The translations under genes were made by a program, and so were the position numbers. Positions 1-64,000 of a DNA stretch of 64,000 nucleotides are shown here, piece by piece (the stretch's first letter is position 1; every line of letters begins with the position of its first letter). Location of the stretch: NCBI RefSeq assembly GCF_900177665.1, contig NZ_FXAW01000011.1:1-64000 (forward strand), given 5' to 3'. This DNA comes from Marivirga sericea. Lineage in GTDB: Bacteria; Bacteroidota; Bacteroidia; Cytophagales; Cyclobacteriaceae. The notes below the pieces were generated by a model that made no database searches, was not told where the DNA came from, and saw only the letters and a program-made list of their open reading frames with translations.

Positions 1-55
1 TTAAATCTATCAGCGCAAATTCTAATAAACGACTACAAGCTAATAAAATAATAAA

Positions 56-187
56 GTTGGCAACATTAGCTAAAAACAATGGCGGTTAGATGGTAATTTA
101 AAAATTCTCACTATTTGCTACCTTTATCTGAGATTCAATGTAAGTCCTTTTATTCCGCCAAAGTTTTTTAGCCATATCGTTAACAAC
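56..187. repeat. attC-like imperfect hairpin (site 0)
   Basis: The left arm (56-85) reads GTTG-gc-AAC-atta-GCTAAAAA-c-aat-GGCGG. The right arm (155-187) reads CCGCC-aaa-g-TTTTTTAGC-catatc-GTT-aa-CAAC. The arms pair with small symmetric mismatches and one bulge around a ~69 nt loop. Mirrored AAC/GTT triplets near the ends and unpaired spacers resemble an integron attC site, although the flanks do not match the textbook RYYYAAC/GTTRRRY cores. It would close a cassette whose gene lies left of the window. Seen: the inverted repeat. Inferred: the recombination-site role. Confidence 0.55.
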
Positions 188-197
188 AATAACCATC

Positions 198-229
198 TTT
201 GCAGCTGATTCGTATTTGGTGTATATTTA
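198..229 (+). promoter_or_regulatory. candidate Bacteroidota promoter of the toxin-antitoxin pair
   Basis: TTTG at 198-201 and TATATTTA at 222-229 are 20 bp apart, close to the Bacteroidota -33 TTTG / -7 TAnnTTTG pattern. The -7 box lies 16 bp before the antitoxin start codon. It sits just outside the right arm of the preceding inverted repeat, so the cassette would carry its own promoter. Confidence 0.4.
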
Positions 230-245
230 CATCAAATAAAAAATT

Positions 246-485
246 ATGGCACGTCAAAGTATATCATTTACGGAACCTAATGACAAGTGGTTAAAATCTC
301 AAATCGACAGTCAAGAATATTCAAGTAAGAGTGAATTAGTTAACGACTTAATCCGACAAGCAAGAAACCAGCAAAAGCAAATCGATTGGATCAGGGCAAA
401 ACTGGAGAAAGCTGAGAAAAGTGGTTTTACAAATGCTACTAAAGAGCAGATTTTAGCACAATCTAAGTCTGATCTGAATGGCTGA
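246..485 (+). CDS. ParD/CopG-like ribbon-helix-helix antitoxin
   Basis: This 79-residue protein opens with a beta strand and two helices typical of ribbon-helix-helix antitoxins (MARQSISFTEPNDKWLKSQI, then SKSELVNDLIRQA), followed by a basic/acidic helical tail that would wrap the toxin. Family knowledge: ParD proteins bind ParE and repress their own promoter. The gene overlaps the toxin start by 8 nt, indicating translational coupling, and a plausible promoter lies just upstream. Toxin-antitoxin modules are common stabilisers of cassette arrays, which fits the flanking attC-like repeats. The family call is confident; the exact subfamily is not. Confidence 0.85.
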   Translation: MARQSISFTEPNDKWLKSQIDSQEYSSKSELVNDLIRQARNQQKQIDWIRAKLEKAEKSGFTNATKEQILAQSKSDLNG

Positions 486-774
486 TTACAGACTTAGTAA
501 AGAAGCCAAAAACGACCTAATCAGAATACACCAATACGGAGTAAAAAAGTTTGGAGAAGTACAAGCCGACAGCTACTTCAATACTTTTTTCGACTACTTT
601 GACATGATTGCCGAGAGACCATTTTCACACGAATCAGTAGACTACATTAAAGAAGGATATAGACGTTGTGTTTGCCGGGCTGACAGCATCTATTTTAGAA
701 TCAATGATAATGACAATATTGTTGAGATTATGGCAATCATTGGACGACAGGATATCACTGGAATAATAATATAA
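478..774 (+). CDS. ParE/RelE-superfamily toxin
   Basis: The 98-residue protein matches the ParE plasmid-stabilisation fold: an N-terminal strand and two helices (MADYRLSKEAKNDLIRIHQY; QADSYFNTFFDYFDMIAERP), then strands with YRRCVCRADSIYFRI and a C-terminal VEIMAIIGRQD. Family knowledge: ParE toxins poison DNA gyrase, while RelE relatives cut mRNA; the sequence does not settle which applies. It overlaps the antitoxin by 8 nt and is followed within 2 nt of its stop by the left arm of an attC-like element, so antitoxin plus toxin form one cassette. Full length for the family. Confidence 0.85.
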   Translation: MADYRLSKEAKNDLIRIHQYGVKKFGEVQADSYFNTFFDYFDMIAERPFSHESVDYIKEGYRRCVCRADSIYFRINDNDNIVEIMAIIGRQDITGIII

Positions 775-775
775 A

Positions 776-994
776 GTTGCCAACATTTGCTAAAAATGCA
801 TTTGCATACTGGTACTAGCAAAGTGTGAAGGTAATTCTCGACAAAACCAAACTGATGATTTCATTTAGATGTAGGTCAAGCATTCAGGAAGGTTTTCTCC
901 TTTTCTCTTTCAATAATTGTGGTTATGGTTTGGCTTCGCCACTTTAGTATTTCATCAGCGAAGTGTAGCAAATGCATTTTAGCTTCGCGTTGCC
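776..994. repeat. attC-like imperfect hairpin (site 1)
   Basis: The left arm at 789-805 (GCTAAAAATGCATTTGC) is the reverse complement, with one extra A, of the right arm at 968-983 (GCAAATGCATTTTAGC). Outside these, CCAAC (780-784) faces GTTGCC (989-994), again giving AAC/GTT triplets. The left arm directly resembles site 0 (AAAGTTGSCAACATT followed by WGCTAAAAA). The ~160 nt loop holds further short self-complementary pieces. No gene is seen between 775 and 1039. Confidence 0.6.
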
Positions 995-1039
995 ATTAAT
1001 TACGGAACAATCTTTGTAAGGATATGCAAAACCGTTCCA

Positions 1040-2515
1040 ATGAAATTTAAAAAACTACTACTAACCCTACTCTTCATTAGTAACATTATAATTGTTTCTA
1101 ATGCGCAGACTAATAAAGCTAGCAAAATTGACACTACTCAGCAGAGAATAAAAAAAGTTGAAAATAGTCTTAGACCACTCGTTTTAAATCAAGGAGAATC
1201 GCTTTGGAATCTTGAAAAACAAATGCAGAAATACAATATTGCTGGGCTTAGCATTGCAGTAATAAACAACTACGAAATTGATTGGGCTAAAGGTTATGGT
1301 ATAACTGGTGGTAAGGAAATATTAAACGTGACTGAACAAACTGTTTTTCAAGCTGCCTCGATGAGTAAATTTGTAAATGCAGTTGCTATGATGAAGTTGG
1401 CGGAAGATAAAAAAGTAAGTTTAGATGGAGATGTTAATAATTATTTGACCTCTTGGAAATTTCCTTACGATAAAAATGTTGATCCTAACCCAATTACAAT
1501 TCGTCAACTTTTGAGCCATACAGCTGGATTATCAACACACGGGTTTAACGGATATAAAACCACAAATAGACTTCCATCAATAATTCAAACTTTAGAGGGA
1601 AAAAATCCAGCGAATTCAGATGAAGTAAAGCAAATTCAGCAGCCCAACAAAAACTTCAAATATTCTGGCGGAGGGACAATCATTTCTCAACTTATTTTAT
1701 TAGATAACACAAATTCAACTTATGAGGATTTTGTGGATGAAAACATCTTCAGACCATCGGGAATGAGTAATTCTTTTTACTCAATAGAGTTGGAAAAATA
1801 TCCCAAGAACTTGGCTCTGGGACATAAAGGCAACGGCAAAACGTTAAAGAATAATTATAATTTCTATCCCGAATCCGCTGCTGCAGGTTTATGGACAACA
1901 CCAACCGATTTAGCAAAGCTAATTATCGATATTCAACGGGGCTTAAAAGCTGAACCAAGTCAAATCCTTTCTTGCAAATCAACTGAAGTACTTATTAAGC
2001 CTACCTTAGATAACAGTAATTCGGCATTAGGATTATTTACTCAACAAGAAGATGGAGCATTATATTTACAGCATTCAGGTTCAAATAGAGGATATAGAGG
2101 GAAGTTGTTTTTTGGTTCAGATAATGGAAATGGAGTAGTAGTAATGGTGAATGGTGCAAATACAATAATCATTGAAGAAATTATAAGAAGCGTAGCATCA
2201 GTTTATAATTGGGCAGGTTTTGAAAAGTTAGTGGCCTCATCCCAATTAATACTCGATGATAATGATTTAAGTAAATATATTGGAACGTATTCTTTAGAGA
2301 ACAGAGAAATTAATGTTACTTTAAAAAAAGGAGAGTTAGTATTATCGGAAAAAGGGAAATGGAGCTCTAAATTGACGGCTTTGAATAATTCTAAATTTGT
2401 TGTCGATATTGTAAAGCCACAAGCAACCATGGAATTTGTTAAAGCTATAGATGGCTCTGTAAGCAAGTGCATATTAAAACAAGGGGAATTGACTGAATGG
2501 ATAAAAATAAAATAA
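1040..2515 (+). CDS. exported serine hydrolase, beta-lactamase/PBP-like
   Basis: The 491-residue protein has a Sec signal peptide (cleavage near NAQ, residue 23) and a PF00144-type beta-lactamase domain. Visible motifs are S107-M-S-K110 (SxxK nucleophile), Y208-S-G (YxN-like) and a late HSG segment (near residue 345). A C-terminal beta-rich domain (about 400-491, beginning SKYIGTYSLENREI) resembles the DUF3471-type tail of such hydrolases. Family members include class C beta-lactamases, D-aminopeptidases and esterases; real beta-lactam resistance cannot be claimed. It occupies its own unit between two attC-like elements, in the same orientation as its neighbours. Confidence 0.85.
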   Translation: MKFKKLLLTLLFISNIIIVSNAQTNKASKIDTTQQRIKKVENSLRPLVLNQGESLWNLEKQMQKYNIAGLSIAVINNYEIDWAKGYGITGGKEILNVTEQTVFQAASMSKFVNAVAMMKLAEDKKVSLDGDVNNYLTSWKFPYDKNVDPNPITIRQLLSHTAGLSTHGFNGYKTTNRLPSIIQTLEGKNPANSDEVKQIQQPNKNFKYSGGGTIISQLILLDNTNSTYEDFVDENIFRPSGMSNSFYSIELEKYPKNLALGHKGNGKTLKNNYNFYPESAAAGLWTTPTDLAKLIIDIQRGLKAEPSQILSCKSTEVLIKPTLDNSNSALGLFTQQEDGALYLQHSGSNRGYRGKLFFGSDNGNGVVVMVNGANTIIIEEIIRSVASVYNWAGFEKLVASSQLILDDNDLSKYIGTYSLENREINVTLKKGELVLSEKGKWSSKLTALNNSKFVVDIVKPQATMEFVKAIDGSVSKCILKQGELTEWIKIK

Positions 2516-2555
2516 CAAACGCGGAACAACAGCTAAAAGCAATTGTAGGGTCAGT
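2516..2555. repeat. left half of an attC-like element (site 2)
   Basis: Immediately after the hydrolase stop, GGAACAACAGCTAAAAGCAA repeats the pattern of sites 0 and 1 (AACA, two or three bases, GCTAAAA, then a CAAT-type tail). No convincing right arm is present before the next gene at 2640, so the site looks truncated or strongly diverged. Confidence 0.4.
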
Positions 2556-2639
2556 GTTTAAAAGTAAATAAAGAGCAAAAAAGACCAACTTCGCTAAGAC
2601 AAAACATTGCAAGCCATTGAAAAAAGACCAAGTTACAGT

Positions 2640-3215
2640 ATGAAAGATGCGGAAGACTATTGTCCTTGTGATAAAAATGATTGGAGAAAATGGCTCAAAT
2701 TGAACCACAAAAAAAAAGAGGGGGTTTGGCTCATATTTAATAAGAAAAAATATTCAAATTATAATTTAAGTTGGAGCGAATCAGTTGATGAAGCCCTGTG
2801 TTTTGGTTGGATTGATAGCACCAAAAGAGCAATAGACAGCACTAAATACAAGCAATATTTCAGTAAACGAAAAGAAACAAGCAATTGGTCTAAAATAAAT
2901 AAGGATAAAGTAAAAATCTTGATTGACAGAGGACTGATGGAAAAAGAAGGTTACAGAAGCATTGAAATTGCAAAAAAAAATGGTTCTTGGACCATTTTAG
3001 ATGAAGTTGAGGCACTTGTAATTCCAGAGAGTTTAAAAATTGAATTTGCCAATTACAAAGGCTCAATGGAATTCTTTGACAGTCTAAGCAAGTCTGTAAA
3101 AAAGGAATTATTGTATTGGGTCATATCTGCTAAACGACAAGAAACAAGACAAAAAAGAATTCTAGAAATTGTCGAAAGCGCAAGTAGAAATTTGAAACCA
3201 AAACAATTTAGATAG
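2640..3215 (+). CDS. YdeI/YjbR-like (OmdA-domain) family protein
   Basis: The likely start is ATG 2640 (MKDAEDYCPCDKNDWRKWL), giving 191 residues; an in-frame ATG at 2607 would add eleven residues not typical of the family. Recognisable segments are WRKWLKLNHKKKEGVWLIF, ALCFGWIDSTKRAIDSTKYK, then FSKRKETSNWSKINKDKV, and a basic C-terminus (SAKRQETRQKRILEIVES), all characteristic of the YdeI/OmpD-associated family. Function is poorly known; some relatives are linked to resistance to cationic peptides. Cytosolic: no signal peptide. It is a single-gene unit followed by a short attC-like hairpin. Confidence 0.8.
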   Translation: MKDAEDYCPCDKNDWRKWLKLNHKKKEGVWLIFNKKKYSNYNLSWSESVDEALCFGWIDSTKRAIDSTKYKQYFSKRKETSNWSKINKDKVKILIDRGLMEKEGYRSIEIAKKNGSWTILDEVEALVIPESLKIEFANYKGSMEFFDSLSKSVKKELLYWVISAKRQETRQKRILEIVESASRNLKPKQFR

Positions 3216-3223
3216 AATAAAAA

Positions 3224-3285
3224 ATGCTTGAAGCAAAACCTATGTGTAATGCCCTTCGGGAGACGGCACATAGTTGAACGTTAAG
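3224..3285. repeat. short attC-like hairpin (site 3)
   Basis: AAC-CTATGTG (3237-3246) pairs with CACATAG-TT (3267-3275), with inner GCC/GGC near a CTTCGGGA loop. The right core GTTGAAC (3273-3279) fits the attC R' consensus GTTRRRY exactly; the left core GCAAAAC fits RYYYAAC only partly. CTTGAAG on the left faces CGTTAAG on the right. At ~60 nt it has the length of a classic short attC. It starts 9 nt after the YdeI-family stop. Confidence 0.5.
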
Positions 3286-3356
3286 GAACTTTAGATATAG
3301 CTAACCCTACAAGCCCATTTTAGGGCAAAATACAGGAAAGAATTAAAACAGACGAT

Positions 3357-4385
3357 ATGAATCAAACAATTCGATTAAACCGAAATCTTATCAATTTTGG
3401 AATTCCTCTTGCCTTATTGGGAACTCTAATATTGTTAATGAATTCTTCATTCCTGAATGTGCTAAGCCAGAATGATATTTTGAACTTTGCCATAACTGCA
3501 GACTTACTTTTGACGGTTCCCCTTGTTTATTTTCTCCTGATTCGCAAATCTGCCATTCCAAAAACAACAGTAGTTCCTGTTATGGTAATCGGATTAGTAA
3601 TTGGGTCATATTTTTTACCCGAAGAAAGCCAAACATATCTAGCGCTTTTCAAAACTTGGGCTTTACCAGTAATTGAAATCTCAATATTACTTTTTATAAC
3701 AATTAAAGTTCGCACAGCGATTAGGAAATATAGAACAGTAAAAGGGTCTACACCTGATTTTTTAGATGCACTTAAAACCACTTGTTATGAAATGCTACCA
3801 AAAAGTATAGTTATACCTGTAGTGACTGAAATTGCTGTTTTCTATTATGGGTTCATTTATTGGAAAAAAAGGAAACTGAAAGCAAATGAATTTACTTATC
3901 ATAAAGAAAGCGGAACCATAGCTTTGTTAGCTGTAACAATATTTATTATTGCAGTAGAAACAATCGTTCTCCATATTTATCTTTCAAAATGGAGCAACAT
4001 TGCGGCTTGGATTTTGACATGTTTAAGTATTTATTCAGGAGTTCAACTTTTTGGATTTTTAAAGTCCATGCTTAAAAGACCAATAGCAATCGAAAATGGC
4101 AAATTGCTCCTTCGCTATGGGATTATGAACGAAACTGTAATTGACCTAAGAAATATTGAAAGCATTGAGGTTTCATCAAAAGATCTAGAACTCAACAAAG
4201 AAACGCGGAAATTATCAATTTTGGGAGAATTAGAAAGTCATAATATTGTTATTCGTTTGAAAGAAGAAAATATGCTGACAGGACTTTATGGAATTAAAAG
4301 GACATACAAGAATTTGACATTGTGCATAGACAAAAAGATTGAATTTACAAATAAAATAAATAAGGCTTTACAACGCCAACTATAG
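3357..4385 (+). CDS. polytopic membrane protein with cytosolic PH-like tail, unknown function
   Basis: The 342-residue protein shows about seven hydrophobic segments (for example residues 13-33, 45-62, 73-86, 99-118, 150-168, 187-212 and 216-235) and then a soluble C-terminal ~100 residues with alternating strands (RPIAIENGKLLLRYGIMNET; VIDLRNIESIEVSSKDLEL; HNIVIRLKE). That tail resembles a bacterial PH-like domain, but this is a weak fold-level impression. The family is not recognised. It is the fourth unit in the cassette-like block and its 3' end overlaps the left arm of the next attC-like element. Confidence 0.7.
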   Translation: MNQTIRLNRNLINFGIPLALLGTLILLMNSSFLNVLSQNDILNFAITADLLLTVPLVYFLLIRKSAIPKTTVVPVMVIGLVIGSYFLPEESQTYLALFKTWALPVIEISILLFITIKVRTAIRKYRTVKGSTPDFLDALKTTCYEMLPKSIVIPVVTEIAVFYYGFIYWKKRKLKANEFTYHKESGTIALLAVTIFIIAVETIVLHIYLSKWSNIAAWILTCLSIYSGVQLFGFLKSMLKRPIAIENGKLLLRYGIMNETVIDLRNIESIEVSSKDLELNKETRKLSILGELESHNIVIRLKEENMLTGLYGIKRTYKNLTLCIDKKIEFTNKINKALQRQL

Positions 4386-4604
4386 GCAATTGCGGAGATA
4401 GAGCTAAAGTTGAAAATGCTTAAAATTAAATGAAATAGTATGAGATTTTGGGGTTCGAACAATTCAAACGCCCAACGCTCCGTATGATTAGCCTCTTCTT
4501 TCAGCGGTGGTGCTCTCAAAAAAATCTCTTTGTCACAGCTTTTTGTATTGTAAAAGCACCTTTTGGTCAATAGTTATCTATTATCTAACCGTTGTATAGT
4601 GAAC
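4375..4604. repeat. attC-like imperfect hairpin (site 4)
   Basis: Left arm: ACTATA-gg-CAA-ttg-CGG-agATA (4379-4400). Right arm: TATCTAA-CCG-TTG-TATAGT-GAAC (about 4581-4604). The segments ACTATA, CAA, CGG and GATA pair in order with extra unpaired bases on the left strand, which is how attC folds. The stop codon of the membrane protein lies inside the left arm. The ~180 nt loop contains no gene. It is the last repeat before ordinary chromosomal genes begin. Confidence 0.45.
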
Positions 4605-4710
4605 AATTTTAATGTGAAAGAGATTACTGGTAAGCAGTTAATAAATGTGTAAATTAGCTTCGGAAAGCCAATCTGCGGATAGGCTCAATTTATAAACTAA
4701 AATAATTACC

Positions 4711-5292
4711 ATGAAAAAAAATTTATCATTAATGATAATGGCCGTTGCCATTATTGCCATGAGCTTTACAGCTAATGCGCAAAAGTTTCCAGAAGTAGAT
4801 GGTAGCCCAATGGATATGGCTTACTATCCTGAAAGAGCAGCTTTTAGAGCTTTTGGCAAAACAGAGGAAGAAAGAAACGTAAAGCCTTTGATACGCGTGA
4901 TTTACTCAAGACCTCAAGCGAAAGAACGAGCGGTATTTACTGAGCTTGAAAAGCCTGGAAGTATTTGGAGAGTTGGAGCTAATGAATCCACCGAAATTAT
5001 GTTTTTCCAGGATGTAACAATTGACGGTAAAAAAGTAAAAGCTGGGCGATATACAATGTACATCGCATTAGGAGAAGAGAATTGGACAGTTCATTTCAGT
5101 ACTGATACAGATGGATGGGGACATTATGCTTTCAAACCAGAAGAAAGTACAGTAGCGAAGGTTACGGTTCCTAAGCAAGAGACAGAAAGTACAGTAGAAT
5201 ATATGAGTATCATGTTCGAAAAAGCCGATCCAGGCGCTCATATGATTATTGGGTGGGATGACACCATGGTAAGAGTACCCATTGGATTATAA
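4711..5292 (+). CDS. DUF2911 family secreted protein
   Basis: The 193-residue protein has a Sec signal peptide ending ANAQ (residue 24). The mature part contains conserved-looking DUF2911 segments: RVIYSRPQAKERAVF, GSIWRVGANESTEIMF, then KKVKAGRYTMYIALGEENW and a C-terminal MSIMFEKADPG. The family is widespread in Bacteroidota and its function is unknown. A hairpin terminator follows at 5320-5355, so it is probably monocistronic. It is the first gene beyond the cassette-like block. Confidence 0.85.
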   Translation: MKKNLSLMIMAVAIIAMSFTANAQKFPEVDGSPMDMAYYPERAAFRAFGKTEEERNVKPLIRVIYSRPQAKERAVFTELEKPGSIWRVGANESTEIMFFQDVTIDGKKVKAGRYTMYIALGEENWTVHFSTDTDGWGHYAFKPEESTVAKVTVPKQETESTVEYMSIMFEKADPGAHMIIGWDDTMVRVPIGL

Positions 5293-5319
5293 GTGCTTTA
5301 ACTACCAAGCAGAAACTGA

Positions 5320-5355
5320 AGAGCAGTTGTCATATCAGGCAAGTGCTCTTTTTGT
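5320..5355 (+). terminator. intrinsic terminator after the DUF2911 gene
   Basis: AGAGCA (5320-5325) pairs with TGCTCT (5344-5349), and the right arm runs into a T-tract. The loop is long (18 nt) but contains extra pairing. It lies 28 nt past the stop. Confidence 0.65.
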
Positions 5356-5419
5356 TTACCCCAAATGGAAGTTTATCTCAGAACACAAAAAGTGTAAGTT
5401 GCTGCACATTTTTACCCAA

Positions 5420-5962
5420 TCAGTCTCTTCTATCGATCACATACGGATCATCTAATTCTAAAGAACCAGATAGCGAAGTACCATTTTTGTCTTGCCCTTG
5501 AAAGGTAATTTTTAGATAAGGCGCTTCATCATCGTATTCAAGGTCCACTGTCCCTTTTGAAAGCCGGATATATTCTTCTTCTTCCATTTTGTCAATTCTT
5601 CGAAATTTAAAGCTGAGGATATCCTTCTTTTTACTTGCATCTTTATTGTAAAGATCCTGAATGCTTTGGGGCTGGGCATCTTCAGCTCCTAACTCGTAGG
5701 TATGAGATTTACTCTCGTATATCTTGGTTGACAATAAGGTGATTTGGGCTATTGTGCCTTTTCCTTCAGGATTTACAATATAAATGGACACCCCCTTCTT
5801 CTGAAACGACAGTCTGGAACCACTACGAGTCATCGCATCATAAGTATATTTTTTGTCGTCTATTTCTAATAGAAGTTCTCCAGAGAAACCCACCTTTTTC
5901 GGGCCTGATCCCGAGCTAATAATAAGCAGGCAAATGATCGGAATGAGATATAAATACTTCAT
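5420..5962 (-). CDS. secreted hypothetical protein
   Basis: The 180-residue protein begins MKYLYLIPIICLLIISSGSG, a signal peptide without a lipobox Cys. The mature chain is beta-rich and charged (FSGELLLEIDDKKYTYDAM; KGTIAQITLLSTKIYESKSH; SLSGSLELDD). No catalytic motif or known family was recognised. It converges with the DUF2911 gene, with 127 bp between their stops. Likely periplasmic; function unknown. Confidence 0.7.
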   Translation of the reverse strand: MKYLYLIPIICLLIISSGSGPKKVGFSGELLLEIDDKKYTYDAMTRSGSRLSFQKKGVSIYIVNPEGKGTIAQITLLSTKIYESKSHTYELGAEDAQPQSIQDLYNKDASKKKDILSFKFRRIDKMEEEEYIRLSKGTVDLEYDDEAPYLKITFQGQDKNGTSLSGSLELDDPYVIDRRD

Positions 5963-6456
5963 AGCAGTTCGTTAAAATTCGCAGTTAGTATTTATAAGTT
6001 AAGAAAAACTGGGAAGAATGTCACGATCTAATTGAAAGAAACTGTTCTGAAGAGCTAAGGCGAGCGTTCTTGTTGTTTGTAATTGGAATCATTCTGGCTT
6101 ATCCACAAAGGGAGATGCTATAAATGAAGTGTGAATTTTAAGGCCATAGTCATGAGCACTTTGTTCCAATTTATGTTTCTTAAAAATTACTGAAAAACCT
6201 CTCTCGGTATTTTAATTTTGGACCTTCAGAAAGCCTACTTTCATTTAGCTCAAATATTCAAGTTGTTGATTATTTTCAATACGTTATTTTAGGATGTCAT
6301 TCTAAAGCCAACTCGGTAGTTAACAAATAGTCGAGTTAGATGTGAGCGATAACTTTTTGGTTCCTATAAAACTTTGTATTTTTAACGAAAGTGTTCGCTT
6401 TCAAATCCCCAACTTTTCAGATACGAGCCTTTGAGAGCATTTTAAAAATTTCATCA
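5963..6456. other. intergenic region with inverted repeat and promoter before the Crp-like gene
   Basis: No gene is visible. AACTCG (6310-6315) and CGAGTT (6332-6337) form an inverted repeat that could be an operator. A candidate promoter follows: TTTG 6356-6359, 17 bp spacer, TATTTTTA 6377-6384. Both lie 70-150 bp before the start of the Crp-like regulator, compatible with autoregulation (inference). Confidence 0.35.
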
Positions 6457-7023
6457 ATGAAACTCTACGAATACCTTACTAAGAACACTCAATTGTCGTC
6501 CGCACAGATTTCTGAATATTGCTCTAAACTCAGCTCCAAATCGGCAAAGGCAGGCGATTATGTCATACAAGAGGGAGAGGTTTGTAGGAAATTGCTTTTT
6601 TTGGAGGAAGGATGTATGTCTATGGTTTACGAAAGGGACAACAAGTCTTTTATTAAAGATTTCATATTTGAAAATAGTTTTGCTTCCGTTTATGAGAGTT
6701 TCATCACTTCTGCACCAGCTAGATATTCTTTAAGAGCTGTAACGCACTGTAAATTTGAATCTATTACGCTTCACGATTTAGAAAGTGCGTATGAAAGCAT
6801 TCCTCAGCTAAAGGCATTAGCTGCCAAGCAAACTGAAGCAGCTTATTTGAATGTCACGAGAAGGATGGAGTCGTTAATTACTTTGTCTGCTGAACAGCGA
6901 TACTTGGAATTATTGGAACGCAGGCCAAGACTGCTTTCTGAAATACCACTATACCTCATTGCATCCTATTTAGGAATTACTGATGTAGCACTAAGCAGAA
7001 TTAGGAAGAAAGTTTCCTCTTAA
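6457..7023 (+). CDS. Crp/Fnr-family transcriptional regulator
   Basis: I choose ATG 6457 (MKLYEYLTKN, 188 residues) over an in-frame ATG at 6391, because family members start just before the cyclic-nucleotide-binding jelly roll. That domain spans about residues 8-115 (AGDYVIQEGEVCRKLLFLEEG then FIKDFIFENSF). The C-terminal winged helix carries IPLYLIASYLGITDVALSRIRKK, a typical recognition helix of the Bacteroidota Crp subgroup. The ligand is unknown. It lies directly upstream of two barrel-like secreted proteins, which are plausible targets. Confidence 0.85.
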   Translation: MKLYEYLTKNTQLSSAQISEYCSKLSSKSAKAGDYVIQEGEVCRKLLFLEEGCMSMVYERDNKSFIKDFIFENSFASVYESFITSAPARYSLRAVTHCKFESITLHDLESAYESIPQLKALAAKQTEAAYLNVTRRMESLITLSAEQRYLELLERRPRLLSEIPLYLIASYLGITDVALSRIRKKVSS

Positions 7024-7098
7024 AATTCCTTTCTTAACATAGGTTCAGAGAACTGTTCTGTTAAAGCTGTCTATTTGATCCATACTAAAAAAGAGATT

Positions 7099-7770
7099 AT
7101 GGATTTTAAGAAAACACTATTGATTGCATTTGTGCTTTTAGGAACATTGGAGGCAAGATCACAATCCTACGCTGGCCTTAGCATAGGAGTCAGTAATAAT
7201 GACACTCACATGGAAACCCTTTGGTTTCAGCATCAACTTACGGATAGGTTTAGCGCAGGCTTCCAACTCCGCTATAGTCAAGTCAGATATAGATTTGTAG
7301 ATGCGATTGCGATAAAGGATGGCAGTACTGCATTTGGTGGATTAGTGCTGGGATTTAAGTTAAAAGAAGTAGAAAAGTATCGCCTAGATTTTAATTTGAC
7401 AAGCAGTTATCGCTATTTGTCAAATGACGAAAAACCAGAGCTGGCTGAGTCAACCAGTGGTCTGGAAATCGATCCAAATATCATTCTTAGCATGAAGCTA
7501 TCGGATAGATTTAAACTACATACAGGTGCCATGCTTCGTACTGCGATGCAGTTTGGCGAAACGCCTATTTTAAATGAACAGCTGCCCTCAGCAATTGTTC
7601 TTGCAGCCATATCGTATAAGGTAAACAGTCACAGCATAGCCTTACGGGTATATACTGGCCCTATGAATGGAGCTACTGGTGACTCCATGAAGTATTTTAA
7701 TCAAATATCATTAGGCTATCAGTTCTCTTTAGGAGAGAAGTCCAATCAATTCTCATTTTTTAACTTTTAA
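7099..7770 (+). CDS. outer-membrane beta-barrel-like protein
   Basis: Start taken at ATG 7099 (MDFKKTLLIAFVLLGTLEARSQ, a clean signal peptide) rather than the in-frame ATG at 7075. The mature ~200 residues alternate amphipathic strands (SAGFQLRYSQVRYRF; AFGGLVLGFKL; SIALRVYTGP) and contain ISLGYQFSLG near the C-terminus, pointing to a small barrel. It is followed 20 bp later by a second protein of the same kind. No specific family recognised; function unknown. Confidence 0.65.
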   Translation: MDFKKTLLIAFVLLGTLEARSQSYAGLSIGVSNNDTHMETLWFQHQLTDRFSAGFQLRYSQVRYRFVDAIAIKDGSTAFGGLVLGFKLKEVEKYRLDFNLTSSYRYLSNDEKPELAESTSGLEIDPNIILSMKLSDRFKLHTGAMLRTAMQFGETPILNEQLPSAIVLAAISYKVNSHSIALRVYTGPMNGATGDSMKYFNQISLGYQFSLGEKSNQFSFFNF

Positions 7771-7790
7771 TTCTACTTAAATTAAGCGTA

Positions 7791-8480
7791 ATGAAAACTC
7801 AACAAATCATATTAATTATCATCCTAGCTTTTATCAGTGTTACCGGATTCGCTCAGGAAATTAATGAAACAACGGATGAATCTGTTGGATTCTATTTCCA
7901 GCCCGAATATTCAGCTATGTTTCTCAATAATCATATCGGTAATGCCGTTGGCTTTGGACTAGGCATCAGCTCAAAAAACAGAAAGTGGGATATAGGAATC
8001 CGTTATTACGGACGAAGCGGCCCAATTAATTTGCAAGATGATTACGAACTGGTATTGCCGGCAGGAGAGACCTATAAGGGAAGCTCTACTATAACGCTAG
8101 GTGCAGATCATGGGTATCTTGGCTTGGAAGCAGCCTACACCATCATACTGAAAAATGAACGACTAGCAATTAGAATCCCTTTATCTTTCGGACAATTAGG
8201 AGCGGGTTTTTACCTGCGAGGAGAAGACCGGTTTACTCCAGATGGAGAAAGAACTAGCGTTTGGGAAGACAGGCTTCAAGGTGGTTCGGATGCGGGGTTT
8301 GGCTTATGTTCTGAATTTGGGGCACAGTTCCTGTATCAGTTAAGCAGTAAGAATGATCACATCCAGCTAATGTTAGGAGCAGCCTATATCAATACCTATG
8401 GATATGAAAGCTTTTTAGGAGGGAATGATTTTTACAATAATAAAGTAAGGGTCTCAGCTGGATTTCGTTTTAGTTTTTAA
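7791..8480 (+). CDS. outer-membrane beta-barrel-like protein
   Basis: The 229-residue protein has a signal peptide (MKTQQIILIIILAFISVTGF, then AQ) and a mature chain rich in alternating strands (AVGFGLGISSKNRKWDIGIR; IRIPLSFGQLGAGFYLRG; IQLMLGAAYINTYGY). It ends KVRVSAGFRFSF with a terminal Phe, the usual barrel-assembly signal. It lies 20 bp after another barrel-like gene and probably shares its transcript. Function unknown. Confidence 0.7.
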   Translation: MKTQQIILIIILAFISVTGFAQEINETTDESVGFYFQPEYSAMFLNNHIGNAVGFGLGISSKNRKWDIGIRYYGRSGPINLQDDYELVLPAGETYKGSSTITLGADHGYLGLEAAYTIILKNERLAIRIPLSFGQLGAGFYLRGEDRFTPDGERTSVWEDRLQGGSDAGFGLCSEFGAQFLYQLSSKNDHIQLMLGAAYINTYGYESFLGGNDFYNNKVRVSAGFRFSF

Positions 8481-8753
8481 TCACTAAAAATACTGAGTTG
8501 GTATTCGATCTAATTATGTCTTTTGGTTAAATTGCTAAAATTCGGAAGTCAATAAATCCAAAGAAGTTTTGAGTTATAGGTAGCTCAGCATTAAAGCGTT
8601 AGGCGGTCCGGAAGTATGAGGATTGGAAACAAAAGGAAGTCCGAATTTTAAAGGGTGCAATTGACCAATGAGAATTATTGAAATTAACAGTATAGCTAAA
8701 GTAATACGTTTACTGTCTAGTTGTATATTGCAAACCAAAAATCATTACTCTTG

Positions 8754-9974
8754 ATGAAAATAAGATCCTTTCAACTAATAGTATCGATCATCTTTTTGGC
8801 TGCTTGTCAAAATGAAAAATTAAAAATTCAGCAAATTGATTTTTCGACCACCTATAAATTCTCTTCAGAAATAGAGAAGCAGTTGGAAACGGATACAATC
8901 GCTTCGAAGTATCAGAGGTCTGCTGGAGTTTATGCCCAAAAAGCAGACTACAGAAATGCTTTAATACACTGGGATTCTGCAATGGGTATCTATGAGAGAA
9001 AATATAGTCATGAGGAAGAAGATTCAATTAGGGAAAAATATTCAGTGGTGAACGCCAAAGATTATATCATTGAGGAAGCTCAAAATCATAAAGTGGTTAT
9101 TATTAATGAGGCGCACCACAATTCTATGCATAGAGCATTTACAAAATCGCTCTTATCAGAATTATACGAGAAAGGCTACAAAAATTTAGGTTTGGAAGCT
9201 TTAGATATTGGAAATAATCTAGACTCAGCGCTTAATAGTCGTGGCTATCCGATACAAAGGACCGGTTATTATACAAAAGATCCCCAATTCGGTGATTTAG
9301 TAAGACAAGCTTTAGAGATTGGTTATAATGTATTTGCTTATGAAAGAATTGGTATTTTCTTCGGAAAGCAGAGAGAAATCGATCAAGCTAGGAATATTCA
9401 AAAAGAAATGGAATCTAGGCCTGATGAAAAATTCTTAATTCACTGCGGCTTTGACCATGCAATGGAAGGATCTTACCCTTCTTGGGGAAAAGCAATGGCA
9501 GCAAGACTAAAAGAATATACAGGAATAGATCCTTCAACCATTAATCAAGATTTTTACACTGAGAAAAGTAATGCAAAATTTAATGATCCCCTTCTAAAAG
9601 CCATTGTAACTGAAGAATCAGCTGTTTTAATTGATAAAACTAGTAAAACGCCTTTGAGATATGAGCGAGGAGAAGCATGGACTGACGTAGCCATTTTACA
9701 TCCCAATACCCAATATTTAGATGGTAGGCCTGATTGGCTTTTTGAAAATGGGAATAAAAATGTTTCTGTAGACTTAAATGACATTCCAATTGAGTTTCCG
9801 GTTATGGTTTTGGCTTATAAGAAGGGAGAAGACATAAATGCAGCAGTGCCCATCGATATTGTAGAAGTAGAAAAAAGTACTGAGAAATGCCATCTTGCTT
9901 TAAAGAGAGGGGATTATGAAATTGTGGTCACTAATAAAACGGAGTCTTATAAATTTGAAAGGGAGGTTAAATAA
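8754..9974 (+). CDS. lipoprotein with erythromycin-esterase/ChaN-like domain
   Basis: Start taken at ATG 8754 (MKIRSFQLIVSIIFLAAC), where LAAC is a lipobox; an upstream in-frame ATG at 8721 would put eleven residues before the signal. After a helical segment (ALIHWDSAMGIYERKY) the core reads VVIINEAHHNSMHRAFTKSL, then KNLGLEALD, FLIHCGFDHAMEGSYPSWGK. The Glu/His pattern (EAHH, EAL, HCGFDH) resembles the EreA/ChaN/TraB alpha-beta fold used by erythromycin esterases and haem-binding ChaN proteins. Substrate unknown; antibiotic resistance is not implied. Confidence 0.6.
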   Translation: MKIRSFQLIVSIIFLAACQNEKLKIQQIDFSTTYKFSSEIEKQLETDTIASKYQRSAGVYAQKADYRNALIHWDSAMGIYERKYSHEEEDSIREKYSVVNAKDYIIEEAQNHKVVIINEAHHNSMHRAFTKSLLSELYEKGYKNLGLEALDIGNNLDSALNSRGYPIQRTGYYTKDPQFGDLVRQALEIGYNVFAYERIGIFFGKQREIDQARNIQKEMESRPDEKFLIHCGFDHAMEGSYPSWGKAMAARLKEYTGIDPSTINQDFYTEKSNAKFNDPLLKAIVTEESAVLIDKTSKTPLRYERGEAWTDVAILHPNTQYLDGRPDWLFENGNKNVSVDLNDIPIEFPVMVLAYKKGEDINAAVPIDIVEVEKSTEKCHLALKRGDYEIVVTNKTESYKFEREVK

Positions 9975-10063
9975 TTTTTGAAGATAGGATATTATAAAAA
10001 GGAGTTGTTTCTGTACTTTTTCCGTATTTTCACTATCTTAATTATATTTTAAAGTCAACAGTT

Positions 10064-10477
10064 ATGAATACTGTCATTATTGAAAAATTTAAGCACTATT
10101 TTTCTCCAATAAATTTCAATGGCCAATCTATTTTAAAGGAAATCTATTCAGACCATATTGTTTTCAAAGACCCAATTCACGAAATACATGGAGTTGAAAA
10201 TCTCAAGTCGTATTTTCAAAAATTAAACGAAAACCTGATAGAAGGTACTTTTCATTTCACGGATGAATCCCTAGTGGATAACAAAGCCTATTTATCATGG
10301 GAAATGAATCTGAAATTAAAAAAACCGAAAAAGAATGTGAAAGCATCAGGTATTTCGGTTCTGATTATTGAAGATAAAATTATCAACCAAAGAGACTATT
10401 TTGATGCTGGGGAACTCTTCTATGAAAACATGCCTATTTTGGGAGGAATTATACGAAGTATTAAAAAGAAATTGTAG
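10064..10477 (+). CDS. SnoaL/NTF2-like family protein
   Basis: The 137-residue cytosolic protein has the cone-like alpha+beta pattern of the SnoaL/NTF2 superfamily: an N-terminal helix (IIEKFKHYFSPINF), then IYSDHIVFKDPIHEIHGVEN, a helix (LKSYFQKLNENL), and long strands (TFHFTDESLVDNKAYLSWEM; VKASGISVLIIEDKIINQRD). The DPIHEIHG segment is typical of this fold. The fold serves many enzymes and binders, so no reaction can be assigned. A three-hairpin repeat lies ~110 bp downstream. Confidence 0.7.
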   Translation: MNTVIIEKFKHYFSPINFNGQSILKEIYSDHIVFKDPIHEIHGVENLKSYFQKLNENLIEGTFHFTDESLVDNKAYLSWEMNLKLKKPKKNVKASGISVLIIEDKIINQRDYFDAGELFYENMPILGGIIRSIKKKL

Positions 10478-10584
10478 CTCCCTTTAATTTCCCCCAAAGG
10501 GGGAAAACTCACAGAATAAATTTAGCTTTTTGATTTGATACTGCTGCTTTTACTAATAAGTTGAAAAAGAACTAACACGACCAC

Positions 10585-10701
10585 TTCCGAGGAACTCGGA
10601 AAAGCAGGAGGGATGAAAGTTTAGCGGGCAGGCGTTGGCCTTGAGGGTAGAAACATTAAACTTTCTTGATTTTTTCTATCTTTTTTATCAAGAAAAAAGA
10701 T
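10585..10701 (+). repeat. three-hairpin structured repeat, copy 1
   Basis: Hairpin A: TTCCGAG (10585-10591) / CTCGGAA (10595-10601). Hairpin B: GAAAGTTTA (10615-10623) / TAAACTTTC (10657-10665), enclosing GCGGGCAGGCGTTGGCCTT. Hairpin C: ATCTTTTTT (10678-10686) / AAAAAAGAT (10693-10701), loop ATCAAG. The core and loop match copy 2 at 17039-17161, while all three stems differ in sequence but still pair. Elsewhere in the 10478-10854 gap, a small CCCCC/GGGGG inverted repeat (about 10490-10506) follows the NTF2-like gene. Confidence 0.8.
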
Positions 10702-10854
10702 TAAAAGAAAACTCAAGCTATAAATGTTATTCAATAGCTATAAAAGACGATTAGAATTGTGATGCTTTTTCACTTATTATTAATCTTCTCATCCCTTAAT
10801 TCCGTAATAAACAACTTACGTTTACATTTAAATTTTTAAAAAGATATAATTTTC

Positions 10855-12897
10855 ATGGATAACCCCTTATTAAAAAACTTTGACACCCCTTTTCAAACTC
10901 CTCCATTTGATAAAATTAAGTCGGAGCATTTTATGCCGGCAATAGAAGAAGCCATTAAAGAAGCCAAGCAGGAAATTGAGGACATCACCTCACTAAGTGC
11001 AGCACCCACTTTCGAAAATACCCTCGAAGCAATGGAGTTTGCGGGGAAGAGATTAAGCTCCGTTGCTTCTATTTTATCGAATCTTAATAGCGCAGAGACC
11101 AACAAAGAAATTCAAGCCACCATGCGTGAAGCTTCTCCTATATTATCGGAATTTGGAAATGAGATTTGGCAAAATGAGACATTATTTGATCGGGTAAAAA
11201 CTATTTATAATAAAAAAAACGAGCTAAGCCTTGATAATGAGCAAGAAATGCTTTTAAACAAAACCTACAAAGCGTTTATAAGAAATGGTGCTGACCTCAA
11301 TGAAAAGGATAAAGCACGCTTTAAGGAGATCACCAAAGAGCTATCGCAGTTGAGCCTCAGTTTTGGTGAAAATGTTCTGGCTGAAACCAATGATTACGAA
11401 TTGGTCATTTCAGATGAAAAAGATTTAAGTGGATTACCTGAATCTGCCATTCGTCAAGCCGCCAATACGGCAAAAAGCAAAGGAAAAGAAGGAAAATGGG
11501 TGTTCACCTTGCAAGCACCAAGTTTTGTCCCCTTTATGGAAAATGCGGATAATCGAGTTCTAAGAGAGCAGCTTTACAAAGCCTTTATGTCCAAAGCTAA
11601 CAAAAATGATGAGCGCGATAACAAAGCCATTGTGCAGGAAATCGTAAATCTGAGAAGCGAAAAAGCTACGCTTTTAGGCTATAAAACATATGCCGACTAT
11701 GTGCTTGAAGAAAGAATGGCTGAGAGTAAAGACAAAGTACAGAGATTTTTGGATGACCTCTTACAGCAATCTTTGCCTAAAGCTAAAGAAGAAGTGGCCG
11801 AAATAGAAGCATTTGTTAAGGAACTGGGAGAGAATATTGACCTTCAGCGTTGGGATTGGGCATACTATTCTGAAAAATTGAAAAAGAAAAAATATGCCAT
11901 AGATGATGAATTGCTCAGACCTTATTTCAAATTAGAAAATGTGCTGGATGGTGTATTTCAATCGGCCGAAAAATTATATGATATTCGATTTAAGGAAGTC
12001 AACAATGTAACTGTTTATCATGATGATGTCACCACTTATGAAGTGAGCAATACTGCAGGTGAGCTGGTCGCCATTTTTTATGCTGATTTCCATCCTAGGG
12101 AAGGAAAAAGAGGGGGTGCCTGGATGACGACATACCGAGATCAATATAAAGAAAATGGAGCTGACATGAGGCCATTGGTTTCCAATGTTTGCAATTTCAC
12201 GCCATCATCACCGGGCAATCCGAGCCTTTTGACTTTCAACGAAGTAACCACTCTATTCCATGAATTTGGCCATGCATTACATGCTATGTTAGGATCTGGT
12301 CACTATGGTAGTTTGACCGGAGCCAATGTCTACTGGGATTTTGTGGAATTGCCCTCTCAGATATTTGAAAACTGGTGTTATGAAAAAGAATGTCTGGATT
12401 TATTTGCAAGACATTATGAAACAGGAGAGAAGATACCACAAGAGTATGTGGATAAAATAAAAGCTAGTAGCACTTATCATGAAGCCTATGCCACTGTAAG
12501 ACAGGTTAGCTTAGCGCTCTTGGATATGGCTTACTTCACGTTAGAAAGAGAAGATGCTCAAAACTTAAGTGATATAGAAGAATTTGAAGAAAAAGCCATG
12601 GAACCAACCAAGTTGTTTCCAAAGGTATTAGGTACACTGATGAGCACTCAATTCGGGCACATTTTTGCTGGTGGTTATGCTTCTGGCTATTATAGTTATA
12701 AGTGGGCAGAAGTTTTGGATGCAGATGCCTTTGCCTTATTTCAAGAAAAAGGGATATTTAATAAGGAGGTTTCGCAATCTTTTAAAGACAACATCCTTTC
12801 GAAGGGAGGAAGCCAGCATCCCATGGAACTCTATAAAAAATTCAGGGGAAGAGAACCTAAAATTGAAGCTTTGCTCAAGAGAGCAGGGTTGAAATAG
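10855..12897 (+). CDS. dcp: M3-family oligopeptidase / peptidyl-dipeptidase
   Basis: The 680-residue protein is full length for M3 metallopeptidases of the Dcp/OpdA type. The zinc site is H469-E-F-G-H473 in TTLFHEFGHALHAMLG, with the third ligand Glu expected in FVELPSQIFENW. The M3 segment YADFHPREGKRGGAWMT and the late tyrosine-rich loop GGYASGYYSYKWAEVLDADA are also present. There is no signal peptide, so it is cytosolic. It removes C-terminal dipeptides or cleaves short peptides during peptide turnover. Transcribed alone, with a strong terminator at 12921-12952. Confidence 0.9.
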   Translation: MDNPLLKNFDTPFQTPPFDKIKSEHFMPAIEEAIKEAKQEIEDITSLSAAPTFENTLEAMEFAGKRLSSVASILSNLNSAETNKEIQATMREASPILSEFGNEIWQNETLFDRVKTIYNKKNELSLDNEQEMLLNKTYKAFIRNGADLNEKDKARFKEITKELSQLSLSFGENVLAETNDYELVISDEKDLSGLPESAIRQAANTAKSKGKEGKWVFTLQAPSFVPFMENADNRVLREQLYKAFMSKANKNDERDNKAIVQEIVNLRSEKATLLGYKTYADYVLEERMAESKDKVQRFLDDLLQQSLPKAKEEVAEIEAFVKELGENIDLQRWDWAYYSEKLKKKKYAIDDELLRPYFKLENVLDGVFQSAEKLYDIRFKEVNNVTVYHDDVTTYEVSNTAGELVAIFYADFHPREGKRGGAWMTTYRDQYKENGADMRPLVSNVCNFTPSSPGNPSLLTFNEVTTLFHEFGHALHAMLGSGHYGSLTGANVYWDFVELPSQIFENWCYEKECLDLFARHYETGEKIPQEYVDKIKASSTYHEAYATVRQVSLALLDMAYFTLEREDAQNLSDIEEFEEKAMEPTKLFPKVLGTLMSTQFGHIFAGGYASGYYSYKWAEVLDADAFALFQEKGIFNKEVSQSFKDNILSKGGSQHPMELYKKFRGREPKIEALLKRAGLK

Positions 12898-12920
12898 TAT
12901 TATTATATTTAATTGAAATC

Positions 12921-12952
12921 AAAAAGCGTGCTGTTGCAAGCATGCTTTTTTT
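12921..12952 (+). terminator. intrinsic terminator after dcp
   Basis: AAAAAGC-GTGCT and AGCAT-GCTTTTT pair around a GTTGCA loop, followed by more T. It starts 24 nt past the dcp stop. Confidence 0.85.
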
Positions 12953-13153
12953 ATCTGAGGAAAGTCATTATTAATCGAAAATTTATATTCGATGTATGTT
13001 TTTGGCAAAATAATTCAAGTATAATTGAAATAATTATATAATATTTGAACTTAAAGAAGAGAAAAGGTAATTTCAGACAACGAATCGAAGACATTTAATA
13101 TTGTTTCTGGTCCGCTATTTGTTAAGTACATATTTTACAAAAAACACAAGGAT

Positions 13154-13840
13154 ATGAGAAAGATATTTACACTTTTGTTCGTGCTAAGTTTTTTTATTTC
13201 ACAAGCTCAGACAACAATTAAAATTACTCCAAAACCTAAACCAGAACCTAAACCCCAAAGCACACAACCAGCTATTTTTAAACCAAAGTCAAATGCAAAT
13301 CTCAATCCTGAGGAATATAGGATAAAGGGAGAAAAATTTAGTAGAAACACATTCTATCTAAACATACTAGGGCCATCAATTCCAGCTTCCTTTAATTATG
13401 AAAGAATTATAACCAAAAATGGATTAATAAATTTTGCAGCCAAAATTGGTGGATTCTACATACCTATAGCTCAATATAATGACTTGAAATTAGCAAACGC
13501 GAGCTTTGAAGTTAATATGCTGGTTGGAAGAAGAAGTCACCTTTTTGTAATGGGTTTTGGTTGGGCAGGATATTACGGTCAATTTTTTAATAACAATCAA
13601 GGAGAAGTTAGAAACTACGGAATTCCAACAAGTACTTTTGGAATGCATTATAGATTTCAAAAACCTTCTCATAGCGTATTTTTTCAAGTAGGAATTACCT
13701 CTACCACTTTACTCGGTTTCGCTTCTGATGATTTAATAGAAATGGCCATTGGTAACGCAGTGATTTATGGAATGGACTTAATTTTTGGCGAGAAACCCAA
13801 TTTTACTGTGCCTTCCATAGGCATCGGATATTCTTTTTGA
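13154..13840 (+). CDS. secreted protein with Pro/Lys linker, probable barrel
   Basis: The 228-residue protein has a signal peptide (MRKIFTLLFVLSFFISQAQ), then a short Lys-Pro-Glu-rich linker (ITPKPKPEPKPQ at about residues 24-36) and a beta-rich domain (FYLNILGPSIPASFNYERII; MLVGRRSHLFVMGFGWAGYY; FQVGITSTTLLGF) ending SIGIGYSF with terminal Phe. This suggests a small outer-membrane barrel with a periplasmic linker. The family is not recognised. It stands alone between the dcp terminator and the sensor kinase. Confidence 0.65.
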   Translation: MRKIFTLLFVLSFFISQAQTTIKITPKPKPEPKPQSTQPAIFKPKSNANLNPEEYRIKGEKFSRNTFYLNILGPSIPASFNYERIITKNGLINFAAKIGGFYIPIAQYNDLKLANASFEVNMLVGRRSHLFVMGFGWAGYYGQFFNNNQGEVRNYGIPTSTFGMHYRFQKPSHSVFFQVGITSTTLLGFASDDLIEMAIGNAVIYGMDLIFGEKPNFTVPSIGIGYSF

Positions 13841-14149
13841 GGCTAGAAGCTCTTTTTATCTATTATGGTTTTGACCTCGAGAAAAGTGCTACGGAAAATT
13901 ATGGAATTTCTGGGTATGCTTTTCTTTTTTTGCTGATCATAAACTAATCCAATACGAGATCGAACTGTTTTCAGGAATAGCAAAAAGTATTTGGTAATGG
14001 AGAAACTTATCCCTACTCCAACATTAAATACTAAAAATTACATCTTTTTTGTACAATTTTTATATAATATATATGTATTATACTTAGAATCTGTTGTATA
14101 TTTAAAACTACTATAGGTTTTAGTGCTTGAAAGGATTTTCAATTTTGGT
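13841..14149. other. AT-rich intergenic region
   Basis: No gene or strong hairpin is visible. The segment 14041-14110 is extremely AT-rich (TTTTTATATAATATATATG and following) and probably holds the promoter of the sensor kinase gene, but no single box is convincing. Confidence 0.3.
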
Positions 14150-16084
14150 ATGCGTTATATAATTTTCACGATTTCATTTCTTCTTTTTGGTTTTACAAAA
14201 AGTAGTAGCCAAAACCTTTCTTCAGATCAAGCTGCTGCGCTCAGTAGAGCCTATCAAGACAAGGCTTTATGGTTTAGAGAAATGCCGCATTTTAATCGTG
14301 ACAGTACGGTTTTTTATTTTGACAGGGCTGTATTACTCCTCCAAAATAGTGAACCATTTCAATATGAACTTTTAGCGGATTTATATCGTGATATCACCGA
14401 TAGAGCGAATAGGTCCCATAACTTTATTGTAGTGGATTCCCTTGCTCCTATAGGGTGGTCGTATTACGAAAAAATCCCCGAAAGCAAGAAAGATAAGGTT
14501 TTGGGTTATGATTTATTGATCAACTGGGCTTTAATAAAAATAATAAGAGGAGAACCCAAAGCAGGGCTAGAACTTTTTATAAATGCCCAAGACTTGCTTG
14601 AAGATGATCCCAGGCCTGAAATTCAGCTAAAGCTTTTGAAAAATAAGGGTAGGTTTTATTACCAATATGGTTTACCTGAGGAAGAAGAAATAGGAGTTAA
14701 ATATTTGAAGGAGAGTATAGAGGGTTATGAGAATTCAGAATATGCCGAGAGAACTGAGGCATTGGTGCTAGCATATAAACTATTAGCTTACCACTACTTA
14801 TTTGAAAAGCCGGATTCAACTGACTACTATATGAATCAATTTGCCGAACTACTACCTGAAATAACCAATCCCTTTCATCACACTTGGTTTTCCTATAATA
14901 TGGGAGATATTTTAGTAGAAAAAGAACAATATGCTGAGGCAAAACCGTACCTTTTCAAATCTATTAGATTATTAGAAGAGTATAATCTGACCACTATCGA
15001 TATTTATCAGTTTGCACATTATCTCTTGAGCAATGCAGCCGAGGCTGAAGGTAACTTTGATCAAGCAATTGAGTACTGTGAAATAGCCAAAAATGCCTCA
15101 ATAGAAATAGAAACTAAGTCAAATACAGCATATTTTATGGAAAAACTATCCACCTTATATGCGCTTAAAGAAGATTATAAGACTGCCCTTGAATATTACA
15201 AAGAATTTTCAGAGATCAACAATATCATCGAAGTAGAGAGAAATGAAAGAAGCCTCCGTGAAAATGAATTGGAAGCGAATGTACTCAAACAAGATCAGGA
15301 GCTTGTTGCAAATCAGCAAAAGCAAATAATCTATATTGCTGCTTTAACTATCGGTGGTTTATTACTTGTGCTATTATATCGTAATTATAGGCTTAAGAAA
15401 AGAAGTAATCAGACATTAGAAGCTTTGAATGGAGAGTTAGCTAATAAAAATGAATTACTTGATAAACGGAATGCAGAAAACGAACTGCTCCTCAAAGAAA
15501 TACATCATCGTGTGAAAAATAATTTGGAGATGGTAAAAAGCCTGATTGCTTTGCAATCTGCTCAGATTGATGACCCTGCCACCAAAGACGCTATGATTGC
15601 CAGCCAGAATAGAGTACAATCAATGGGTATCATTCATCAAAAACTATATCAGGGGACAAATCTGGGAAGTATCGAAATGAAAGATTACTTCTTAAATCTT
15701 AGTGAAGGTATATTGGACTCTTTTAATGCGGAAGAACGAGTGAAGATTGAGTTTGCAATGGATAATCTAGACTTAGATGTAGATACAGCCGTTCCCATCG
15801 GACTTATTGTAAATGAGCTGTTGACAAATGCACTCAAATATGCATTTCCTAAAAATGAACAAGGTACTATCCACATAAGTTTAGCAAAAACAGCTAATAA
15901 CAATTTGAAGTTGAAAGTGGATGATAATGGTGTAGGAAAAGTAGTAGGGATAGCTCCTAAAGGGACTGGTTTCGGTTCGCAGTTGGTGCAATTATTAACG
16001 CAGCAGCTCAATGGGCAAATGAAAGAGCATAGCAACCAAGGTACCCATATTGAATTTGATTTCTTACTAAAGAAAAGTGCTTAG
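14150..16084 (+). CDS. TPR sensor histidine kinase, HisKA_2 type
   Basis: Start taken at ATG 14150 (MRYIIFTISFLLFGF), which makes a signal peptide; a GTG at 14123 is in frame but adds a poor leader. Order in the 644 residues: signal peptide, TPR-like helical repeats (about 30-390), one membrane helix (IIYIAALTIGGLLLVLLY), a coiled coil, then the dimerisation box EIHHRVKNNLEM with phospho-acceptor His 452 or 453, and an HATPase domain (GLIVNELLTNALKYAF; VDDNGVG; GTGFGSQLV). The downstream regulator begins on the base after its stop, so the two form a coupled two-component operon. The signal sensed is unknown. Confidence 0.9.
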   Translation: MRYIIFTISFLLFGFTKSSSQNLSSDQAAALSRAYQDKALWFREMPHFNRDSTVFYFDRAVLLLQNSEPFQYELLADLYRDITDRANRSHNFIVVDSLAPIGWSYYEKIPESKKDKVLGYDLLINWALIKIIRGEPKAGLELFINAQDLLEDDPRPEIQLKLLKNKGRFYYQYGLPEEEEIGVKYLKESIEGYENSEYAERTEALVLAYKLLAYHYLFEKPDSTDYYMNQFAELLPEITNPFHHTWFSYNMGDILVEKEQYAEAKPYLFKSIRLLEEYNLTTIDIYQFAHYLLSNAAEAEGNFDQAIEYCEIAKNASIEIETKSNTAYFMEKLSTLYALKEDYKTALEYYKEFSEINNIIEVERNERSLRENELEANVLKQDQELVANQQKQIIYIAALTIGGLLLVLLYRNYRLKKRSNQTLEALNGELANKNELLDKRNAENELLLKEIHHRVKNNLEMVKSLIALQSAQIDDPATKDAMIASQNRVQSMGIIHQKLYQGTNLGSIEMKDYFLNLSEGILDSFNAEERVKIEFAMDNLDLDVDTAVPIGLIVNELLTNALKYAFPKNEQGTIHISLAKTANNNLKLKVDDNGVGKVVGIAPKGTGFGSQLVQLLTQQLNGQMKEHSNQGTHIEFDFLLKKSA

Positions 16085-16828
16085 ATGAGTGAGAAGCTGA
16101 AAATAGTAATTGTTGAAGATGAAATGCTCATTGGAGCCAATATATCATTGCAGCTCAATGAATTAGGATATCAGGTTACTGGAATCATTCCAAGAGGGGA
16201 AGAAGCACTGAAACATATTGAGGACCATCTTCCTGATATCATGCTGCTGGATATAAATCTTAAGGGAGATTTAGACGGTATTGAAACTGCCATAGAGATG
16301 CAAAAAACGCATAATATCCCTATTATTTATTTGACGGCTAATACCGATGACGCACATTTTAATCGGGCTAAAGAAACGAAGCCTTTCGGGTTTATATCAA
16401 AGCCATTTAAGAAATTGGATTTACAACGTACCATTGAGTTGACAATTAACCAGATGGAGTCGAAAGACAAAAAAAGTGTTGAAATCGAATCGCAAAATAA
16501 CAATTCATTTCTATTAAGTGACTGTATTTTTGTAAGGCATTTAAATTCAATGGTCAAGGTTGATATAAAAGACATTCTCTACATTGAAGCAGAGCGTAAT
16601 TATTGCCGTATATTTTCGAGTGCTAAAGAATATTTGGTGGTCATGTCGCTCAAGGAAATGGACGAAAAGCTCCCTTCAAAGCACTTTCTAAGAACGCACC
16701 GTTCTTACATCATAAACTTATCGCAAATCAAAGAGATAGCCGCTACTCATGTAGTAATAGGCAATAAGGCCCTGCCAGTGACCAAATCATTGAAGGAAGA
16801 GCTGCTAAAGCGGATACAGACCATTTAA
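16085..16828 (+). CDS. LytTR-family response regulator
   Basis: The 247-residue protein has a receiver domain (residues 1-125) with acidic pocket E11/D12, phospho-acceptor D56 in IMLLDINLKGDLDG and the Lys loop ISKPF, then a LytTR DNA-binding domain (about 145-247; DILYIEAERNYCRIFSSAKE, FLRTHRSYIINL). Its ATG follows the kinase stop with no gap, indicating translational coupling. LytTR regulators bind direct repeats at promoters; no target can be named from this window. Confidence 0.92.
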   Translation: MSEKLKIVIVEDEMLIGANISLQLNELGYQVTGIIPRGEEALKHIEDHLPDIMLLDINLKGDLDGIETAIEMQKTHNIPIIYLTANTDDAHFNRAKETKPFGFISKPFKKLDLQRTIELTINQMESKDKKSVEIESQNNNSFLLSDCIFVRHLNSMVKVDIKDILYIEAERNYCRIFSSAKEYLVVMSLKEMDEKLPSKHFLRTHRSYIINLSQIKEIAATHVVIGNKALPVTKSLKEELLKRIQTI

Positions 16829-16830
16829 TT

Positions 16831-16886
16831 CCTTCGGCAGAAAACTCTCTCCTTTGGACAGTAAAAACCGGGACTTTGTCCTAGAT
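16831..16886 (+). repeat. CCTTCGGACAG-type dispersed repeat, copy 1 (diverged)
   Basis: CCTTCGGCAG at 16831, then CCTTTGGACAG (16851-16861) and GACTTTGTCCTAGAT (about 16872-16886). It matches the plan of three other copies in the window: CCTTCGGACAG, a 10-40 nt spacer, then CTTCGTCCTnGATC. It starts 2 nt after the LytTR regulator stop. Confidence 0.6.
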
Positions 16887-17030
16887 AAACGTTTTCCTCG
16901 CTGGAACAGCTTGATTAATGAAATCATTGATTTTTCAATCAACTATTTTAAAATAATTAGGAAAGTCTTAAACGAGCTTAAAACAAGGGCGAACTATGTT
17001 CGATTTTTTACTAAACTCATTAATAGCTAA

Positions 17031-17161
17031 CTCCCCCATTTTCGCCTGAAGCGAAAAAGCGGGCTGGAGGGTAAAATGGCGGGCAAGCGCTGGCCTTTGT
17101 GGGTAGTAGCATCATTTTACCTAGATTTTTTGCATACTTTTTCATCATTGGAAAAAGTATG
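17031..17161 (+). repeat. three-hairpin structured repeat, copy 2
   Basis: Hairpin A: TTTTCGC (17039-17045) / GCGAAAA (17051-17057). Hairpin B: GGTAAAATG (17070-17078) / CATTTTACC (17113-17121), enclosing GCGGGCAAGCGCTGGCCTTT and GGGTAG. Hairpin C: CATACTTTTTC (17133-17143) / GAAAAAGTATG (17151-17161), loop ATCATTG. Outside stem A, CTCC at 17031 can pair with GGAG at 17066. The stems differ from copy 1 but pair fully. Copy 2 lies in a 708 bp gene-free gap (16829-17536) that also holds two CCTTCGGACAG repeats and a terminator-like hairpin. Confidence 0.8.
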
Positions 17162-17240
17162 AAAGGTAAACTAGCATAAACAATATTTCTGAAAGGTTTT
17201 TAAGTTTATGCAAAACTGTAGCACAAATTCCAGCTTTATT

Positions 17241-17296
17241 CCTTCGGACAGAAAAAGCCTTTCTTCGGACAGAAAAATGGGGGCTTCGTCCTAGAT
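17241..17296 (+). repeat. CCTTCGGACAG-type dispersed repeat, copy 2
   Basis: CCTTCGGACAGAAAAAG, then a second CTTCGGACAGAAAAATGG and GGCTTCGTCCTAGATC. It is the clearest copy, with a doubled left motif. It lies ~80 bp after the three-hairpin repeat. Confidence 0.7.
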
Positions 17297-17426
17297 CACT
17301 TTCATTTCTCGTTGAATATCAGTTGATTAGCATTACTTTGAAAAGCATTAAAAAAAAGCGAATTACCAAAAGTGTAACTACATTTATTAATACTGGTATT
17401 CGAATTAGTTAATTAGGTTAGCTGGA

Positions 17427-17461
17427 AAGAGGGTGTTAATGAAAATTAACCCCTTTTTTTA
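17427..17461 (+). terminator. orphan terminator-like hairpin before the acyltransferase gene
   Basis: AGGGTGTTAAT pairs with ATTAACCCCT around a GAAA loop and ends in eight T. No gene lies just upstream on this strand, so it could end a small RNA or act as a leader element about 75 bp before the next start codon. Confidence 0.5.
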
Positions 17462-17536
17462 GATATGCTTTATAAAAATGACATAAAAGACCTTTTCGCT
17501 ACAGCTTCCCCATTGAAACCATAAACAACCACCATT

Positions 17537-18757
17537 ATGATGAAAACTTTAACTCAAAAATCCGAACGACTTCATTCCCTTGATTCTCTTCGAGCCATTA
17601 TGATGATGCTGGGAATCGTTTTACACACTGCCAACACTTATACCGGTGGTGAACCAGCCCCTGGCTGGCCCTTAAAAGATCCAGAAGCAGGCAATGAATT
17701 GCTAAAATGGCTAGGCTATACTATTCATAATTTCAGGATGCCTATTTTCATGCTGGTAGCTGGTTTCTTTGCAGCACTCCTATTTTATGAGCGATCACCC
17801 AATAAAATGATTGTTAACAGGGTGAAGAGAATCGTACTCCCATTTATTGTCTTTGTTATCTTACTCTGGCCACTTGTAATGCTAGGTTTCTCATACTCGC
17901 AACAAATCTTTGGGCTTGCTCATAATTATACCTTCTCTAGTTTTTTCGAAAATCCATCTAATCTGATCCCGCAACGCACCATGCATCTTTGGTTTTTATA
18001 TTACCTGATTATGTTTTCTGTTGCTTCATTTGGATTAGGAAAGCTATTTCAAAACCTACCATCTGTTATTAAGCCTATTAAGATAGTTTTTGAGAAAATT
18101 ATGAGAAGACCGCTCTTGAAGCTAGTTTTCTTTGCACTGATCACCTTTTCTTTACTGCTCCTAATAGACTCGTATTGGGTGGCCACCTCCCTAAGTTTTG
18201 TGCCTGATGGCGGCACTTTTAGTTTTTACTTTTTCTTCTATTTAACTGGCTGGTTGCTTTTCAAATCAAAGCATTTATTATCGTCCTTCATGCAGTATGA
18301 TAGGCTATTTACGTTATTAGGCTTGGGAATCTTTACCCTGTATTTTTTAGCGGATAGGACAGAATTCTCCGATGCGCTAACGGCAGGGATAAGATCGGTG
18401 ACTTGTTGGCTCTTTATTTTCGGTTTCACTGGACTCTTTCTGAGGTATTTTAGCAAGCACTCTGCATTTATGCGTTACATTTCTGATTCTGCCTACTGGG
18501 TGTATTTGCTTCACCTTCCCTTAACTGCATTTTTGCCCGGACTAATGGAAGGCTGGGCAATTCCTGCCTTGCTCAAATTCGCCATAGTTGCATCCGCTAC
18601 CACCTTTATTTGTTTTTTCACCTACCACTATTTAGTGAGATCCTCCTTTATTGGGGAGTTCCTAAACGGAAGAAAGTATTCGAGGAAACTTAATGATATA
18701 AAACCTTTGGAGAAGCCGGTAATACCAAATGTGATTCTAGTAACTGATGATAAGTGA
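17537..18757 (+). CDS. acyltransferase family 3 (OpgC/MdoC-like) membrane protein
   Basis: The 406-residue protein has ~10 hydrophobic helices. It begins with the AT3 signature SLDSLRAIMMMLGIVLHTAN, containing the catalytic-type His of this superfamily, followed by FRMPIFMLVAGFFAALLFYE and RVKRIVLPFIVFVILLWPLV. That layout resembles OpgC (succinyl transfer to periplasmic glucans) and related O-acyltransferases. The acyl donor and acceptor are unknown. It is transcribed alone, after a long gap rich in repeats and a terminator-like hairpin that may be a leader. Confidence 0.8.
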   Translation: MMKTLTQKSERLHSLDSLRAIMMMLGIVLHTANTYTGGEPAPGWPLKDPEAGNELLKWLGYTIHNFRMPIFMLVAGFFAALLFYERSPNKMIVNRVKRIVLPFIVFVILLWPLVMLGFSYSQQIFGLAHNYTFSSFFENPSNLIPQRTMHLWFLYYLIMFSVASFGLGKLFQNLPSVIKPIKIVFEKIMRRPLLKLVFFALITFSLLLLIDSYWVATSLSFVPDGGTFSFYFFFYLTGWLLFKSKHLLSSFMQYDRLFTLLGLGIFTLYFLADRTEFSDALTAGIRSVTCWLFIFGFTGLFLRYFSKHSAFMRYISDSAYWVYLLHLPLTAFLPGLMEGWAIPALLKFAIVASATTFICFFTYHYLVRSSFIGEFLNGRKYSRKLNDIKPLEKPVIPNVILVTDDK

Positions 18758-18896
18758 GTCTATTTTATAAAGGATCAAATTTTTAAAGAAACTATTGACA
18801 ATGTAAGATCAGAGTAAAGGAAGAATGGATTGTAAACTGATTATAACAACTGTAATATCACTAACCAATTGTTATACAAGATTTGAAAAATAACCA

Positions 18897-19829
18897 ATGA
18901 AGAACAAAAACTATATATTAGCATTACTTTTTACGGCTGTTTCATTGCTTATTACTTCGCTTTGTAATGCCCAAATAGCAGATTCCATAAAATATGAAAA
19001 TGGTTTCCTGCACTATCACGAATACGGTTCTAGCAACCTACCGCCAATAATTATTTTGACTGGTGGACCTGGTAATTCATATGATCAATTAGAAGGTCTA
19101 GCTGAAAGCAAAAGCACAAAATTTAGAAGTATTTTACTTGAACAAAGGGGAACTGGAAAATCAATTCCGATTCCATTTGATTCAACGACTGTGAATATTA
19201 ATGCTGTTACAAAGGATATCAAAACATTGATGGATAGTCTTAAACTCGAAAAATCTATAATACTTGGGCATTCTTGGGGCGGTATGTTGGCTATGAATTT
19301 TGCCTCTGAATACCCCACTAGTGTAAACCATTTAATTTTAGTTGCACCTGGGCCTCATAAAGATGCAGAGAATGGATTTAATGTACTATTTACGAACCGA
19401 AGACATACAAGAAGTTTTGAAGAAGAACAACGGTTAAACCAATTGAATGAACTCATTGCTAATAAAGAAGCAGATTCTTTGGAAATTATTGAATCAAGAA
19501 AATTATTCAGAAGAGCCTACATATTTGCAAATCCAATCCCAGACAGCGTGTCTCAAAAAATCAATTCTGAGATTAATAGTAAAACTGGCAAACTGCTTTA
19601 TAATGATATTATCTCAAACTATGACGTTTCCAAATCACTAAAAAACTATACTGGTGAAATTGATGTGATTACGGGAAGACAAGATGTTGTGGGCTTCTTT
19701 TCATACGAGTTGAAACAGGATATAGAAAAAGCTAAAATTCACTGGATAAACGAATCTGGACATTTTCCAATGTACGAGCAACCATCAGAATTTTATAAAA
19801 TTTTATATGAGATTTTGAATGTGAAATAG
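18897..19829 (+). CDS. exported alpha/beta hydrolase, proline iminopeptidase-like (S33)
   Basis: The 310-residue protein has a signal peptide (MKNKNYILALLFTAVSLLIT ... CNAQ). The S33 pattern is clear: the oxyanion-hole segment LTGGPGNSYDQLEGLA, then LLEQRGTGKS, and the nucleophile elbow GHSWGGMLAMNFASEYP. The catalytic His is probably in NESGHFPMYEQPSEFY. Family knowledge: such enzymes remove N-terminal proline or hydrolyse esters or amides. The signal peptide places it in the periplasm or outside. It leads a run of exported hydrolases. Confidence 0.82.
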   Translation: MKNKNYILALLFTAVSLLITSLCNAQIADSIKYENGFLHYHEYGSSNLPPIIILTGGPGNSYDQLEGLAESKSTKFRSILLEQRGTGKSIPIPFDSTTVNINAVTKDIKTLMDSLKLEKSIILGHSWGGMLAMNFASEYPTSVNHLILVAPGPHKDAENGFNVLFTNRRHTRSFEEEQRLNQLNELIANKEADSLEIIESRKLFRRAYIFANPIPDSVSQKINSEINSKTGKLLYNDIISNYDVSKSLKNYTGEIDVITGRQDVVGFFSYELKQDIEKAKIHWINESGHFPMYEQPSEFYKILYEILNVK

Positions 19830-19876
19830 AATTAAATATGCAAAGAAACCTTTTTATCTATAAATCAAGATTAATA

Positions 19877-21196
19877 ATGAAAATCAGAAATACAACAATA
19901 GCACTTATCACTATGATAAGCCTATGCACCGGCCAACTGCTTGCCCAAAAAAGCAATTATAGCGAACTTATTGCCAAAAAAGCCGACAAAATAGAACAGA
20001 AGGTAATAGACTGGCGCAGGGATATTCATCAGAATCCTGAACTGGGAAACCGGGAATTTCGAACGGCAGCTATGGTAGCAAAACATTTAGAGTCTTTGGG
20101 CATGGAGGTAAAAACTGAGGTTGGCATTACTGGTGTCATCGGTATTCTAAAAGGTAAATTCTCAGGTCCGGTTGTAGCTTTACGAGCAGATATGGATGCC
20201 TTGCCAGTAACAGAGCGGACACCTGTCCCTTTTGCTTCTAAAGTGAAAACCGTCTATGACGGCAATGAAACTGGGGTAATGCATGCTTGTGGTCATGATG
20301 CTCATGTGGCCATTCTAATGGGAGTTGCTGAAATTTTAGCTGGCATGAAAGATGAGCTAAAAGGAACTGTTAAATTTATTTTTCAACCTGCTGAAGAAGG
20401 TGCTCCTAAGGGAGAAGAAGGCGGTGCCGAATTGATGGTAAAAGAAGGTGCTTTAGACAACCCAAAAGTAGATGTTATTTTTGCATTGCACGTTATTGCC
20501 CAAGTTGAAGTGGGAACAATCACCTACCGTCCTGGAGGCATGTTTGCAGGAGTGGCTGACATGAAGATAACGGTAAAAGGCAAATCTTCACATGGTGCTG
20601 AGCCCTGGGCATCTGTTGATCCCGTGGTCACATCGGCTCAAGTCATCAATAATCTTCAAACCATTATTAGTCGCAATTTAAAAATTACCGAAAATGCAGC
20701 GGTTGTTACTATTGGTGCCATTCATGGTGGCAATCGTTCTAATATCATACCAGAACAAGTAGAAATGCTAGGCACAGTTCGTACTTTAAGTGAATCTGAC
20801 GAGCAACTCATTTTTGAACGCATTCGCCAAATAGCAACTAAAACGGCAGAAGCAAATGGTGCTGAAGCCATAATAGAGCTACCCTACTCATCACATTACC
20901 CTGTTACATTCAATAACATTGAACTTACTGCCAAAATGCTCCCTAGTTTAAAGAAAGCAGCTGGAGAATCGAATGTTATTTTGGTACCAGCAGATACTGG
21001 AGCAGAGGATTTTTCATTTTTTGCAAATGAAGTACCGGGCCTCTATTTTATCATTGGTGGTTTGCCAAAGGGTAAAGATCCAGAAACTTCGGCTCCGCAT
21101 CACACACCAGAATTTTTTCTTGATGAAAGCGGCTTTGTTACTGGTATTAATGCCATGGTCAATTTAGTAGTGGATTATATGGAAATGGAAAAGTAG
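19877..21196 (+). CDS. exported M20-family amidohydrolase
   Basis: Start chosen at ATG 19877 (MKIRNTTIALITMISLCTGQ, then LLAQ), giving a signal peptide; the ATG at 19838 adds thirteen residues in front. The 439 residues carry M20D motifs: RADMDALPV, MHACGHDAHVAILMG, FQPAEEGAP and a late APHHTPEFFLDE. The family includes hippurate hydrolase, IAA-amino-acid hydrolase and N-acyl-amino-acid deacylases; export suggests scavenging of acylated amino acids. It lies 47 bp after the S33-like gene and may be co-transcribed with it. Confidence 0.88.
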   Translation: MKIRNTTIALITMISLCTGQLLAQKSNYSELIAKKADKIEQKVIDWRRDIHQNPELGNREFRTAAMVAKHLESLGMEVKTEVGITGVIGILKGKFSGPVVALRADMDALPVTERTPVPFASKVKTVYDGNETGVMHACGHDAHVAILMGVAEILAGMKDELKGTVKFIFQPAEEGAPKGEEGGAELMVKEGALDNPKVDVIFALHVIAQVEVGTITYRPGGMFAGVADMKITVKGKSSHGAEPWASVDPVVTSAQVINNLQTIISRNLKITENAAVVTIGAIHGGNRSNIIPEQVEMLGTVRTLSESDEQLIFERIRQIATKTAEANGAEAIIELPYSSHYPVTFNNIELTAKMLPSLKKAAGESNVILVPADTGAEDFSFFANEVPGLYFIIGGLPKGKDPETSAPHHTPEFFLDESGFVTGINAMVNLVVDYMEMEK

Positions 21197-21396
21197 AAAC
21201 AAAATGAATCCGTATAAAGCAAAAATTTCCGTGCAAGCTCTTCTTCAAAATAAAAATTACTTCTATAAACCTGTTTGTGTGGAGGCGAATATGTAGAGGA
21301 GCAGCTTTTGAGGTCAGAGTAAGAGCATTTTATGTATGAAAACTAAATAAAGGATATTTCCCAGCCTCTATCCTACTCCCAATAATCTATAATTTT

Positions 21397-21455
21397 CCTT
21401 CGGACAGAAAACCACCCCCTTCGGGAAGTAATTCAGAGGCTTCGTCCTTGATCGG
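21397..21455 (+). repeat. CCTTCGGACAG-type dispersed repeat, copy 3
   Basis: CCTTCGGACAGAAAACC, a CCCCCTTCGGG insert, then GGCTTCGTCCTTGATCGG. It lies in the 346 bp gap 21197-21542, which holds no other convincing feature (one 30-codon ORF at 21204-21296 is not supported). Confidence 0.65.
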
Positions 21456-21542
21456 TTTCTATGTTCATAGTTAAGTGCTTATTTAGATTTACAGCTGCGG
21501 GCTGAAAATTTTATACTAAATGAAGCGAAGCTATTAGAAACT

Positions 21543-22832
21543 ATGAATATTAAACCAGTCAGCAACTCCAATAGGATCATTTATTTAGATATTCTTCGTG
21601 GCTTATCTATCTTATTTATTTTTGTAGCGAACAGCTACGCCTTCTCCGGTTGGTACGGCATGCCTGATGAAATGTACACTCAGTTTAGTGGAGGCTACTT
21701 GAATATAATCGTCAAAAAATTAACTGTGGTACTGGTAGACGGAAAATGGTACTCTATTTTCTCCATTCTCTTTGGTATTGGATTTATCATGCAATATGAA
21801 AATGCCAAAAAAATAGGTAAATCTTTCCCACTCTTCTTTAGTAAAAGAATGTTGGGGCTCTTGCTTTTTGGCTTAATACACTTATTCTTTTTTTGGATTG
21901 GTGACATTCTTACCTTATATGCCTTATTAGGGTTTTTACTGATTCTTTTCAGGAATATGTCAAAAAGAAAATTACTGATTTGGGCAGGCATATTACTATT
22001 GTTTCCCATCATTCATTTACTGTTGATGATTGGCTTTGATGCTTTCTATCCTTTGTCATTCTTTGAACCGCTTGCCCGCTATCTTAACCATAATAATTTT
22101 CCTATTGCGATGAACATCAATGAGGTAGATTGGTTTGCTTTCGACCACAATTTCCTCAATGTAAATAATTGGAGCCAGTTTTTTACTATTAATTTTGGTT
22201 TACCCATCCTTCGATACCTGGAGATACTGATGGAAGGAAGAATCTTCAAAGTATTGGCTTGCTTTTTAATTGGCATCTGGGCCGGAAGGATGATCCTCCA
22301 TGAAGGCTTATTAGAAAATAAAGGCTTCTTAAAGAAAATCGTTTTATATGGCTTTTTGATTGGCTTGCCTATGAATATTGTGCTGGCTATTGCCAAAACA
22401 CAAGCAGAAGGTATCTGGACAATTATTAATTATACAAGCTATGCATTTGGTGTGGTTCCGCTGGCTTGTGCCTATGCAGCAGGTGTCGCCTTGCTCATGC
22501 AAAGAAGGCACAAAATCTTGCTGCTATTGGCCCAGGTCGGTCAAACAGCCATGAGTAATTATATTTTTCAAACGTTCATTTCAGTCATTATTTTTTATGG
22601 TGTGGGATTTGGGCTTGCTTTCCAACTGCCTTTATGGGCTGTGATAGTTTTGGCACTTTTTATATACAGTATACAAGTTATTTTGAGCACGCAATGGCTT
22701 AAATATTACAGATTTGGCCCATTAGAATGGATTTGGCGAATGATGACGTACCAAAAGTATATACCTAATAATAAAAACCAATCAAACCTGCAGTTTAAAA
22801 TGATCAGGCTTATAAAAAATAAAAACTTATGA
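21543..22832 (+). CDS. DUF418-family membrane protein
   Basis: The 429-residue polytopic protein starts with NRIIYLDILRGLSILFIFVA and continues with WYSIFSILFGIGFIMQYENA, signatures of the DUF418 branch of the acyltransferase-like superfamily. The C-terminal domain includes QTAMSNYIFQTFISVIIFY and FGPLEWIWRMMTYQ, also typical. About eleven membrane helices are expected. Function is not established; relatives may move acyl groups or transport solutes. Its TGA stop overlaps the ATG of the RidA gene, so the two are translationally coupled. Confidence 0.88.
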   Translation: MNIKPVSNSNRIIYLDILRGLSILFIFVANSYAFSGWYGMPDEMYTQFSGGYLNIIVKKLTVVLVDGKWYSIFSILFGIGFIMQYENAKKIGKSFPLFFSKRMLGLLLFGLIHLFFFWIGDILTLYALLGFLLILFRNMSKRKLLIWAGILLLFPIIHLLLMIGFDAFYPLSFFEPLARYLNHNNFPIAMNINEVDWFAFDHNFLNVNNWSQFFTINFGLPILRYLEILMEGRIFKVLACFLIGIWAGRMILHEGLLENKGFLKKIVLYGFLIGLPMNIVLAIAKTQAEGIWTIINYTSYAFGVVPLACAYAAGVALLMQRRHKILLLLAQVGQTAMSNYIFQTFISVIIFYGVGFGLAFQLPLWAVIVLALFIYSIQVILSTQWLKYYRFGPLEWIWRMMTYQKYIPNNKNQSNLQFKMIRLIKNKNL

Positions 22833-23344
22833 AAAAATTAAATTCTTACAAAAACCAATTAGCCCTTATGTTAATCCTTTTCCCTTTAGGTTTTGCTATC
22901 CAAAGTTGCGAACAAAAGGTAGAGGCATCAGAAGAGAAAATAGTTTTGGAAACAGAAAAACCCGAATATTTCCTGCTAAGGCCAGAAGTTGAAAATGCTT
23001 ACGGATATTCCCATGCGGTAAAGATTGGGAATAGCATTAAAATATCCGGAGCAGTGAGTATGGACGATGAGGGAAATCCGACTGCTGTGGGCGACATAGA
23101 GCAACAAATGAAAAACTGCTATGCTGATCTGGAAAAAATATTAAAACACTACGGATGCACTTTTGACGATGTAGTGGTAGAAAATATTTTCACAACCGAT
23201 ATGGCACAAATGCTAGAGAAATCTGGCTATCGAGCCGAAATTTATAAAAACAACTTTCCAACAGGTTCCTGGCTTGGCGTAACAGAATTGGCACTCCCTG
23301 AATTTATGGTGGAAATAGAATTAGAAGTGCATAAAGCGGAATAA
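22829..23344 (+). CDS. exported RidA/YjgF-family lipoprotein
   Basis: The 171-residue protein has a lipoprotein signal (FPLGFAIQSC). The mature RidA fold is recognisable: YGYSHAVKIGNSIKISGAVS, then IEQQMKNCYADLEKILKHYG, DVVVENIFTTDMAQM and the C-terminal FMVEIELEVHKA. Classic RidA hydrolyses reactive enamine/imine intermediates using an Arg at FxxxR-like positions; here the expected Arg segment reads LPEFMVEIE, so it may belong to a non-deaminase subgroup. Overlap with the DUF418 stop shows coupling. A surface-anchored RidA is unusual. Confidence 0.82.
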   Translation: MKKLNSYKNQLALMLILFPLGFAIQSCEQKVEASEEKIVLETEKPEYFLLRPEVENAYGYSHAVKIGNSIKISGAVSMDDEGNPTAVGDIEQQMKNCYADLEKILKHYGCTFDDVVVENIFTTDMAQMLEKSGYRAEIYKNNFPTGSWLGVTELALPEFMVEIELEVHKAE

Positions 23345-23430
23345 AAGTACGAACGCACAAGACGAAACTAACAAATAAATCAGGGGAAGCTGAAAACTTA
23401 TCAAAGCAAGCAAAACACAATCATATAATA

Positions 23431-24327
23431 ATGAATAAGTCACTACATCATTTAACAATCTTAGTCTTACTTATTTTTACATCTTGTTCCACGGAAAAAT
23501 TAACTTCAATTCCGGACAAAACGAGCGAACAAATAGCTGCAACTTATGAAGTTTTGAAAGATGTCTCATATGACTCAGACCCAGGACAAAAACTAGATAT
23601 TTATTTATCAAAAGATGCAAATTCCTATGAAGACAAAAATTACACAATCGTTTTTCTTCATGGAGGAGCCTATTACTTAAGCGACAAAAGCAAAGAAGAA
23701 AGATACATTGCACCATACCTCAAAAAAGGCCTCAATGTAGTCAATATGAATTACCGCTTAAAAAGAGGAATTCCAGTAGCAACAAGTGACCTTACCAATG
23801 CACTCAACTTTCTCAAAGCTAATAATCCTGATTACAATTTAAATCTCACACAGATTATTGTAACGGGTTTTTCGGCAGGAGCGCAAATTGCTATAAATGT
23901 GGCCCTTGCCCAAAATAATCCGAAGTTTCCCGATACATTGCGAAATGGCATAGAGATTATTGGAGCAATTAACATCTCTGAACCCGTAGATGACTTAGAT
24001 GTTATAGAAAAAATATTTGTAAATCACGAATATGAGCTGTTTAGTGAGGCTGGAAAATCCCTCTTCCCTTCGGACGGTTATGCCAGCAAAGAAGTACTGT
24101 CAGTTTATGAGCCGGTTAGCTACTTTGATACGAATGACCCCCCAGTTTTCCTGTGGCATGGAGGCCAGGATGCCCAGATTCCGCCAGCAACTTTTGAGGA
24201 ATTTACCTCCTTAATGAAAAAGAATAAGGATTTTATCATGTTTATACCTGAAGGTAAGCATAGTCCTACAGAGGAAGAATTAGTTGATGCCTATGTGGAA
24301 ATATTTAAATTTTTGGACGCCTTATAA
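23431..24327 (+). CDS. lipoprotein esterase, alpha/beta hydrolase (BD-FAE-like)
   Basis: The 298-residue protein has a lipobox (LIFTSC). It shows the HGGAYYLSDKSKEERYIAPY oxyanion loop, VVNMNYRLKRG, the nucleophile elbow VTGFSAGAQIA, an Asp in HGGQDAQIPP and the catalytic His in EGKHSP. This is the carboxylesterase/feruloyl-esterase-like branch of the fold. The likely role is hydrolysis of esters outside the inner membrane. It starts 86 bp after the RidA gene and is in line with the amidohydrolase that follows. Confidence 0.82.
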   Translation: MNKSLHHLTILVLLIFTSCSTEKLTSIPDKTSEQIAATYEVLKDVSYDSDPGQKLDIYLSKDANSYEDKNYTIVFLHGGAYYLSDKSKEERYIAPYLKKGLNVVNMNYRLKRGIPVATSDLTNALNFLKANNPDYNLNLTQIIVTGFSAGAQIAINVALAQNNPKFPDTLRNGIEIIGAINISEPVDDLDVIEKIFVNHEYELFSEAGKSLFPSDGYASKEVLSVYEPVSYFDTNDPPVFLWHGGQDAQIPPATFEEFTSLMKKNKDFIMFIPEGKHSPTEEELVDAYVEIFKFLDAL

Positions 24328-24372
24328 AGTAAAGAAAAGTCTTCGTTCTAGTACTCTTATTCTGATTGAAAT

Positions 24373-25284
24373 ATGAAAAAATACCATTTTACTTTACTTG
24401 CACTAATGATTTCTTTTGCTTGCGCAGAAGCACAAACGAGAATTATTGACATGCACGTGCATTCCTACTCTGATAGCGACTTTGGAGAGCGAGAACCTGC
24501 GACTGATCATTATGGCATGAAAGGATCAACAAATGCTGAGGAACATAGGCTGGAGACTTTTAAGTTTTTTGAGCAATACAATATTATGAAAGCCATGGTG
24601 AGCGGAAACCCTGAGAGCGTAGCAACATGGGCAGAAAAGGATAATTCCGACAGGGTTATTAAGGGCATTTTGCAGTTTGCTCCGGATAGTTATGACATGG
24701 ACACCATCCGCTTTGAGCAAATGATAAAAGATGGAGAACTTGAAATATTTGGAGAATTAGGACCCTATTACAGCGGTACCACGCTAAGCGATCCTGAATG
24801 GCAACCTTACCTGCGGATTTGCGAAAAATATGATATTCCGGTAGCCGTGCATACTGGTGGTGGAGACCCTGGCGGCACTTACAGTTGGGCCCCAAAAGCA
24901 AGGCTTAAATTGGGCGATCCTTACTTGATTGAAGATGTGCTGGTCAACTATCAGAAACTCAGAATCTATTTGATGCATGCCGGTGGTGAAGACTGGCCTG
25001 AGCACGCTATCCGATTGATGGCCTATTATCCGCAGCTCTATACCGATCTTGGAGTAATGCTTTGGGTGGAACCCAATACCCAACGTTATATTATAGAATT
25101 TCTCAAAAACATCAAGCATGCCGGCTACCTGGACAGAGTGATGTTTGGCTCAGACCAAATGATATGGCCTTATGCCATAGGAAAGTCAATCGATTTTTTA
25201 AACAGTCTCGACTTCCTCACTGAGGAGGATAAAGAAGGGATCTTTTACAGTAATGCAGCTAGATTTTTGAAATTGGATGAATAA
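24373..25284 (+). CDS. exported amidohydrolase (TIM-barrel metal hydrolase)
   Basis: The 303-residue protein has a signal peptide (MISFACAEAQ). The metal motif DMHVHSYSD (HxH) opens the barrel; VAVHTGGGDP, YLMHAGGEDWPEH and the final MFGSDQMIWPYAIG (catalytic Asp) follow at usual distances for the amidohydrolase_2 family. Members hydrolyse or decarboxylate aromatic acids and lactones. The substrate is not predictable. It lies between the esterase (45 bp upstream) and the cupin lipoprotein (24 bp downstream), probably in one transcript. Confidence 0.85.
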   Translation: MKKYHFTLLALMISFACAEAQTRIIDMHVHSYSDSDFGEREPATDHYGMKGSTNAEEHRLETFKFFEQYNIMKAMVSGNPESVATWAEKDNSDRVIKGILQFAPDSYDMDTIRFEQMIKDGELEIFGELGPYYSGTTLSDPEWQPYLRICEKYDIPVAVHTGGGDPGGTYSWAPKARLKLGDPYLIEDVLVNYQKLRIYLMHAGGEDWPEHAIRLMAYYPQLYTDLGVMLWVEPNTQRYIIEFLKNIKHAGYLDRVMFGSDQMIWPYAIGKSIDFLNSLDFLTEEDKEGIFYSNAARFLKLDE

Positions 25285-25308
25285 CCTTATACCAATTAAA
25301 ATGCTATT

Positions 25309-25833
25309 ATGAATAAAACTATATTCCTTCTATCTTATTTGTTCCTGCTTGGATGTTCTGAGAAACATGAAAAATTAAACACGCCAGTTAAAACTTTTGG
25401 TTTCAATCAAATCCCTGATTCAAGTTTTGTAATGCAGCCACTGGTAAAATTTGATACTTCTGATTATATTATTGAGCCAAAGCATTTAAAGAAGTATTAT
25501 GACCACCCTGGCGAATTGGGTTATACAGCTCAGGGTGAAGATTATGATTTTAAATCCTTATCAGTAATAATGGCGATGGCACTGCCAAATGGAGGTCCTC
25601 CATTGCATTCACACGGCATGGAAGAATTGCATGTAGTGTATGAGGGTACCATCGAGTACATGATCAATGAAAAACGATTTACGGCAATTGGACCCTACAT
25701 CGTGAAAATTCCAGCTGGCGCTCCTCATGCATTTATGAATAAAGGGGAAAATCCAGTCAATATTGTGGGTATATTACCTGAAAATAACACGAGCTATCTT
25801 GAAATAGGACAAAATCCACTATTAGAAAAATAA
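25309..25833 (+). CDS. cupin-domain lipoprotein
   Basis: The 174-residue protein has a lipobox (LFLLGC). A single cupin barrel spans about residues 75-165: the first motif includes PNGGPPLHSHGMEELHVVYE (two His, Glu) and the second IPAGAPHAFMNKGENPVNI. These residues bind a metal in the family. It could be an isomerase, dioxygenase or sensor; nothing fixes the substrate. Tight spacing (24 bp) after the amidohydrolase suggests they act on related compounds. Confidence 0.85.
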   Translation: MNKTIFLLSYLFLLGCSEKHEKLNTPVKTFGFNQIPDSSFVMQPLVKFDTSDYIIEPKHLKKYYDHPGELGYTAQGEDYDFKSLSVIMAMALPNGGPPLHSHGMEELHVVYEGTIEYMINEKRFTAIGPYIVKIPAGAPHAFMNKGENPVNIVGILPENNTSYLEIGQNPLLEK

Positions 25834-25889
25834 GTTTTTTAATTCATGCACTTTGATTAGCAATGATAAGTACTTAACACCAAACTCCT

Positions 25890-27065
25890 ATGAACAGAAT
25901 ATTTTTAATTTTTGTCATCATACTCACTTCTTCGCAATTATACGGACAAAAACCCAGAGCGCGAGATTTAGGAGTTCCTTTCAATGGTACAACAGGTGAG
26001 CTCAATGCCATCACCGATGTAACAGGTGTGGAAGTAGGCTATAGTACCATTATTTCAGGCAGTGGAGAAAATATTGTGGGCAAAGGGCCGATCAGAACGG
26101 GAGTGACGGCTATTTTCCCACGCGGGAAAGCGCAAAAATTTAGCCCGGTGTTTGCCAATTGGTATAGCTTGAACGGCAACGGTGAAATGACGGGAACCAT
26201 CTGGGTGACGGAATCCGGTTTTTTAGAAACTCCAATTATGATTACCAATACCAATAGCGTTGGGGTGGTTCGTGATGCAGTATTAAAATGGTATGTAGAT
26301 ACAAACTGGTATAATGGTGAGGAATGGTGGTACACCTATCCTGTTGTGGCAGAAACCTACGATGGCTTTTTGAATGATATTTATGGATTTCATGTAGAAG
26401 AAAAGCATGTTCTGGAAGCTATTGATAATGCAAAGGCTGGTAAAATAGCGGAAGGCAACGTAGGTGGAGGCACCGGCATGATGTGTTTGGGGTTTAAGGG
26501 AGGAACAGGTACTTCTTCGAGAATTGTACAGATTGATGATTCAACTTTTACGGTGGGTGCATTAGTCCAGGCCAATTTTGGGGAAAGAAATTCATTAACG
26601 ATTATGGGCGTACCAGTTGGGCAGGTATTAAAGGACACTTTAAATGATAAGCTCAACCTTCCTCCACAATCATACCGGAAGCAAGGAGATGGCTCTATCA
26701 TCGTTGTGCTTGCAACGGATGCACCTCTTCTTCCTCATCAGTTAAAAAGATTAGCTCAAAGGATTTCCTTAGGCGTAGGAAAAACTGGTGGCTACGGGCG
26801 CAATGGTTCTGGAGATATTTTCATTGCCTTTTCTACCGCTAATCCTGACGCTTTTCAGCGCTATAACTTTTCGGAGGTAACAATGCTGCCCAATGATCTG
26901 ATTGATCCATTGCTGGAAGCTACTGTACAAGTGGTAGAAGAAGCTATCATCAATGCCATGGTAGCTGCGGAAACCATGGAAGGGATCAATGGCAATAAGT
27001 CGTATGCTATTCCCCATCAATTGCTAAGAGATGTTCTTAAAAAATATAATCGATTGGAGGAGTAA
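25890..27065 (+). CDS. exported P1-family (DmpA/BapA-like) peptidase
   Basis: The 391-residue protein has a signal peptide (SSQLYGQ). The S58/P1 fold is clear: ARDLGVPFNGTTGELNAITD, then GPIRTGVTAIFPRGK, GNVGGGTGMMCLGFKGGTG and the GRNGSGDIFIAFSTAN segment. In DmpA and BapA the chain self-cleaves just before a nucleophile Ser; the Ser in NGSGD is the likely counterpart (inference). Known members release N-terminal D-Ala or beta-amino acids. Its location with other exported peptidases points to scavenging of unusual peptides. Confidence 0.87.
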   Translation: MNRIFLIFVIILTSSQLYGQKPRARDLGVPFNGTTGELNAITDVTGVEVGYSTIISGSGENIVGKGPIRTGVTAIFPRGKAQKFSPVFANWYSLNGNGEMTGTIWVTESGFLETPIMITNTNSVGVVRDAVLKWYVDTNWYNGEEWWYTYPVVAETYDGFLNDIYGFHVEEKHVLEAIDNAKAGKIAEGNVGGGTGMMCLGFKGGTGTSSRIVQIDDSTFTVGALVQANFGERNSLTIMGVPVGQVLKDTLNDKLNLPPQSYRKQGDGSIIVVLATDAPLLPHQLKRLAQRISLGVGKTGGYGRNGSGDIFIAFSTANPDAFQRYNFSEVTMLPNDLIDPLLEATVQVVEEAIINAMVAAETMEGINGNKSYAIPHQLLRDVLKKYNRLEE

Positions 27066-27184
27066 TGAAACTATTTAACAAACTTGACGCGCTCTACTCT
27101 TCCCTTTTAAGTGATATAAACAGTTGTAGAGCTCCAGTCGGATATTTCTCAATACTCAGTATACGTACCTAAAAAAATAAATTT

Positions 27185-27694
27185 ATGAAAATTTCAATAA
27201 TCAGTATAGCAGGACTATTCATTTGCTCAACAGCTTTTGGCCAAACACTCGATGAAAAATATGCTAAAGATGTAGCATCAATAGACGCCATCATCGGAGC
27301 CTATTACGAGGTAGTATCAGGTTCAAGTGAGGATCCGTGGCAGTTTGAAAGGGATAAATATATCCATTCTGAAAATGTCGTTATTACTCGGCTGGACAAA
27401 GATGGCAAGGCAGATGTTCATTCCCTAGAGGCTGAATACATTCCGGTCGGCCTAAATCCAAGAGAGAATTTCTATGAAAAAGAGCTTAAGCGGGTAGTAA
27501 GTAGATATGGCAATATGGCCCAAGTCTGGAGTGCGTTTGAAATCAGGACTGAGCTTGATACCCCGACAGATATCCGAGGACTCAATAGTATTCAGTTGCA
27601 TTACGAAAATGGGAGATGGTATATCGATAGCTGGACTTGTGAAATGGCTTCTGACGATAATACGGTAGAAGCTGATTTTTTAGAAACAAGGTGA
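27185..27694 (+). CDS. secreted NTF2-like hypothetical protein
   Basis: The 169-residue protein has a signal peptide (MKISIISIAGLFICSTAFGQ). The mature part looks like an NTF2/SnoaL fold: an N-terminal helix (AKDVASIDAIIGAYYEVVSG), DPWQFERDKYIHSENVVI, then KRVVSRYGNMAQVWSAFEI and GLNSIQLHYENGRWYIDSWT. The HYENGRWYIDSW ending is typical of NTF2-like secreted proteins in Bacteroidota. No enzyme motif is seen. It is the last gene of the run that starts at 21543, followed by a 550 bp gap. Confidence 0.72.
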   Translation: MKISIISIAGLFICSTAFGQTLDEKYAKDVASIDAIIGAYYEVVSGSSEDPWQFERDKYIHSENVVITRLDKDGKADVHSLEAEYIPVGLNPRENFYEKELKRVVSRYGNMAQVWSAFEIRTELDTPTDIRGLNSIQLHYENGRWYIDSWTCEMASDDNTVEADFLETR

Positions 27695-27852
27695 AAAAAT
27701 AAATCCTCCCGGCATAGACTGCCCCACCTTATTCGGATGTCATTTTTTTATTAATCGAACTCAGAATATTTCTAATCAAAAGCTCAATCACCCTTTTTTA
27801 CGGAAAACAGCTTCATTTTGCCTCAAAATTTTCCTAGGGAAACGAACTAGCA

Positions 27853-27890
27853 CCTTCGGACAGTAGAACAGGGTCTTCGTCCTCGATCGG
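27853..27890 (+). repeat. CCTTCGGACAG-type dispersed repeat, copy 4 (short)
   Basis: CCTTCGGACAGTAGAACAGG followed directly by GTCTTCGTCCTCGATCGG. It is the most compact copy. It shares the GATCGGTTT tail with copy 3. It lies in the 550 bp gap 27695-28244 together with the broken small ORF at 27988. Confidence 0.65.
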
Positions 27891-27987
27891 TTTTCTTTTT
27901 CCTTCTTTAAACCTAATTTGATTTAAGTTTAAGCTGTTGTGATATACAGCCATCAAAAAATTATTAACCGATAAGAAACCACTGACC

Positions 27988-28150
27988 ATGAAATCGAATA
28001 AATTAATCTTAACTATATTCATCGGACTTCTATTAATCATATCAATGAAAGCTTATCTACCATAAGAGATTAGAACTTATTAAACCAATTTTTCCTGAAG
28101 TTAAGTATGAAGTAGCAAGCCAATCGCAACAAGGCGAAGAGAAATATTAG
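27988..28150 (+). pseudogene. possible frameshifted small secreted/membrane protein
   Basis: ATG 27988 opens a 25-residue hydrophobic start (MKSNKLILTIFIGLLLIISM, then KAYLP) that stops at 28063-28065. In the next frame, coding-like sequence continues as KRLELIKPIFPEVKYEVASQ and ends at TAG 28148. One single-base indel would join them into a ~54-residue signal-anchored protein. It may instead be a chance short ORF. Confidence 0.35.
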
Positions 28151-28244
28151 GAAGGGAACTTCTAATAAAAGTCCACTTAACAGTTTAAAATATTAAAACC
28201 TTATAAAAAAAGAGTACATTAATAGATAAAATCCTATACCTACA

Positions 28245-29861
28245 ATGAAAAACTATTATAAAATTTTAGCTGTACTCCTTCTATTGGGTTGCGAGGCTGA
28301 AAAAAAAGAGAATACTATTATTACCGAAGTAAGCGAAAGCACACTCAGAAACCACATTGCAGAACTAGCTTCTGACGACTTTTTGGGAAGGATGCCCTTC
28401 ACTGAAGGCGAAGTAAAGACGGTCAATTATTTAAAATCAGAATTTGAGAAATTAGGACTGGAACCCGGAAATAACGGGAGCTATTTTCAGGATGTACCCT
28501 TGGTAGAAATCACTGGCACTCCATCTGAAAAGATGACCATCACAGGCGAAGGTATCAATATCGAATTAAACTACTTGAAAGACTTTGTCGCTACTACCAA
28601 TAAGGTGGAAGAACAAGTAAGCCTCGAGAAATCTGAATTAGTTTTCGCTGGCTATGGCATCGTGGCACCTGAATATGATTGGAATGATTATGAAGGAATA
28701 GATTGGGCTGGAAAAACGGCAGTTGTGTTGGTGAATGATCCGGGCTTTATGTCAGGTGACTCCACTCTTTTCAAAGGTAACGCCATGACCTATTATGGCC
28801 GGTGGACCTATAAATATGAAGAAGCGGCCAGGCAAGGAGCTGCGGGCGTCATCATTATTCACGATACCAAGCCAGCTTCTTATGGCTGGAATGTGATAGA
28901 ATCTAGTTGGACAGGTGCTCGAATGGTCATAGAAAGCGAGCAGCCATTAGCAGAGGTAGAATCCTGGATTAGCCAGAAAAGTACGGAAAAGTTATTTGAG
29001 GCTTCAACTATGAAAGGACAAGACTATAAAACACTAGCACGGAATAAGGACTTTCAAGCTATTCCTTTAGGGTTAGAGGTGAGTGTAAGCATCGAGAATA
29101 AAATCAAAAAAGACGTTTCTAAAAATGTAGTAGCCATGATTCCTGGTACTACTCAAAAGGATGAATTCATCATCTATTCTGCCCATTGGGATCACTTAGG
29201 AGTGGGTAGCCTAGTTGATGGAGACTCCATCTACAATGGAGCAGTAGATAATGCCTCCGGAACAGCCGGACTTTTAGCTATTGCAGAAGCTTTTAAAAAA
29301 AAAGGGCCTAATAAGCGTTCAATCGTATTTTTAGCGGTTACTGCGGAAGAACAAGGCTTATTAGGATCCGCTTACTATGCTGCTAAACCGATATTTGAGC
29401 CGGGTAAAACGGTAGCCAATATTAACATGGATGCTCTTTTTAACCCGGGTAAAATGAAAGACCTCACCATTGTAGGTTTTGGGCAATCTGAAATGGATGA
29501 ATATGCTAAGGCTGTGGCGGAGCAACAAGGCCGGTATATTATTCCAGACCCGGAAGCTGAAAAAGGTTATTTCTTTAGATCAGATCATTTCAACTTTGCC
29601 AAAATAGGCATCCCAGCCCTATATTCAAGTGGTGCGTATGAAGGTTTTAATCATAGCATAGAAGAAACAAAAGCCTTTTTTGCTCACTATGTGGAAAATG
29701 ATTATCACCAGGTTTCCGATAACTATGTAGCAAGTAAAACCGAATTAAGCGGTGTTCAGTTAGATCTACAACTGTTTTTTGAGGTCGGCTTGAAAATAGC
29801 CAATGAGGAGTACTTCCCAAAATGGTACGAAGGAAGTGAATTCAAGGCAGCAAGAGAATGA
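28245..29861 (+). CDS. M28-family metallopeptidase lipoprotein with PA domain
   Basis: The 538-residue protein has a lipobox (LLLLGC). It shows an N-terminal helical segment (LRNHIAELASDDFLGR), a PA-like insert (about 120-260) and the M28 peptidase domain: YSAHWDHLGVG (first His), AVDNASGTAGLLAI (bridging Asp), TAEEQGLLGS (Glu-Glu), NMDAL and FRSDHFNFAKIGIPAL (last His). All expected metal and catalytic residues are visible. Such enzymes are surface or periplasmic aminopeptidases. It is transcribed alone after a 383 bp spacer but fits the exported peptidase theme. Confidence 0.9.
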   Translation: MKNYYKILAVLLLLGCEAEKKENTIITEVSESTLRNHIAELASDDFLGRMPFTEGEVKTVNYLKSEFEKLGLEPGNNGSYFQDVPLVEITGTPSEKMTITGEGINIELNYLKDFVATTNKVEEQVSLEKSELVFAGYGIVAPEYDWNDYEGIDWAGKTAVVLVNDPGFMSGDSTLFKGNAMTYYGRWTYKYEEAARQGAAGVIIIHDTKPASYGWNVIESSWTGARMVIESEQPLAEVESWISQKSTEKLFEASTMKGQDYKTLARNKDFQAIPLGLEVSVSIENKIKKDVSKNVVAMIPGTTQKDEFIIYSAHWDHLGVGSLVDGDSIYNGAVDNASGTAGLLAIAEAFKKKGPNKRSIVFLAVTAEEQGLLGSAYYAAKPIFEPGKTVANINMDALFNPGKMKDLTIVGFGQSEMDEYAKAVAEQQGRYIIPDPEAEKGYFFRSDHFNFAKIGIPALYSSGAYEGFNHSIEETKAFFAHYVENDYHQVSDNYVASKTELSGVQLDLQLFFEVGLKIANEEYFPKWYEGSEFKAARE

Positions 29862-30563
29862 TTTCACGATTTTTTCATCCCACTACGTACAGCTCATAAT
29901 AAACTCAAAAGAAGTATTCACTAAATGAAACTGTAAAACTATGAAATTCAAACACCTACTAATTAGGTTTATTTCGTTTTTATATTTATAATTTCTAAAG
30001 GAAGCATTACTAATACTAAATAAAATAGTAATTTATGTTATGGGTGCTTTTTAAGACTAATAGAATGGATGTAAAAATTAGATTATCGAGTAAACGTCTT
30101 GATTCGGGTAGGCGTCAGGTACATTCCCATGTTAGAACTAAGGCAGGTGACAGTAGCTGGTATGGCTATACTTTAGCCGAACCACAGGATACATAAGTGA
30201 GGGTGGTTGGTAGAATTAGAAATCGTTTTAACGGAGCAGAAGATAAGATTTCTTTGCATCAATAGGAATTGTACAATTTGAATAGCCACATTATAGATGC
30301 ACATAATCTAACGATTTTTAAGGAAGCTTGATTATGTTTAGGATTCTTAATCTGCATGTTGAAATAGGGTAAGTAACAAAGGTCAGACCCGAGACGGATA
30401 ATTAAGGAAGTTAGAAGCAGGGGAGTTGGAAAAATAAATATACCGGTGTAGTGTATTTAGTTTGTTGCCGAAAGTCTACCTTTTTTGTTAGCAATTTCAC
30501 TTGATACTAAATATTAGGAAATAATGATAGGGTCTTGGTTCTTGACGCTACAATCTGATAAAA
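29862..30563. other. decayed intergenic region
   Basis: No intact gene is seen. A 43-codon ORF (30065-30196; MDVKIRLSSKRLDSGRRQVH at its start) has coding-like composition but no recognised family. The rest has many stops in all frames. Together with the broken XRE gene at its right end it looks like a remnant of lost accessory DNA. Confidence 0.4.
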
Positions 30564-30671
30564 ATGAGCTTGATCAATAAGAATATAAAATATCTCCGAA
30601 AGGAAAAGGGTTGGACACAGCAGGGCTTGGCTGACGAGTTGGCTAAGTAATAGAAATCCTATATTTCGTAA
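30564..30671 (+). pseudogene. broken XRE-family regulator
   Basis: From ATG 30564 the frame gives an XRE helix-turn-helix start (INKNIKYLRKEKGWTQQGLA, then DELAK) and meets two stops (TAA TAG, 30648-30653). The same frame then continues KSYIS, the residues expected next in the recognition helix of this family, before a further stop at 30669-30671. The rest of the gene is missing. Normal relatives have 70 or more residues. Confidence 0.65.
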
Positions 30672-30678
30672 TTTCCGA

Positions 30679-30720
30679 TCCGTGCTAGCACGGAGAAAAA
30701 ATACCGCTAAAGGGGTATTT
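30679..30720. promoter_or_regulatory. 16-bp perfect palindrome plus second inverted repeat
   Basis: TCCGTGCTAGCACGGA (30679-30694) is a perfect palindrome. AAATACC (30699-30705) / GGTATTT (30714-30720) forms a hairpin just after it and is followed by a T-rich stretch. Both lie 50-92 bp before the gene at 30771. They could be an operator, or the terminator of the lost XRE gene. Confidence 0.4.
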
Positions 30721-30770
30721 CTTTCTTCCCTAAAGCAAGTGAAATTTGTTTATACAAAAAATCTTAAATC

Positions 30771-31853
30771 ATGAAAAATTTACTGCTTGTTTGCGTACTC
30801 CTATTTTCAAATGTATTTTCAGAACCTTTCCTAACGGAGAAAGATATGAAAGTAACCAGTTACGTTAAGAAAAAGCAACACCGAAAAGCTCCTAAGAAAG
30901 TTTATATCAGAAGTTTTAAAGCACTGTTTGAAGTGTTTGAAGAAGCCGAAGCCTCGACTATGGGAAAGCGGAATGAGCGAGCAAACCGGACTACTTTCAC
31001 CTCAGGTACCTCTACAAGAATGGGTGTGCAGATTGCAGGAGTAGATGTGGAAGATTTTCAAAAAGTCATTGACGATGCTTATAAGTCTTTTGTTGATCAA
31101 CTAAAAGAGCAAGGCTTCGAAATTATGACAATAGAGGAAGCCAGCAAAATTGAACTCTACTCCGATTACACAAGGGTGCAAGGGGGAGCTTCTTCCGATG
31201 CCCAAGCAACCGGCTTTGTAATGGTAACCCCCCAAGGCTTCGACTACATGGTGAAGCGTATTTCAAAAAATGGAAAAGAAAAGGGAACATTCATGGACTT
31301 GGGACCTAAAATATCGAAAGAATTGGGAGACGTATATGTAGCTGACGCCATCTTTATCTTTCCATTTGTCGAGCTCTCAGCCAAATCTTCTAGTTTAGCG
31401 AATATGAGCTCAGTGAAAGCTAAAATAGGCCTAGAAATGGAATCTTTTATGAACGCAAGTATCACAAACGAACAGGATTCTTGGAAGAGTTTAGCAAGTG
31501 GGTTTACAAGTCCCGGCACATCAGATCTATTGAGTTCACAAATACGCTTCGTTTCAGGTGGTGATTTTGCCAATAATCCATTTTTTGATGCAAAAGTAGA
31601 GTTGAAAAAGACGGTAGGATTTGACGATGTTTTTAAGGACAAAAAAATTAAGGAGGTAACCAGTGCACAAGTAGAAGTATTTGAAAAAACCGCATATAAT
31701 CGATTGATCATGGTCTCAGGTGATGAAAAGTCGGTGGCATCCCACTTTGCCGAATGTGACCAAGAGGCGTATGTGACCGCTGCTTCAGGCGCAATCAAAG
31801 ATATGATGGCTGCCGGAATTACTAATTTCGAAGAAATGGCAAATGATAAATAA
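30771..31853 (+). CDS. secreted protein of unknown function
   Basis: The 360-residue protein has a signal peptide (MKNLLLVCVLLFSNVFSEPF). The mature chain has a basic stretch (VKKKQHRKAPKKVYIRSF), then VEDFQKVIDDAYKSFVDQLK and EQGFEIMTIEEASKIELYSD, which recalls periplasmic domains in which a helix pair precedes a strand. A later strand-rich region follows (DVYVADAIFIFPFVELSAKS; AKVELKKTVGFDDVF). No family is recognised. It is followed by a strong terminator (31901-31930) and is flanked on both sides by decayed genes. Very few prolines and no lipobox were noted. Confidence 0.75.
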   Translation: MKNLLLVCVLLFSNVFSEPFLTEKDMKVTSYVKKKQHRKAPKKVYIRSFKALFEVFEEAEASTMGKRNERANRTTFTSGTSTRMGVQIAGVDVEDFQKVIDDAYKSFVDQLKEQGFEIMTIEEASKIELYSDYTRVQGGASSDAQATGFVMVTPQGFDYMVKRISKNGKEKGTFMDLGPKISKELGDVYVADAIFIFPFVELSAKSSSLANMSSVKAKIGLEMESFMNASITNEQDSWKSLASGFTSPGTSDLLSSQIRFVSGGDFANNPFFDAKVELKKTVGFDDVFKDKKIKEVTSAQVEVFEKTAYNRLIMVSGDEKSVASHFAECDQEAYVTAASGAIKDMMAAGITNFEEMANDK

Positions 31854-31900
31854 GAGCTTACTATTTTCAGGATAACAAACCCACCTTTACAACAGGTTTT

Positions 31901-31930
31901 AAAAGACCAACGGCTATGTTGGTCTTTTTT
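31901..31930 (+). terminator. strong intrinsic terminator
   Basis: AAAAGACCAAC (31901-31911) pairs perfectly with GTTGGTCTTTT (31918-31928) around GGCTAT, with further T. It ends the unknown secreted-protein gene. Confidence 0.92.
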
Positions 31931-32038
31931 GTTTATCTGTTTGTCATACATTTTACTTGTCTGCCTAGTTTTAGGACCAACGTTCAAGGGTAAGTTTCTC
32001 AAGCTATCAACTTAATAGCTTAAGAGAGCTCTTATAAA

Positions 32039-32511
32039 TTAAAGGCCTCCTCTAGCGCCATATGAATTGGTATAGGTACGATTGGCTGTTAGGTATTTAT
32101 AAGTATCAACACTATAGGTTTTATCGTCCTTTTTAATTTCACCACCACCTAGCACAGACTCTATTTATTACCACAGGAACCTCATCAGTTTTATCTTTAG
32201 AAAAAAGCTTAGAGTATACACCTGGCTCAAGCGTAATAACGAAGCCTTTATTGCCAATTTGATAATAAGGAAGTTTAATATTGGAATCGACACTCAGTTT
32301 ATCAGTGATGGGCCAATAGGCAGAAGCACCGAAATTTCAGTTACTACTGAGAAAGTCAAGATCAATGTCAGCTGCCAGCACGTCTACTACAATAAATTTA
32401 TCAAGCACTTTTGTAGGGTCATCTTCAAGCATTTGTGTTTTGGTAGGTTTGAGCATATATTTGGCCGATGCCAATGCTCATAAAGACGGCTGCGAATAAA
32501 AGTTTTTTCAT
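32039..32511 (-). pseudogene. decayed secreted outer-membrane-like protein gene
   Basis: On the minus strand ATG 32511 starts a signal peptide (MKKLLFAAVFMSIGIGQIYA, then Q) that soon ends at a stop. Another frame continues DDPTKVLDKFIVVDVLAADI, passes an in-frame stop, then gives SAYWPITDKLSVDSNIKLPY and KGFVITLEPGVYSKLFSK. A third frame gives LGGGEIKKDDKTYSVDTYKY and ends at 32039. At least two frameshifts plus one stop are needed to explain it. Repeated strands suggest a lost small barrel protein. This fills the gap 31854-32614. Confidence 0.7.
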
Positions 32512-32614
32512 CTCTACGTTATTTTAAGTTTTATGACATAAAAATAACACTGATAAAAAGGTTATAACAACCCCTACAGGGAGCATATTATGCTAACCAC
32601 TAGCACGGACAAAT

Positions 32615-33232
32615 CTATATTAAATTATTGGCGTAGCTAAATTTGATGAGTCCGACCAGCGAATTGGTTTTGGTTTTCCTGAAGATATTTTTTCGATGAG
32701 TCTCAACAGTTCTTTCAGAGATGAAAAGCGCTTCGGCTATCATTTTATTCGTATATTCTTTTGCTATCAGTTTTAAAATTTCTCTTTCTCTGTCGGTTAG
32801 CAATTTATGCTCTTCAGGGAAGTTCAAACTTTCAACCAACATTTGATTAATTTCATTGCTCATAAAGATCTTGCCTCTTGAAACTTGAGTAATAGCGGAT
32901 ACTAATTCCCTATGTGTATCCTTTTTAAGGATATATCCTTGAACACCTTCCTTAAGGATCTCCTTAACCAAATGCACTTCGTCATGCTGACTTAATATTA
33001 TGATTTTGGTTTGAGGTAAAATGCGCTTTACTGTTTTTACTAAATCGAGGCCGTCCATGCCTGGCAAGTTATAGTCAGATACTAGGATGTCAATTTCGTG
33101 ATTTTTTAGATATTCCAAGGCCTCCTCTGCAGTGTTTTTAGCAGCCACCACTTCAAAGCCTTCTACTCCGTCGAGTAAAGACTTTATTCCATCCATCAAG
33201 ATAATATGGTCGTCTACTAATAGAATTTTCAT
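32615..33232 (-). CDS. NarL/LuxR-type response regulator
   Basis: Start taken at ATG 33232 (MKILLVDDHIILMDGIKSLL) because the receiver fold begins there; longer in-frame starts at 33238 and 33286 add non-family residues. The ~205 residues comprise a receiver (D7/D8 pocket, phospho-acceptor D53 in ILVSDYNLPGMDG, Lys in LKKDTHREL) and a LuxR-type helix-turn-helix (LTDREREILKLIAKEYTNKM; ISERTVETHRKNIF). It lies 109 bp after the HisKA_3 kinase gene and is its evident partner. Confidence 0.92.
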   Translation of the reverse strand: MKILLVDDHIILMDGIKSLLDGVEGFEVVAAKNTAEEALEYLKNHEIDILVSDYNLPGMDGLDLVKTVKRILPQTKIIILSQHDEVHLVKEILKEGVQGYILKKDTHRELVSAITQVSRGKIFMSNEINQMLVESLNFPEEHKLLTDREREILKLIAKEYTNKMIAEALFISERTVETHRKNIFRKTKTNSLVGLIKFSYANNLI

Positions 33233-33341
33233 CCGCATCTTCTTCTTTTCACTTGATAATATACGACACTTTCTGAACAATTGCATGGCATAAAATTATC
33301 TTTCTATGGCCAATAATAATATCCCTTCTTCAAGGTATTTT

Positions 33342-35198
33342 TTAATTGGATTTCGTGGTATTAACTAGTTTCTCACCATTTATGAATGCAAGTATTGGGG
33401 CAGTTACTATGAAGGTAGTTCCTAATCTAGCAGGGGCGCTATCAATTTCTATTTGACTTTTAATTAAATTAGTACGGGTCTGTATATTTCTCCAACCGTT
33501 TCCTTTGCTTTTAAAGAGCTTATTTTTGTCAAATCCCTTCCCGTTGTCCTCTATAATTAAGATTAATTCAGTTTCATACTGATCCAATTGAATGGTAATT
33601 TTACTCGCTTCAGCATATTTGAGTACATTATTCACCCATTCTTGGATTATTCTATAGATTGCTACTTCAAAAACTTCCTTAAACCTAGTATTTAATTCGA
33701 AGCTAGTCACTTCGATTTTCAACTGTTCACTTTTATTAATTCGAGCAGAAAACTCCTTTACGGCTGATAAAACTCCTTCTTGAATTAAAGTAACTGGCAT
33801 TAGGTTGAATGCGATTGCACGTATTTCTGAATGCATATCGTCTAATATTTTTTCGGAATGTTCAAAAGCTTTAAGTTTTCGGTCATCTTCATTCTCTTGG
33901 TTGAAGTTATTCATGTTAAGCCTCAGAGCACTTATTAGTTGACCAAAACCATCATGTAAATCCGAAGCAAATCGCTTTCTTTCTGATTCTTGCGAGTTTA
34001 AAGTAGCTTCAATTTGAGCCTCTTTAACTTTTAAATCTTTTTCTTTAATCAGCAATTGTTGTTTACGCTTTGCCCTATTTCTGAAAAGTAGGAAAACAGT
34101 AATCAGTAAAACCAAAATGGCTACTAGTGCAATTATCATCAGCACTTTCCGTTCGTTTTCTGCTGTTTTTTTGGCTATTTCGGCAGTTTGAAGCGCTATT
34201 TGTTGTTCTTTCTTCTCTGTCTCGTATTGAGCATCTAAGGCTGCAATGGTTTTTGCTTTTTCTATAGAAAAAATACTGTCTTTTATTATTATACTTTGAT
34301 TTAAAGCATGATGTGCTTCTTTGTAGTCACCTAATGATAAGCTGGATTGTTCTATCATTGAATAAGCAAATTTTATAAGATCCAAATAACCGATCGGCTC
34401 TGCCAGCTTGATGGTCTGTTGAAAATAGGTAATTGCTTTTTCAAATTCATTCGCTGTAAAGTAGGTTTCTCCTACGATGACTTTATTAACTGCTAGTCCT
34501 TGTTTGTCTCCAATAGCTTTCCTTATTGAAGTAGACTGTTCGATATAGGCAATTGAAGTATTAATGTTCCCTTTTTGAGCTTCATAATCTGCCAAATCGA
34601 GGTATGCATAACCTAATCCAATGCTATCGCCCATCTGTTTTCTGATGTCTAAAACCTGAATCATAATCGGATAAGCGGACACATAATCTCCTTTTCGTTT
34701 AAGAAATGTAACCTTATGAGCAAGTGAGGTGCCCAAACATTCTAAATCTTTAATGTTTTTACAGAGCTCATATGATTTCGAAAGGGCGTCAAAGGCTTTA
34801 TTTGTTTCTCCTGTTTTATGATAGAAAACAGCTAGTTCATTATAAGTTCTACCTATTCCTTTATCATTATTAAGAGTGGTGAATTTCTTTAATGCGACCA
34901 GATAGAATTTTAGGGCATTCTCGTAAGAGCCAGATAAATAGTTTATTACTCCTCTGTACAAGTATCCATAAGCAACTTTATCCTCCCAATTATTTTTTTG
35001 CGCTAATTCAATTAGATAAAGCATAGTAGTGTCGGCTTCATCAAATCCTTGTGCATATATTTTATAATAATTCTCTAAGATGAAATTAACTCTGGTAGAG
35101 TCAGGTCCCTTTGTTATTCCATTCACTAAATTATTATTTGCCTGAGCAATGCATGCAGCAGTGTTCAGGAAAAAAAAAAGTAAGATTAGCCTTTTCAT
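33342..35198 (-). CDS. TPR sensor histidine kinase, HisKA_3 (NarX/DegS-like) type
   Basis: The 618-residue protein has a signal peptide (TAACIAQ), TPR repeats (about 30-310; for example YAYLDLADYEAQKGNINTSI), a membrane helix (VLMIIALVAILVLLITVFLL), a coiled coil, then the HisKA_3 box ERKRFASDLHDGFGQLISAL with phospho-acceptor H415 and an HATPase domain (EVAIYRIIQEWVNNVLKYAE; LIIEDNGKGFDK; GNGWRNIQTR). It pairs with the LuxR-type regulator downstream. A truncated paralogue sits 18 bp upstream of its start. Confidence 0.92.
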   Translation of the reverse strand: MKRLILLFFFLNTAACIAQANNNLVNGITKGPDSTRVNFILENYYKIYAQGFDEADTTMLYLIELAQKNNWEDKVAYGYLYRGVINYLSGSYENALKFYLVALKKFTTLNNDKGIGRTYNELAVFYHKTGETNKAFDALSKSYELCKNIKDLECLGTSLAHKVTFLKRKGDYVSAYPIMIQVLDIRKQMGDSIGLGYAYLDLADYEAQKGNINTSIAYIEQSTSIRKAIGDKQGLAVNKVIVGETYFTANEFEKAITYFQQTIKLAEPIGYLDLIKFAYSMIEQSSLSLGDYKEAHHALNQSIIIKDSIFSIEKAKTIAALDAQYETEKKEQQIALQTAEIAKKTAENERKVLMIIALVAILVLLITVFLLFRNRAKRKQQLLIKEKDLKVKEAQIEATLNSQESERKRFASDLHDGFGQLISALRLNMNNFNQENEDDRKLKAFEHSEKILDDMHSEIRAIAFNLMPVTLIQEGVLSAVKEFSARINKSEQLKIEVTSFELNTRFKEVFEVAIYRIIQEWVNNVLKYAEASKITIQLDQYETELILIIEDNGKGFDKNKLFKSKGNGWRNIQTRTNLIKSQIEIDSAPARLGTTFIVTAPILAFINGEKLVNTTKSN

Positions 35199-35216
35199 AC
35201 TGTGAGGTTAAAATGT

Positions 35217-35761
35217 TTACAATGTTATTTTTTCAGTGTGTTTACTGATAGCAACAGCTACTTTGCAAATGAAAGAAGTGCCAGACCTTCCAGCAGTCGA
35301 TTCAATGTCTATAGTTCTATTAAGTATACTAATTCGTGACTGAATATTTTTCCAACCATTTCCTTCAGATTGTATAAGCGTTTGCTTATTTACACCTGGC
35401 CCATTGTCCTCAATGATGACATTTATTGCGTCATCGTACCTTTTGAGTTGTATCTCTATCTGGCTGGCTTGTGCATACTTGATTAAATTATTGACCCATT
35501 CTTGAATGATTCTATACAAAGAGATTTCCATTACTTCGGGAAGGCGTTCCTCAAAATATTTTCTGCTACATAACTCGCCTGCTAGTACGTATTTATCAGG
35601 CATAGCTTGAAGAGATGAAATTTGTCTGGATACGCTATCATAATTTGTAGCAATGAGTAATTCTTCAATTGTATTATAAGTATCAGAATTTAATTCATGC
35701 TGTGCAATTAAATGAATTTTTATGAAAAAAGAGAAATAAAGAAATGACTAAATTTTATCAT
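35217..35761 (-). pseudogene. internally deleted, frameshifted paralogue of the sensor kinase
   Basis: The 3' part (from about 35603) encodes an intact HATPase domain (MEISLYRIIQEWVNNLIKYA; VIIEDNGPGV; EGNGWKNIQSR), nearly identical in plan to the neighbouring kinase. Upstream in the same frame comes HELNSDTYNTIEELLIATNY and SVSRQISSLQ, matching the start of a TPR region. The signal peptide (ATG 35761, MIKFSHFFISLFS) is in another frame. TPRs, membrane helix and the phospho-His box are missing. It looks like a duplicate kinase that lost its middle. Confidence 0.75.
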
Positions 35762-35803
35762 TAAATTGAGTTAGTTAATAAATAAACGACTGAAAAATAT
35801 AAA

Positions 35804-35833
35804 AAAAGGATCGCATAATTATACGATCCTTTT
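35804..35833. terminator. bidirectional terminator hairpin
   Basis: AAAAGGATCG (35804-35813) and CGATCCTTTT (35824-35833) pair perfectly around CATAATTATA, with A- and T-rich flanks on both sides. It lies between two gene remnants on opposite strands. Confidence 0.85.
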
Positions 35834-35848
35834 GAAAAACATTATTTT

Positions 35849-36133
35849 TTTATTAAAAGCAATGCTCGAGCATTCGAAACGGCGGGTGCAAAGCTAAATA
35901 TGCTTGAAAACATAAGCGCCTATGGCTGGAAATATGATTATGTAAAAGATCGCGAAAGAATTGTCAATGAAATGACAGTGGATCGTATCAAAGAATTATC
36001 TGATAAATATTTAGATGAAACTAAAATGATTTGGCTGGTGGTTAGCAATGCAAAAACGCGACTAGATAGAATGAAAGACTTAGGTTTTGGTGAGCCTATC
36101 TTAATCAACGATACTAAAATGAAAGAGGACTGA
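35849..36133 (+). pseudogene. 3' remnant of an M16 zinc peptidase gene
   Basis: The open frame from ~35849 reads FIKSNARAFETAGAKLNMLE then NISAYGWKYDYVKDRERIV, MTVDRIKELSDKYLDETKMI, WLVVSNAKTRLDRMKDLGFG and a short acidic tail. This is the C-terminal end of the second half of insulinase-like M16 peptidases, normally 400-900 residues. There is no start codon before residue M at 35900 and the catalytic HxxEH half is absent. The upstream part was apparently deleted. Confidence 0.75.
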
Positions 36134-36292
36134 ATAGATTCGCAAAATGCATTTTACAAACATATAATTTGTGCGTGTTCTTTCCTTTATCCTGAGGTTC
36201 TCATACTAACAAGTAATAAGCTTTATCAAGGTTTTTGTCAAATACTGCTTGTGGAGACAAGGATTTCTTATCTTTAATAAAAACCGCAAAAT

Positions 36293-37198
36293 ATGGACGA
36301 GATTAGTAATTTACAGCAACAAGATGGACGCATCTTTATAGTAACAGGAGCCAATACAGGCCTGGGCTACGAAAACAGCTTAACACTAGCAAAAAAAGGA
36401 GCTAAAGTGATTATGGCTTGTCGAAGCATGGAAAAAGCCAAAGCCGCTAAAGAAACCTTAAAAAATGAAGTGGCAAATGCAGATGTTGAAGTAATGGAAA
36501 TCGACTTAAGTAGTTTAGATTCTGTTCGAAATTTTGCGAAAGCCTATCAGTCAAAATACGACCGATTAGATGTTCTGATTAATAATGCAGGGGTCATGAT
36601 GCCTCCATATACAAAAACCGAAGATGGTTTGGAGTTACAATTCGAAGCAAATTTCCTAGGACATTTTCTTTTAACTGGCTTATTATTGGACAAGCTCTTA
36701 AAAACGCCAGATTCCAGAGTGGTCAGCTTGAGCTCGATAGCGCATAAAAACGGCAAGATCAATTTTGATGATTTGCAAAGCGAGAAAAAATATTCCGCCT
36801 CAGATGCTTATGGTCAGTCGAAGCTAGCTTGTTTGATGTTCGCTTATGAATTGCAAAGAAGGTTAGAAAAAGCAGGTCATAAGCAAACGATATCAACTGC
36901 AGCCCATCCCGGAATTGCTACAACAGAGTTAGCCAGGCATATGCCAAAGCTAGTCTATGTTATTTTAAAGTATACTGTTGCGCCCTTCTTAACACATGCG
37001 CCAAAGGAAGGTGCGAAACCGACCATTCTGGCTGCAATTGGTAAGGCAGAGGGAGGTGACTATTTCGGACCAACCGGTTTTAATGAGTTCAAAGGAAAGC
37101 CCGGCAAGGTTTCATCTACCGATTTGTCAAAAGATGAAGATATTGCCAAGCGCTTATGGGAAAAGGCAGAGGAGTTGGCGGGTTTAAGGTATTTGTAA
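36293..37198 (+). CDS. short-chain dehydrogenase/reductase
   Basis: The 301-residue protein has the SDR Rossmann signature TGANTGLGYENSLTLAKKGA, NNAGVMM (the NNAG motif), Ser in VVSLSSIAHKNGKINFD, and the active-site Y-G-Q-S-K in SDAYGQSKLACLMFAYELQ. ACRS after the second strand suggests NADP preference (Arg). It resembles retinol-dehydrogenase-like or WW-domain-oxidoreductase-like SDRs. The substrate is unknown. Cytosolic and monocistronic. Confidence 0.88.
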   Translation: MDEISNLQQQDGRIFIVTGANTGLGYENSLTLAKKGAKVIMACRSMEKAKAAKETLKNEVANADVEVMEIDLSSLDSVRNFAKAYQSKYDRLDVLINNAGVMMPPYTKTEDGLELQFEANFLGHFLLTGLLLDKLLKTPDSRVVSLSSIAHKNGKINFDDLQSEKKYSASDAYGQSKLACLMFAYELQRRLEKAGHKQTISTAAHPGIATTELARHMPKLVYVILKYTVAPFLTHAPKEGAKPTILAAIGKAEGGDYFGPTGFNEFKGKPGKVSSTDLSKDEDIAKRLWEKAEELAGLRYL

Positions 37199-37390
37199 AT
37201 AATGCGTTAAATCAAAGAGTAATTGAGTCCTCGCCAATTTGACATATGAGGTATTAACCACCAATGTAAATTATACTTTATCATATTAGAAAAAACTATT
37301 GCTTATTTTAAAAAGTAATAGCTTGAGTTAAAATTATATTGCCTTAAATCGTAACTTAGCGGACTGTCGTAATCGATAAACCACTCGCCT

Positions 37391-39238
37391 TTGCAATCTC
37401 AATCCTTCAAACCTCAGCGCGTAAGTCTAAGAGAGAGTTTCGCTACTCTCAAATTTGTTCCTCGTTTCTTTACAGAAATCAGGAAGGTCAATCCCTTTCT
37501 TTTCTATAGTAACTTGCTTGCTCGTGTCATCAGTGCACTGCTCCCGGTTAGTATGCTGTGGGTAGGTAAGCTTATCATTGATGAAATTGTCTTGCAAATC
37601 AATGCTGAAACGCACGATATGAGCCAGCTTTGGCTTTTTATACTCCTTGAGTTTTCTTTGGCAATTGCTTCCGATCTATTGAGCAGACTTACTACACATA
37701 CAGATGCCCTTTTAGGCGATCAATATTCTATTGAGTCATCCGTAAAAATTATCAAGAAAACAGCAGAACTGAGTCTCTCACAATTAGAAGATTCGGAATT
37801 TTACGATAAGCTGGAGCGTGCTCGACAACAAACAACTGGCCGTGTGGGGCTGATGTCCAATATACTTACCCAAGGTCAGGATATAATCGTGATTGCTTCA
37901 CTACTTACAGGGGTGGTGGTGTTCGAACCCTGGTTGATTATTTTATTGGTGTTATCAATCGTACCGACTATTCTTAATGAAATTAAGTTTAGTGGCACTA
38001 GCTATTCTCTGGCCAGAAGCTGGACGCAGGAAAGAAGAGAACTGGACTACTTAAGGTATGTTGGAGCTAGCGATGTAACAGCAAAAGAAGTCAAGCTCTT
38101 TGGTCTTTCAGGCTACCTGGCCGATCGCTTTAGTGTGCTGTCTCAGAAATACTATCAAGAGAGTAAAAAGTTATCCTACACTCGTGCGGTCTGGGGATCA
38201 TTTTTCAACATCATCAGTACCTGTGCTTACTATGGAGCTTACGTGTTAATTGTTTTTCGAACTGTGGCAGGAGTGCTCACCATTGGTGATCTCACTTTTC
38301 TATCCGGTTCATTCAATCGACTAAGAAATAAACTTCAGGGCCTTTTTATACGCTTTACTGCTATTACTGAACGCTCCTTATATTTGCAAGACTACTTTGA
38401 ATTTCTGGATTTACGCCTTGGTAAAAGACCTAATGAAAGGGTGGAATCAGATGCTGAAGAGAAACTTCCTCTGCCTGAAAATATTAAGGAGGGTTTTGAA
38501 TTTCGAAACGTAGGATTTAAATATCCCTATTCTGACAATTGGGTAATTCGCAATGTGAGTTTCCACCTTAAGGTTGGAGAAAAGCTAGCATTGGTTGGTG
38601 AGAATGGAGCCGGAAAATCAACTCTAATTAAATTATTATTACAGTTTTATGCACCTACAGAAGGGGAGATCTTATTAGATGGCGTCCCTATTTATAAGTT
38701 CGATGCCGTAGACTACCACGATCGATTTGGTGTTATTTTTCAAGATTTTGTAAAGTTTGACTTGAGCCTCAGAGAAAATATTGCGGTTGGCGAGATTGAA
38801 GAACTGGACAACCAAGATCGTATCAAAAATGCGGCTGAGAAAAGCCTTGCAGAGGAGGTTATTAACGAGCTTCCAAATGGCTACGATCAAAAATTAGGAA
38901 GACGATTCAAAGATGGGAAAGACCTTTCCGGAGGCCAATGGCAAAAGATAGCCATGGCGCGAGCCTATATGAAAGATGCCGATGTTTTGATACTGGATGA
39001 ACCCACTTCGGCACTAGATGCTCGAGCTGAATCCGAAACCTTTAATCGTTTTATATCCTTAACCCACGGCAAGACAGCCGTGATCATTTCTCACCGATTT
39101 AGCACTGTCAGGATTGCAGACCGGATAATGGTACTCAAAGGAGGAAGAGTATTAGAAATTGGAACGCACGAAGAATTGATGGCAAACGAGCAATTATATT
39201 CAGAATTATTTAATTTGCAGGCCGCTGGTTATCAGTAG
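37391..39238 (+). CDS. ABC transporter, fused permease and ATPase
   Basis: The 615-residue protein starts at TTG 37391; no ATG is available before residue ~55 and an in-frame stop lies at 37370-37372. The transmembrane domain covers ~25-340, followed by a nucleotide-binding domain: Walker A GENGAGKST, signature LSGGQWQK, Walker B VLILDEPTSALDA and the switch His in ISHRFSTVR. This half-transporter layout suits exporters of lipids, peptides or drugs. It likely works as a homodimer; a small membrane protein follows 27 bp later. Confidence 0.9.
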   Translation: MQSQSFKPQRVSLRESFATLKFVPRFFTEIRKVNPFLFYSNLLARVISALLPVSMLWVGKLIIDEIVLQINAETHDMSQLWLFILLEFSLAIASDLLSRLTTHTDALLGDQYSIESSVKIIKKTAELSLSQLEDSEFYDKLERARQQTTGRVGLMSNILTQGQDIIVIASLLTGVVVFEPWLIILLVLSIVPTILNEIKFSGTSYSLARSWTQERRELDYLRYVGASDVTAKEVKLFGLSGYLADRFSVLSQKYYQESKKLSYTRAVWGSFFNIISTCAYYGAYVLIVFRTVAGVLTIGDLTFLSGSFNRLRNKLQGLFIRFTAITERSLYLQDYFEFLDLRLGKRPNERVESDAEEKLPLPENIKEGFEFRNVGFKYPYSDNWVIRNVSFHLKVGEKLALVGENGAGKSTLIKLLLQFYAPTEGEILLDGVPIYKFDAVDYHDRFGVIFQDFVKFDLSLRENIAVGEIEELDNQDRIKNAAEKSLAEEVINELPNGYDQKLGRRFKDGKDLSGGQWQKIAMARAYMKDADVLILDEPTSALDARAESETFNRFISLTHGKTAVIISHRFSTVRIADRIMVLKGGRVLEIGTHEELMANEQLYSELFNLQAAGYQ

Positions 39239-39265
39239 CGTTCAAATAGAGGTAAAATCTGCAAA

Positions 39266-39739
39266 ATGAGCAAAAGTCAAGATAAGTTTCGTTTGTTTTT
39301 TTATGGCCTGTTCACCTTGGCTTCTGTAATAATATTGCTTGACTTTTTCCTACCTGGAAGAAAGGTGGTAGATGAGATAGTATCGGTTCAAAAAGAACGG
39401 CAACAGTATTATAATGCAGCCAGAAACTTTCATTATTCCTACAAAGTATCCACCAGCCAGCATGATTTTTATATTTCAGGAGATTATGCTCAGGAAATTG
39501 AGGCCAATGAAAAAATAGGATATGCTGTATCATGGATCTTTAATGAAGTAAATACCTACAGACTCCTTCGTTTTGAGGATAGTGAGACCAATTCTTTGCG
39601 ATTAATCACTGGAATGCTAATGCCGATCTTGGTACTCATAACTATGAGCACAGCATACCTGCTAAAAAAGAAAATGAGCACCCTAGTGTTTGTCATGCAA
39701 GTTTTATTGATTGTGGACCTTGTACTTTTACTTATTTGA
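39266..39739 (+). CDS. small membrane protein of unknown function
   Basis: The 157-residue protein has an N-terminal hydrophobic helix (FFYGLFTLASVIILLDFFLP), a soluble middle (about 30-105; FHYSYKVSTSQHDFYISGDY) and two C-terminal helices (MLMPILVLITMSTAYL; FVMQVLLIVDLVLLLI). No family was recognised. It follows the ABC exporter by 27 bp in the same direction, so a role with that transporter is possible but only inferred. Confidence 0.7.
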   Translation: MSKSQDKFRLFFYGLFTLASVIILLDFFLPGRKVVDEIVSVQKERQQYYNAARNFHYSYKVSTSQHDFYISGDYAQEIEANEKIGYAVSWIFNEVNTYRLLRFEDSETNSLRLITGMLMPILVLITMSTAYLLKKKMSTLVFVMQVLLIVDLVLLLI

Positions 39740-39854
39740 AGAAAACGATTTCATAGATTACATGAAAATATTTGTTTAGGCTCGGGCAATACTTAAACAT
39801 ATCGATTGCTTGTAAGTATTGTATAGGATGATACTACTTTTAAACTTAATTCAT

Positions 39855-39862
39855 TAATTTTG
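39855..39862 (+). promoter_or_regulatory. -7 box of the gltX promoter
   Basis: TAATTTTG fits the Bacteroidota TAnnTTTG -7 consensus and is followed by CACCCC 31-38 bp before the gltX start. A matching -33 TTTG is not obvious at the usual distance, so the assignment is partial. Confidence 0.45.
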
Positions 39863-39892
39863 CACCCCAAATCGCATTAAAAAAAGAATTTC

Positions 39893-41437
39893 ATGAGTCA
39901 AGCTGTACGCGTACGTTTTGCCCCTAGTCCAACAGGTCCACTTCATATCGGAGGAGTTAGAACGGCTTTATATAATTACCTTTTTGCAAAGAAAACAGGA
40001 GGTCAATTCATTTTACGAATAGAAGATACTGATCAAAACCGCTATGTAGAAGGAGCGGAGGACTATATTCACCAAACGTTGAAATGGTTGGGGATAACGC
40101 CTGACGAAAGCCCTTGGAACGATAAAGGAGAAGTCGGACCGTACCGTCAAAGTGAACGAAAAGAGCATTATGCTAAGTATGCTCAGCAATTACTGGACGA
40201 TGATAAAGCTTATTACGCTTTTGACACTTCTGAGGAATTGGATGAAATGCGTGAACGCTTGAAAGCTGCCAGAGTCGATACACCTCAATACAATGCCATC
40301 ACGAGAATGCAAATGAAAAATTCCTTAACCTTGTCGAAAGAAGAGGTAAAGGAAAAACTAGCTGCAGGTGAACCTTATGTAATTAGATTGAAAGTTCCTA
40401 GAAAAGAAGAAGTCCGTCTAAATGACAAGGTTCGAGGTTGGGTAATGGTGCATTCTACTCAGATAGATGATAAAATATTAATGAAATCGGACGGAATGCC
40501 GACTTATCATCTAGCTAATGTAGTAGATGATCATTTAATGGGCATTACTCATGTGATTCGAGGAGAAGAATGGTTGCCATCTGCTCCTTTGCATGTTTTG
40601 CTTTACCAATTTTTTGGTTGGGAAGATAGCATGCCAGAATTTGCCCATTTGCCTTTGTTATTAAAACCAGATGGTAATGGGAAACTAAGTAAGCGAGATG
40701 CTGAGAAGCATGGATTTCCAATTTTCCCCATGGAATGGAAAGATCCTGCTTCGGGAGAGTTTTTAGCAGGGTTTAGAGAAGAAGGCTATCTACCAGACGC
40801 TTTATTAAATTTCTTGGCATTTTTGGGCTGGAACCCGGGCAATGAGCAAGAAATATTTAGTCTGGAACAGTTAATCGATGCTTTTACCATTGAAAGAATT
40901 GGAAAAGCAGGAGCGAAATTTGATATCCAGAAAGCCAAATGGTTCAATGAACAATATCTTAAAAGTAAGCCTAACGCTGAATTAGCAGAATATCTTAAAA
41001 AAGATGTTGAAGCAAATGGTATTGAAGTTTCTCAAGCAAAACTGGAACGCATTGTGCATGCATTAAAAGAAAGGGTGACTTTCCCAACTGAGTTTTGGAC
41101 GCAGGGTCAATACTTTTTCCTAAAGCCCGATAGCTATGATGAAAAAGTAGTTAGAAAAAAATGGAATGCAGATGTTGATAAAGCCTTAAGCTTATATGCT
41201 GATGCCTTAGAAAAAGTTGATCATTTGGATGCAGGCAATGCTAAAGCAACTTTTGCCGCTTTATTAGAGAAAGAAGGAATAGGCATGGGAAAAGTAATGC
41301 AATCCCTAAGAGTAAGCATCACAGGGGAAGCAGGTGGACCTGACCTAATGGAGATTATTGAGATTTTAGGGAAAGAAGAAATAACAGAAAGGATTCGTTT
41401 AGCGTTAGATAAGCTAAAGGATCAAATTTCTGAATAA
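39893..41437 (+). CDS. gltX: glutamyl-tRNA synthetase
   Basis: The 514-residue protein is a class I GluRS of usual length. Motifs are FAPSPTGPLHIGGVRTALYN (HIGH-like signature), EDTDQNRYVEGAEDYI, then GEEWLPSAPLHVLLY and the KMSKS-equivalent K264-L-S-K-R in GNGKLSKRDAEKHG. The C-terminal anticodon-binding helical domain covers ~330-514. It charges tRNA-Glu with glutamate in the cytosol. Its stop codon overlaps by one base the start of a conserved 71-residue gene. Confidence 0.96.
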   Translation: MSQAVRVRFAPSPTGPLHIGGVRTALYNYLFAKKTGGQFILRIEDTDQNRYVEGAEDYIHQTLKWLGITPDESPWNDKGEVGPYRQSERKEHYAKYAQQLLDDDKAYYAFDTSEELDEMRERLKAARVDTPQYNAITRMQMKNSLTLSKEEVKEKLAAGEPYVIRLKVPRKEEVRLNDKVRGWVMVHSTQIDDKILMKSDGMPTYHLANVVDDHLMGITHVIRGEEWLPSAPLHVLLYQFFGWEDSMPEFAHLPLLLKPDGNGKLSKRDAEKHGFPIFPMEWKDPASGEFLAGFREEGYLPDALLNFLAFLGWNPGNEQEIFSLEQLIDAFTIERIGKAGAKFDIQKAKWFNEQYLKSKPNAELAEYLKKDVEANGIEVSQAKLERIVHALKERVTFPTEFWTQGQYFFLKPDSYDEKVVRKKWNADVDKALSLYADALEKVDHLDAGNAKATFAALLEKEGIGMGKVMQSLRVSITGEAGGPDLMEIIEILGKEEITERIRLALDKLKDQISE

Positions 41438-41652
41438 TGCCTAAAAATAAAGACGATAATAAAAAACAGAAAAAACCCAGCGTTAACCCTAAGTTAGAAG
41501 GCTTTGATGTAAAAATCGATTCCTTTGGTGAGATTCAAACTAGCTTTGATATTGATAGAATCAACCAGTTTCTTAATAAAGAAGTGGAGGATAAAAAACT
41601 AAAGGATAGAGAGGATATTAAAGATTTGAAAAAGAGAGATGAGGAGGAGTAA
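41437..41652 (+). CDS. small charged conserved protein coupled to gltX
   Basis: The 71-residue protein is highly charged: a Lys-rich N-terminus (KNKDDNKKQKKPSVNPK), a core LEGFDVKIDSFGEIQTSFDI (then DRINQFLN) and an acidic/basic tail. The core pattern is one I associate with small Bacteroidota proteins found after gltX (recollection, not checked). It starts on the last base of the gltX stop, so translation is coupled. A clean terminator follows at 41674-41696. Function unknown. Confidence 0.8.
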   Translation: MPKNKDDNKKQKKPSVNPKLEGFDVKIDSFGEIQTSFDIDRINQFLNKEVEDKKLKDREDIKDLKKRDEEE

Positions 41653-41673
41653 GAATCTGTGATTCTGAAAAGC

Positions 41674-41696
41674 AAAGGCAGCTCAAGCTGCCTTTT
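41674..41696. terminator. terminator after the gltX operon
   Basis: AAAGGCAG (41674-41681) pairs with CTGCCTTT (41688-41695) around CTCAAG, with a T-run and an upstream A-run, so it may serve both convergent genes. Confidence 0.88.
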
Positions 41697-41716
41697 CTGT
41701 AGGAAGGTATATTACT

Positions 41717-42169
41717 TTATTTTACTTGTTCTTCCGGTTGAGGGTCTGTTTTAATCGGGATATAAAGTTCTACCTGTTGTTTACCCCAGTTTCTTGCAGC
41801 CTGCTCATCTAGGCCCATGTAAATATCAATTTTGCGCGTCCATCGTTTGTTCATTTTATCCATCACCACATAACTACCTTCTAAGCCTTCGATTTTTACT
41901 ATGGAATTATGTTCTAAGAGGTCTTCTCTCAGAAAATCTCTAGAAATAGCAATGGCTTTCATACCAGGTTTTAAAGTATCACCCCACGCTGCCAAGGCTG
42001 GATTTCCTTTTTTAGTTTGTGCCTCAACCGAGTTGTATGCTGTAGCCGTCACTTGAATGGTATCATATTGAATACCACTTGTTGCTCCGGATTCACCACC
42101 TGAATCACATGAAGACAGCATGACTATACTTAACAATGTTACAAATACTTGATTAGTAAATTTTTGCAT
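41717..42169 (-). CDS. 3D-domain lipoprotein (cell-wall enzyme-like)
   Basis: The 150-residue protein has a lipobox (IVMLSSC). A 3D (Asp-Asp-Asp) domain covers about 40-140: VTATAYNSVEAQTKKGNPAL, WGDTLKPGMKAIAISRDFLR, YVVMDKMNKRWTRKIDIYMG. The domain is the double-psi barrel found in MltA and stationary-phase peptidoglycan lytic enzymes. The Asp in DKMN and in IDIYMG are candidates for the conserved acids. Likely a periplasmic muralytic or murein-binding protein. It converges with the gltX operon. Confidence 0.82.
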   Translation of the reverse strand: MQKFTNQVFVTLLSIVMLSSCDSGGESGATSGIQYDTIQVTATAYNSVEAQTKKGNPALAAWGDTLKPGMKAIAISRDFLREDLLEHNSIVKIEGLEGSYVVMDKMNKRWTRKIDIYMGLDEQAARNWGKQQVELYIPIKTDPQPEEQVK

Positions 42170-42268
42170 AACTTAAATTTAACGTTTAAAAATTAGCCCA
42201 ATGATTTTTCAATCACTGGGCAGTTTTTCATTCATTTCAATTTACGAACACGCTTACTTAGTAGATTG

Positions 42269-42829
42269 TTATTTTTTGATATCGTCTAAAATTCCTTTTG
42301 CTCCATCAACTCCCTTACTTAAAGCATTCTTGACAGAGTCAGCAGTTTCTCCTCCAATACTTTCTGCTGCTTCAAGAGCTGCTATTACCGATACTTTGGT
42401 GGCGTCCAGAGTGTCACCACCTACCTGCTTTACAGCGCTTATCGATCCTTTTACTGCTTCTACTGCAATAGAAGCGATATCGCCTCCCATTTCTTTGGCA
42501 CTATGAACAGCTTGCGATACTGTTCCTTTTACAGCATCTTTTTGTTCAACACCAGTTTCCATGGCTCCTTGCACTGCGCCATCTACTATTCCTTTTACCA
42601 ATTTAACGCTACTGCTTCCGATTTCGCCTAGACTTTCAAATGCCCCTTGAACAATGGAAGCAGGTATCTGAATGCCTTTTACTACTAGTTCTCCTGCACC
42701 CTTGACTGTATTAACGGTGAGATTCTTAACAGAGGCTACCACGGAACTGCCTAAATCGGCACTTCCTTCTATTGCTCCTTTTAACCCACCTTTAACTCCT
42801 TTTGCTACTTTTGAAATAATGTTTGACAT
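42269..42829 (-). CDS. amphipathic repeat protein, Ala/Gly/Val/Ser/Lys-rich
   Basis: The 186-residue protein has no signal peptide, no Cys and almost no aromatic residues (one Phe). It is built of loosely repeated amphipathic units of ~11-15 residues such as VAKGVKGGLKGAIEGSADLG, GAFESLGEIGSSSVKLVKGI, VEAVKGSISAVKQVGGDTL and ALEAAESIGGETADSVKNAL. This composition recalls phasins, apolipoprotein-like and LEA-like surface-binding helices, but no family was recognised. It sits 99 bp before the 3D-domain lipoprotein on the same strand. Confidence 0.75.
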   Translation of the reverse strand: MSNIISKVAKGVKGGLKGAIEGSADLGSSVVASVKNLTVNTVKGAGELVVKGIQIPASIVQGAFESLGEIGSSSVKLVKGIVDGAVQGAMETGVEQKDAVKGTVSQAVHSAKEMGGDIASIAVEAVKGSISAVKQVGGDTLDATKVSVIAALEAAESIGGETADSVKNALSKGVDGAKGILDDIKK

Positions 42830-43119
42830 GATTCTGTTTTTTTAAATTAGAATTTGATTCAACTTACACCAAGGTATCAATGAGGCTATTGTGTTTTGAA
42901 CAGCATGCAGAAAAAATGCACTTTTTGAATGGAAAAATATATTTTGCCTAGGCGTAATTCTCAATTTAAGCATTTTTAAGTACAAAGCCTAAGAAGCTGG
43001 TTCTGGCGCTTTTAGATACGCCTTACAAATGGGAATGCTGCTTTCGAGAATATTGCTAGCATGACCTCATTCATATATTATGAATAATTTCTTATTTTAG
43101 CCTTCTAAACTTTAAAATT

Positions 43120-43896
43120 ATGCATTCACAATCACACGAAGTAGACTACAAGATTTTAGGAGATGGCGTTCAATTAGTGGAAATTGAACTAGATCCTCAA
43201 GAGACCGTCATTGCCGAAGCTGGTGCTATGGTTTATATGGACGATTCCATTCAATTTGATACTAAAATGGGAGATGGATCTAACCCCAATGAAGGCTTTT
43301 TAGGTAAATTAATGTCTGCCGGAAGTAGAATATTCACTGGAGAATCCTTGTTTATGACGCATTTTACCCACCAAGGACAAGGTAAAGCCCATGTAGCTTT
43401 CGCAGGGCCCTATCCTGGAACTGTCATTGCATTAGATTTAAAAAACCATTACAACAATGAAGTAATAGTGCAAAAAGATGGCTTTTTATGCGCGGCTATG
43501 GGTACGAAGGTGTCAATTACTTTAAATAGAAAGATTGGTTCTGGCTTATTAGGTGGTGAAGGATTTATTATGCAAAAACTCCAGGGAAATGGAAAAGCCT
43601 TTGTCCATGCCGGTGGAACAGTTATCGAAAAGGAGTTGAATAATGAGACTTTAAGGGTGGACACAGGCTGTGTAGTAGCATATGAGTCATCTTTAGATTT
43701 TGATATTCAGACCAGTGGAGGAATTAAATCCATGCTTTTTGGTGGAGAAGGCATATTTTTAGCCACTCTAAAAGGAACAGGTAAAGTTTGGTTACAGTCC
43801 ATGCCGATTAGAAAATTGATTCAAGCTATAGCTCCTTACAGTAAAAATTCCAGAAAAGAAGGTGGGTCATTGTTAGGTGAATTTCTAGAGAGGTAA
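43120..43896 (+). CDS. AIM24/TIGR00266-family protein
   Basis: The 258-residue protein matches the AIM24/TIGR00266 beta-rich fold: VEIELDPQETVIAEAGAMVY, then LFMTHFTHQGQGKAHVAFAG, GFLCAAMGTKVSITLNRKI, GGEGFIMQKLQGNGKAFVH and GGIKSMLFGGEGIFLATLKG. No signal peptide. Bacterial members have no firmly assigned activity; the yeast AIM24 homologue is mitochondrial. The full family length is present. Confidence 0.9.
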   Translation: MHSQSHEVDYKILGDGVQLVEIELDPQETVIAEAGAMVYMDDSIQFDTKMGDGSNPNEGFLGKLMSAGSRIFTGESLFMTHFTHQGQGKAHVAFAGPYPGTVIALDLKNHYNNEVIVQKDGFLCAAMGTKVSITLNRKIGSGLLGGEGFIMQKLQGNGKAFVHAGGTVIEKELNNETLRVDTGCVVAYESSLDFDIQTSGGIKSMLFGGEGIFLATLKGTGKVWLQSMPIRKLIQAIAPYSKNSRKEGGSLLGEFLER

Positions 43897-44020
43897 TTGC
43901 TCATTTGTTTTTCTTTTGGAGATGATTCTAGTGAAATCTCTAAAAGAAAAACATTCTATCTTTCTCAATGTCAATTAATTAGTTTTTATTCCTATCTTAG
44001 GTAAACTAAATTCCTTTGCA

Positions 44021-45139
44021 ATGAAAAATATTGATAGAAGACAGTGGCTCAAATCAGTTGGATTAGTAAGCACTATGGCTTTTCTGAACCCAGCAGAATT
44101 GATCTCTAAACATCATACCACAAATTCTGGATATCTATCAAAAAACAATCTCATCAGTTTAACCTCAAACGAAAATCCTTACGGTCCTTCACAAAAGGTT
44201 AGAAAAGCGATTACTGCATCATTTGATCATACTTGTAGGTATCCTTTTGTCTATCTTAAAGAACTAGTAAAAAATATAGCCGAAAAAGAAGGGGTTTCTG
44301 AAAATTGTATTGTTGTAACAGGAGGTTCTACAGAAGGACTAAAAGCAAGTGGATTAACCTACGGACTCGGAGGTAGGGAAATCATTGCAGCTGATCCGAC
44401 CTTCCAAGCCATGCTGAGATATGCCGAGAATTTTGGTGCTTATGTACATCGAGTTCCTGTGAATGATAAAATGGAACATGATTTGGAAGAGATGGCTATG
44501 AGAGTAACAAGCAAAACTGGACTAATCTTTCTTTGCAATCCCAATAATCCAACCGGGACCTTGCTGGATAAAGATAAATTGAGAGATTTCTGTAATTCCC
44601 TTGAAAGCAAAGCAGTGATCTTTAGTGATGAAGCCTATTACGATTATATAACGGATCCTGATTACCCTTCCATGGTGGAATTGGTAAAAGAGGGAAAAAA
44701 TGTCATAGTGTCTAAAACTTTTTCTAAAGTTTATGGATTGGCAGGAATTAGAATTGGGTATTTAGTAGCTAGACCAGATATTGCCACTAGGCTAAAGAGC
44801 AATGTGATGGCTATGACTAATGTCTTGGCAATTGCTGCCGCAAATGAAGCATTAAAAGATGATGAGTTTTATAAATTTAGTATTAGTAAAAATTACGAAG
44901 GAAAAGCTTTGATTTATAAAACCCTTGATAAACTGAAACTTTCATATATTGAATCTCATACTAATTTTGTCTTTTTTCAATCCAATAAACATATCGATGA
45001 GTTAAGCGCAGAAATGCTGAATGAAGGAGTAGCTATCGGACGACCCTTTCCACCCATGTATGACTGGGCACGAATAAGCACGGGTACCATAGAAGAAGTT
45101 GCTGGCTTTTGCCAAGCTATAGAGAAAGTTTACAGTTAG
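44021..45139 (+). CDS. Tat-exported PLP aminotransferase, HisC-like
   Basis: The 372-residue protein starts MKNIDRRQWLKSVGLVSTMA, a twin-arginine signal (RRxWLK). The rest is a class I/II aminotransferase of the HisC branch: SLTSNENPYGPSQKVRKAI, VVTGGSTEGLKASGLTYG, FLCNPNNPTGTLLD, FSDEAYYDYI and the PLP lysine K236 in SKTFSKVYGLAGIRIGY. Tat export is expected for cofactor-loaded enzymes, placing it in the periplasm. A biosynthetic HisC would be cytosolic, so its job probably differs. It ends 3 bp from the converging DUF4230 gene. Confidence 0.85.
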   Translation: MKNIDRRQWLKSVGLVSTMAFLNPAELISKHHTTNSGYLSKNNLISLTSNENPYGPSQKVRKAITASFDHTCRYPFVYLKELVKNIAEKEGVSENCIVVTGGSTEGLKASGLTYGLGGREIIAADPTFQAMLRYAENFGAYVHRVPVNDKMEHDLEEMAMRVTSKTGLIFLCNPNNPTGTLLDKDKLRDFCNSLESKAVIFSDEAYYDYITDPDYPSMVELVKEGKNVIVSKTFSKVYGLAGIRIGYLVARPDIATRLKSNVMAMTNVLAIAAANEALKDDEFYKFSISKNYEGKALIYKTLDKLKLSYIESHTNFVFFQSNKHIDELSAEMLNEGVAIGRPFPPMYDWARISTGTIEEVAGFCQAIEKVYS

Positions 45140-45142
45140 TTA

Positions 45143-45790
45143 TTAATCAAGTTCGAATCGGATGGCTTCGGGCTTCTCAGAAAAATTAAGAATAACAGTT
45201 ACTCCGGTAATATTTTCTAAAAAAGGTTTGAGTACATTTCCACTCATAATTTTAGCATCTGCCAAAATTCCCGATTGCAAGGCTGCTTCTTTTACTTGCG
45301 CTTCAGCTTTGGCATATACTTCATCCACAAATGCGCCTGCTTTTTTGTGATCTGAACTGGTCTTAAGATCATAGAACTTACTGTTCTCCAAGTTCACTTT
45401 ATAATAGCAAATTTCAGGTTGAGGCAAATTAACAATCAAAGTATCTTGCCTTAATTCAATATCTTCTTTTTTAATCTTTTGTAAATCAATACATGCAACG
45501 GCCTCGCCCTGTGCTATTAAGATAGCTTTTTGGTCTTGACCTCCCGGAATGTAGAAATAGCCCAAATCTAAATATCTCTTCGCTACATTTTCCATCTCTA
45601 CTACTTCCTTATAATTGTACTTTACTAATTCCAATTTGCCCAGCTTTTCAATTTCTTGCAACACTAAAGTGCTCTCAATCTGCCTGCGTTCTGGAGTAGT
45701 ATAATTTCCTAATCTTCTCAACCAAAGAAAAGCTAATAGGACTAATACAATTATCCACGGAATTAATCGAAGGATTGCTTTAAAGTTCAT
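45143..45790 (-). CDS. DUF4230-family membrane-anchored protein
   Basis: The 215-residue protein has one N-terminal helix (LIPWIIVLVLLAFLWL) and then a soluble alpha/beta domain: ESTLVLQEIEKLGKLELVKY, ILIAQGEAVACIDLQKIKKE, DTLIVNLPQPEIC and ending EKPEAIRFELD. These segments match the DUF4230 pattern found in Bacteroidota and Firmicutes. Function unknown; the soluble domain is probably extracytoplasmic. It converges with the aminotransferase and diverges from the radical SAM gene 45 bp away. Confidence 0.85.
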   Translation of the reverse strand: MNFKAILRLIPWIIVLVLLAFLWLRRLGNYTTPERRQIESTLVLQEIEKLGKLELVKYNYKEVVEMENVAKRYLDLGYFYIPGGQDQKAILIAQGEAVACIDLQKIKKEDIELRQDTLIVNLPQPEICYYKVNLENSKFYDLKTSSDHKKAGAFVDEVYAKAEAQVKEAALQSGILADAKIMSGNVLKPFLENITGVTVILNFSEKPEAIRFELD

Positions 45791-45835
45791 GGGGATTTAT
45801 TAAGTTCGTTTTTGCATTAAGCATTAAAAATAATT

Positions 45836-46858
45836 ATGCATTTTAAAGATAGCCTTAATCTACTGAAAAAGATGACATTTAAAAAAGCAGTGAACACAAT
45901 TTCACTGTGGTGGAGCTATCATCAATCAAAAAATGCAGGGGTTTCTAAGCTTAAAGGGAAGCCAATTTCCATAGCAATTGAGCCTACCACATCCTGTAAT
46001 CTCAGATGTCCGGAGTGCCCCAGTGGACTGAGGTCTTTTTCCAGACCTGTGGGGATGTTAAAGGCAGAGACATTCGAAAATATGCTCTTGCAATTGAAGG
46101 AACATCTAATCTACATGCTGTTTTATTTTCAAGGAGAACCTTATGTAAATAAAAATTTCTTGGACTTGGTGAAAATCGCATCTAATCATAACATTTATAC
46201 AGCGACTTCAACAAATGCACATTTCTTAGATGAGGAAACGGCAAAAAAAACAGTTGAAAGTGGATTAGATAGACTTATTATATCGATAGATGGAGCATCA
46301 CAAGAGACTTATCAATCTTACAGAATTGGAGGTAAGCTTGAAAAAGTGTTGGAGGGAACCAGGAATGTTGTTAAGTGGAAGAAAAAACTGAAATCTAATA
46401 CACCCCACATTATCTTCCAGTTCTTAGTAGTAAAACCTAATGAGCAAGATATTCCTCAGATTTACGAATTGGCCGATGAACTTGGAGTAGATGAAGTAAA
46501 ATTAAAAACAGCCCAGATCTATGATTATAAAAATGGGTCTCCGCTGATACCCGATAACCCGAAATATAGTCGTTATCAACTTATGCAAAATGGATTTTAT
46601 GCCATTAAGAATAAATTATTAAATCAATGCTGGAAGATGTGGCACAGCTGTGTGGTTACATGGGACGGCCGAGTAGTGCCTTGTTGTTTTGATAAGGATG
46701 CAAGTCATCAATTGGGTAATTTAAATCAGAATAGTTTTAAGGCTATATGGGAAGGTAGTGCGTACGAGGATTTTAGAAATAAGCTTTTAAAATCTAGAAA
46801 TGAAATCGATATTTGTACTAATTGTACAGAAGGCACCAAAGTTTGGACTGAAGAGTGA
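45836..46858 (+). CDS. radical SAM/SPASM enzyme
   Basis: The 340-residue protein has the 4Fe-4S motif C54-NLR-C58-PE-C61 in EPTTSCNLRCPECPSGLRSF, a radical SAM barrel (FQGEPYVNKNFLDL; STNAHFLDEETAKK; IISIDGASQETYQSYR) and a C-terminal SPASM region with clustered Cys (NQCWKMWHSCVVTWDGRVVP then CCFDKD, and DICTNC). SPASM enzymes modify peptides or proteins, or act in cofactor and sugar biosynthesis. No partner peptide is obvious next to it; a 52-residue protein ending GCGG lies 1.5 kb downstream. Confidence 0.87.
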   Translation: MHFKDSLNLLKKMTFKKAVNTISLWWSYHQSKNAGVSKLKGKPISIAIEPTTSCNLRCPECPSGLRSFSRPVGMLKAETFENMLLQLKEHLIYMLFYFQGEPYVNKNFLDLVKIASNHNIYTATSTNAHFLDEETAKKTVESGLDRLIISIDGASQETYQSYRIGGKLEKVLEGTRNVVKWKKKLKSNTPHIIFQFLVVKPNEQDIPQIYELADELGVDEVKLKTAQIYDYKNGSPLIPDNPKYSRYQLMQNGFYAIKNKLLNQCWKMWHSCVVTWDGRVVPCCFDKDASHQLGNLNQNSFKAIWEGSAYEDFRNKLLKSRNEIDICTNCTEGTKVWTEE

Positions 46859-46973
46859 AACAATAAAGCAAATCCGATAGACGTTTTACTGTAACTGATT
46901 TAAAATTATTACATATTGGTCGAATTTGTACTAAAATACTTTAAAATTTCATTTTAATAGTTGAATTTAGTGT

Positions 46974-46995
46974 TTGGTAAGCTTATATTTACCAA
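46974..46995. promoter_or_regulatory. inverted repeat upstream of gldJ
   Basis: TTGGTAA (46974-46980) and TTACCAA (46989-46995) are separated by GCTTATAT. The left arm contains a TTTG that could be a -33 box, so a regulator bound here would affect gldJ. The gldJ start is ~70 bp downstream. Operator role inferred. Confidence 0.35.
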
Positions 46996-47063
46996 TTATT
47001 TATATATTGCATTGATATATAAGTGATTAAACAGTGTATATTAAACGAATACAATAACAGGTT

Positions 47064-48269
47064 ATGAAAAAGTTTGTGTTTAAAATCCAAAATGCCATGC
47101 TGGCAGTAGCAGTAGCTTTATTGTTTGCTTGCGGCAGTGGCAACCCGACAGCCAAAGGACCGGGAGTATTGAGTACGGCTACAGGTTTAGAGTATAATAG
47201 CGAAGAAGGCTTTCAGGTAGCTGAGTTTCGCGGCCAACCTGATGGACCGAACTTAGTTTATATTGAAGGAGGTAGAACTGTATTAGGTTCTTTCGAAGAA
47301 GATATCCTTCATACTAGAGATAATATTGAGAGAACGGTAACAGTTTCGTCATTTTACATGGATGAAACAGAGGTGGCTAATATTCACTGGTTGGAGTTCT
47401 TACATTATGTAAAATTAGATTCCTCAAGAGATTATTATGAATCTGTAAAGCCGGATACTACTGTTTGGGCAAAGAAATTAGCTTATAATGATCCGTATGT
47501 AGATCATTATTTAAGGTATCCAGGATTTAGGTATCACCCGGTAGTTGGGGTAACTTGGGAGCAAGCCAATGAATACGCAAAATGGAGATCTGTAATGGTA
47601 AATTACAAATTGGCTGAAGAGGCTGGAATTGAAGTTCCTGCTGAATCAGGTGGTAGAATTCCATTGGAGACTGGTGTTGTGTTACCGGATTATAGATTAC
47701 CAACTGAAGCTGAGTGGGAATATGCAGCTACTGCACTTATTGGAACTCAATGGGTGGATGAAGTTCAGCTTTACAAAAGGATTTATCCATGGGATGGTCA
47801 TTCTTTAAGAAACCCTTACGGAAAAGAAATGGGTTACTTCTTGGCTAACTTTAAAAGAGGTAGAGGTGACTACGGTGGTATAGCTGGAAAATTAAATGAC
47901 GGTGCTTTCGTAACAGATTACATTTACAATTATCCACCAAACGATTACGGTCTTTACAATATGGCTGGAAATGTTAATGAGTGGGTTTGGGATTTGTATC
48001 GTCCGCTTTCTTTCCAAGATTTTGAAGACTTAAATCCAGTAAGAAGAGATGGAACTTTAGATCCTCAAAGCGATTACGATAATGGTGCTAATGATCCAAA
48101 TACTATTAACTCTTTAATTAATGATAATATTAGAGTGTATAAAGGTGGTTCATGGGCAGATGTAGCGTATTGGTTATCACCAGGTACTAGAAGATTTATA
48201 GAACAAGATTCTTCTACAGCGACCATTGGTTTCCGATGTGCCATGATTAGAGCGGGAGGAAATAAGTAA
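47064..48269 (+). CDS. gldJ: gliding motility lipoprotein GldJ
   Basis: The 401-residue protein has a lipobox (LLFACGSGN). A formylglycine-generating-enzyme-like (SUMF1) domain fills the rest: NLVYIEGGRTVLGSFEEDIL, SSFYMDETEVANIHWLEFL, YHPVVGVTWEQANEYAKWRS, LPDYRLPTEAEWEYAATALI, NMAGNVNEWVWDLYRPL and IGFRCAMIRAG. The STATGLEYNSEEGFQVAEF lead, the DPYVDHYLRYPGF insert and NFKRGRGDYGGIAGKLNDGA match GldJ rather than a generic sulfatase modifier. GldJ is needed for gliding and type IX secretion in Flavobacterium. A terminator follows. Confidence 0.9.
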   Translation: MKKFVFKIQNAMLAVAVALLFACGSGNPTAKGPGVLSTATGLEYNSEEGFQVAEFRGQPDGPNLVYIEGGRTVLGSFEEDILHTRDNIERTVTVSSFYMDETEVANIHWLEFLHYVKLDSSRDYYESVKPDTTVWAKKLAYNDPYVDHYLRYPGFRYHPVVGVTWEQANEYAKWRSVMVNYKLAEEAGIEVPAESGGRIPLETGVVLPDYRLPTEAEWEYAATALIGTQWVDEVQLYKRIYPWDGHSLRNPYGKEMGYFLANFKRGRGDYGGIAGKLNDGAFVTDYIYNYPPNDYGLYNMAGNVNEWVWDLYRPLSFQDFEDLNPVRRDGTLDPQSDYDNGANDPNTINSLINDNIRVYKGGSWADVAYWLSPGTRRFIEQDSSTATIGFRCAMIRAGGNK

Positions 48270-48291
48270 TAGATATTCGTTTAAATAATAG

Positions 48292-48327
48292 AAAAAGGCT
48301 TTCTCATGAATTGGGAAAGCCTTTTTT
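48292..48327. terminator. bidirectional terminator after gldJ
   Basis: AAAAAGGCTTTC and GGAAAGCCTTTTTT pair around TCATGAATTG. The A-run on one side and the T-run on the other suit both gldJ and the converging small gene at 48350. Confidence 0.88.
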
Positions 48328-48349
48328 GGTTTTAGAGGTTCCGTTTATT

Positions 48350-48508
48350 TCAACCTCCACAACCTAAGAACTTTTTGAAGTCCATACCTTCTGGTAAAAC
48401 ACCATTTCGTTCCTGATCCACAGAACGATCCTTTTCGTTATTAGTATCTACTGGAATAGATTTATTATCCTTCTTACTTTCTGACTTTTTAGTTTCTTTA
48501 GCTCCCAT
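48350..48508 (-). CDS. 52-residue protein ending in GCGG
   Basis: ATG 48508 opens a 52-codon frame: MGAKETKKSESKKDNKSIPV, then DTNNEKDRSVDQERNGVL and PEGMDFKKFLGCGG. The chain is Lys/Asp/Asn/Ser-rich and probably disordered, apart from a hydrophobic, Cys-containing C-terminal stretch. The frame is free of stops and shares a terminator with gldJ, which supports its being real. Function unknown. The Gly-Cys-Gly-Gly end could be a modification, metal or thioester site, or simply a short conserved tail. It accounts for most of the gap 48270-48638. Confidence 0.65.
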   Translation of the reverse strand: MGAKETKKSESKKDNKSIPVDTNNEKDRSVDQERNGVLPEGMDFKKFLGCGG

Positions 48509-48638
48509 GCTATTTTTAACGTGATTTTGTGGTCGTAAGTTATTGCTCTTTTAATAATCAAAACTAGATTTATCACTTAATTTTTTCTTTGTGATATTCT
48601 TGCCTTTTCGTATCTTTTGACTTTAATTATCGGAAAAT

Positions 48639-49097
48639 ATGCTCAAGAAAAGAATTTTTGTAGGTCTAGCCATTACTTTAGCTCAAGTGTTATTGTTTTA
48701 TGGTGTATACCAATTACTATATTTATTTGAAGCTTTTTTTGGGGAAGAAGCGAAGCGAACAGTTTTTGAAAGTTTATTTTTAGATTGGTTTTTTAATGAT
48801 TATGTGCTTGTATTTGGGTTGCTAATTTTTTTACAAAATATGCTAATTGTGTTAACCTGGAGAAAGAAATGGACGGTAGGGTTAAGGGTTATGACTAGTC
48901 TATTGCACCTAATATTTTGGATCCAAAATCTCGATACACTGTACGGTGAATCTATTATTTTGGGGTTAACTGGCTTGGTTTTAATATGGTTGGGGCCTGT
49001 GTTTGAAACCATATTAATCACTGCTTTTGGAATAAAACATCCGTACAGAGAAAGGGATTATTATGAAGATCTAGACAAGAAAAAGGATCTTACCTAA
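48639..49097 (+). CDS. small integral membrane protein, unknown
   Basis: The 152-residue protein has about four hydrophobic helices (FVGLAITLAQVLLFYGVYQL; YVLVFGLLIFLQNMLIVL; MTSLLHLIFWI; SIILGLTGLVLIWLGPVFE) and a charged C-terminus ending DYYEDLDKKKDLT. No family recognised. Its 3' end overlaps the converging ABC exporter gene by 4 bp. Confidence 0.75.
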   Translation: MLKKRIFVGLAITLAQVLLFYGVYQLLYLFEAFFGEEAKRTVFESLFLDWFFNDYVLVFGLLIFLQNMLIVLTWRKKWTVGLRVMTSLLHLIFWIQNLDTLYGESIILGLTGLVLIWLGPVFETILITAFGIKHPYRERDYYEDLDKKKDLT

Positions 49098-50869
49098 GAG
49101 GCAACTTCTTTATATTGCATGTTATGTAGCTGATGATAAAAGCCGCCTTTGTCTAATAACTCTTGATGAGTTCCCGTTTCTTTGATCTCTCCTTTATCCA
49201 GTACGATGATTTTATCGGCTTCTTGAATGGTCGATAGTCTATGCGCAATCACTATACTGGTTCTGCCTTTCATCATCTTTTCAATGGCGTTCTGTATCAA
49301 CTCTTCAGTCTCAGTATCGACTGAGGACGTAGCCTCATCCAAAACAATAATTTTAGGATTATAAACGACCGCCCTAACGAATGAAATCAACTGACGCTGA
49401 CCTACGGAAAGTGTTGCTCCTCTTTCCATTACATTGTACTCATATGCTCCAGGAAGTCGTTCAATAAACTTTCTGGCTCCAACTAGTTCAGCAGCATCTT
49501 TTACTTGTTGTAAACTAATGTTGGGATTTCCCAGTGTTATATTATAAAGTATGGTGTCCGAGAAAAGAAATACATCCTGTAATACAACCCCAATATTTTG
49601 GCGTAATGAATATAAGTCATAATCCTGTAAGTCTCTTCCATCAAGGGATATTTGACCTTTTTGGATATCATAGAATCTACTTAAGAGGTTGATAACAGAT
49701 GATTTCCCAGCTCCAGTTGCCCCCACCAGGGCTACAGATTGTCCCTGTTTGACTTCAAAAGAGATGTTCTTCAATACCACTTCTTCTTCATTATAAGAAA
49801 ATTCCACATTTTGAAAGCTAATGTCTCCTTTTATCTTTTCAGGTTTGAAGCTCCCGTTATTTGGAATATGCTCACTATTATCTAATAAATTGAGTATTCT
49901 AGATGAACTTACAATTCCCATTTGCAAAGTGTTAAAGCGATCTGCGATGAGTCTTATAGGACGAAAGAACATTTGAATATAAAGAATGAAAGCAATCAAC
50001 ATACCTAAGGTGATGCCAGATTCCGCCTCATTTACTACTCCTCTGGCTCCATACCACACTAATAGGCCAATTCCTGTAGCTTGAATCACTTCTGCTACGG
50101 GGAAATAAATGGAATAATACAAAACAGATCGTATGTTTGCCTTTTTATGTTCATTGTTGATCTTTTTGAATTCATCGTACTCCCTTTTTTCAGCAGTAAA
50201 TATTTGGACAATGGACATGCCCGTTACATGTTCCTGAACGAATGAGTTTAAATTGGATACTGCATTTCTCACCTGGTTAAAGGCAACTTTGACCTTTTCT
50301 TTGAAGATATAAGTACTTAAAAAAAGCAGCGGTAATGTAGCAAGAGAAACTAAGGTAAGTTTCCAGCTCATGGCTAGCATCATTCCTAAAATGAAAAGGA
50401 TTTGTAAGATGTCGCCAATCATGGCTGCCAAACCCTGACTAAATACATCTGAGAGCGTCTCTACGTCAGAAACGTTTCTAGTTACCAAACGTCCAATAGG
50501 GGTTTTATCAAAGAATTTTAAACGTAAGCTCAGCAGATGACGATAAAGCTTTAAGCGGATGTCTCGAATAATGTATTGTCCTAACCATCCTGACAAATAG
50601 GTGTGTCCGTACTGCACAATAGCTTGCATAATTAGTAGTCCTACTAAAATAAGGGTCATGTTAATCAAACCCTGAAAGTCTCCGTTAGCAATGGGGTTGT
50701 CAATTGCTTTTTGGATAATGAAAGGTCTGGTAGGTGCTAAAACAGCTAAAGCCAAAGTTAGAAATACCAGGAAGTAGAACCGACCTTGGTAAGGTTTCAC
50801 AAATTTATACAAACGCTTGAGGACGTTGGTATCTATGATATTTCCGCTTTTTATGTTGTCTTTCTTCAC
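49094..50869 (-). CDS. ABC exporter, fused permease and ATPase (MsbA-like)
   Basis: The 591-residue protein has six membrane helices (~25-320), the MsbA-like loop HTYLSGWLGQYIIRDIRLKL and RVGT-like RLVTRNVSDVETLSDVFSQG, then a nucleotide-binding domain: Walker A GATGAGKSS, LSVGQRQLISFVRA signature, IIVLDEATSSVD Walker B and IAHRLSTIQ. A half-transporter acting as a dimer, exporting lipid-like or hydrophobic substrates. The truA gene starts upstream on the same strand with a 9 bp gap, so truA and this gene form an operon. Confidence 0.9.
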   Translation of the reverse strand: MKKDNIKSGNIIDTNVLKRLYKFVKPYQGRFYFLVFLTLALAVLAPTRPFIIQKAIDNPIANGDFQGLINMTLILVGLLIMQAIVQYGHTYLSGWLGQYIIRDIRLKLYRHLLSLRLKFFDKTPIGRLVTRNVSDVETLSDVFSQGLAAMIGDILQILFILGMMLAMSWKLTLVSLATLPLLFLSTYIFKEKVKVAFNQVRNAVSNLNSFVQEHVTGMSIVQIFTAEKREYDEFKKINNEHKKANIRSVLYYSIYFPVAEVIQATGIGLLVWYGARGVVNEAESGITLGMLIAFILYIQMFFRPIRLIADRFNTLQMGIVSSSRILNLLDNSEHIPNNGSFKPEKIKGDISFQNVEFSYNEEEVVLKNISFEVKQGQSVALVGATGAGKSSVINLLSRFYDIQKGQISLDGRDLQDYDLYSLRQNIGVVLQDVFLFSDTILYNITLGNPNISLQQVKDAAELVGARKFIERLPGAYEYNVMERGATLSVGQRQLISFVRAVVYNPKIIVLDEATSSVDTETEELIQNAIEKMMKGRTSIVIAHRLSTIQEADKIIVLDKGEIKETGTHQELLDKGGFYHQLHNMQYKEVAS

Positions 50870-50878
50870 TGCCTATTA

Positions 50879-51622
50879 TTATAAATATATCTCTTCTGGG
50901 TATTTGACTTCAGTTAGGTACAGCCCATTAGCAGGTACAGCTCTACCTGCAAGTTTTCTATTTCTTTTCCTTATAATCTGCTCAAAATCTTCAATATCTA
51001 ACCTATTTTGACCCACATCCAATAATGTTCCTACTATAGCTCTCACCATTCCACGTAAAAATCGGTTTGCTTTTATGTGAAAAACCAAAGTGTCTTGCTC
51101 TTGTTTCCAAAATGCCTCAAATATATCGCAGTTAAATGTATAGACATCTGTTTTCACCTTACTAAAGCATTCAAAATCTTGATAGATCGTCAATTTTTCA
51201 GATGCTAAATTCATTTTCACAATGTCCAACTCTTTTGTAAAAATGTAAGCTTGATTAATTGCAAAGGGATTTTTTTCGGTTACAATGTGATATTGATAAG
51301 CTCTTAACGTTGCATCAAAACGAGAATGAGCATCGTTTTTAACATGCTGAACATGCTTTAAAGCTACGTCATGCGGCAGCATTTTGTTGGCTTTGTATAA
51401 CAGTTGTTTAGGATTTATTGTTTCTGATACATCACAATGAAAAACTTGAGCAGTAGCGTGCACTCCGCTGTCTGTTCTTCCACTTCCTACAATTTCTATT
51501 TCTCGATTTAAAATTCTAGAAAAGACTTCCTCCACTTTTTGTTGCACGCCAATGGCATTGGGCTGCTTTTGCCATCCGTGGTAGTTAGTCCCTTTATATG
51601 CTATGGTAAAAAAATATCGCAT
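50879..51622 (-). CDS. truA: tRNA pseudouridine(38-40) synthase
   Basis: The 247-residue protein is the usual TruA length. It has the N-terminal strand MRYFFTIAYKGTNYHGWQKQ, the catalytic loop EIVGSGRTDSGVHATAQVFH with D51, then YRYHIVTEKNPFA-like variants (AYQYHIVTEKNPFAINQAY) and FLRGMVRAIVGTLLDVG, the conserved C-terminal motif. It converts U38-40 in many tRNAs to pseudouridine. It is the first gene of the operon with the ABC exporter. Confidence 0.96.
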   Translation of the reverse strand: MRYFFTIAYKGTNYHGWQKQPNAIGVQQKVEEVFSRILNREIEIVGSGRTDSGVHATAQVFHCDVSETINPKQLLYKANKMLPHDVALKHVQHVKNDAHSRFDATLRAYQYHIVTEKNPFAINQAYIFTKELDIVKMNLASEKLTIYQDFECFSKVKTDVYTFNCDIFEAFWKQEQDTLVFHIKANRFLRGMVRAIVGTLLDVGQNRLDIEDFEQIIRKRNRKLAGRAVPANGLYLTEVKYPEEIYL

Positions 51623-51777
51623 TGATTTGAATGAACAAATTTAAGGGAATTTATAGGAGACAGGTAACATTTCTTCATTCTATATGATTCGAAGTAGAAC
51701 TAATTATAGAAAATGACAAATAAAAACGCGATGATCAAGTCTAAATTTTCATTTAAGGGTTGAATTGACAGCCAGCA

Positions 51778-51912
51778 CTAATAGGCGTTAGTGGTTTTGA
51801 TTGTTTTTAGGAATGCTTTTTTAAAACCTTCAGGACGCCACTCTGAATATTCTAATTCCTACTCTTCTTTCAGAATATTTATGTCTGAGTTAGCGAGATT
51901 TTAAAATTCCAT
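51778..51912 (-). pseudogene. possible decayed short gene
   Basis: From ATG 51912 one frame reads MEF, stop, NLANSDINILKEE, stop, then ELEYSEWRPEGFKKAFLKTI and KTTNAY, stop. The residue pattern between the two internal stops looks protein-like. CACTAA/TTAGTG around TAGGCG at its end (51776-51793) could be a small terminator. It fills part of the gap 51623-51922, which otherwise shows nothing. Confidence 0.3.
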
Positions 51913-51922
51913 ATCTCCTTCC

Positions 51923-52282
51923 CTAAAGGTGGCAGGAGTACCCCTTATATTGGCCGAACTGGTTTCCATTATCATAACTCTGGAACCTTTCCCCATGAGG
52001 AAATCTACATGGAATATTGGTTTCTGCTACAGGGTTAAACGGGAAACTTTGTTCATATCTATCTGCACAAGGGCCGGTTGGGTGTATTCTTACTAGATCT
52101 TTAATTGCAGGAAGTTTGGGACCAATATCAATCCGTTCAAAATCAGAGTACTCTGACTTTTGGTTTTCAGTTTTGGTGTCTTTAGCCTCAATGTGTTTTA
52201 TTGATTGTAGTCGTTCTTGTTGGCTGCGAAGCATGAAGCCTAAAGAAAGTAGTGTGATTACAGCTAGTGTTAAGTTTTTCAT
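51923..52282 (-). CDS. small secreted hypothetical protein
   Basis: ATG 52282 (MKNLTLAVITLLSLGFMLRS) gives a signal-like start and 119 residues; an in-frame ATG at 52318 adds a poor leader. The rest is hydrophilic (AKDTKTENQKSEYSDFERID; IGPKLPAIKDLVRIHPTGPC), with two or three Cys (C at PTGPCADRYE, TNIPCRFPH and near the end KGYSCHL). No family recognised. It lies after the TonB receptor on the same strand, 102 bp downstream of its stop. Confidence 0.6.
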   Translation of the reverse strand: MKNLTLAVITLLSLGFMLRSQQERLQSIKHIEAKDTKTENQKSEYSDFERIDIGPKLPAIKDLVRIHPTGPCADRYEQSFPFNPVAETNIPCRFPHGERFQSYDNGNQFGQYKGYSCHL

Positions 52283-52384
52283 TGCTTTAAAAATTTTAGT
52301 CCAAGTAAACCAAGCCATTTTACTTGATTCACTATCAGATCAAGGGATTTATCAATTTGTTACCCCTCTAAAATTTTTAAACTA

Positions 52385-54412
52385 TCAAAGACTCCATTTT
52401 GCCCCTAAATGGAAATTCCTTCCTGGTGCTGGTTGAAAAAATCTACCACCAAAGGCATTTAAGTCATTACCTAGACTGTAAGTGGTATTGAAAATATTTT
52501 CTATGCCGCCAAAAAGATTCAATTTCAATGAACCAGGCACTTTGAAATCAATATTGGCATTTAGTAAGTGATAAGGATCAGCAACTATAACATTATCATC
52601 CGTTAGAGGGGTTTCGCTGACGTAACGATAGTGGAGATTTAAACTGACTTTGTTGGCTATAGATAAATTTAGGACATGATTAAAAGTATGCTGAGGTACT
52701 CCCGTTAATAAATTGCCAGAAAAATCTTCTTCTTCCTTTTGGTAATCATTAAAAGTAAATTCATAAAAATTATAGCTCGTTCTGCTATTGATATTATTTA
52801 GAATTCCTTTTTCGTTTTCATACCAATTTACATTCAAGCCCCATTCTGTACCCAACTGATTAGTGGCTCCAGCATTTTGAAATAAAACTACCCCGTCCGG
52901 ATTGGTGTAAGTTGTAATCGTTTCTCTTAATGAAGAGTAGAAAAATGTAGCATCCAATTGAATTCTACTTCCATAGTATTTATGTCCTAATTCATAGGTT
53001 CTTCCTTTTTCCGCCTGTAGATTTCGATTAATACTTCCTTCGTTTGTTCTTATTTCATCCAAAGTAGGACTTGAAAATCCTTCACTCAAGGAGGCAAAAG
53101 TCATATTTTGGGATGTCCATTGATATTTTACAGCCACTCTCGGAATCACTTCATTGTCAAAATTTCTATTAAATTCGAATGGTTCAGCAAATGCATTCAC
53201 CTTTCGGTTGACAGTATAGTTTAATAAATTACTACTCAACCCCAGCGTCAACTGCCAATTTTCTAAACCTATCTGAGTTTGAAGAAAGAACAATTTTCTA
53301 TCGATATTCAATTCATCTGCGAAACGAATGCTATCTTTTTTACCGTTTACATTTCCGTAATTATTGGCAGCATTATTAGCATATTGCCATTCTAAACCGG
53401 CATCCCATTGCCAATCGATTGATTCCAATCCCATATCATAGGTCCATTGATGCCGTAAAGCCACTTCTCTATTTTGGTCTTCTTTGTAATCGAGAATGAA
53501 AGGATTTTCAAACTGAGTATAAGTTCCTGCGATATGCGTGCTTTGACTTAAATTTTCACCAAAAAAACTGGTGTAACCAAGGCCATAAAAAACAGTCTTT
53601 TGGTCAATAGAGGAGTTTTGAGGTGCGCTGCCGCTTCGGGCTTGTGTCGGATCCGCAGCAAATTGCTCTGCGGTCAATCCACCTGGAATTTCATAAAACA
53701 AATCATTATATAAAACATGAAAATCTAGTTGATGATTTTCATTAACCTGGTAGCGAGAAGAAAGCTGGTAGTTCTGTCGATTTAGACTATTATGATCTCT
53801 GTAGCCATCGTTTTGCTGGTGGTCTATAGCATAAAAAGTATTCCACTTGTCGTGTTCAACCTGGCCTTTTACGCCCAAGTTAAATTGATTAAAACTCCCA
53901 CCGGACAAATGTACTTGCACTGGACTCTCTTTCTGACTTGGGAAATTATTAATTTGCATAACCCCTCCCAAACCTGCTCCATAAAGACTACCTGCAGGGC
54001 CTTTAACTACTTCTAGCTCCTGCATTTGGCTGTTGCTTAATAAATTTAAAGCCGTAGAGCCATTCGCTTCTGTGAATGGCAATCCATTCCAATATACCTT
54101 TACATCACGAACACCAAAAGGTGAGCGAATAGAGCTTCCCCTTATGCTTACTCGGTAGCTGGCTACAGCTCTTTGCTCTAAGTTGACTCCTGGCAAGGTA
54201 TTCCATGCCATCACTGGATCATTAGGCGAAAAGCTATTGAGTTCTTCTGGGCTCAAGTAAGCAATTGGAGCGGATTGTTTATTAATTTTTTCTCCTTTGC
54301 TGAAACCAGTAACCGTGACTACTTTCAGAATAGAGTCGTTTTTGATTTCTTGAGCGATAGTCTCACTGGATAGACTGAAAAAGCAGAAGAATACGACTAA
54401 AAATTTATACAT
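52385..54412 (-). CDS. TonB-dependent outer-membrane receptor
   Basis: The 675-residue protein has a signal peptide (SSETIAQ), a TonB-box region with VVTVTGFSKGEKINKQSAP, a plug domain (MAWNTLPGVNLEQRAVASYR; VSIRGSSIRSPFGVRDVKVY; ELEVVKGPAGSLYGAGLGGV) and a 22-strand-type barrel ending FFQPAPGRNFHLGAKWSL. There is no carboxypeptidase-like repeat and no SusD partner, so it is more like a siderophore, metal or vitamin receptor than a glycan receptor. The substrate is unknown. Confidence 0.92.
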   Translation of the reverse strand: MYKFLVVFFCFFSLSSETIAQEIKNDSILKVVTVTGFSKGEKINKQSAPIAYLSPEELNSFSPNDPVMAWNTLPGVNLEQRAVASYRVSIRGSSIRSPFGVRDVKVYWNGLPFTEANGSTALNLLSNSQMQELEVVKGPAGSLYGAGLGGVMQINNFPSQKESPVQVHLSGGSFNQFNLGVKGQVEHDKWNTFYAIDHQQNDGYRDHNSLNRQNYQLSSRYQVNENHQLDFHVLYNDLFYEIPGGLTAEQFAADPTQARSGSAPQNSSIDQKTVFYGLGYTSFFGENLSQSTHIAGTYTQFENPFILDYKEDQNREVALRHQWTYDMGLESIDWQWDAGLEWQYANNAANNYGNVNGKKDSIRFADELNIDRKLFFLQTQIGLENWQLTLGLSSNLLNYTVNRKVNAFAEPFEFNRNFDNEVIPRVAVKYQWTSQNMTFASLSEGFSSPTLDEIRTNEGSINRNLQAEKGRTYELGHKYYGSRIQLDATFFYSSLRETITTYTNPDGVVLFQNAGATNQLGTEWGLNVNWYENEKGILNNINSRTSYNFYEFTFNDYQKEEEDFSGNLLTGVPQHTFNHVLNLSIANKVSLNLHYRYVSETPLTDDNVIVADPYHLLNANIDFKVPGSLKLNLFGGIENIFNTTYSLGNDLNAFGGRFFQPAPGRNFHLGAKWSL

Positions 54413-54481
54413 GCAGAATATTAGGGATCTTTTGTTAAGTTTTTACAACAGCTTAAAATAGAAAGAGTTTACAATATAATT

Positions 54482-55267
54482 TTACCAACTTCCACTTGCA
54501 CCACCACCACCAGTCATTCCGCCACCGAAGCCGCCAAAGCCTCCACCTCCACCGAAGCCTCCTCCGCCAGAATTGAAGTCTCCAAAGCTTCCGCCATGGC
54601 TTCTTCCGCTACTGCCTAAGAGCATCATCAAAGTGATCATATCAAGACTTCCGCCCCCCATATGGTGCTTTCTAACCCTTCTTAGTCTAGAAATGATGGT
54701 GATAATAATGAAAAAGAAAATTAAAAATGCGCCTAGGCCTATTCCTTTTCCTGTGTCATTGCTAGCTATTTTATCAGCGGTATATTTTCCAGCTGCCAAT
54801 TCAAAAATGATGGTAGTGGCCTCGTCCAAGCCTTGATAATAGTTGTTGTTTCTAAAAGCAGGTTTCATGTATTCGTTGATGATAGTGCTGCTTGCTCCGT
54901 CTGTCACTACTGCTTCTAATCCGTAGCCGGTATTGATCGACATTTTTTTATCTTGCATAGCAACGGTTATTAATAGACCATTGTCTTTATCCGCCTGACC
55001 TATTCTCCATCTGTCAAAAACCTCTACTCCAAACCGATTGGGATCATACTGCCCGTAAGTAGGCACAATCAAAACCACCACTTGAGTTGAAGTGCTGTCA
55101 TTGTAGGCTACTAGTTTTCTTTCCAGTTGCTGCTGTTCTCCACTACTTAAGGTTTGTGTCAGGTCATTGACCAACTTAGGAGGGTTAGGCCTTGAAGGGA
55201 TTTCATTCTGTGCAAAAAGGCCAGTGGTCAACAATAATGCAAGGATAGAAAAGTATATGTTTTTCAT
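54482..55267 (-). CDS. TPM-domain (YgcG-like) membrane protein
   Basis: The 261-residue protein has a signal peptide (LTTGLFAQ), a TPM domain (~30-160; LVNDLTQTLSSGEQQQLERK; STQVVVLIVPTYGQYDPNRF; RWRIGQADKDNGLLITVAMQ; SINTGYGLEAVVTDGASSTI), one membrane helix (GLGAFLIFFFIIITIISRL) and a Gly-rich, Ser-containing C-terminal tail. This is the standard YgcG plan. TPM domains were reported to have phosphatase activity in plants and to help photosystem repair; the bacterial role is unclear. Confidence 0.9.
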   Translation of the reverse strand: MKNIYFSILALLLTTGLFAQNEIPSRPNPPKLVNDLTQTLSSGEQQQLERKLVAYNDSTSTQVVVLIVPTYGQYDPNRFGVEVFDRWRIGQADKDNGLLITVAMQDKKMSINTGYGLEAVVTDGASSTIINEYMKPAFRNNNYYQGLDEATTIIFELAAGKYTADKIASNDTGKGIGLGAFLIFFFIIITIISRLRRVRKHHMGGGSLDMITLMMLLGSSGRSHGGSFGDFNSGGGGFGGGGGFGGFGGGMTGGGGASGSW

Positions 55268-55383
55268 GTGGTAAGTTTACTATGATTTAATGCCTTAAGT
55301 TACGATGCTATTCTCTTTTTTTGAGAAAATAGTTATGATTTTATTTTTAGTAAAAAACTAAAAAAGTTAGTAATTTAGCTACT

Positions 55384-56445
55384 GTGAAATCAGAACAAAC
55401 TATAAGAGGCCGTGGAGCACAAAAACATTTACCTAATTCATTTTCTAAGCAAGAATTTACAATGGAGTGGGATGAAGGGATTGACGAATATACCCATTTA
55501 GACAAACCCACTACACAGATATTTTATGAGAACCCAAAAAAGCTCATCAATAAAATAAGTAGTCCAGATGTGGGAATGGAATATTCTATCAATCCTTATC
55601 AGGGCTGTGAGCACGGTTGCGTTTACTGCTATGCTCGTAATTCACACGAATATTGGGGACTGGATGCAGGATTAGATTTTGAATCAAAGATAATTGTCAA
55701 AAAGAATGCCTCTAATTTACTAGAAGGAGAGTTATTAAACTCGAATTGGAAGGTAAAACCTATTGTTCTTTCGGGTAATACGGATTGTTATCAGCCATTA
55801 GAAAAAAAGCTTAGAATTACTCGTGGTCTTTTGAAGGTGATGGCTAAATACCGTCATCCTGTTGGCATCATCACTAAAAATGTAGGTTTTTTGGAAGATT
55901 TAGAGCTATTGGAGGATTTAGCAAAAGATAATTTAGTGCGAGTAGTCCTGTCTATTACTTCTTTAGATGAAAAATTACGTTCAAGATTGGAGCCAAGAAC
56001 AGCTTCTTCTAAGAAAAAATTAGAAGCTATTAAGATACTGAGTGAAAAGGGAGTTCCTGTTTCGATTATGACTGCGCCTATTATACCTGGTCTAAATCAC
56101 AGTGAGATTCCTGAAATCATAAAAATAGCATCTGAACATGGAGCTATTGATGCGGGTTACTCGGTAGTTCGATTAAATGGGAGAGTAGCAGAGATTTTCA
56201 AGGGATGGCTAGAGAATCATTATCCAAATCGATCTCAAAAAGTCTGGCATCAGATTGAAAATCTCCATCAAGGCCAAGTAAATGATTCCAACTGGGGTCA
56301 AAGAATGAAAGGAAATGGTGCAGAGGCCGATGTGATAAAGCAGTTATTTCATCTGGCTAGGAATCGGTATATGAACGGAGGAAAAAGAATAACCTTAAAT
56401 ACCTCAAAATTTCGAAGAAATGGTAATTATGCTTTAGATCTTTAA
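55384..56445 (+). CDS. PA0069-family radical SAM protein
   Basis: The 353-residue protein starts at GTG 55384. It shows C75-EHG-C79-VY-C82 in INPYQGCEHGCVYCYARNSH, the YCYAR hallmark of spore-photoproduct-lyase-related PA0069 proteins, then KNVGFLEDLELLEDLAKDNL and RLEPRTASSKKKLEAIKILS. The C-terminus has FKGWLENHYPNRSQKVWHQI. Its reaction is unknown; relatives are DNA-repair-like or nucleic-acid-acting. A terminator separates it from the converging cysN. Confidence 0.9.
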   Translation: MKSEQTIRGRGAQKHLPNSFSKQEFTMEWDEGIDEYTHLDKPTTQIFYENPKKLINKISSPDVGMEYSINPYQGCEHGCVYCYARNSHEYWGLDAGLDFESKIIVKKNASNLLEGELLNSNWKVKPIVLSGNTDCYQPLEKKLRITRGLLKVMAKYRHPVGIITKNVGFLEDLELLEDLAKDNLVRVVLSITSLDEKLRSRLEPRTASSKKKLEAIKILSEKGVPVSIMTAPIIPGLNHSEIPEIIKIASEHGAIDAGYSVVRLNGRVAEIFKGWLENHYPNRSQKVWHQIENLHQGQVNDSNWGQRMKGNGAEADVIKQLFHLARNRYMNGGKRITLNTSKFRRNGNYALDL

Positions 56446-56466
56446 CAGCATGATGGAATAAAGGAG

Positions 56467-56504
56467 AAACCCTTTCCCGAGCTGTTGCCTTAGGAAAAGG
56501 GTTT
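56467..56504. terminator. terminator between converging genes
   Basis: AAACCCTTTCC (56467-56477) pairs with GGAAAAGGGTTT (56493-56504), with one bulged A. It serves the radical SAM gene and possibly cysN (9 bp away). Confidence 0.7.
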
Positions 56505-56512
56505 AGATCTAC

Positions 56513-57805
56513 TTAGATGATCATTCCAGCGCCTACTGTCTGTTGACTGAATTCATCGATTATAATTAATGATCCAGTGTTTCTGTTTTTTCTGTAAGCA
56601 TCGTACAATAGCGGTTTTGCGGTTTTTAATGTAATTCTGGCAATGTCATTTGCTCCTACTTCCTTGTCTTGCTCTTGCTTTTCAAGTGTATTGACATTCA
56701 CTTTGTATTTCACTTCTTTAATGATTGCTCTTGTTTCATTAGTAGTGTGCTTAATGGTATACTTACCACCAAGCTTTAACGGATCAATATTTAACCAACA
56801 AACCATCAATTCAATGTCCTGACCTTTCGTTGGTTGATTATTAATTTTCGCTAGCATATCGCCACGGCTGATATCAATTTCGTCTTCTAAAGTCATAGCG
56901 ACAGACATTGGTGGAAATGCTTCTTGCAATTCACCATCCATGGTTTCTATGGTCTTAATTCTGCTAGTAAATCCAGAAGGCAGCACTACAACTTCTTCTC
57001 CCTTTCTAAAAATTCCACCACTGACTAAGCCAGCATATCCTCGGAAATCGGGATGTTCTTTAGATTGTGGACGAATTACCCACTGAACCGGAAACCTTCC
57101 ATCGATTAAGTCTCTGTCGGACGCCACTTGGACATTTTCCAAGGTCCAAAGTAGAGAAGGGCCTTTATACCAATCCATATTTTCAGATTTATCCACTACA
57201 TTATCACCATTTAAGGCTGAGATAGGAATAAATCTGATATCTGGTATCTCTAATTTGGCATCAAAGCTTAGATAGTCTTTTTTGATTTGTTCGAATACTT
57301 CTTCTTTGTAGTCGACCAAATCCATTTTATTAATGCAAACAATCACATGCTTTATTTGTAAAAGGGATGCAATAAAAGAGTGTCTTTTAGTTTGCTCAAT
57401 TACTCCTTTTCTGGCATCGATTAAAATAATAGCCAAATTCACATTAGAAGCACCGGTAACCATATTCCGGGTGTATTGCACATGGCCAGGAGTATCGGCG
57501 ATAATGAATTTTCTCTTTGGGGTCGCAAAATAGCGGTAGGCTACGTCAATAGTGATGCCTTGCTCACGCTCAGCTTTCAAGCCATCAGTTAATAAGGCAA
57601 GATTTACATGCTCGTCACCACGGCTTTTACTTGATTTTTCTACGGCCTCAATCTGATCTTCAAAGATTGATTTAGTATCGTACATCAATCGGCCAATCAA
57701 CGTGCTTTTTCCATCATCTACACTTCCGGCAGTGGAAAAACGCAATAAGTCCATGTCCAAATATCCTGCTGTATCTGTTTTATTATATTCTTCTGTGTCT
57801 CGCAT
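56513..57805 (-). CDS. cysN: sulfate adenylyltransferase large (GTPase) subunit
   Basis: The 430-residue protein is the CysN GTPase: P-loop GSVDDGKSTLIGRLMYDTKS, DTPGHVQYTRNMVTGAS, NKMDLVDY and ISALNGDNVV, then two beta-barrel domains like EF-Tu (WVIRPQSKEHPDFRGYAGLV; ARITLKTAKPLLYDAYRKN). It has no fused CysC kinase domain, in line with the separate cysC upstream. With CysD it makes APS from sulfate and ATP. It is the last gene of the cys cluster; its spacer to cysD is unusually long and holds an inserted gene. Confidence 0.95.
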   Translation of the reverse strand: MRDTEEYNKTDTAGYLDMDLLRFSTAGSVDDGKSTLIGRLMYDTKSIFEDQIEAVEKSSKSRGDEHVNLALLTDGLKAEREQGITIDVAYRYFATPKRKFIIADTPGHVQYTRNMVTGASNVNLAIILIDARKGVIEQTKRHSFIASLLQIKHVIVCINKMDLVDYKEEVFEQIKKDYLSFDAKLEIPDIRFIPISALNGDNVVDKSENMDWYKGPSLLWTLENVQVASDRDLIDGRFPVQWVIRPQSKEHPDFRGYAGLVSGGIFRKGEEVVVLPSGFTSRIKTIETMDGELQEAFPPMSVAMTLEDEIDISRGDMLAKINNQPTKGQDIELMVCWLNIDPLKLGGKYTIKHTTNETRAIIKEVKYKVNVNTLEKQEQDKEVGANDIARITLKTAKPLLYDAYRKNRNTGSLIIIDEFSQQTVGAGMII

Positions 57806-57819
57806 ATTTTTTAATTTAG

Positions 57820-58232
57820 AGTTGAAATATGAATCTTGAAAGCTAAAACGCGCATTGTTCTAATTTTTATGCTTTTTGGCAATGGATGTGAAAATTGCAG
57901 TCAATTCATTAGCTTAATTTCTTAATTTCAACAGCTTTTCTTTATTATTAATACTTATTTCTTCGAGTAATTCAATCCAAAAGCCAGATTCATCAGCTTC
58001 TTCAATTACAATTCCTATTTTTGCTACAAATTCTTTTCTGCTTCTTCCCCTATAGGCAGCTCTGGTATTCGCTCCTACAGAGGTCGCTGATCTTAAGAGT
58101 TGTCTGCCTATTGTCTGAAATTCTGTACTTTTAGGTGATAATTTGTATAGGTGAATAATATCGAGTGAAAACTTTTTCGTTCTTATTTTTAGGTCTTGGT
58201 TATCCATTTATTTCAGCTTTCACATTTCAACT
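57820..58232 (-). mobile_element. inverted-repeat-flanked four-helix-bundle cassette
   Basis: AGTTGAAATATGAA at 57820-57833 faces TTCACATTTCAACT at 58219-58232 (13 of 14 positions pair). Inside both ends a GAAAGCT(A/G)AAA segment follows, with six or seven extra bases on the left. The unit holds only the four-helix-bundle gene. It fills the spacer from 8 bp after the cysD stop to 14 bp before the cysN start. No target duplication or transposase is seen. Seen: the repeats and position. Inferred: mobility. Confidence 0.6.
57914..58207 (-). CDS. four-helix-bundle protein, 23S rRNA intervening-sequence family
   Basis: The 97-residue all-helical protein has the S23/IVS pattern: DLKIRTKKFSLDIIHLYKL, then TIGRQLLRSATSVGANTRAA, YRGRSRKEFVAKIGIVIEEA and DESGFWIELLEEISI. 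RSATSVGAN and EADESGFWIELL are the hallmarks. Such genes occur in 23S rRNA intervening sequences and, as the related Avd protein, in diversity-generating retroelements; many occur alone on Bacteroidota chromosomes. Their activity is unknown. Here the gene lies between cysD and cysN, flanked by inverted repeats. Confidence 0.87.
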   Translation of the reverse strand: MDNQDLKIRTKKFSLDIIHLYKLSPKSTEFQTIGRQLLRSATSVGANTRAAYRGRSRKEFVAKIGIVIEEADESGFWIELLEEISINNKEKLLKLRN

Positions 58233-58239
58233 TTCTTCT

Positions 58240-59145
58240 CTAAAAGTATCCTTGCCTCTTTCTTTCTTCCATAGCGGCTTCAGATCTTTTGTCATCGGCT
58301 CTTCCACCTCTTTCAGTTTGTCTTGCTGCTGCTACTTCTTCTATGATTTTATCCAAATTATCAGCTTCAGATTCTACGGCACCCGTAATGGTCATACAAC
58401 CTAGTGTTCTGTAACGAATGGTTTTTTCTTCATAGTTCTCACCGTCTAAGAGGGTGTTATAAGGAGATTTGGCAATCAAAACTCCATTTCTTTTAACTAC
58501 TTCTCTTTGATGAGAGAAATAGATACTAGGTAAAGCAATTTTTTCTTTTTTGATGTATTGCCAAACGTCCATTTCAGTCCAGTTACTGATCGGAAAAATT
58601 CTGAAAGATTCACCTGGTGCCTTTTTTCCGTTGTATAAATTCCATAATTCAGGTCTTTGGTTTTTAGGATCCCACTGACCGAAATCATCTCTGTGAGAGA
58701 AGAATCTTTCTTTTGCTCTGGCTTTTTCCTCATCTCTTCTACCGCCACCGAAAGCAGCATCATATTGGCCTTCTTCCAGCTTCTCTAAAAGAGTAATGGA
58801 TTGCAGTGTATTTCTGCTCGGGTTTACCCCTTTTTCTTCTGCAGCAGTTCCTTTATCAATTGAATCTTGAACCAGTCCTACATCTAAATTCACTTTATAT
58901 CTTTCTGCCAAATTATCACGAAATTCTAAAGCTTCAGGGAAGTTGTGACCAGTATCTATATGCAATAATGGGAAGGGGATTTTTGCAGGCCAAAAGGCTT
59001 TTTGTGCTAAATGCACCATGGTGATGGAATCTTTACCTCCAGAAAATAGAATAACCGGCTTTTCAAATTGAGCCGCTACTTCTCGGAAAATGTAAATAGC
59101 TTCGGATTCTAATTGGTCTAAATGTGATAAATTGTAAGATGACAT
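58240..59145 (-). CDS. cysD: sulfate adenylyltransferase small subunit
   Basis: The 301-residue protein is a full-length CysD of the PAPS-reductase-like fold. PP-loop: PVILFSGGKDSITMVHLAQK; then PLLHIDTGHNFPEALEFRDN, AFGGGRRDEEKARAKERFFS, and ISNWTEMDVWQYIKKEKIAL. It catalyses the adenylyl transfer from ATP to sulfate with CysN providing GTP-driven energy. It follows cysC by 54 bp and precedes the inserted four-helix-bundle gene. Confidence 0.95.
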   Translation of the reverse strand: MSSYNLSHLDQLESEAIYIFREVAAQFEKPVILFSGGKDSITMVHLAQKAFWPAKIPFPLLHIDTGHNFPEALEFRDNLAERYKVNLDVGLVQDSIDKGTAAEEKGVNPSRNTLQSITLLEKLEEGQYDAAFGGGRRDEEKARAKERFFSHRDDFGQWDPKNQRPELWNLYNGKKAPGESFRIFPISNWTEMDVWQYIKKEKIALPSIYFSHQREVVKRNGVLIAKSPYNTLLDGENYEEKTIRYRTLGCMTITGAVESEADNLDKIIEEVAAARQTERGGRADDKRSEAAMEERKRQGYF

Positions 59146-59199
59146 ATAATATATATTCTAATATTTTAATTTCTTAAATTATGACCTAGGAGGTGCTTT

Positions 59200-59790
59200 T
59201 CAATACTTTATTTTTTCAATAATGGCTTTTACCAATGTTTGGTGACTTTCCTCTAAGGTTTGATGTGCAGTATCAATTGCAACATCAGGGTTTTTCGGCA
59301 CATCAAAAGGTGCACTTATTCCAGTAAAATTGGGAATTTCCCCCTTTCTGGCCTTGGCATAAAGTCCTTTCACATCTCTTTTTTCGCAAACCTCTACTGG
59401 ACAATCAACATAAACCTCCACATATCCCTCACCAACTACTTCTTTTGCTATTTTTCGGATTTCATCCGTTGGACTAATAAATGAACAAATGGTAACCAAG
59501 CCTGCATTCATAAACAGTTTGGCAGTTTCCGCTGCCCTTCTAATATTTTCTGTTCGATCCTCAGGACTAAAACCTAAATTATTATTAATGCCTGTTCGCA
59601 TATTGTCACCATCGAGCAATTGTGTTAGAAAGCCCTCTTTATGGAGACTATTTTCTAAAGCCCTGGCCAAGGTGCTTTTTCCCGAACCAGATAAGCCCAC
59701 CATCCAAATCACGATGGACTTTTGCTTGAGCATATTTTCTTTATCGGAACGGCTCAAGATGGTATCGAATATCGGATAAATATTTTCCAA
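59200..59790 (-). CDS. cysC: adenylylsulfate kinase
   Basis: The 196-residue protein has the APS-kinase P-loop MVGLSGSGKSTLARALENSL, then LLDGDNMRTGINNNLGFSPE, DRTENIRRAAETAKLFMNAG and the PVEVCEKRDVKGLYAKARKG stretch that contacts APS. The chosen start is TTG 59790 (then ENIYPIFDTILS), because this N-terminus is usual for Bacteroidota CysC; an internal ATG at residue 19 is possible. It phosphorylates APS to PAPS. First gene of the cys operon, divergent from cysQ. Confidence 0.92.
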   Translation of the reverse strand: MENIYPIFDTILSRSDKENMLKQKSIVIWMVGLSGSGKSTLARALENSLHKEGFLTQLLDGDNMRTGINNNLGFSPEDRTENIRRAAETAKLFMNAGLVTICSFISPTDEIRKIAKEVVGEGYVEVYVDCPVEVCEKRDVKGLYAKARKGEIPNFTGISAPFDVPKNPDVAIDTAHQTLEESHQTLVKAIIEKIKY

Positions 59791-59974
59791 ATTAATATAA
59801 TTTTTGGCAAAGTTAATAGGATAAAATTATACTAATAAGCATTTGTTGCGTAATTTTATGCTTCTCCAAAAATATTTAAAGTCTATTGGGTTTGTAGGCT
59901 AATAGAGACCGATTTTGGTAGAAAAAAAATTTAGTGAATTCCGATTCGGAATTGAAAATCAAGAAGTTTACAGT

Positions 59975-60742
59975 ATGAAAATTGAAAATTTAGTAGAAGA
60001 GATAAAATATATTGCCCAAAACGCAGGAGCGGCCATCATGAAAATATATACTGATGAAGCTCTAAGCCAAGTGGTAGACTATAAGGCAGACGATAGCCCA
60101 TTAACCCTAGCAGACGAAGCAGCAGATAAGGTAATTAAGAAAGGCTTAGAGGAACTTTCAATTCAATATCCAATTCTATCTGAAGAGGGTAAAAAAATGT
60201 CTTATGAGGAAAGAAAAAACTGGCATACATTCTGGTTGGTAGATCCTTTAGATGGCACTAAAGAATTTATCAAAAGAAATGGACAGTTTACTGTAAACAT
60301 CGCGCTTATCAAAGATAATTATCCCATGATGGGGGTGATTTATGTGCCCGCTACTGACACTTTCTACTACGGAAGTGAGTTAGGCGCTTTTAAAGAAGCT
60401 AGCGGAGAGAAGACAGCACTAAGAGTCAATCAGAAATCTACGGATAGAATTGCAGTAAGAAGTGCGTCTCATGCATCACCTGAAGAAGATGAATTATTGG
60501 CGAAATATAATGTTACAGACAGCATTTCTAAAGGAAGCTCTTTAAAATTCTGCATGGTTGCTGAGGGAAAAGCGGACATCTACTATCGTCACGGCCCGAC
60601 TATGGAATGGGATACTGGTGCCGGTCAAGCCATTTTGGAATCGGCAGGAGGAAAAATATTTAAAGGAAATACTGAAACAGAGCGTTTTGATTATAATAAA
60701 GAGAATTTATTGAACGGGAGCTTTTTGTGTTTGGGGTTTTAA
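59975..60742 (+). CDS. cysQ: 3'(2'),5'-bisphosphate nucleotidase
   Basis: Start taken at ATG 59975 (MKIENLVEEIKYIAQNAGAA), giving 255 residues as usual for CysQ; a TTG at 59915 would add 20 residues. The inositol-monophosphatase fold is clear: DDSPLTLADEAADKVIKKGL, ILSEEGKKMSYEER, the metal motif WLVDPLDGTKEFIKRNGQFT and MEWDTGAGQAILESAGGKI. It hydrolyses PAP, the by-product of PAPS use, to AMP. Divergent from the cysC-cysD-cysN operon, it completes the sulfate activation set. Confidence 0.93.
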   Translation: MKIENLVEEIKYIAQNAGAAIMKIYTDEALSQVVDYKADDSPLTLADEAADKVIKKGLEELSIQYPILSEEGKKMSYEERKNWHTFWLVDPLDGTKEFIKRNGQFTVNIALIKDNYPMMGVIYVPATDTFYYGSELGAFKEASGEKTALRVNQKSTDRIAVRSASHASPEEDELLAKYNVTDSISKGSSLKFCMVAEGKADIYYRHGPTMEWDTGAGQAILESAGGKIFKGNTETERFDYNKENLLNGSFLCLGF

Positions 60743-60754
60743 TCTTTTAGAATC

Positions 60755-60784
60755 TAGCGTCTAGAAACTTGATTCTAGACGCTA
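60755..60784. terminator. terminator-like perfect hairpin after cysQ
   Basis: TAGCGTCTAGAA (60755-60766) and TTCTAGACGCTA (60773-60784) form a 12 bp perfect stem with loop ACTTGA. It starts 13 nt after the cysQ stop. No T-run follows, so it may be a stabilising hairpin instead. Confidence 0.6.
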
Positions 60785-60826
60785 CTATTATATCATATAT
60801 TTTCATGCAATATTTCATTTGTACTG

Positions 60827-60855
60827 AGCAATTCAGCTTATCATAAGCTGTTGCT
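60827..60855. repeat. 13-bp palindromic hairpin between cysQ and the XRE gene
   Basis: AGCAA-tt-CAGCTTAT-c-ATAAGCTG-TTGCT folds into a near-perfect 13 bp stem with a single-base centre and a two-base bulge. No T-run follows. It could be an operator for the nearby XRE regulator or a structural element. The rest of 60743-60971 shows nothing else. Confidence 0.45.
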
Positions 60856-60971
60856 ATGGCAATGAAGATAGCACACTTTAGCTTTTTTCTTATAGACGTT
60901 TTGAAGCGATTTCAAATACTAATCAAATCAAGCTTCCAACACAAAGTCCGATTACTAAGAATAACTAAGTT

Positions 60972-61193
60972 CTATTTTCTAGGTTCTAAATTCTGAACGT
61001 ATTCCAATAAATCACCTGGCTGGCAATCTAATGCTTTACAAATAGCTTCTAAAGTAGAAAATCGTACGGCTTTAGCTTTACCTGTTTTTAAAATGGATAA
61101 GTTGGCGACCGTCACCCCAATTTTATCAGCTAGTACTTTGGATTGCATTTTACGCTTGGCCAGCATTACGTCTATATTTACAATTATTGGCAT
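60972..61193 (-). CDS. XRE-family helix-turn-helix regulator
   Basis: The 73-residue protein is a single Cro/CI-type domain: MPIIVNIDVMLAKRKMQSKV, LADKIGVTVANLSILKTGKA, VRFSTLEAICKALDCQPGDL, then LEYVQN. This form is typical of the small regulators that follow DUF2975 membrane proteins. Only 3 bp separate it from the DUF2975 gene upstream, so they are co-expressed; family knowledge suggests the membrane protein affects the regulator. Confidence 0.9.
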   Translation of the reverse strand: MPIIVNIDVMLAKRKMQSKVLADKIGVTVANLSILKTGKAKAVRFSTLEAICKALDCQPGDLLEYVQNLEPRK

Positions 61194-61196
61194 GGT

Positions 61197-61721
61197 TTAA
61201 ACGGTTAATTCATTTTCTTCTAATAATCTGTGGCCCTCTTTAAAAACTTCAGCTAAAATAATCGCACCAAAAGCCATGAATAAGTAGTTAAACTCAATTG
61301 CGAGTCCAATTCTGCCAGGACTTAACTTTAATAATTGCAGAAAAAAAAGTATGACTGCCAATTGACTTACTTTATCGAATGCTTCTATATTTAAATCGGT
61401 AAATGTCTTTTTTCTACCTATGTTTCTGATAATATCTATTCCATAGCCTAAAATGCTAAAAAGAAGTGCTAAAGTACTAAGGCTTTGAACAATTAGTAAA
61501 AAGGATAACCAATGTTGACTTTCAGGGAACTCCTGAATTTGTAGCCCACTCTTACTATTATAAATTAAGCTTTGGAAATCAGATGTTATTTCTTGCATTG
61601 GCAAATCATTGATAAAAAAGCCAACAACAATCAAAACATGAATTGCTGCAAATAAAGAAATGAGGATTCTCAGAATTTGCATGCTGATTAAACTACCAGA
61701 TAAGATAATATTCTTTTTCAT
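61197..61721 (-). CDS. DUF2975-family membrane protein
   Basis: The 174-residue protein has four hydrophobic helices (QILRILISLFAAIHVLIVVG; WLSFLLIVQSLSTLALLFSI; LAVILFFLQLLKLSPGRIGL; FNYLFMAFGAIILAEVFKEG) and the C-terminal FGAIILAEVFKEGHRLLEENE motif that marks DUF2975. The partner XRE regulator starts 3 bp after its stop. The pair is common in Bacteroidota and Firmicutes and has no known signal. Confidence 0.9.
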   Translation of the reverse strand: MKKNIILSGSLISMQILRILISLFAAIHVLIVVGFFINDLPMQEITSDFQSLIYNSKSGLQIQEFPESQHWLSFLLIVQSLSTLALLFSILGYGIDIIRNIGRKKTFTDLNIEAFDKVSQLAVILFFLQLLKLSPGRIGLAIEFNYLFMAFGAIILAEVFKEGHRLLEENELTV

Positions 61722-61773
61722 AGTTTCACTAATAAATATCGTGAAACTATATAAAATTATTGATAAACAACAA

Positions 61774-62355
61774 TCAGTTATCTAAAATATTCATATTTAT
61801 CCCGAATTCTACTTCGATATTTTCATTAACTTTCACCATCCCGAAGAACTTTTCGGGTGCTACCAAGCCAAAATCTGTAATGCATAATTCCATTGTGGCG
61901 CTAGTCACCAACTGATTATTATGTAGGCTATTGTGGAGGTTTACTTTGTAAGACTGTTTTTCACCAGCCATCTCAATCATGACATGTGCGATCTTATTAT
62001 TAGTGATTTTTTGCAATTGAAAAATGATAAAAGGATAGTCCTCATATTCCAATAAATCATGCAAATCTTCTGTCATTTGTGAGTTTGGGCATTTGAAACT
62101 AAGTACCTTGAGGAAAAGTGCTTCATGTTCAATTTCAATAGATTCCCCATTTTTACTTAGCTGAACTTCAAATTCTTCTGCAGGTAAGCTTGCATTATAG
62201 CTGCAATTAAAGCTATTGACATTTGTGGTTCCGTGGATTTCTACAAAAGAATTGTGGGAATTAATTTTCACTAGTTTTTTTTCTGACTGACCATAAGCAT
62301 TTGAAAAACTAAAGCATATAATGAATATAATATGTAAAGCAGGAACCCTCATCAT
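61774..62355 (-). CDS. YceI-like secreted protein
   Basis: The 193-residue protein has a signal peptide (CFSFSNAYGQ). Segments NSHNSFVEIHGTTNVNSFNC, LKVLSFKCPNSQMTEDLHDL, LEYEDYPFIIFQLQKI and MIEMAGEKQSYKVNLHNSLH match the YceI lipid-binding barrel (SFxVxGTTNVNxF, DYPxIxF). YceI barrels bind polyprenoid-type lipids. It lies near a second YceI protein at the right edge, with a porin-like gene between. Confidence 0.8.
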   Translation of the reverse strand: MMRVPALHIIFIICFSFSNAYGQSEKKLVKINSHNSFVEIHGTTNVNSFNCSYNASLPAEEFEVQLSKNGESIEIEHEALFLKVLSFKCPNSQMTEDLHDLLEYEDYPFIIFQLQKITNNKIAHVMIEMAGEKQSYKVNLHNSLHNNQLVTSATMELCITDFGLVAPEKFFGMVKVNENIEVEFGINMNILDN

Positions 62356-62450
62356 TACTGTATTAAGAAGTTAAATTACATATACTTTGTGATAAAAGAA
62401 AAGCGATGAAGCATTGCTCCATCGCCCTCAACTAAACAAGATGCATCAAA

Positions 62451-63740
62451 TTAGAAACTAATAGCAGCTTCAATCATTACACCTTTGAATTCTGCTCCCG
62501 CAAATCTTCCTGTCCAAGCGTCACCATTATATTGTTGGTTTACATATTCGACCTTTGTAATGATGTTGTCAGTTAAGAACCAACCACCACCAATATTAAA
62601 TCGGCTAATATTCATATCTTCTGGTGCGGCTTCTGCCATTTTACCATTTACAGTGTTATAACGTCCACCAAGGTAATATCTTTCATTAGCACCAAATCTG
62701 TAGACTGCTTCACCTGCGATTTGAGTCATAGCGCCATCGCCTTCATTCAATCCGCTAGCTACTTCATAGATCCCAAAGAACTCAAATCCACCAGCTTTAA
62801 TAAATGGATTGATTTGTATTGCAGAGATTTTAGTAAATCTAGCGTTGAATCGGCCATCAAAATCGCTTCCTTGAGAAGCAACACCAAGGTCTTCATTACC
62901 TACTGTGTGCAATACTTGGTAGTATCTAGAGCCACCTCGGTCACCACCGTATAACCAAGTTCCTGTGCTTGTCCCAGTATTTACATACCAGCTACCAGTT
63001 AATCGAGCTCTGAAATCATCACTAATTTGCTTATCGAATCCTAATTTAGTGTAGAAAGATAATTTGTTATCATTTCCAGAAGTTACACTTTGGTTCAATT
63101 TACCATTGGTTACCCCAACTACTGCCAACAATCCATTGTTTTGAACCGTTACCTCACCGAATGCTTCAGTAGAGAATGCATCCATAATATAGTTTCCTAC
63201 AAAAGGATTGTAAATTGCTCTTGCATTGTCAGTTCTTCTAAAGTGTGCGTCACCATAATTGAACTCATCCAAACCAACCGTTAATGTGGTGTATTTCATT
63301 AAACCTTCCATAAAACCTTCGCTAATGAAGTCTAATTTATCAATTTGTAAGTGACCACCTTTTACCCATGCTTCTGCGTGGTGACGAGCAGATAGATATG
63401 TACGTAAATGTAATCTCACACCATCATACATCTGAACATCTAAATTTAAGTTTGCTGTTGGCAAGTTCATATTGCTATTCAACTCTTTCAATTCTAGACC
63501 TGAACCAGCGGCAGCGTCATTGCTTTGGCTTAAGCCTTGAAATTGCATGGCGAAATCGCCCCCAACTCGTACTTTTATTCCTTCATAATCTACTGTATCA
63601 GCTTTTGAAGTCTCAAATACATTCAAACCGGGTTGACCCACTGGTCTGAAAAACTGCAAGTTTCTGCTGTCCTGTGCGAAAAGCACTTGCGCAAATCCCA
63701 TTAACAGGGCAATCATTGTGAATCTTAAAAACGTTTTCAT
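62451..63740 (-). CDS. outer-membrane porin-like beta-barrel
   Basis: The 429-residue protein has a signal peptide (AQVLFAQ) and a long beta-rich chain: VRVGGDFAMQFQGLSQSND, LNLDVQMYDGVRLHLRTYLS, LTVGLDEFNYGDAHFRRTDN, TKVEYVNQQYNGDAWTGRFA and ending MIEAAISF with terminal Phe. The inner FxRxDNARAIYNPFVGNYI segment suggests a porin-like barrel. Substrate unknown. It lies between two YceI-like genes on the same strand and is probably expressed with them. Confidence 0.8.
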   Translation of the reverse strand: MKTFLRFTMIALLMGFAQVLFAQDSRNLQFFRPVGQPGLNVFETSKADTVDYEGIKVRVGGDFAMQFQGLSQSNDAAAGSGLELKELNSNMNLPTANLNLDVQMYDGVRLHLRTYLSARHHAEAWVKGGHLQIDKLDFISEGFMEGLMKYTTLTVGLDEFNYGDAHFRRTDNARAIYNPFVGNYIMDAFSTEAFGEVTVQNNGLLAVVGVTNGKLNQSVTSGNDNKLSFYTKLGFDKQISDDFRARLTGSWYVNTGTSTGTWLYGGDRGGSRYYQVLHTVGNEDLGVASQGSDFDGRFNARFTKISAIQINPFIKAGGFEFFGIYEVASGLNEGDGAMTQIAGEAVYRFGANERYYLGGRYNTVNGKMAEAAPEDMNISRFNIGGGWFLTDNIITKVEYVNQQYNGDAWTGRFAGAEFKGVMIEAAISF

Positions 63741-63770
63741 GGTTTTTTATGTTTAAATTGTTGTTTTGAT

Positions 63771-64000
63771 TTATTTATATTGTGCGTTAAATTTTATCGT
63801 TACTTCATCTCCAGTTTTGATGGTTCCAAACACCGCAGTAGGAGGGTCTATTTCGAAAACAGACATTTTGAAAGTAATATCTCCACTAAATGCTATTCCA
63901 TTGCTTGCATCAGCTTTTACATTCATGTTGACTATCTTGGTTACGCCTCCTATGGTTAGCGCTCCTTTGGTACTCATTGTGGTAATGTTTCCCTCTATAC
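63771..64000 (-). CDS. YceI-like protein, C-terminal part (runs off the window)
   Basis: The minus-strand frame enters from beyond position 64000 and ends at 63771. The visible 76 residues include IEGNITTMSTKGALTIGGVT, KIVNMNVKADASNGIAFSGD, ITFKMSVFEIDPPTAVFGTI and TGDEVTIKFNAQ, the last barrel strands of the YceI family. The N-terminus and signal peptide lie outside the window. It is upstream of the porin-like gene by 30 bp. Confidence 0.85.
   Translation of the reverse strand, partial: IEGNITTMSTKGALTIGGVTKIVNMNVKADASNGIAFSGDITFKMSVFEIDPPTAVFGTIKTGDEVTIKFNAQYK

Follow-up and report, generated by a model that had tools for sequence, protein, structure and literature searches.

The window, by which we mean the whole analysed stretch of 64,000 nucleotides from Marivirga sericea (contig NZ_FXAW01000011.1), contains two copies of a short hairpin-forming repeat (Table 1). 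A sequence-only reading had pointed out both copies with their stems, and they are present as described: the core GCGGGCARGCGYTGGCC matches the window twice at ≤3 mismatches (0.04 matches expected), and as single-stranded DNA both copies fold better than 200 of 200 shuffled sequences (z −3.76 and −3.65). When the stretch 9900-11600 of the window was used as a BLAST query, other copies commonly covered query positions 666-812, while around copy 2 the match reaches 17180 for some copies elsewhere and extends leftward to ~16891 for a few. The second inner pair in stem 2 of copy 1 (C10625/A10653) is not formed. The direct repeat flanking copy 2 is single in the compared stretches of three other genomes (G003, G004 and G006).

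Table 1. Positions of the two repeat copies, their stems and linkers, and the direct repeat around copy 2
Feature	Position	Strand	Description
Copy 1, whole repeat unit	10565..10711	+	~147 bp; limits where most copies of related genomes cease matching
Copy 1, stem 1	10585..10601	+	TTCCGAG, loop GAA, CTCGGAA; subfamily-specific
Copy 1, stem 2	10615..10665	+	GAAAGTTTA (10615-10623) with TAAACTTTC (10657-10665)
Copy 1, stem 2 bulge	10655-10656	+	2 nt, AT; G-rich apical part between the arms
Copy 1, linker	10665..10670	+	CTTGAT; complements stem 3 loop ATCAAG (10687-10692)
Copy 1, stem 3	10678..10701	+	ATCTTTTTT (10678-10686), loop ATCAAG, AAAAAAGAT (10693-10701)
Copy 2, whole repeat unit	17019..17163	+	~145 bp
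Copy 2, stem 1	17039..17057	+	TTTTCGC, loop CTGAA, GCGAAAA
Copy 2, stem 2	17070..17121	+	GGTAAAATG (17070-17078) with CATTTTACC (17113-17121)
Copy 2, stem 2 bulge	17111-17112	+	AT; inner pairs G17079-C17110 and C17080-G17109
Copy 2, linker	17121..17126	+	CTAGAT; last three letters GAT pair with ATC of loop ATCATTG
Copy 2, stem 3	17133..17161	+	CATACTTTTTC (17133-17143), loop ATCATTG (17144-17150), GAAAAAGTATG (17151-17161)
Direct repeat, first copy	16824..16886	+	Imperfect; TTTAATTCCTTCGG...CCTAGAT; left of the stretch bearing copy 2
Direct repeat, second copy	17235..17296	+	TTTATTCCTTCGG...CCTAGAT; right of copy 2

The two copies are members of a large, scattered family of short repeats of many Bacteroidota. 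M. sericea itself harbors 20 copies (called at E ≤ 1.1e-4), and of ten genomes from this genus nine, the present one included, have the repeat, with 9 to 45 copies each. The core was found in 70 of the 295 genomes sampled from the class, and a pattern search of genome contigs returned 44 stretches, all 44 titled Bacteroidota and many from the same few genomes; an earlier, different pattern gave no matches in genome contigs. One plasmid record, p1 of Marivirga sp. BKB1-2, matches copy 2. Phage records gave no match to copy 2, and one exact pattern searched in viral contigs gave none. Among the titles and openings of abstracts searched, none describes the repeat; a match with the repeats published for RAYT subclass 2.6 (PMC6006769) is possible.

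Additional copies keep the pairings, a check that the sequence-only reading had proposed. In stem 2 of the first seven copies 98.4% of 63 cells were paired, compared to 34.9-60.3% with the partners slid by one to three columns. For 135 distinct copies the value was 97.9% of 1440 cells against 64.8% with shuffled partners, in an alignment fitted to the structure and with a shuffle control that ignores relatedness, and all 11 pairs were altered on both sides. Stem 3 is also compensated, with 20 outer-arm strings, some nested within others and all from arms detected by perfect pairing. The place of stem 1 holds a perfect hairpin of at least 6 bp in 9 of the 20 own-genome copies, one of which (L022) has a sequence unrelated to the rest. 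Compensatory change in every stem, as claimed previously, is therefore an overstatement: stems 2 and 3 are general across the family, and stem 1 is not. Unpaired parts are kept as well: the bulge of stem 2 is AT or TT in 127 of 135 copies, the linker reads CWWG in 124 and is followed 3' by a T-rich stretch in 132, and the apical part of stem 2 contains GTRG in 85. The conserved fold of the copies comprises stem 2, interrupted by a 2-nt bulge and G-rich at its head, then the CWWGNN linker, a run of T, and a T/A hairpin whose loop is complementary to the linker. Fold and covariation signal are strong enough for a search model and for planning assays of binding and excision.

The complementarity between the linker of stem 2 and the loop of stem 3 had escaped the sequence-only reading. 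It extends over 3 nt in 108 of 129 copies, compared to a mean of 42 and a maximum of 57 in 2000 shuffles. Pairing in the stems looks like DNA pairing, since G-T is hardly more common than A-C, unlike in tRNA: the 1440 cells of stem 2 comprise 1395 Watson-Crick, 15 G-T, 11 A-C and 19 other combinations, whereas tRNA acceptor stems gave 7 G-T and no A-C in 98 cells (14 stems, from the loci then available, at the best of five acceptor offsets, which biases this control toward pairing).

Copies are dispersed, lie mostly outside genes and form clusters. The 35 adjacent pairs within 500 bp comprise 22 same-way, 11 head-to-head and 2 tail-to-tail arrangements, raw counts in which some pairs represent one cluster in two species. 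In array L064 copies alternate in orientation, and L062 and L063 are arrays with AATGACG motifs between their copies. No autonomous version was seen between head-to-head pairs ~1 kb apart (L047 and L285); the genes inside these pairs, AlbA_2 and YdjM, respectively, belong to different families. Among the neighbouring genes of 90 loci the largest recurring cluster consists of eight proteins in seven loci, which we take to be T9SS-type tails, and four further clusters occur in three loci each. The element is co-oriented with the upstream open frame in 68 of 103 copies, and 17 of the 103 are flanked by divergent open frames. In G003 and G006, 33 of 47 copies are on the strand marked as leading by GC skew, in zones judged by eye from noisy samples, but this bias is confounded because the orientation tracks the upstream gene.

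That the stems pair despite changed letters suggests that the cell reads the repeat as folded DNA, and the purpose is probably movement. The sequence-only reading had offered a non-autonomous (REP-like) mobile element, a new structured RNA or a terminator-like unit. The first of these is best supported because of the dispersed copies, the clusters, the head-to-head pairs and one empty site in a relative; the second is weakened because no G-U preference was seen compared to the tRNA control, and for the third only the modest orientation bias speaks. We tentatively favour a dispersed mobile element of Bacteroidota that is non-autonomous and is recognised in the form of a folded DNA strand. A strand that turns single, either as lagging-strand template or as transposition intermediate, would fold, and an enzyme supplied in trans would bind the hairpins. 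The linker-loop pairing may then position the cut site, by analogy with the guide/cleavage pairing of IS200/IS605. Copies would land in intergenic gaps, often beside an older copy, resulting in arrays and head-to-head pairs. A wider proposal, which we regard as doubtful, is that a phylum-wide class of DNA elements moves or recombines in the form of folded single strands, with the linker-loop pairing as its guide and an enzyme distinct from both RAYTs and integron integrases; CTAG and CATG variants, mismatched within a copy, would then pair between copies. If read as folded DNA, the repeat points to a new hairpin-recognising enzyme in Bacteroidota, a phylum abundant in guts, soils and seas.

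Most matches of own copies to the genus's other copies stop within ~60 bp to the left and ~130 bp to the right of the first base of the core, with exceptions, and the span over which most own copies match others is only ~100-190 bp. In G003 an orthologue of copy 1 is present, and no clean empty site was found for copy 1; for copy 2 no orthologous copy was present in the compared stretches of G003, G004 and G006, the gap in G007 being covered in part. The only clean filled/empty pair, produced by either gain or loss, concerns the own copy L021: here the G006 orthologue lacks ~325 bp that hold the copy, while the flanks are 84% and 82% identical. Both joints carry TTTTA, and the ends GGGTACTCTTGATTA...TAATTAGAACCCTC are imperfectly inverted. 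In addition, several GGTAAAATG-type copies, which belong to another subfamily, are part of ~400-bp units whose inverted ends read CCTGTTTTCCTCG...CGAGGAAAACAGG. The L021 joints and the ~400-bp units fit a double-stranded cut-and-paste mechanism no worse than movement as a folded strand. They favour a view in which the folded core sits inside several MITE-like units moved by DDE transposases, as a cargo or terminator-like part that the transposase does not read. The left end of L021 recurs in similar form in 4 of 5 sister copies compared, but the right end is absent from them, and the short span of most matches also speaks against such units. We consider this view unlikely; subfamilies with differing ends also retain the same fold, which makes the fold the constant part. 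Distinctly unlikely in our opinion is that the repeat is the REP/REPIN of a RAYT (TnpA-REP), i.e. the substrate of a Y1 tyrosine transposase of these genomes, although such genes occur in most genomes tested (PF01797 in 24 of 26 genomes; the RAYT-like family NF047646 at E ≤ 0.01 in 13 of 14 and above cut-off in 8 of 14) and the head-to-head doublets look like REPINs as outlined in PMC3116915. RAYTs (E ≤ 1e-10) of G003, G005, G006 and G009 also lie nearer to copies than with random placement, in distance windows picked after seeing the data (copy within 5 kb for 5 of 16, 0.6 expected, P 0.0002 by rotation; within 2 kb for 2 of 16, P 0.02; within 1 kb for 1 of 16, P 0.12), and in G002, outside this tally, an NF047646 match (C11:519189-519605) is located ~0.3 kb from a copy (C11:518782-518865). 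However, the linked TnpA/RAYT gene anticipated by the sequence-only reading was not seen at the borders of the element. Only 4 of 72 scanned Y1 stretches, some of them overlapping, contained the element at E < 1e-8, ~0.3 to 3.4 kb off the gene; at the nearest (~0.26 kb) another palindrome lies in between. At the two RAYTs inspected closely other palindromes occupy the gene borders (L011) or sit between gene and element (L150), and none of the four NF047646 matches of the own genome has a copy within 5 kb. GT[AG]G within 2 nt of the hairpin foot is nearly absent (stem 2, 3 of 135 copies; stem 3, 0 of 129). Furthermore, neither PF01797 nor NF047646 was found in G248, a draft genome rated 100% complete in which 11 or more copies occur. 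In G008, RAYT-like matches are present while copies are absent. G005 (17 copies) was dropped as a copy-bearing genome lacking a Y1 gene by PF01797, NF047646 giving two matches. Counts of stem-3-like hairpins near Y1 genes did not clearly indicate transposon ends lying apart from each other (26 in 540 kb on both strands, six at known copies, versus 52 in the controls, which span 1600 kb and also contain some copies). No linked enzyme was found in the 90 neighbour loci, which, like G248, also speaks against the folded-strand element favoured above.

The orientation relative to upstream genes would fit a structured RNA (3'-UTR element, sRNA, terminator or attenuator) that spread as a module, with linker and loop forming a pseudoknot in which a U-rich strand runs alongside an A-U helix; for a triple-helical pseudoknot the U-run and the A-U stem would be suitable parts. 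The near balance of G-T and A-C in stem 2, unlike in the tRNA stems, and the copies between divergent open frames make this very unlikely. At gathering score no Rfam family matched the window, which by itself would leave a new RNA possible, and nine loci searched at E ≤ 5 yielded eight weak Rfam matches, none over the core. The scarcity of G-T pairs is also what template correction yields, so that the fold might be under no selection at all, hairpin-templated repair or template switching keeping inverted repeats perfect and compensation being a mutational product. The G003 orthologue of copy 1, in which the loop of stem 3 is inverted, would agree with this as well as with the folded-strand reading, loop inversion being a possible product of hairpin processing. 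Such an origin is nevertheless highly improbable, as the unpaired bulge and linker are kept too and the core recurs across the class. Should the repeat not be read as folded DNA, its scarce G-T pairs would provide a natural test case for template-corrected palindromes.

The repeat shares features with several known systems. REP, BIME and REPIN sequences with their RAYTs are, as described in the cited works, likewise dispersed non-coding hairpin repeats, mostly extragenic, with inverted doublets and clusters (PMC3116915; PMC3733652). REPs are given there a length of 20-40 bp, whereas the present repeat has ~145 bp and two to three hairpins (PMC3733652). RAYT subclass 2.6 is also reported without GT[AG]G (PMC6006769). 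Our repeat differs from the REP/RAYT system in the missing GT[AG]G foot, in its position away from RAYT borders where inspected and in its linker-loop complementarity. CGTC-tagged REPs are dispersed palindromes reportedly without a dedicated transposase (PMC3733652), and the AATGACG motifs of the two arrays look similar to them. CGTC itself, however, is present in just 14 of 135 copies of the repeat. Integron attC sites are folded strands read by structure, with variable stems and arrays of non-identical copies, and their hallmarks are RYYYAAC/GTTRRRY at the ends and an integron integrase gene linked to them. The present repeat would resemble them in the structure-read strand proposed here, in freely varying stems and in non-identical arrays, but its arrays may alternate in orientation. 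In IS200/IS605 elements guide and cleavage tetranucleotides pair, and for the complementary linker and loop a guide-like role is predicted by analogy. The 127-bp RU-1 of Enterobacteria is described as a small mobile, MITE-like sequence (PMC2759123). RU-1 is the same as ERIC. The repeat is comparable to ERIC/RU and to the pneumococcal BOX in size and intergenic position. It differs from both in phylum and sequence, and for the present repeat compensatory change is demonstrated class-wide.

On re-reading, both copies of the three-hairpin repeat carry the stems (1 to 3, numbered 5' to 3') that the sequence-only reading had given them, and as single-stranded DNA each folds better than 200 of 200 of its own shuffles. 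The core matches the window twice, against 0.04 expected, and Rfam at its gathering score gave no match across the window.

Positions in the window of the two copies and of the direct repeat flanking copy 2
Feature	Position	Basis
Copy 1	10585-10701	sequence reading
Copy 2	17039-17161	sequence reading
Direct repeat, left	16824-16886	
Direct repeat, right	17235-17296	

The element folds with Watson-Crick compensation. Stem 2 consists of 9 bp, a two-base bulge (AT in 96 of 135 copies, TT in 31) and 2 bp, and encloses an apical part of 7 to 74 nt (median 28). Pairing holds in 97.9% of 1440 cells, with both sides changed at all 11 pairs, compared to 64.8% with shuffled partners and 41-61% when slid by 1-3 columns; a 30-sequence alignment made without model fitting gave 97.6%, and 35-51% after sliding. 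Stem 3 keeps CTTTTT/AAAAAG and shows 20 outer-arm strings, some nested within others, a count of variety and not of pairing rate since the arms were picked by perfect pairing; it was unreadable in 6/135 copies, and 3 of the remaining 129 are chance hairpins. Because stem 1 is perfect over 6 bp or more in only 9/20 copies of the own genome and 12/71 from other genera, it is a subfamily trait, and the compensation proposed for every stem is general for stems 2 and 3 but not for stem 1. Short palindromes are inserted within some copies. In the G003 orthologue of copy 1 (L230, around 2000-2200; G003:C1, about 974975-975094) the stem 3 loop is inverted, CTTGAT in place of ATCAAG, and the head contains an additional palindrome.

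Stem 2 comprises 1395 Watson-Crick, 15 G-T, 11 A-C and 19 other cells, while fourteen tRNA acceptor stems, a small and lenient control whose offset was picked for best pairing, have 7 G-T, no A-C and 2 other among 98. Judged by these counts, the stem pairing therefore behaves as in DNA, although template-corrected hairpins would look alike in this respect. We infer that an enzyme acting in trans would recognise the folded strand.

The linker-loop pairing is new in this analysis. The linker CWWGNN follows stem 2 (CWWG in 124/135 copies) and is followed by a T-rich stretch in 132/135; the stem 3 loop usually reads N'N'CWWG or this form with an extra letter. In 108/129 copies the loop, taken together with the two letters that flank it, contains the complement of the linker's final three letters, compared to a mean of 42 and a maximum of 57 in 2000 reassignments of loops among copies; for all six letters the values are 64, 17 and 29, the reassignment ignoring the relatedness of copies. 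Linker CTTG is accompanied by loop CAAG, CTAG mostly by CAATG, CATTG or CATG, and CATG by CTAG; the CTAG and CATG classes mismatch inside their own copy. In the L064 cluster, CTAGAT in one copy's linker is complementary to ATCTAG in the loop of the copy facing it head-to-head, just a single case, suggestive of pairing between neighbouring copies.

Further copies, which the sequence-only reading had called for, were found from the own genome through the class. A model built from seven own-genome copies (R1) gave 21 matches there at E<=1 (20 at E<=1.1e-4, one at 0.84) and detected the element in 24/59 genomes at E<=0.001, the own genome counted. Within the genus 9/10 genomes have 9 to 45 copies each, and none was found in G008. 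The broader model R2 (30 sequences) detected it in 70/295 genomes of the class at E<=1e-4; with 13 candidates scored per genome, copy counts are lower bounds and genomes may be missed, and the E-values of both models are rough. All 44 stretches retrieved by an exact pattern over GTDB genomes are titled Bacteroidota, namely Mucilaginibacter, Flavobacteriales, Bacteroidales, Chitinophagaceae and unplaced Bacteroidetes. The finding is general and real. Copies also form arrays: L102 (G184:C6:547500-554500) has six in ~2.8 kb, in two groups; further palindromes (CCCGGGTTAAAACCCGGG, CCTGCCTGCCGGTAGGCAGG) and another repeated module lie among them. Three different copies stand side by side in a 701-bp stretch that is 99.1% identical between a chromosome (G005:C1:3527599-3528299) and the circular 25-kb plasmid NZ_CP129969.1 of Marivirga sp. 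BKB1-2 (24467-25170), which carries a gene annotated as site-specific integrase.

At the copy 2 site the own DNA has an imperfect ~63-bp direct repeat (TTCCTTCGGACAG...CGTCC-type) on each side of 348 bp with the element; the printed stretches of G003, G004 and G006 have a single repeat copy and lack the element. This repeat, for which we know no name, itself matches further places in related genomes. Own copy L021 lies inside ~325 bp absent from the G006 orthologue, with TTTTA at both joints, a difference that either a gain or a loss would explain. Measured from the first base of the core, most matches between own and other genus copies stop no more than ~60 bp to the left and ~130 bp to the right; for some copies the match extends across 400 bp, and a few have orthology reaching further still. 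Among 35 close pairs 22 are same-way, 11 head-to-head and 2 tail-to-tail, a tally including the same clusters in two species (L064/L066, L068/L071); if the weaker copies kept out of it are counted as well, there are four more head-to-head pairs (L079, L087, L279, L290) and one more tail-to-tail pair (L054). Copies lie on the GC-skew leading strand in 19/29 (G003) and 14/18 cases (G006), zones being judged by eye from 20 noisy samples per genome. With open frames of >=90 aa as gene stand-ins, and 13/130 copies overlapping a frame and 14 at locus ends excluded, the upstream frame runs in the direction of the element in 68/103 copies.

A linked TnpA/RAYT, as had been suggested, was not found at the borders of the element in the stretches read. 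Y1 transposases occur in most of these genomes, but the element lies in only 4/72 Y1 stretches (E<1e-8, about 0.3 to 3.4 kb off), and two RAYTs read closely are bordered by palindromes of their own. On the other hand, in four genomes 5/16 RAYTs have a copy no more than 5 kb away compared to 0.6 expected, and a further one, in G002 and outside this tally, is ~0.3 kb from a copy; this proximity may reflect a genuine link, or just as well that both occupy soft regions of the chromosome. Across 90 loci, neighbour gene families recur in 7 loci at most. The own genome has an intact 176-aa Y1/RAYT-like gene (L011, G000:C16:505209-508457, gene 1264-1794, minus strand); short palindromes, among them CGGATTGTAAATCCG, GTTCGACATTACAAATGTCGAAC and AAGATTATAAATCTTG, flank it on either side and may be the 'atypical' repeats of subclass 2.6. 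Another Y1 gene match of this genome (L012, G000:C17:529383-532610) has an in-frame stop. In L047 (1501-2760, G034:C45) a single gene, encoding a Schlafen AlbA_2 domain, lies between two head-to-head copies of one subfamily, an arrangement like a one-gene cassette.

In line with the proposed non-autonomous, REP-like mobile element, the repeat works like REP/BIME or ERIC-type mobile repeats, but it fails two of the defining REP features among those tested.
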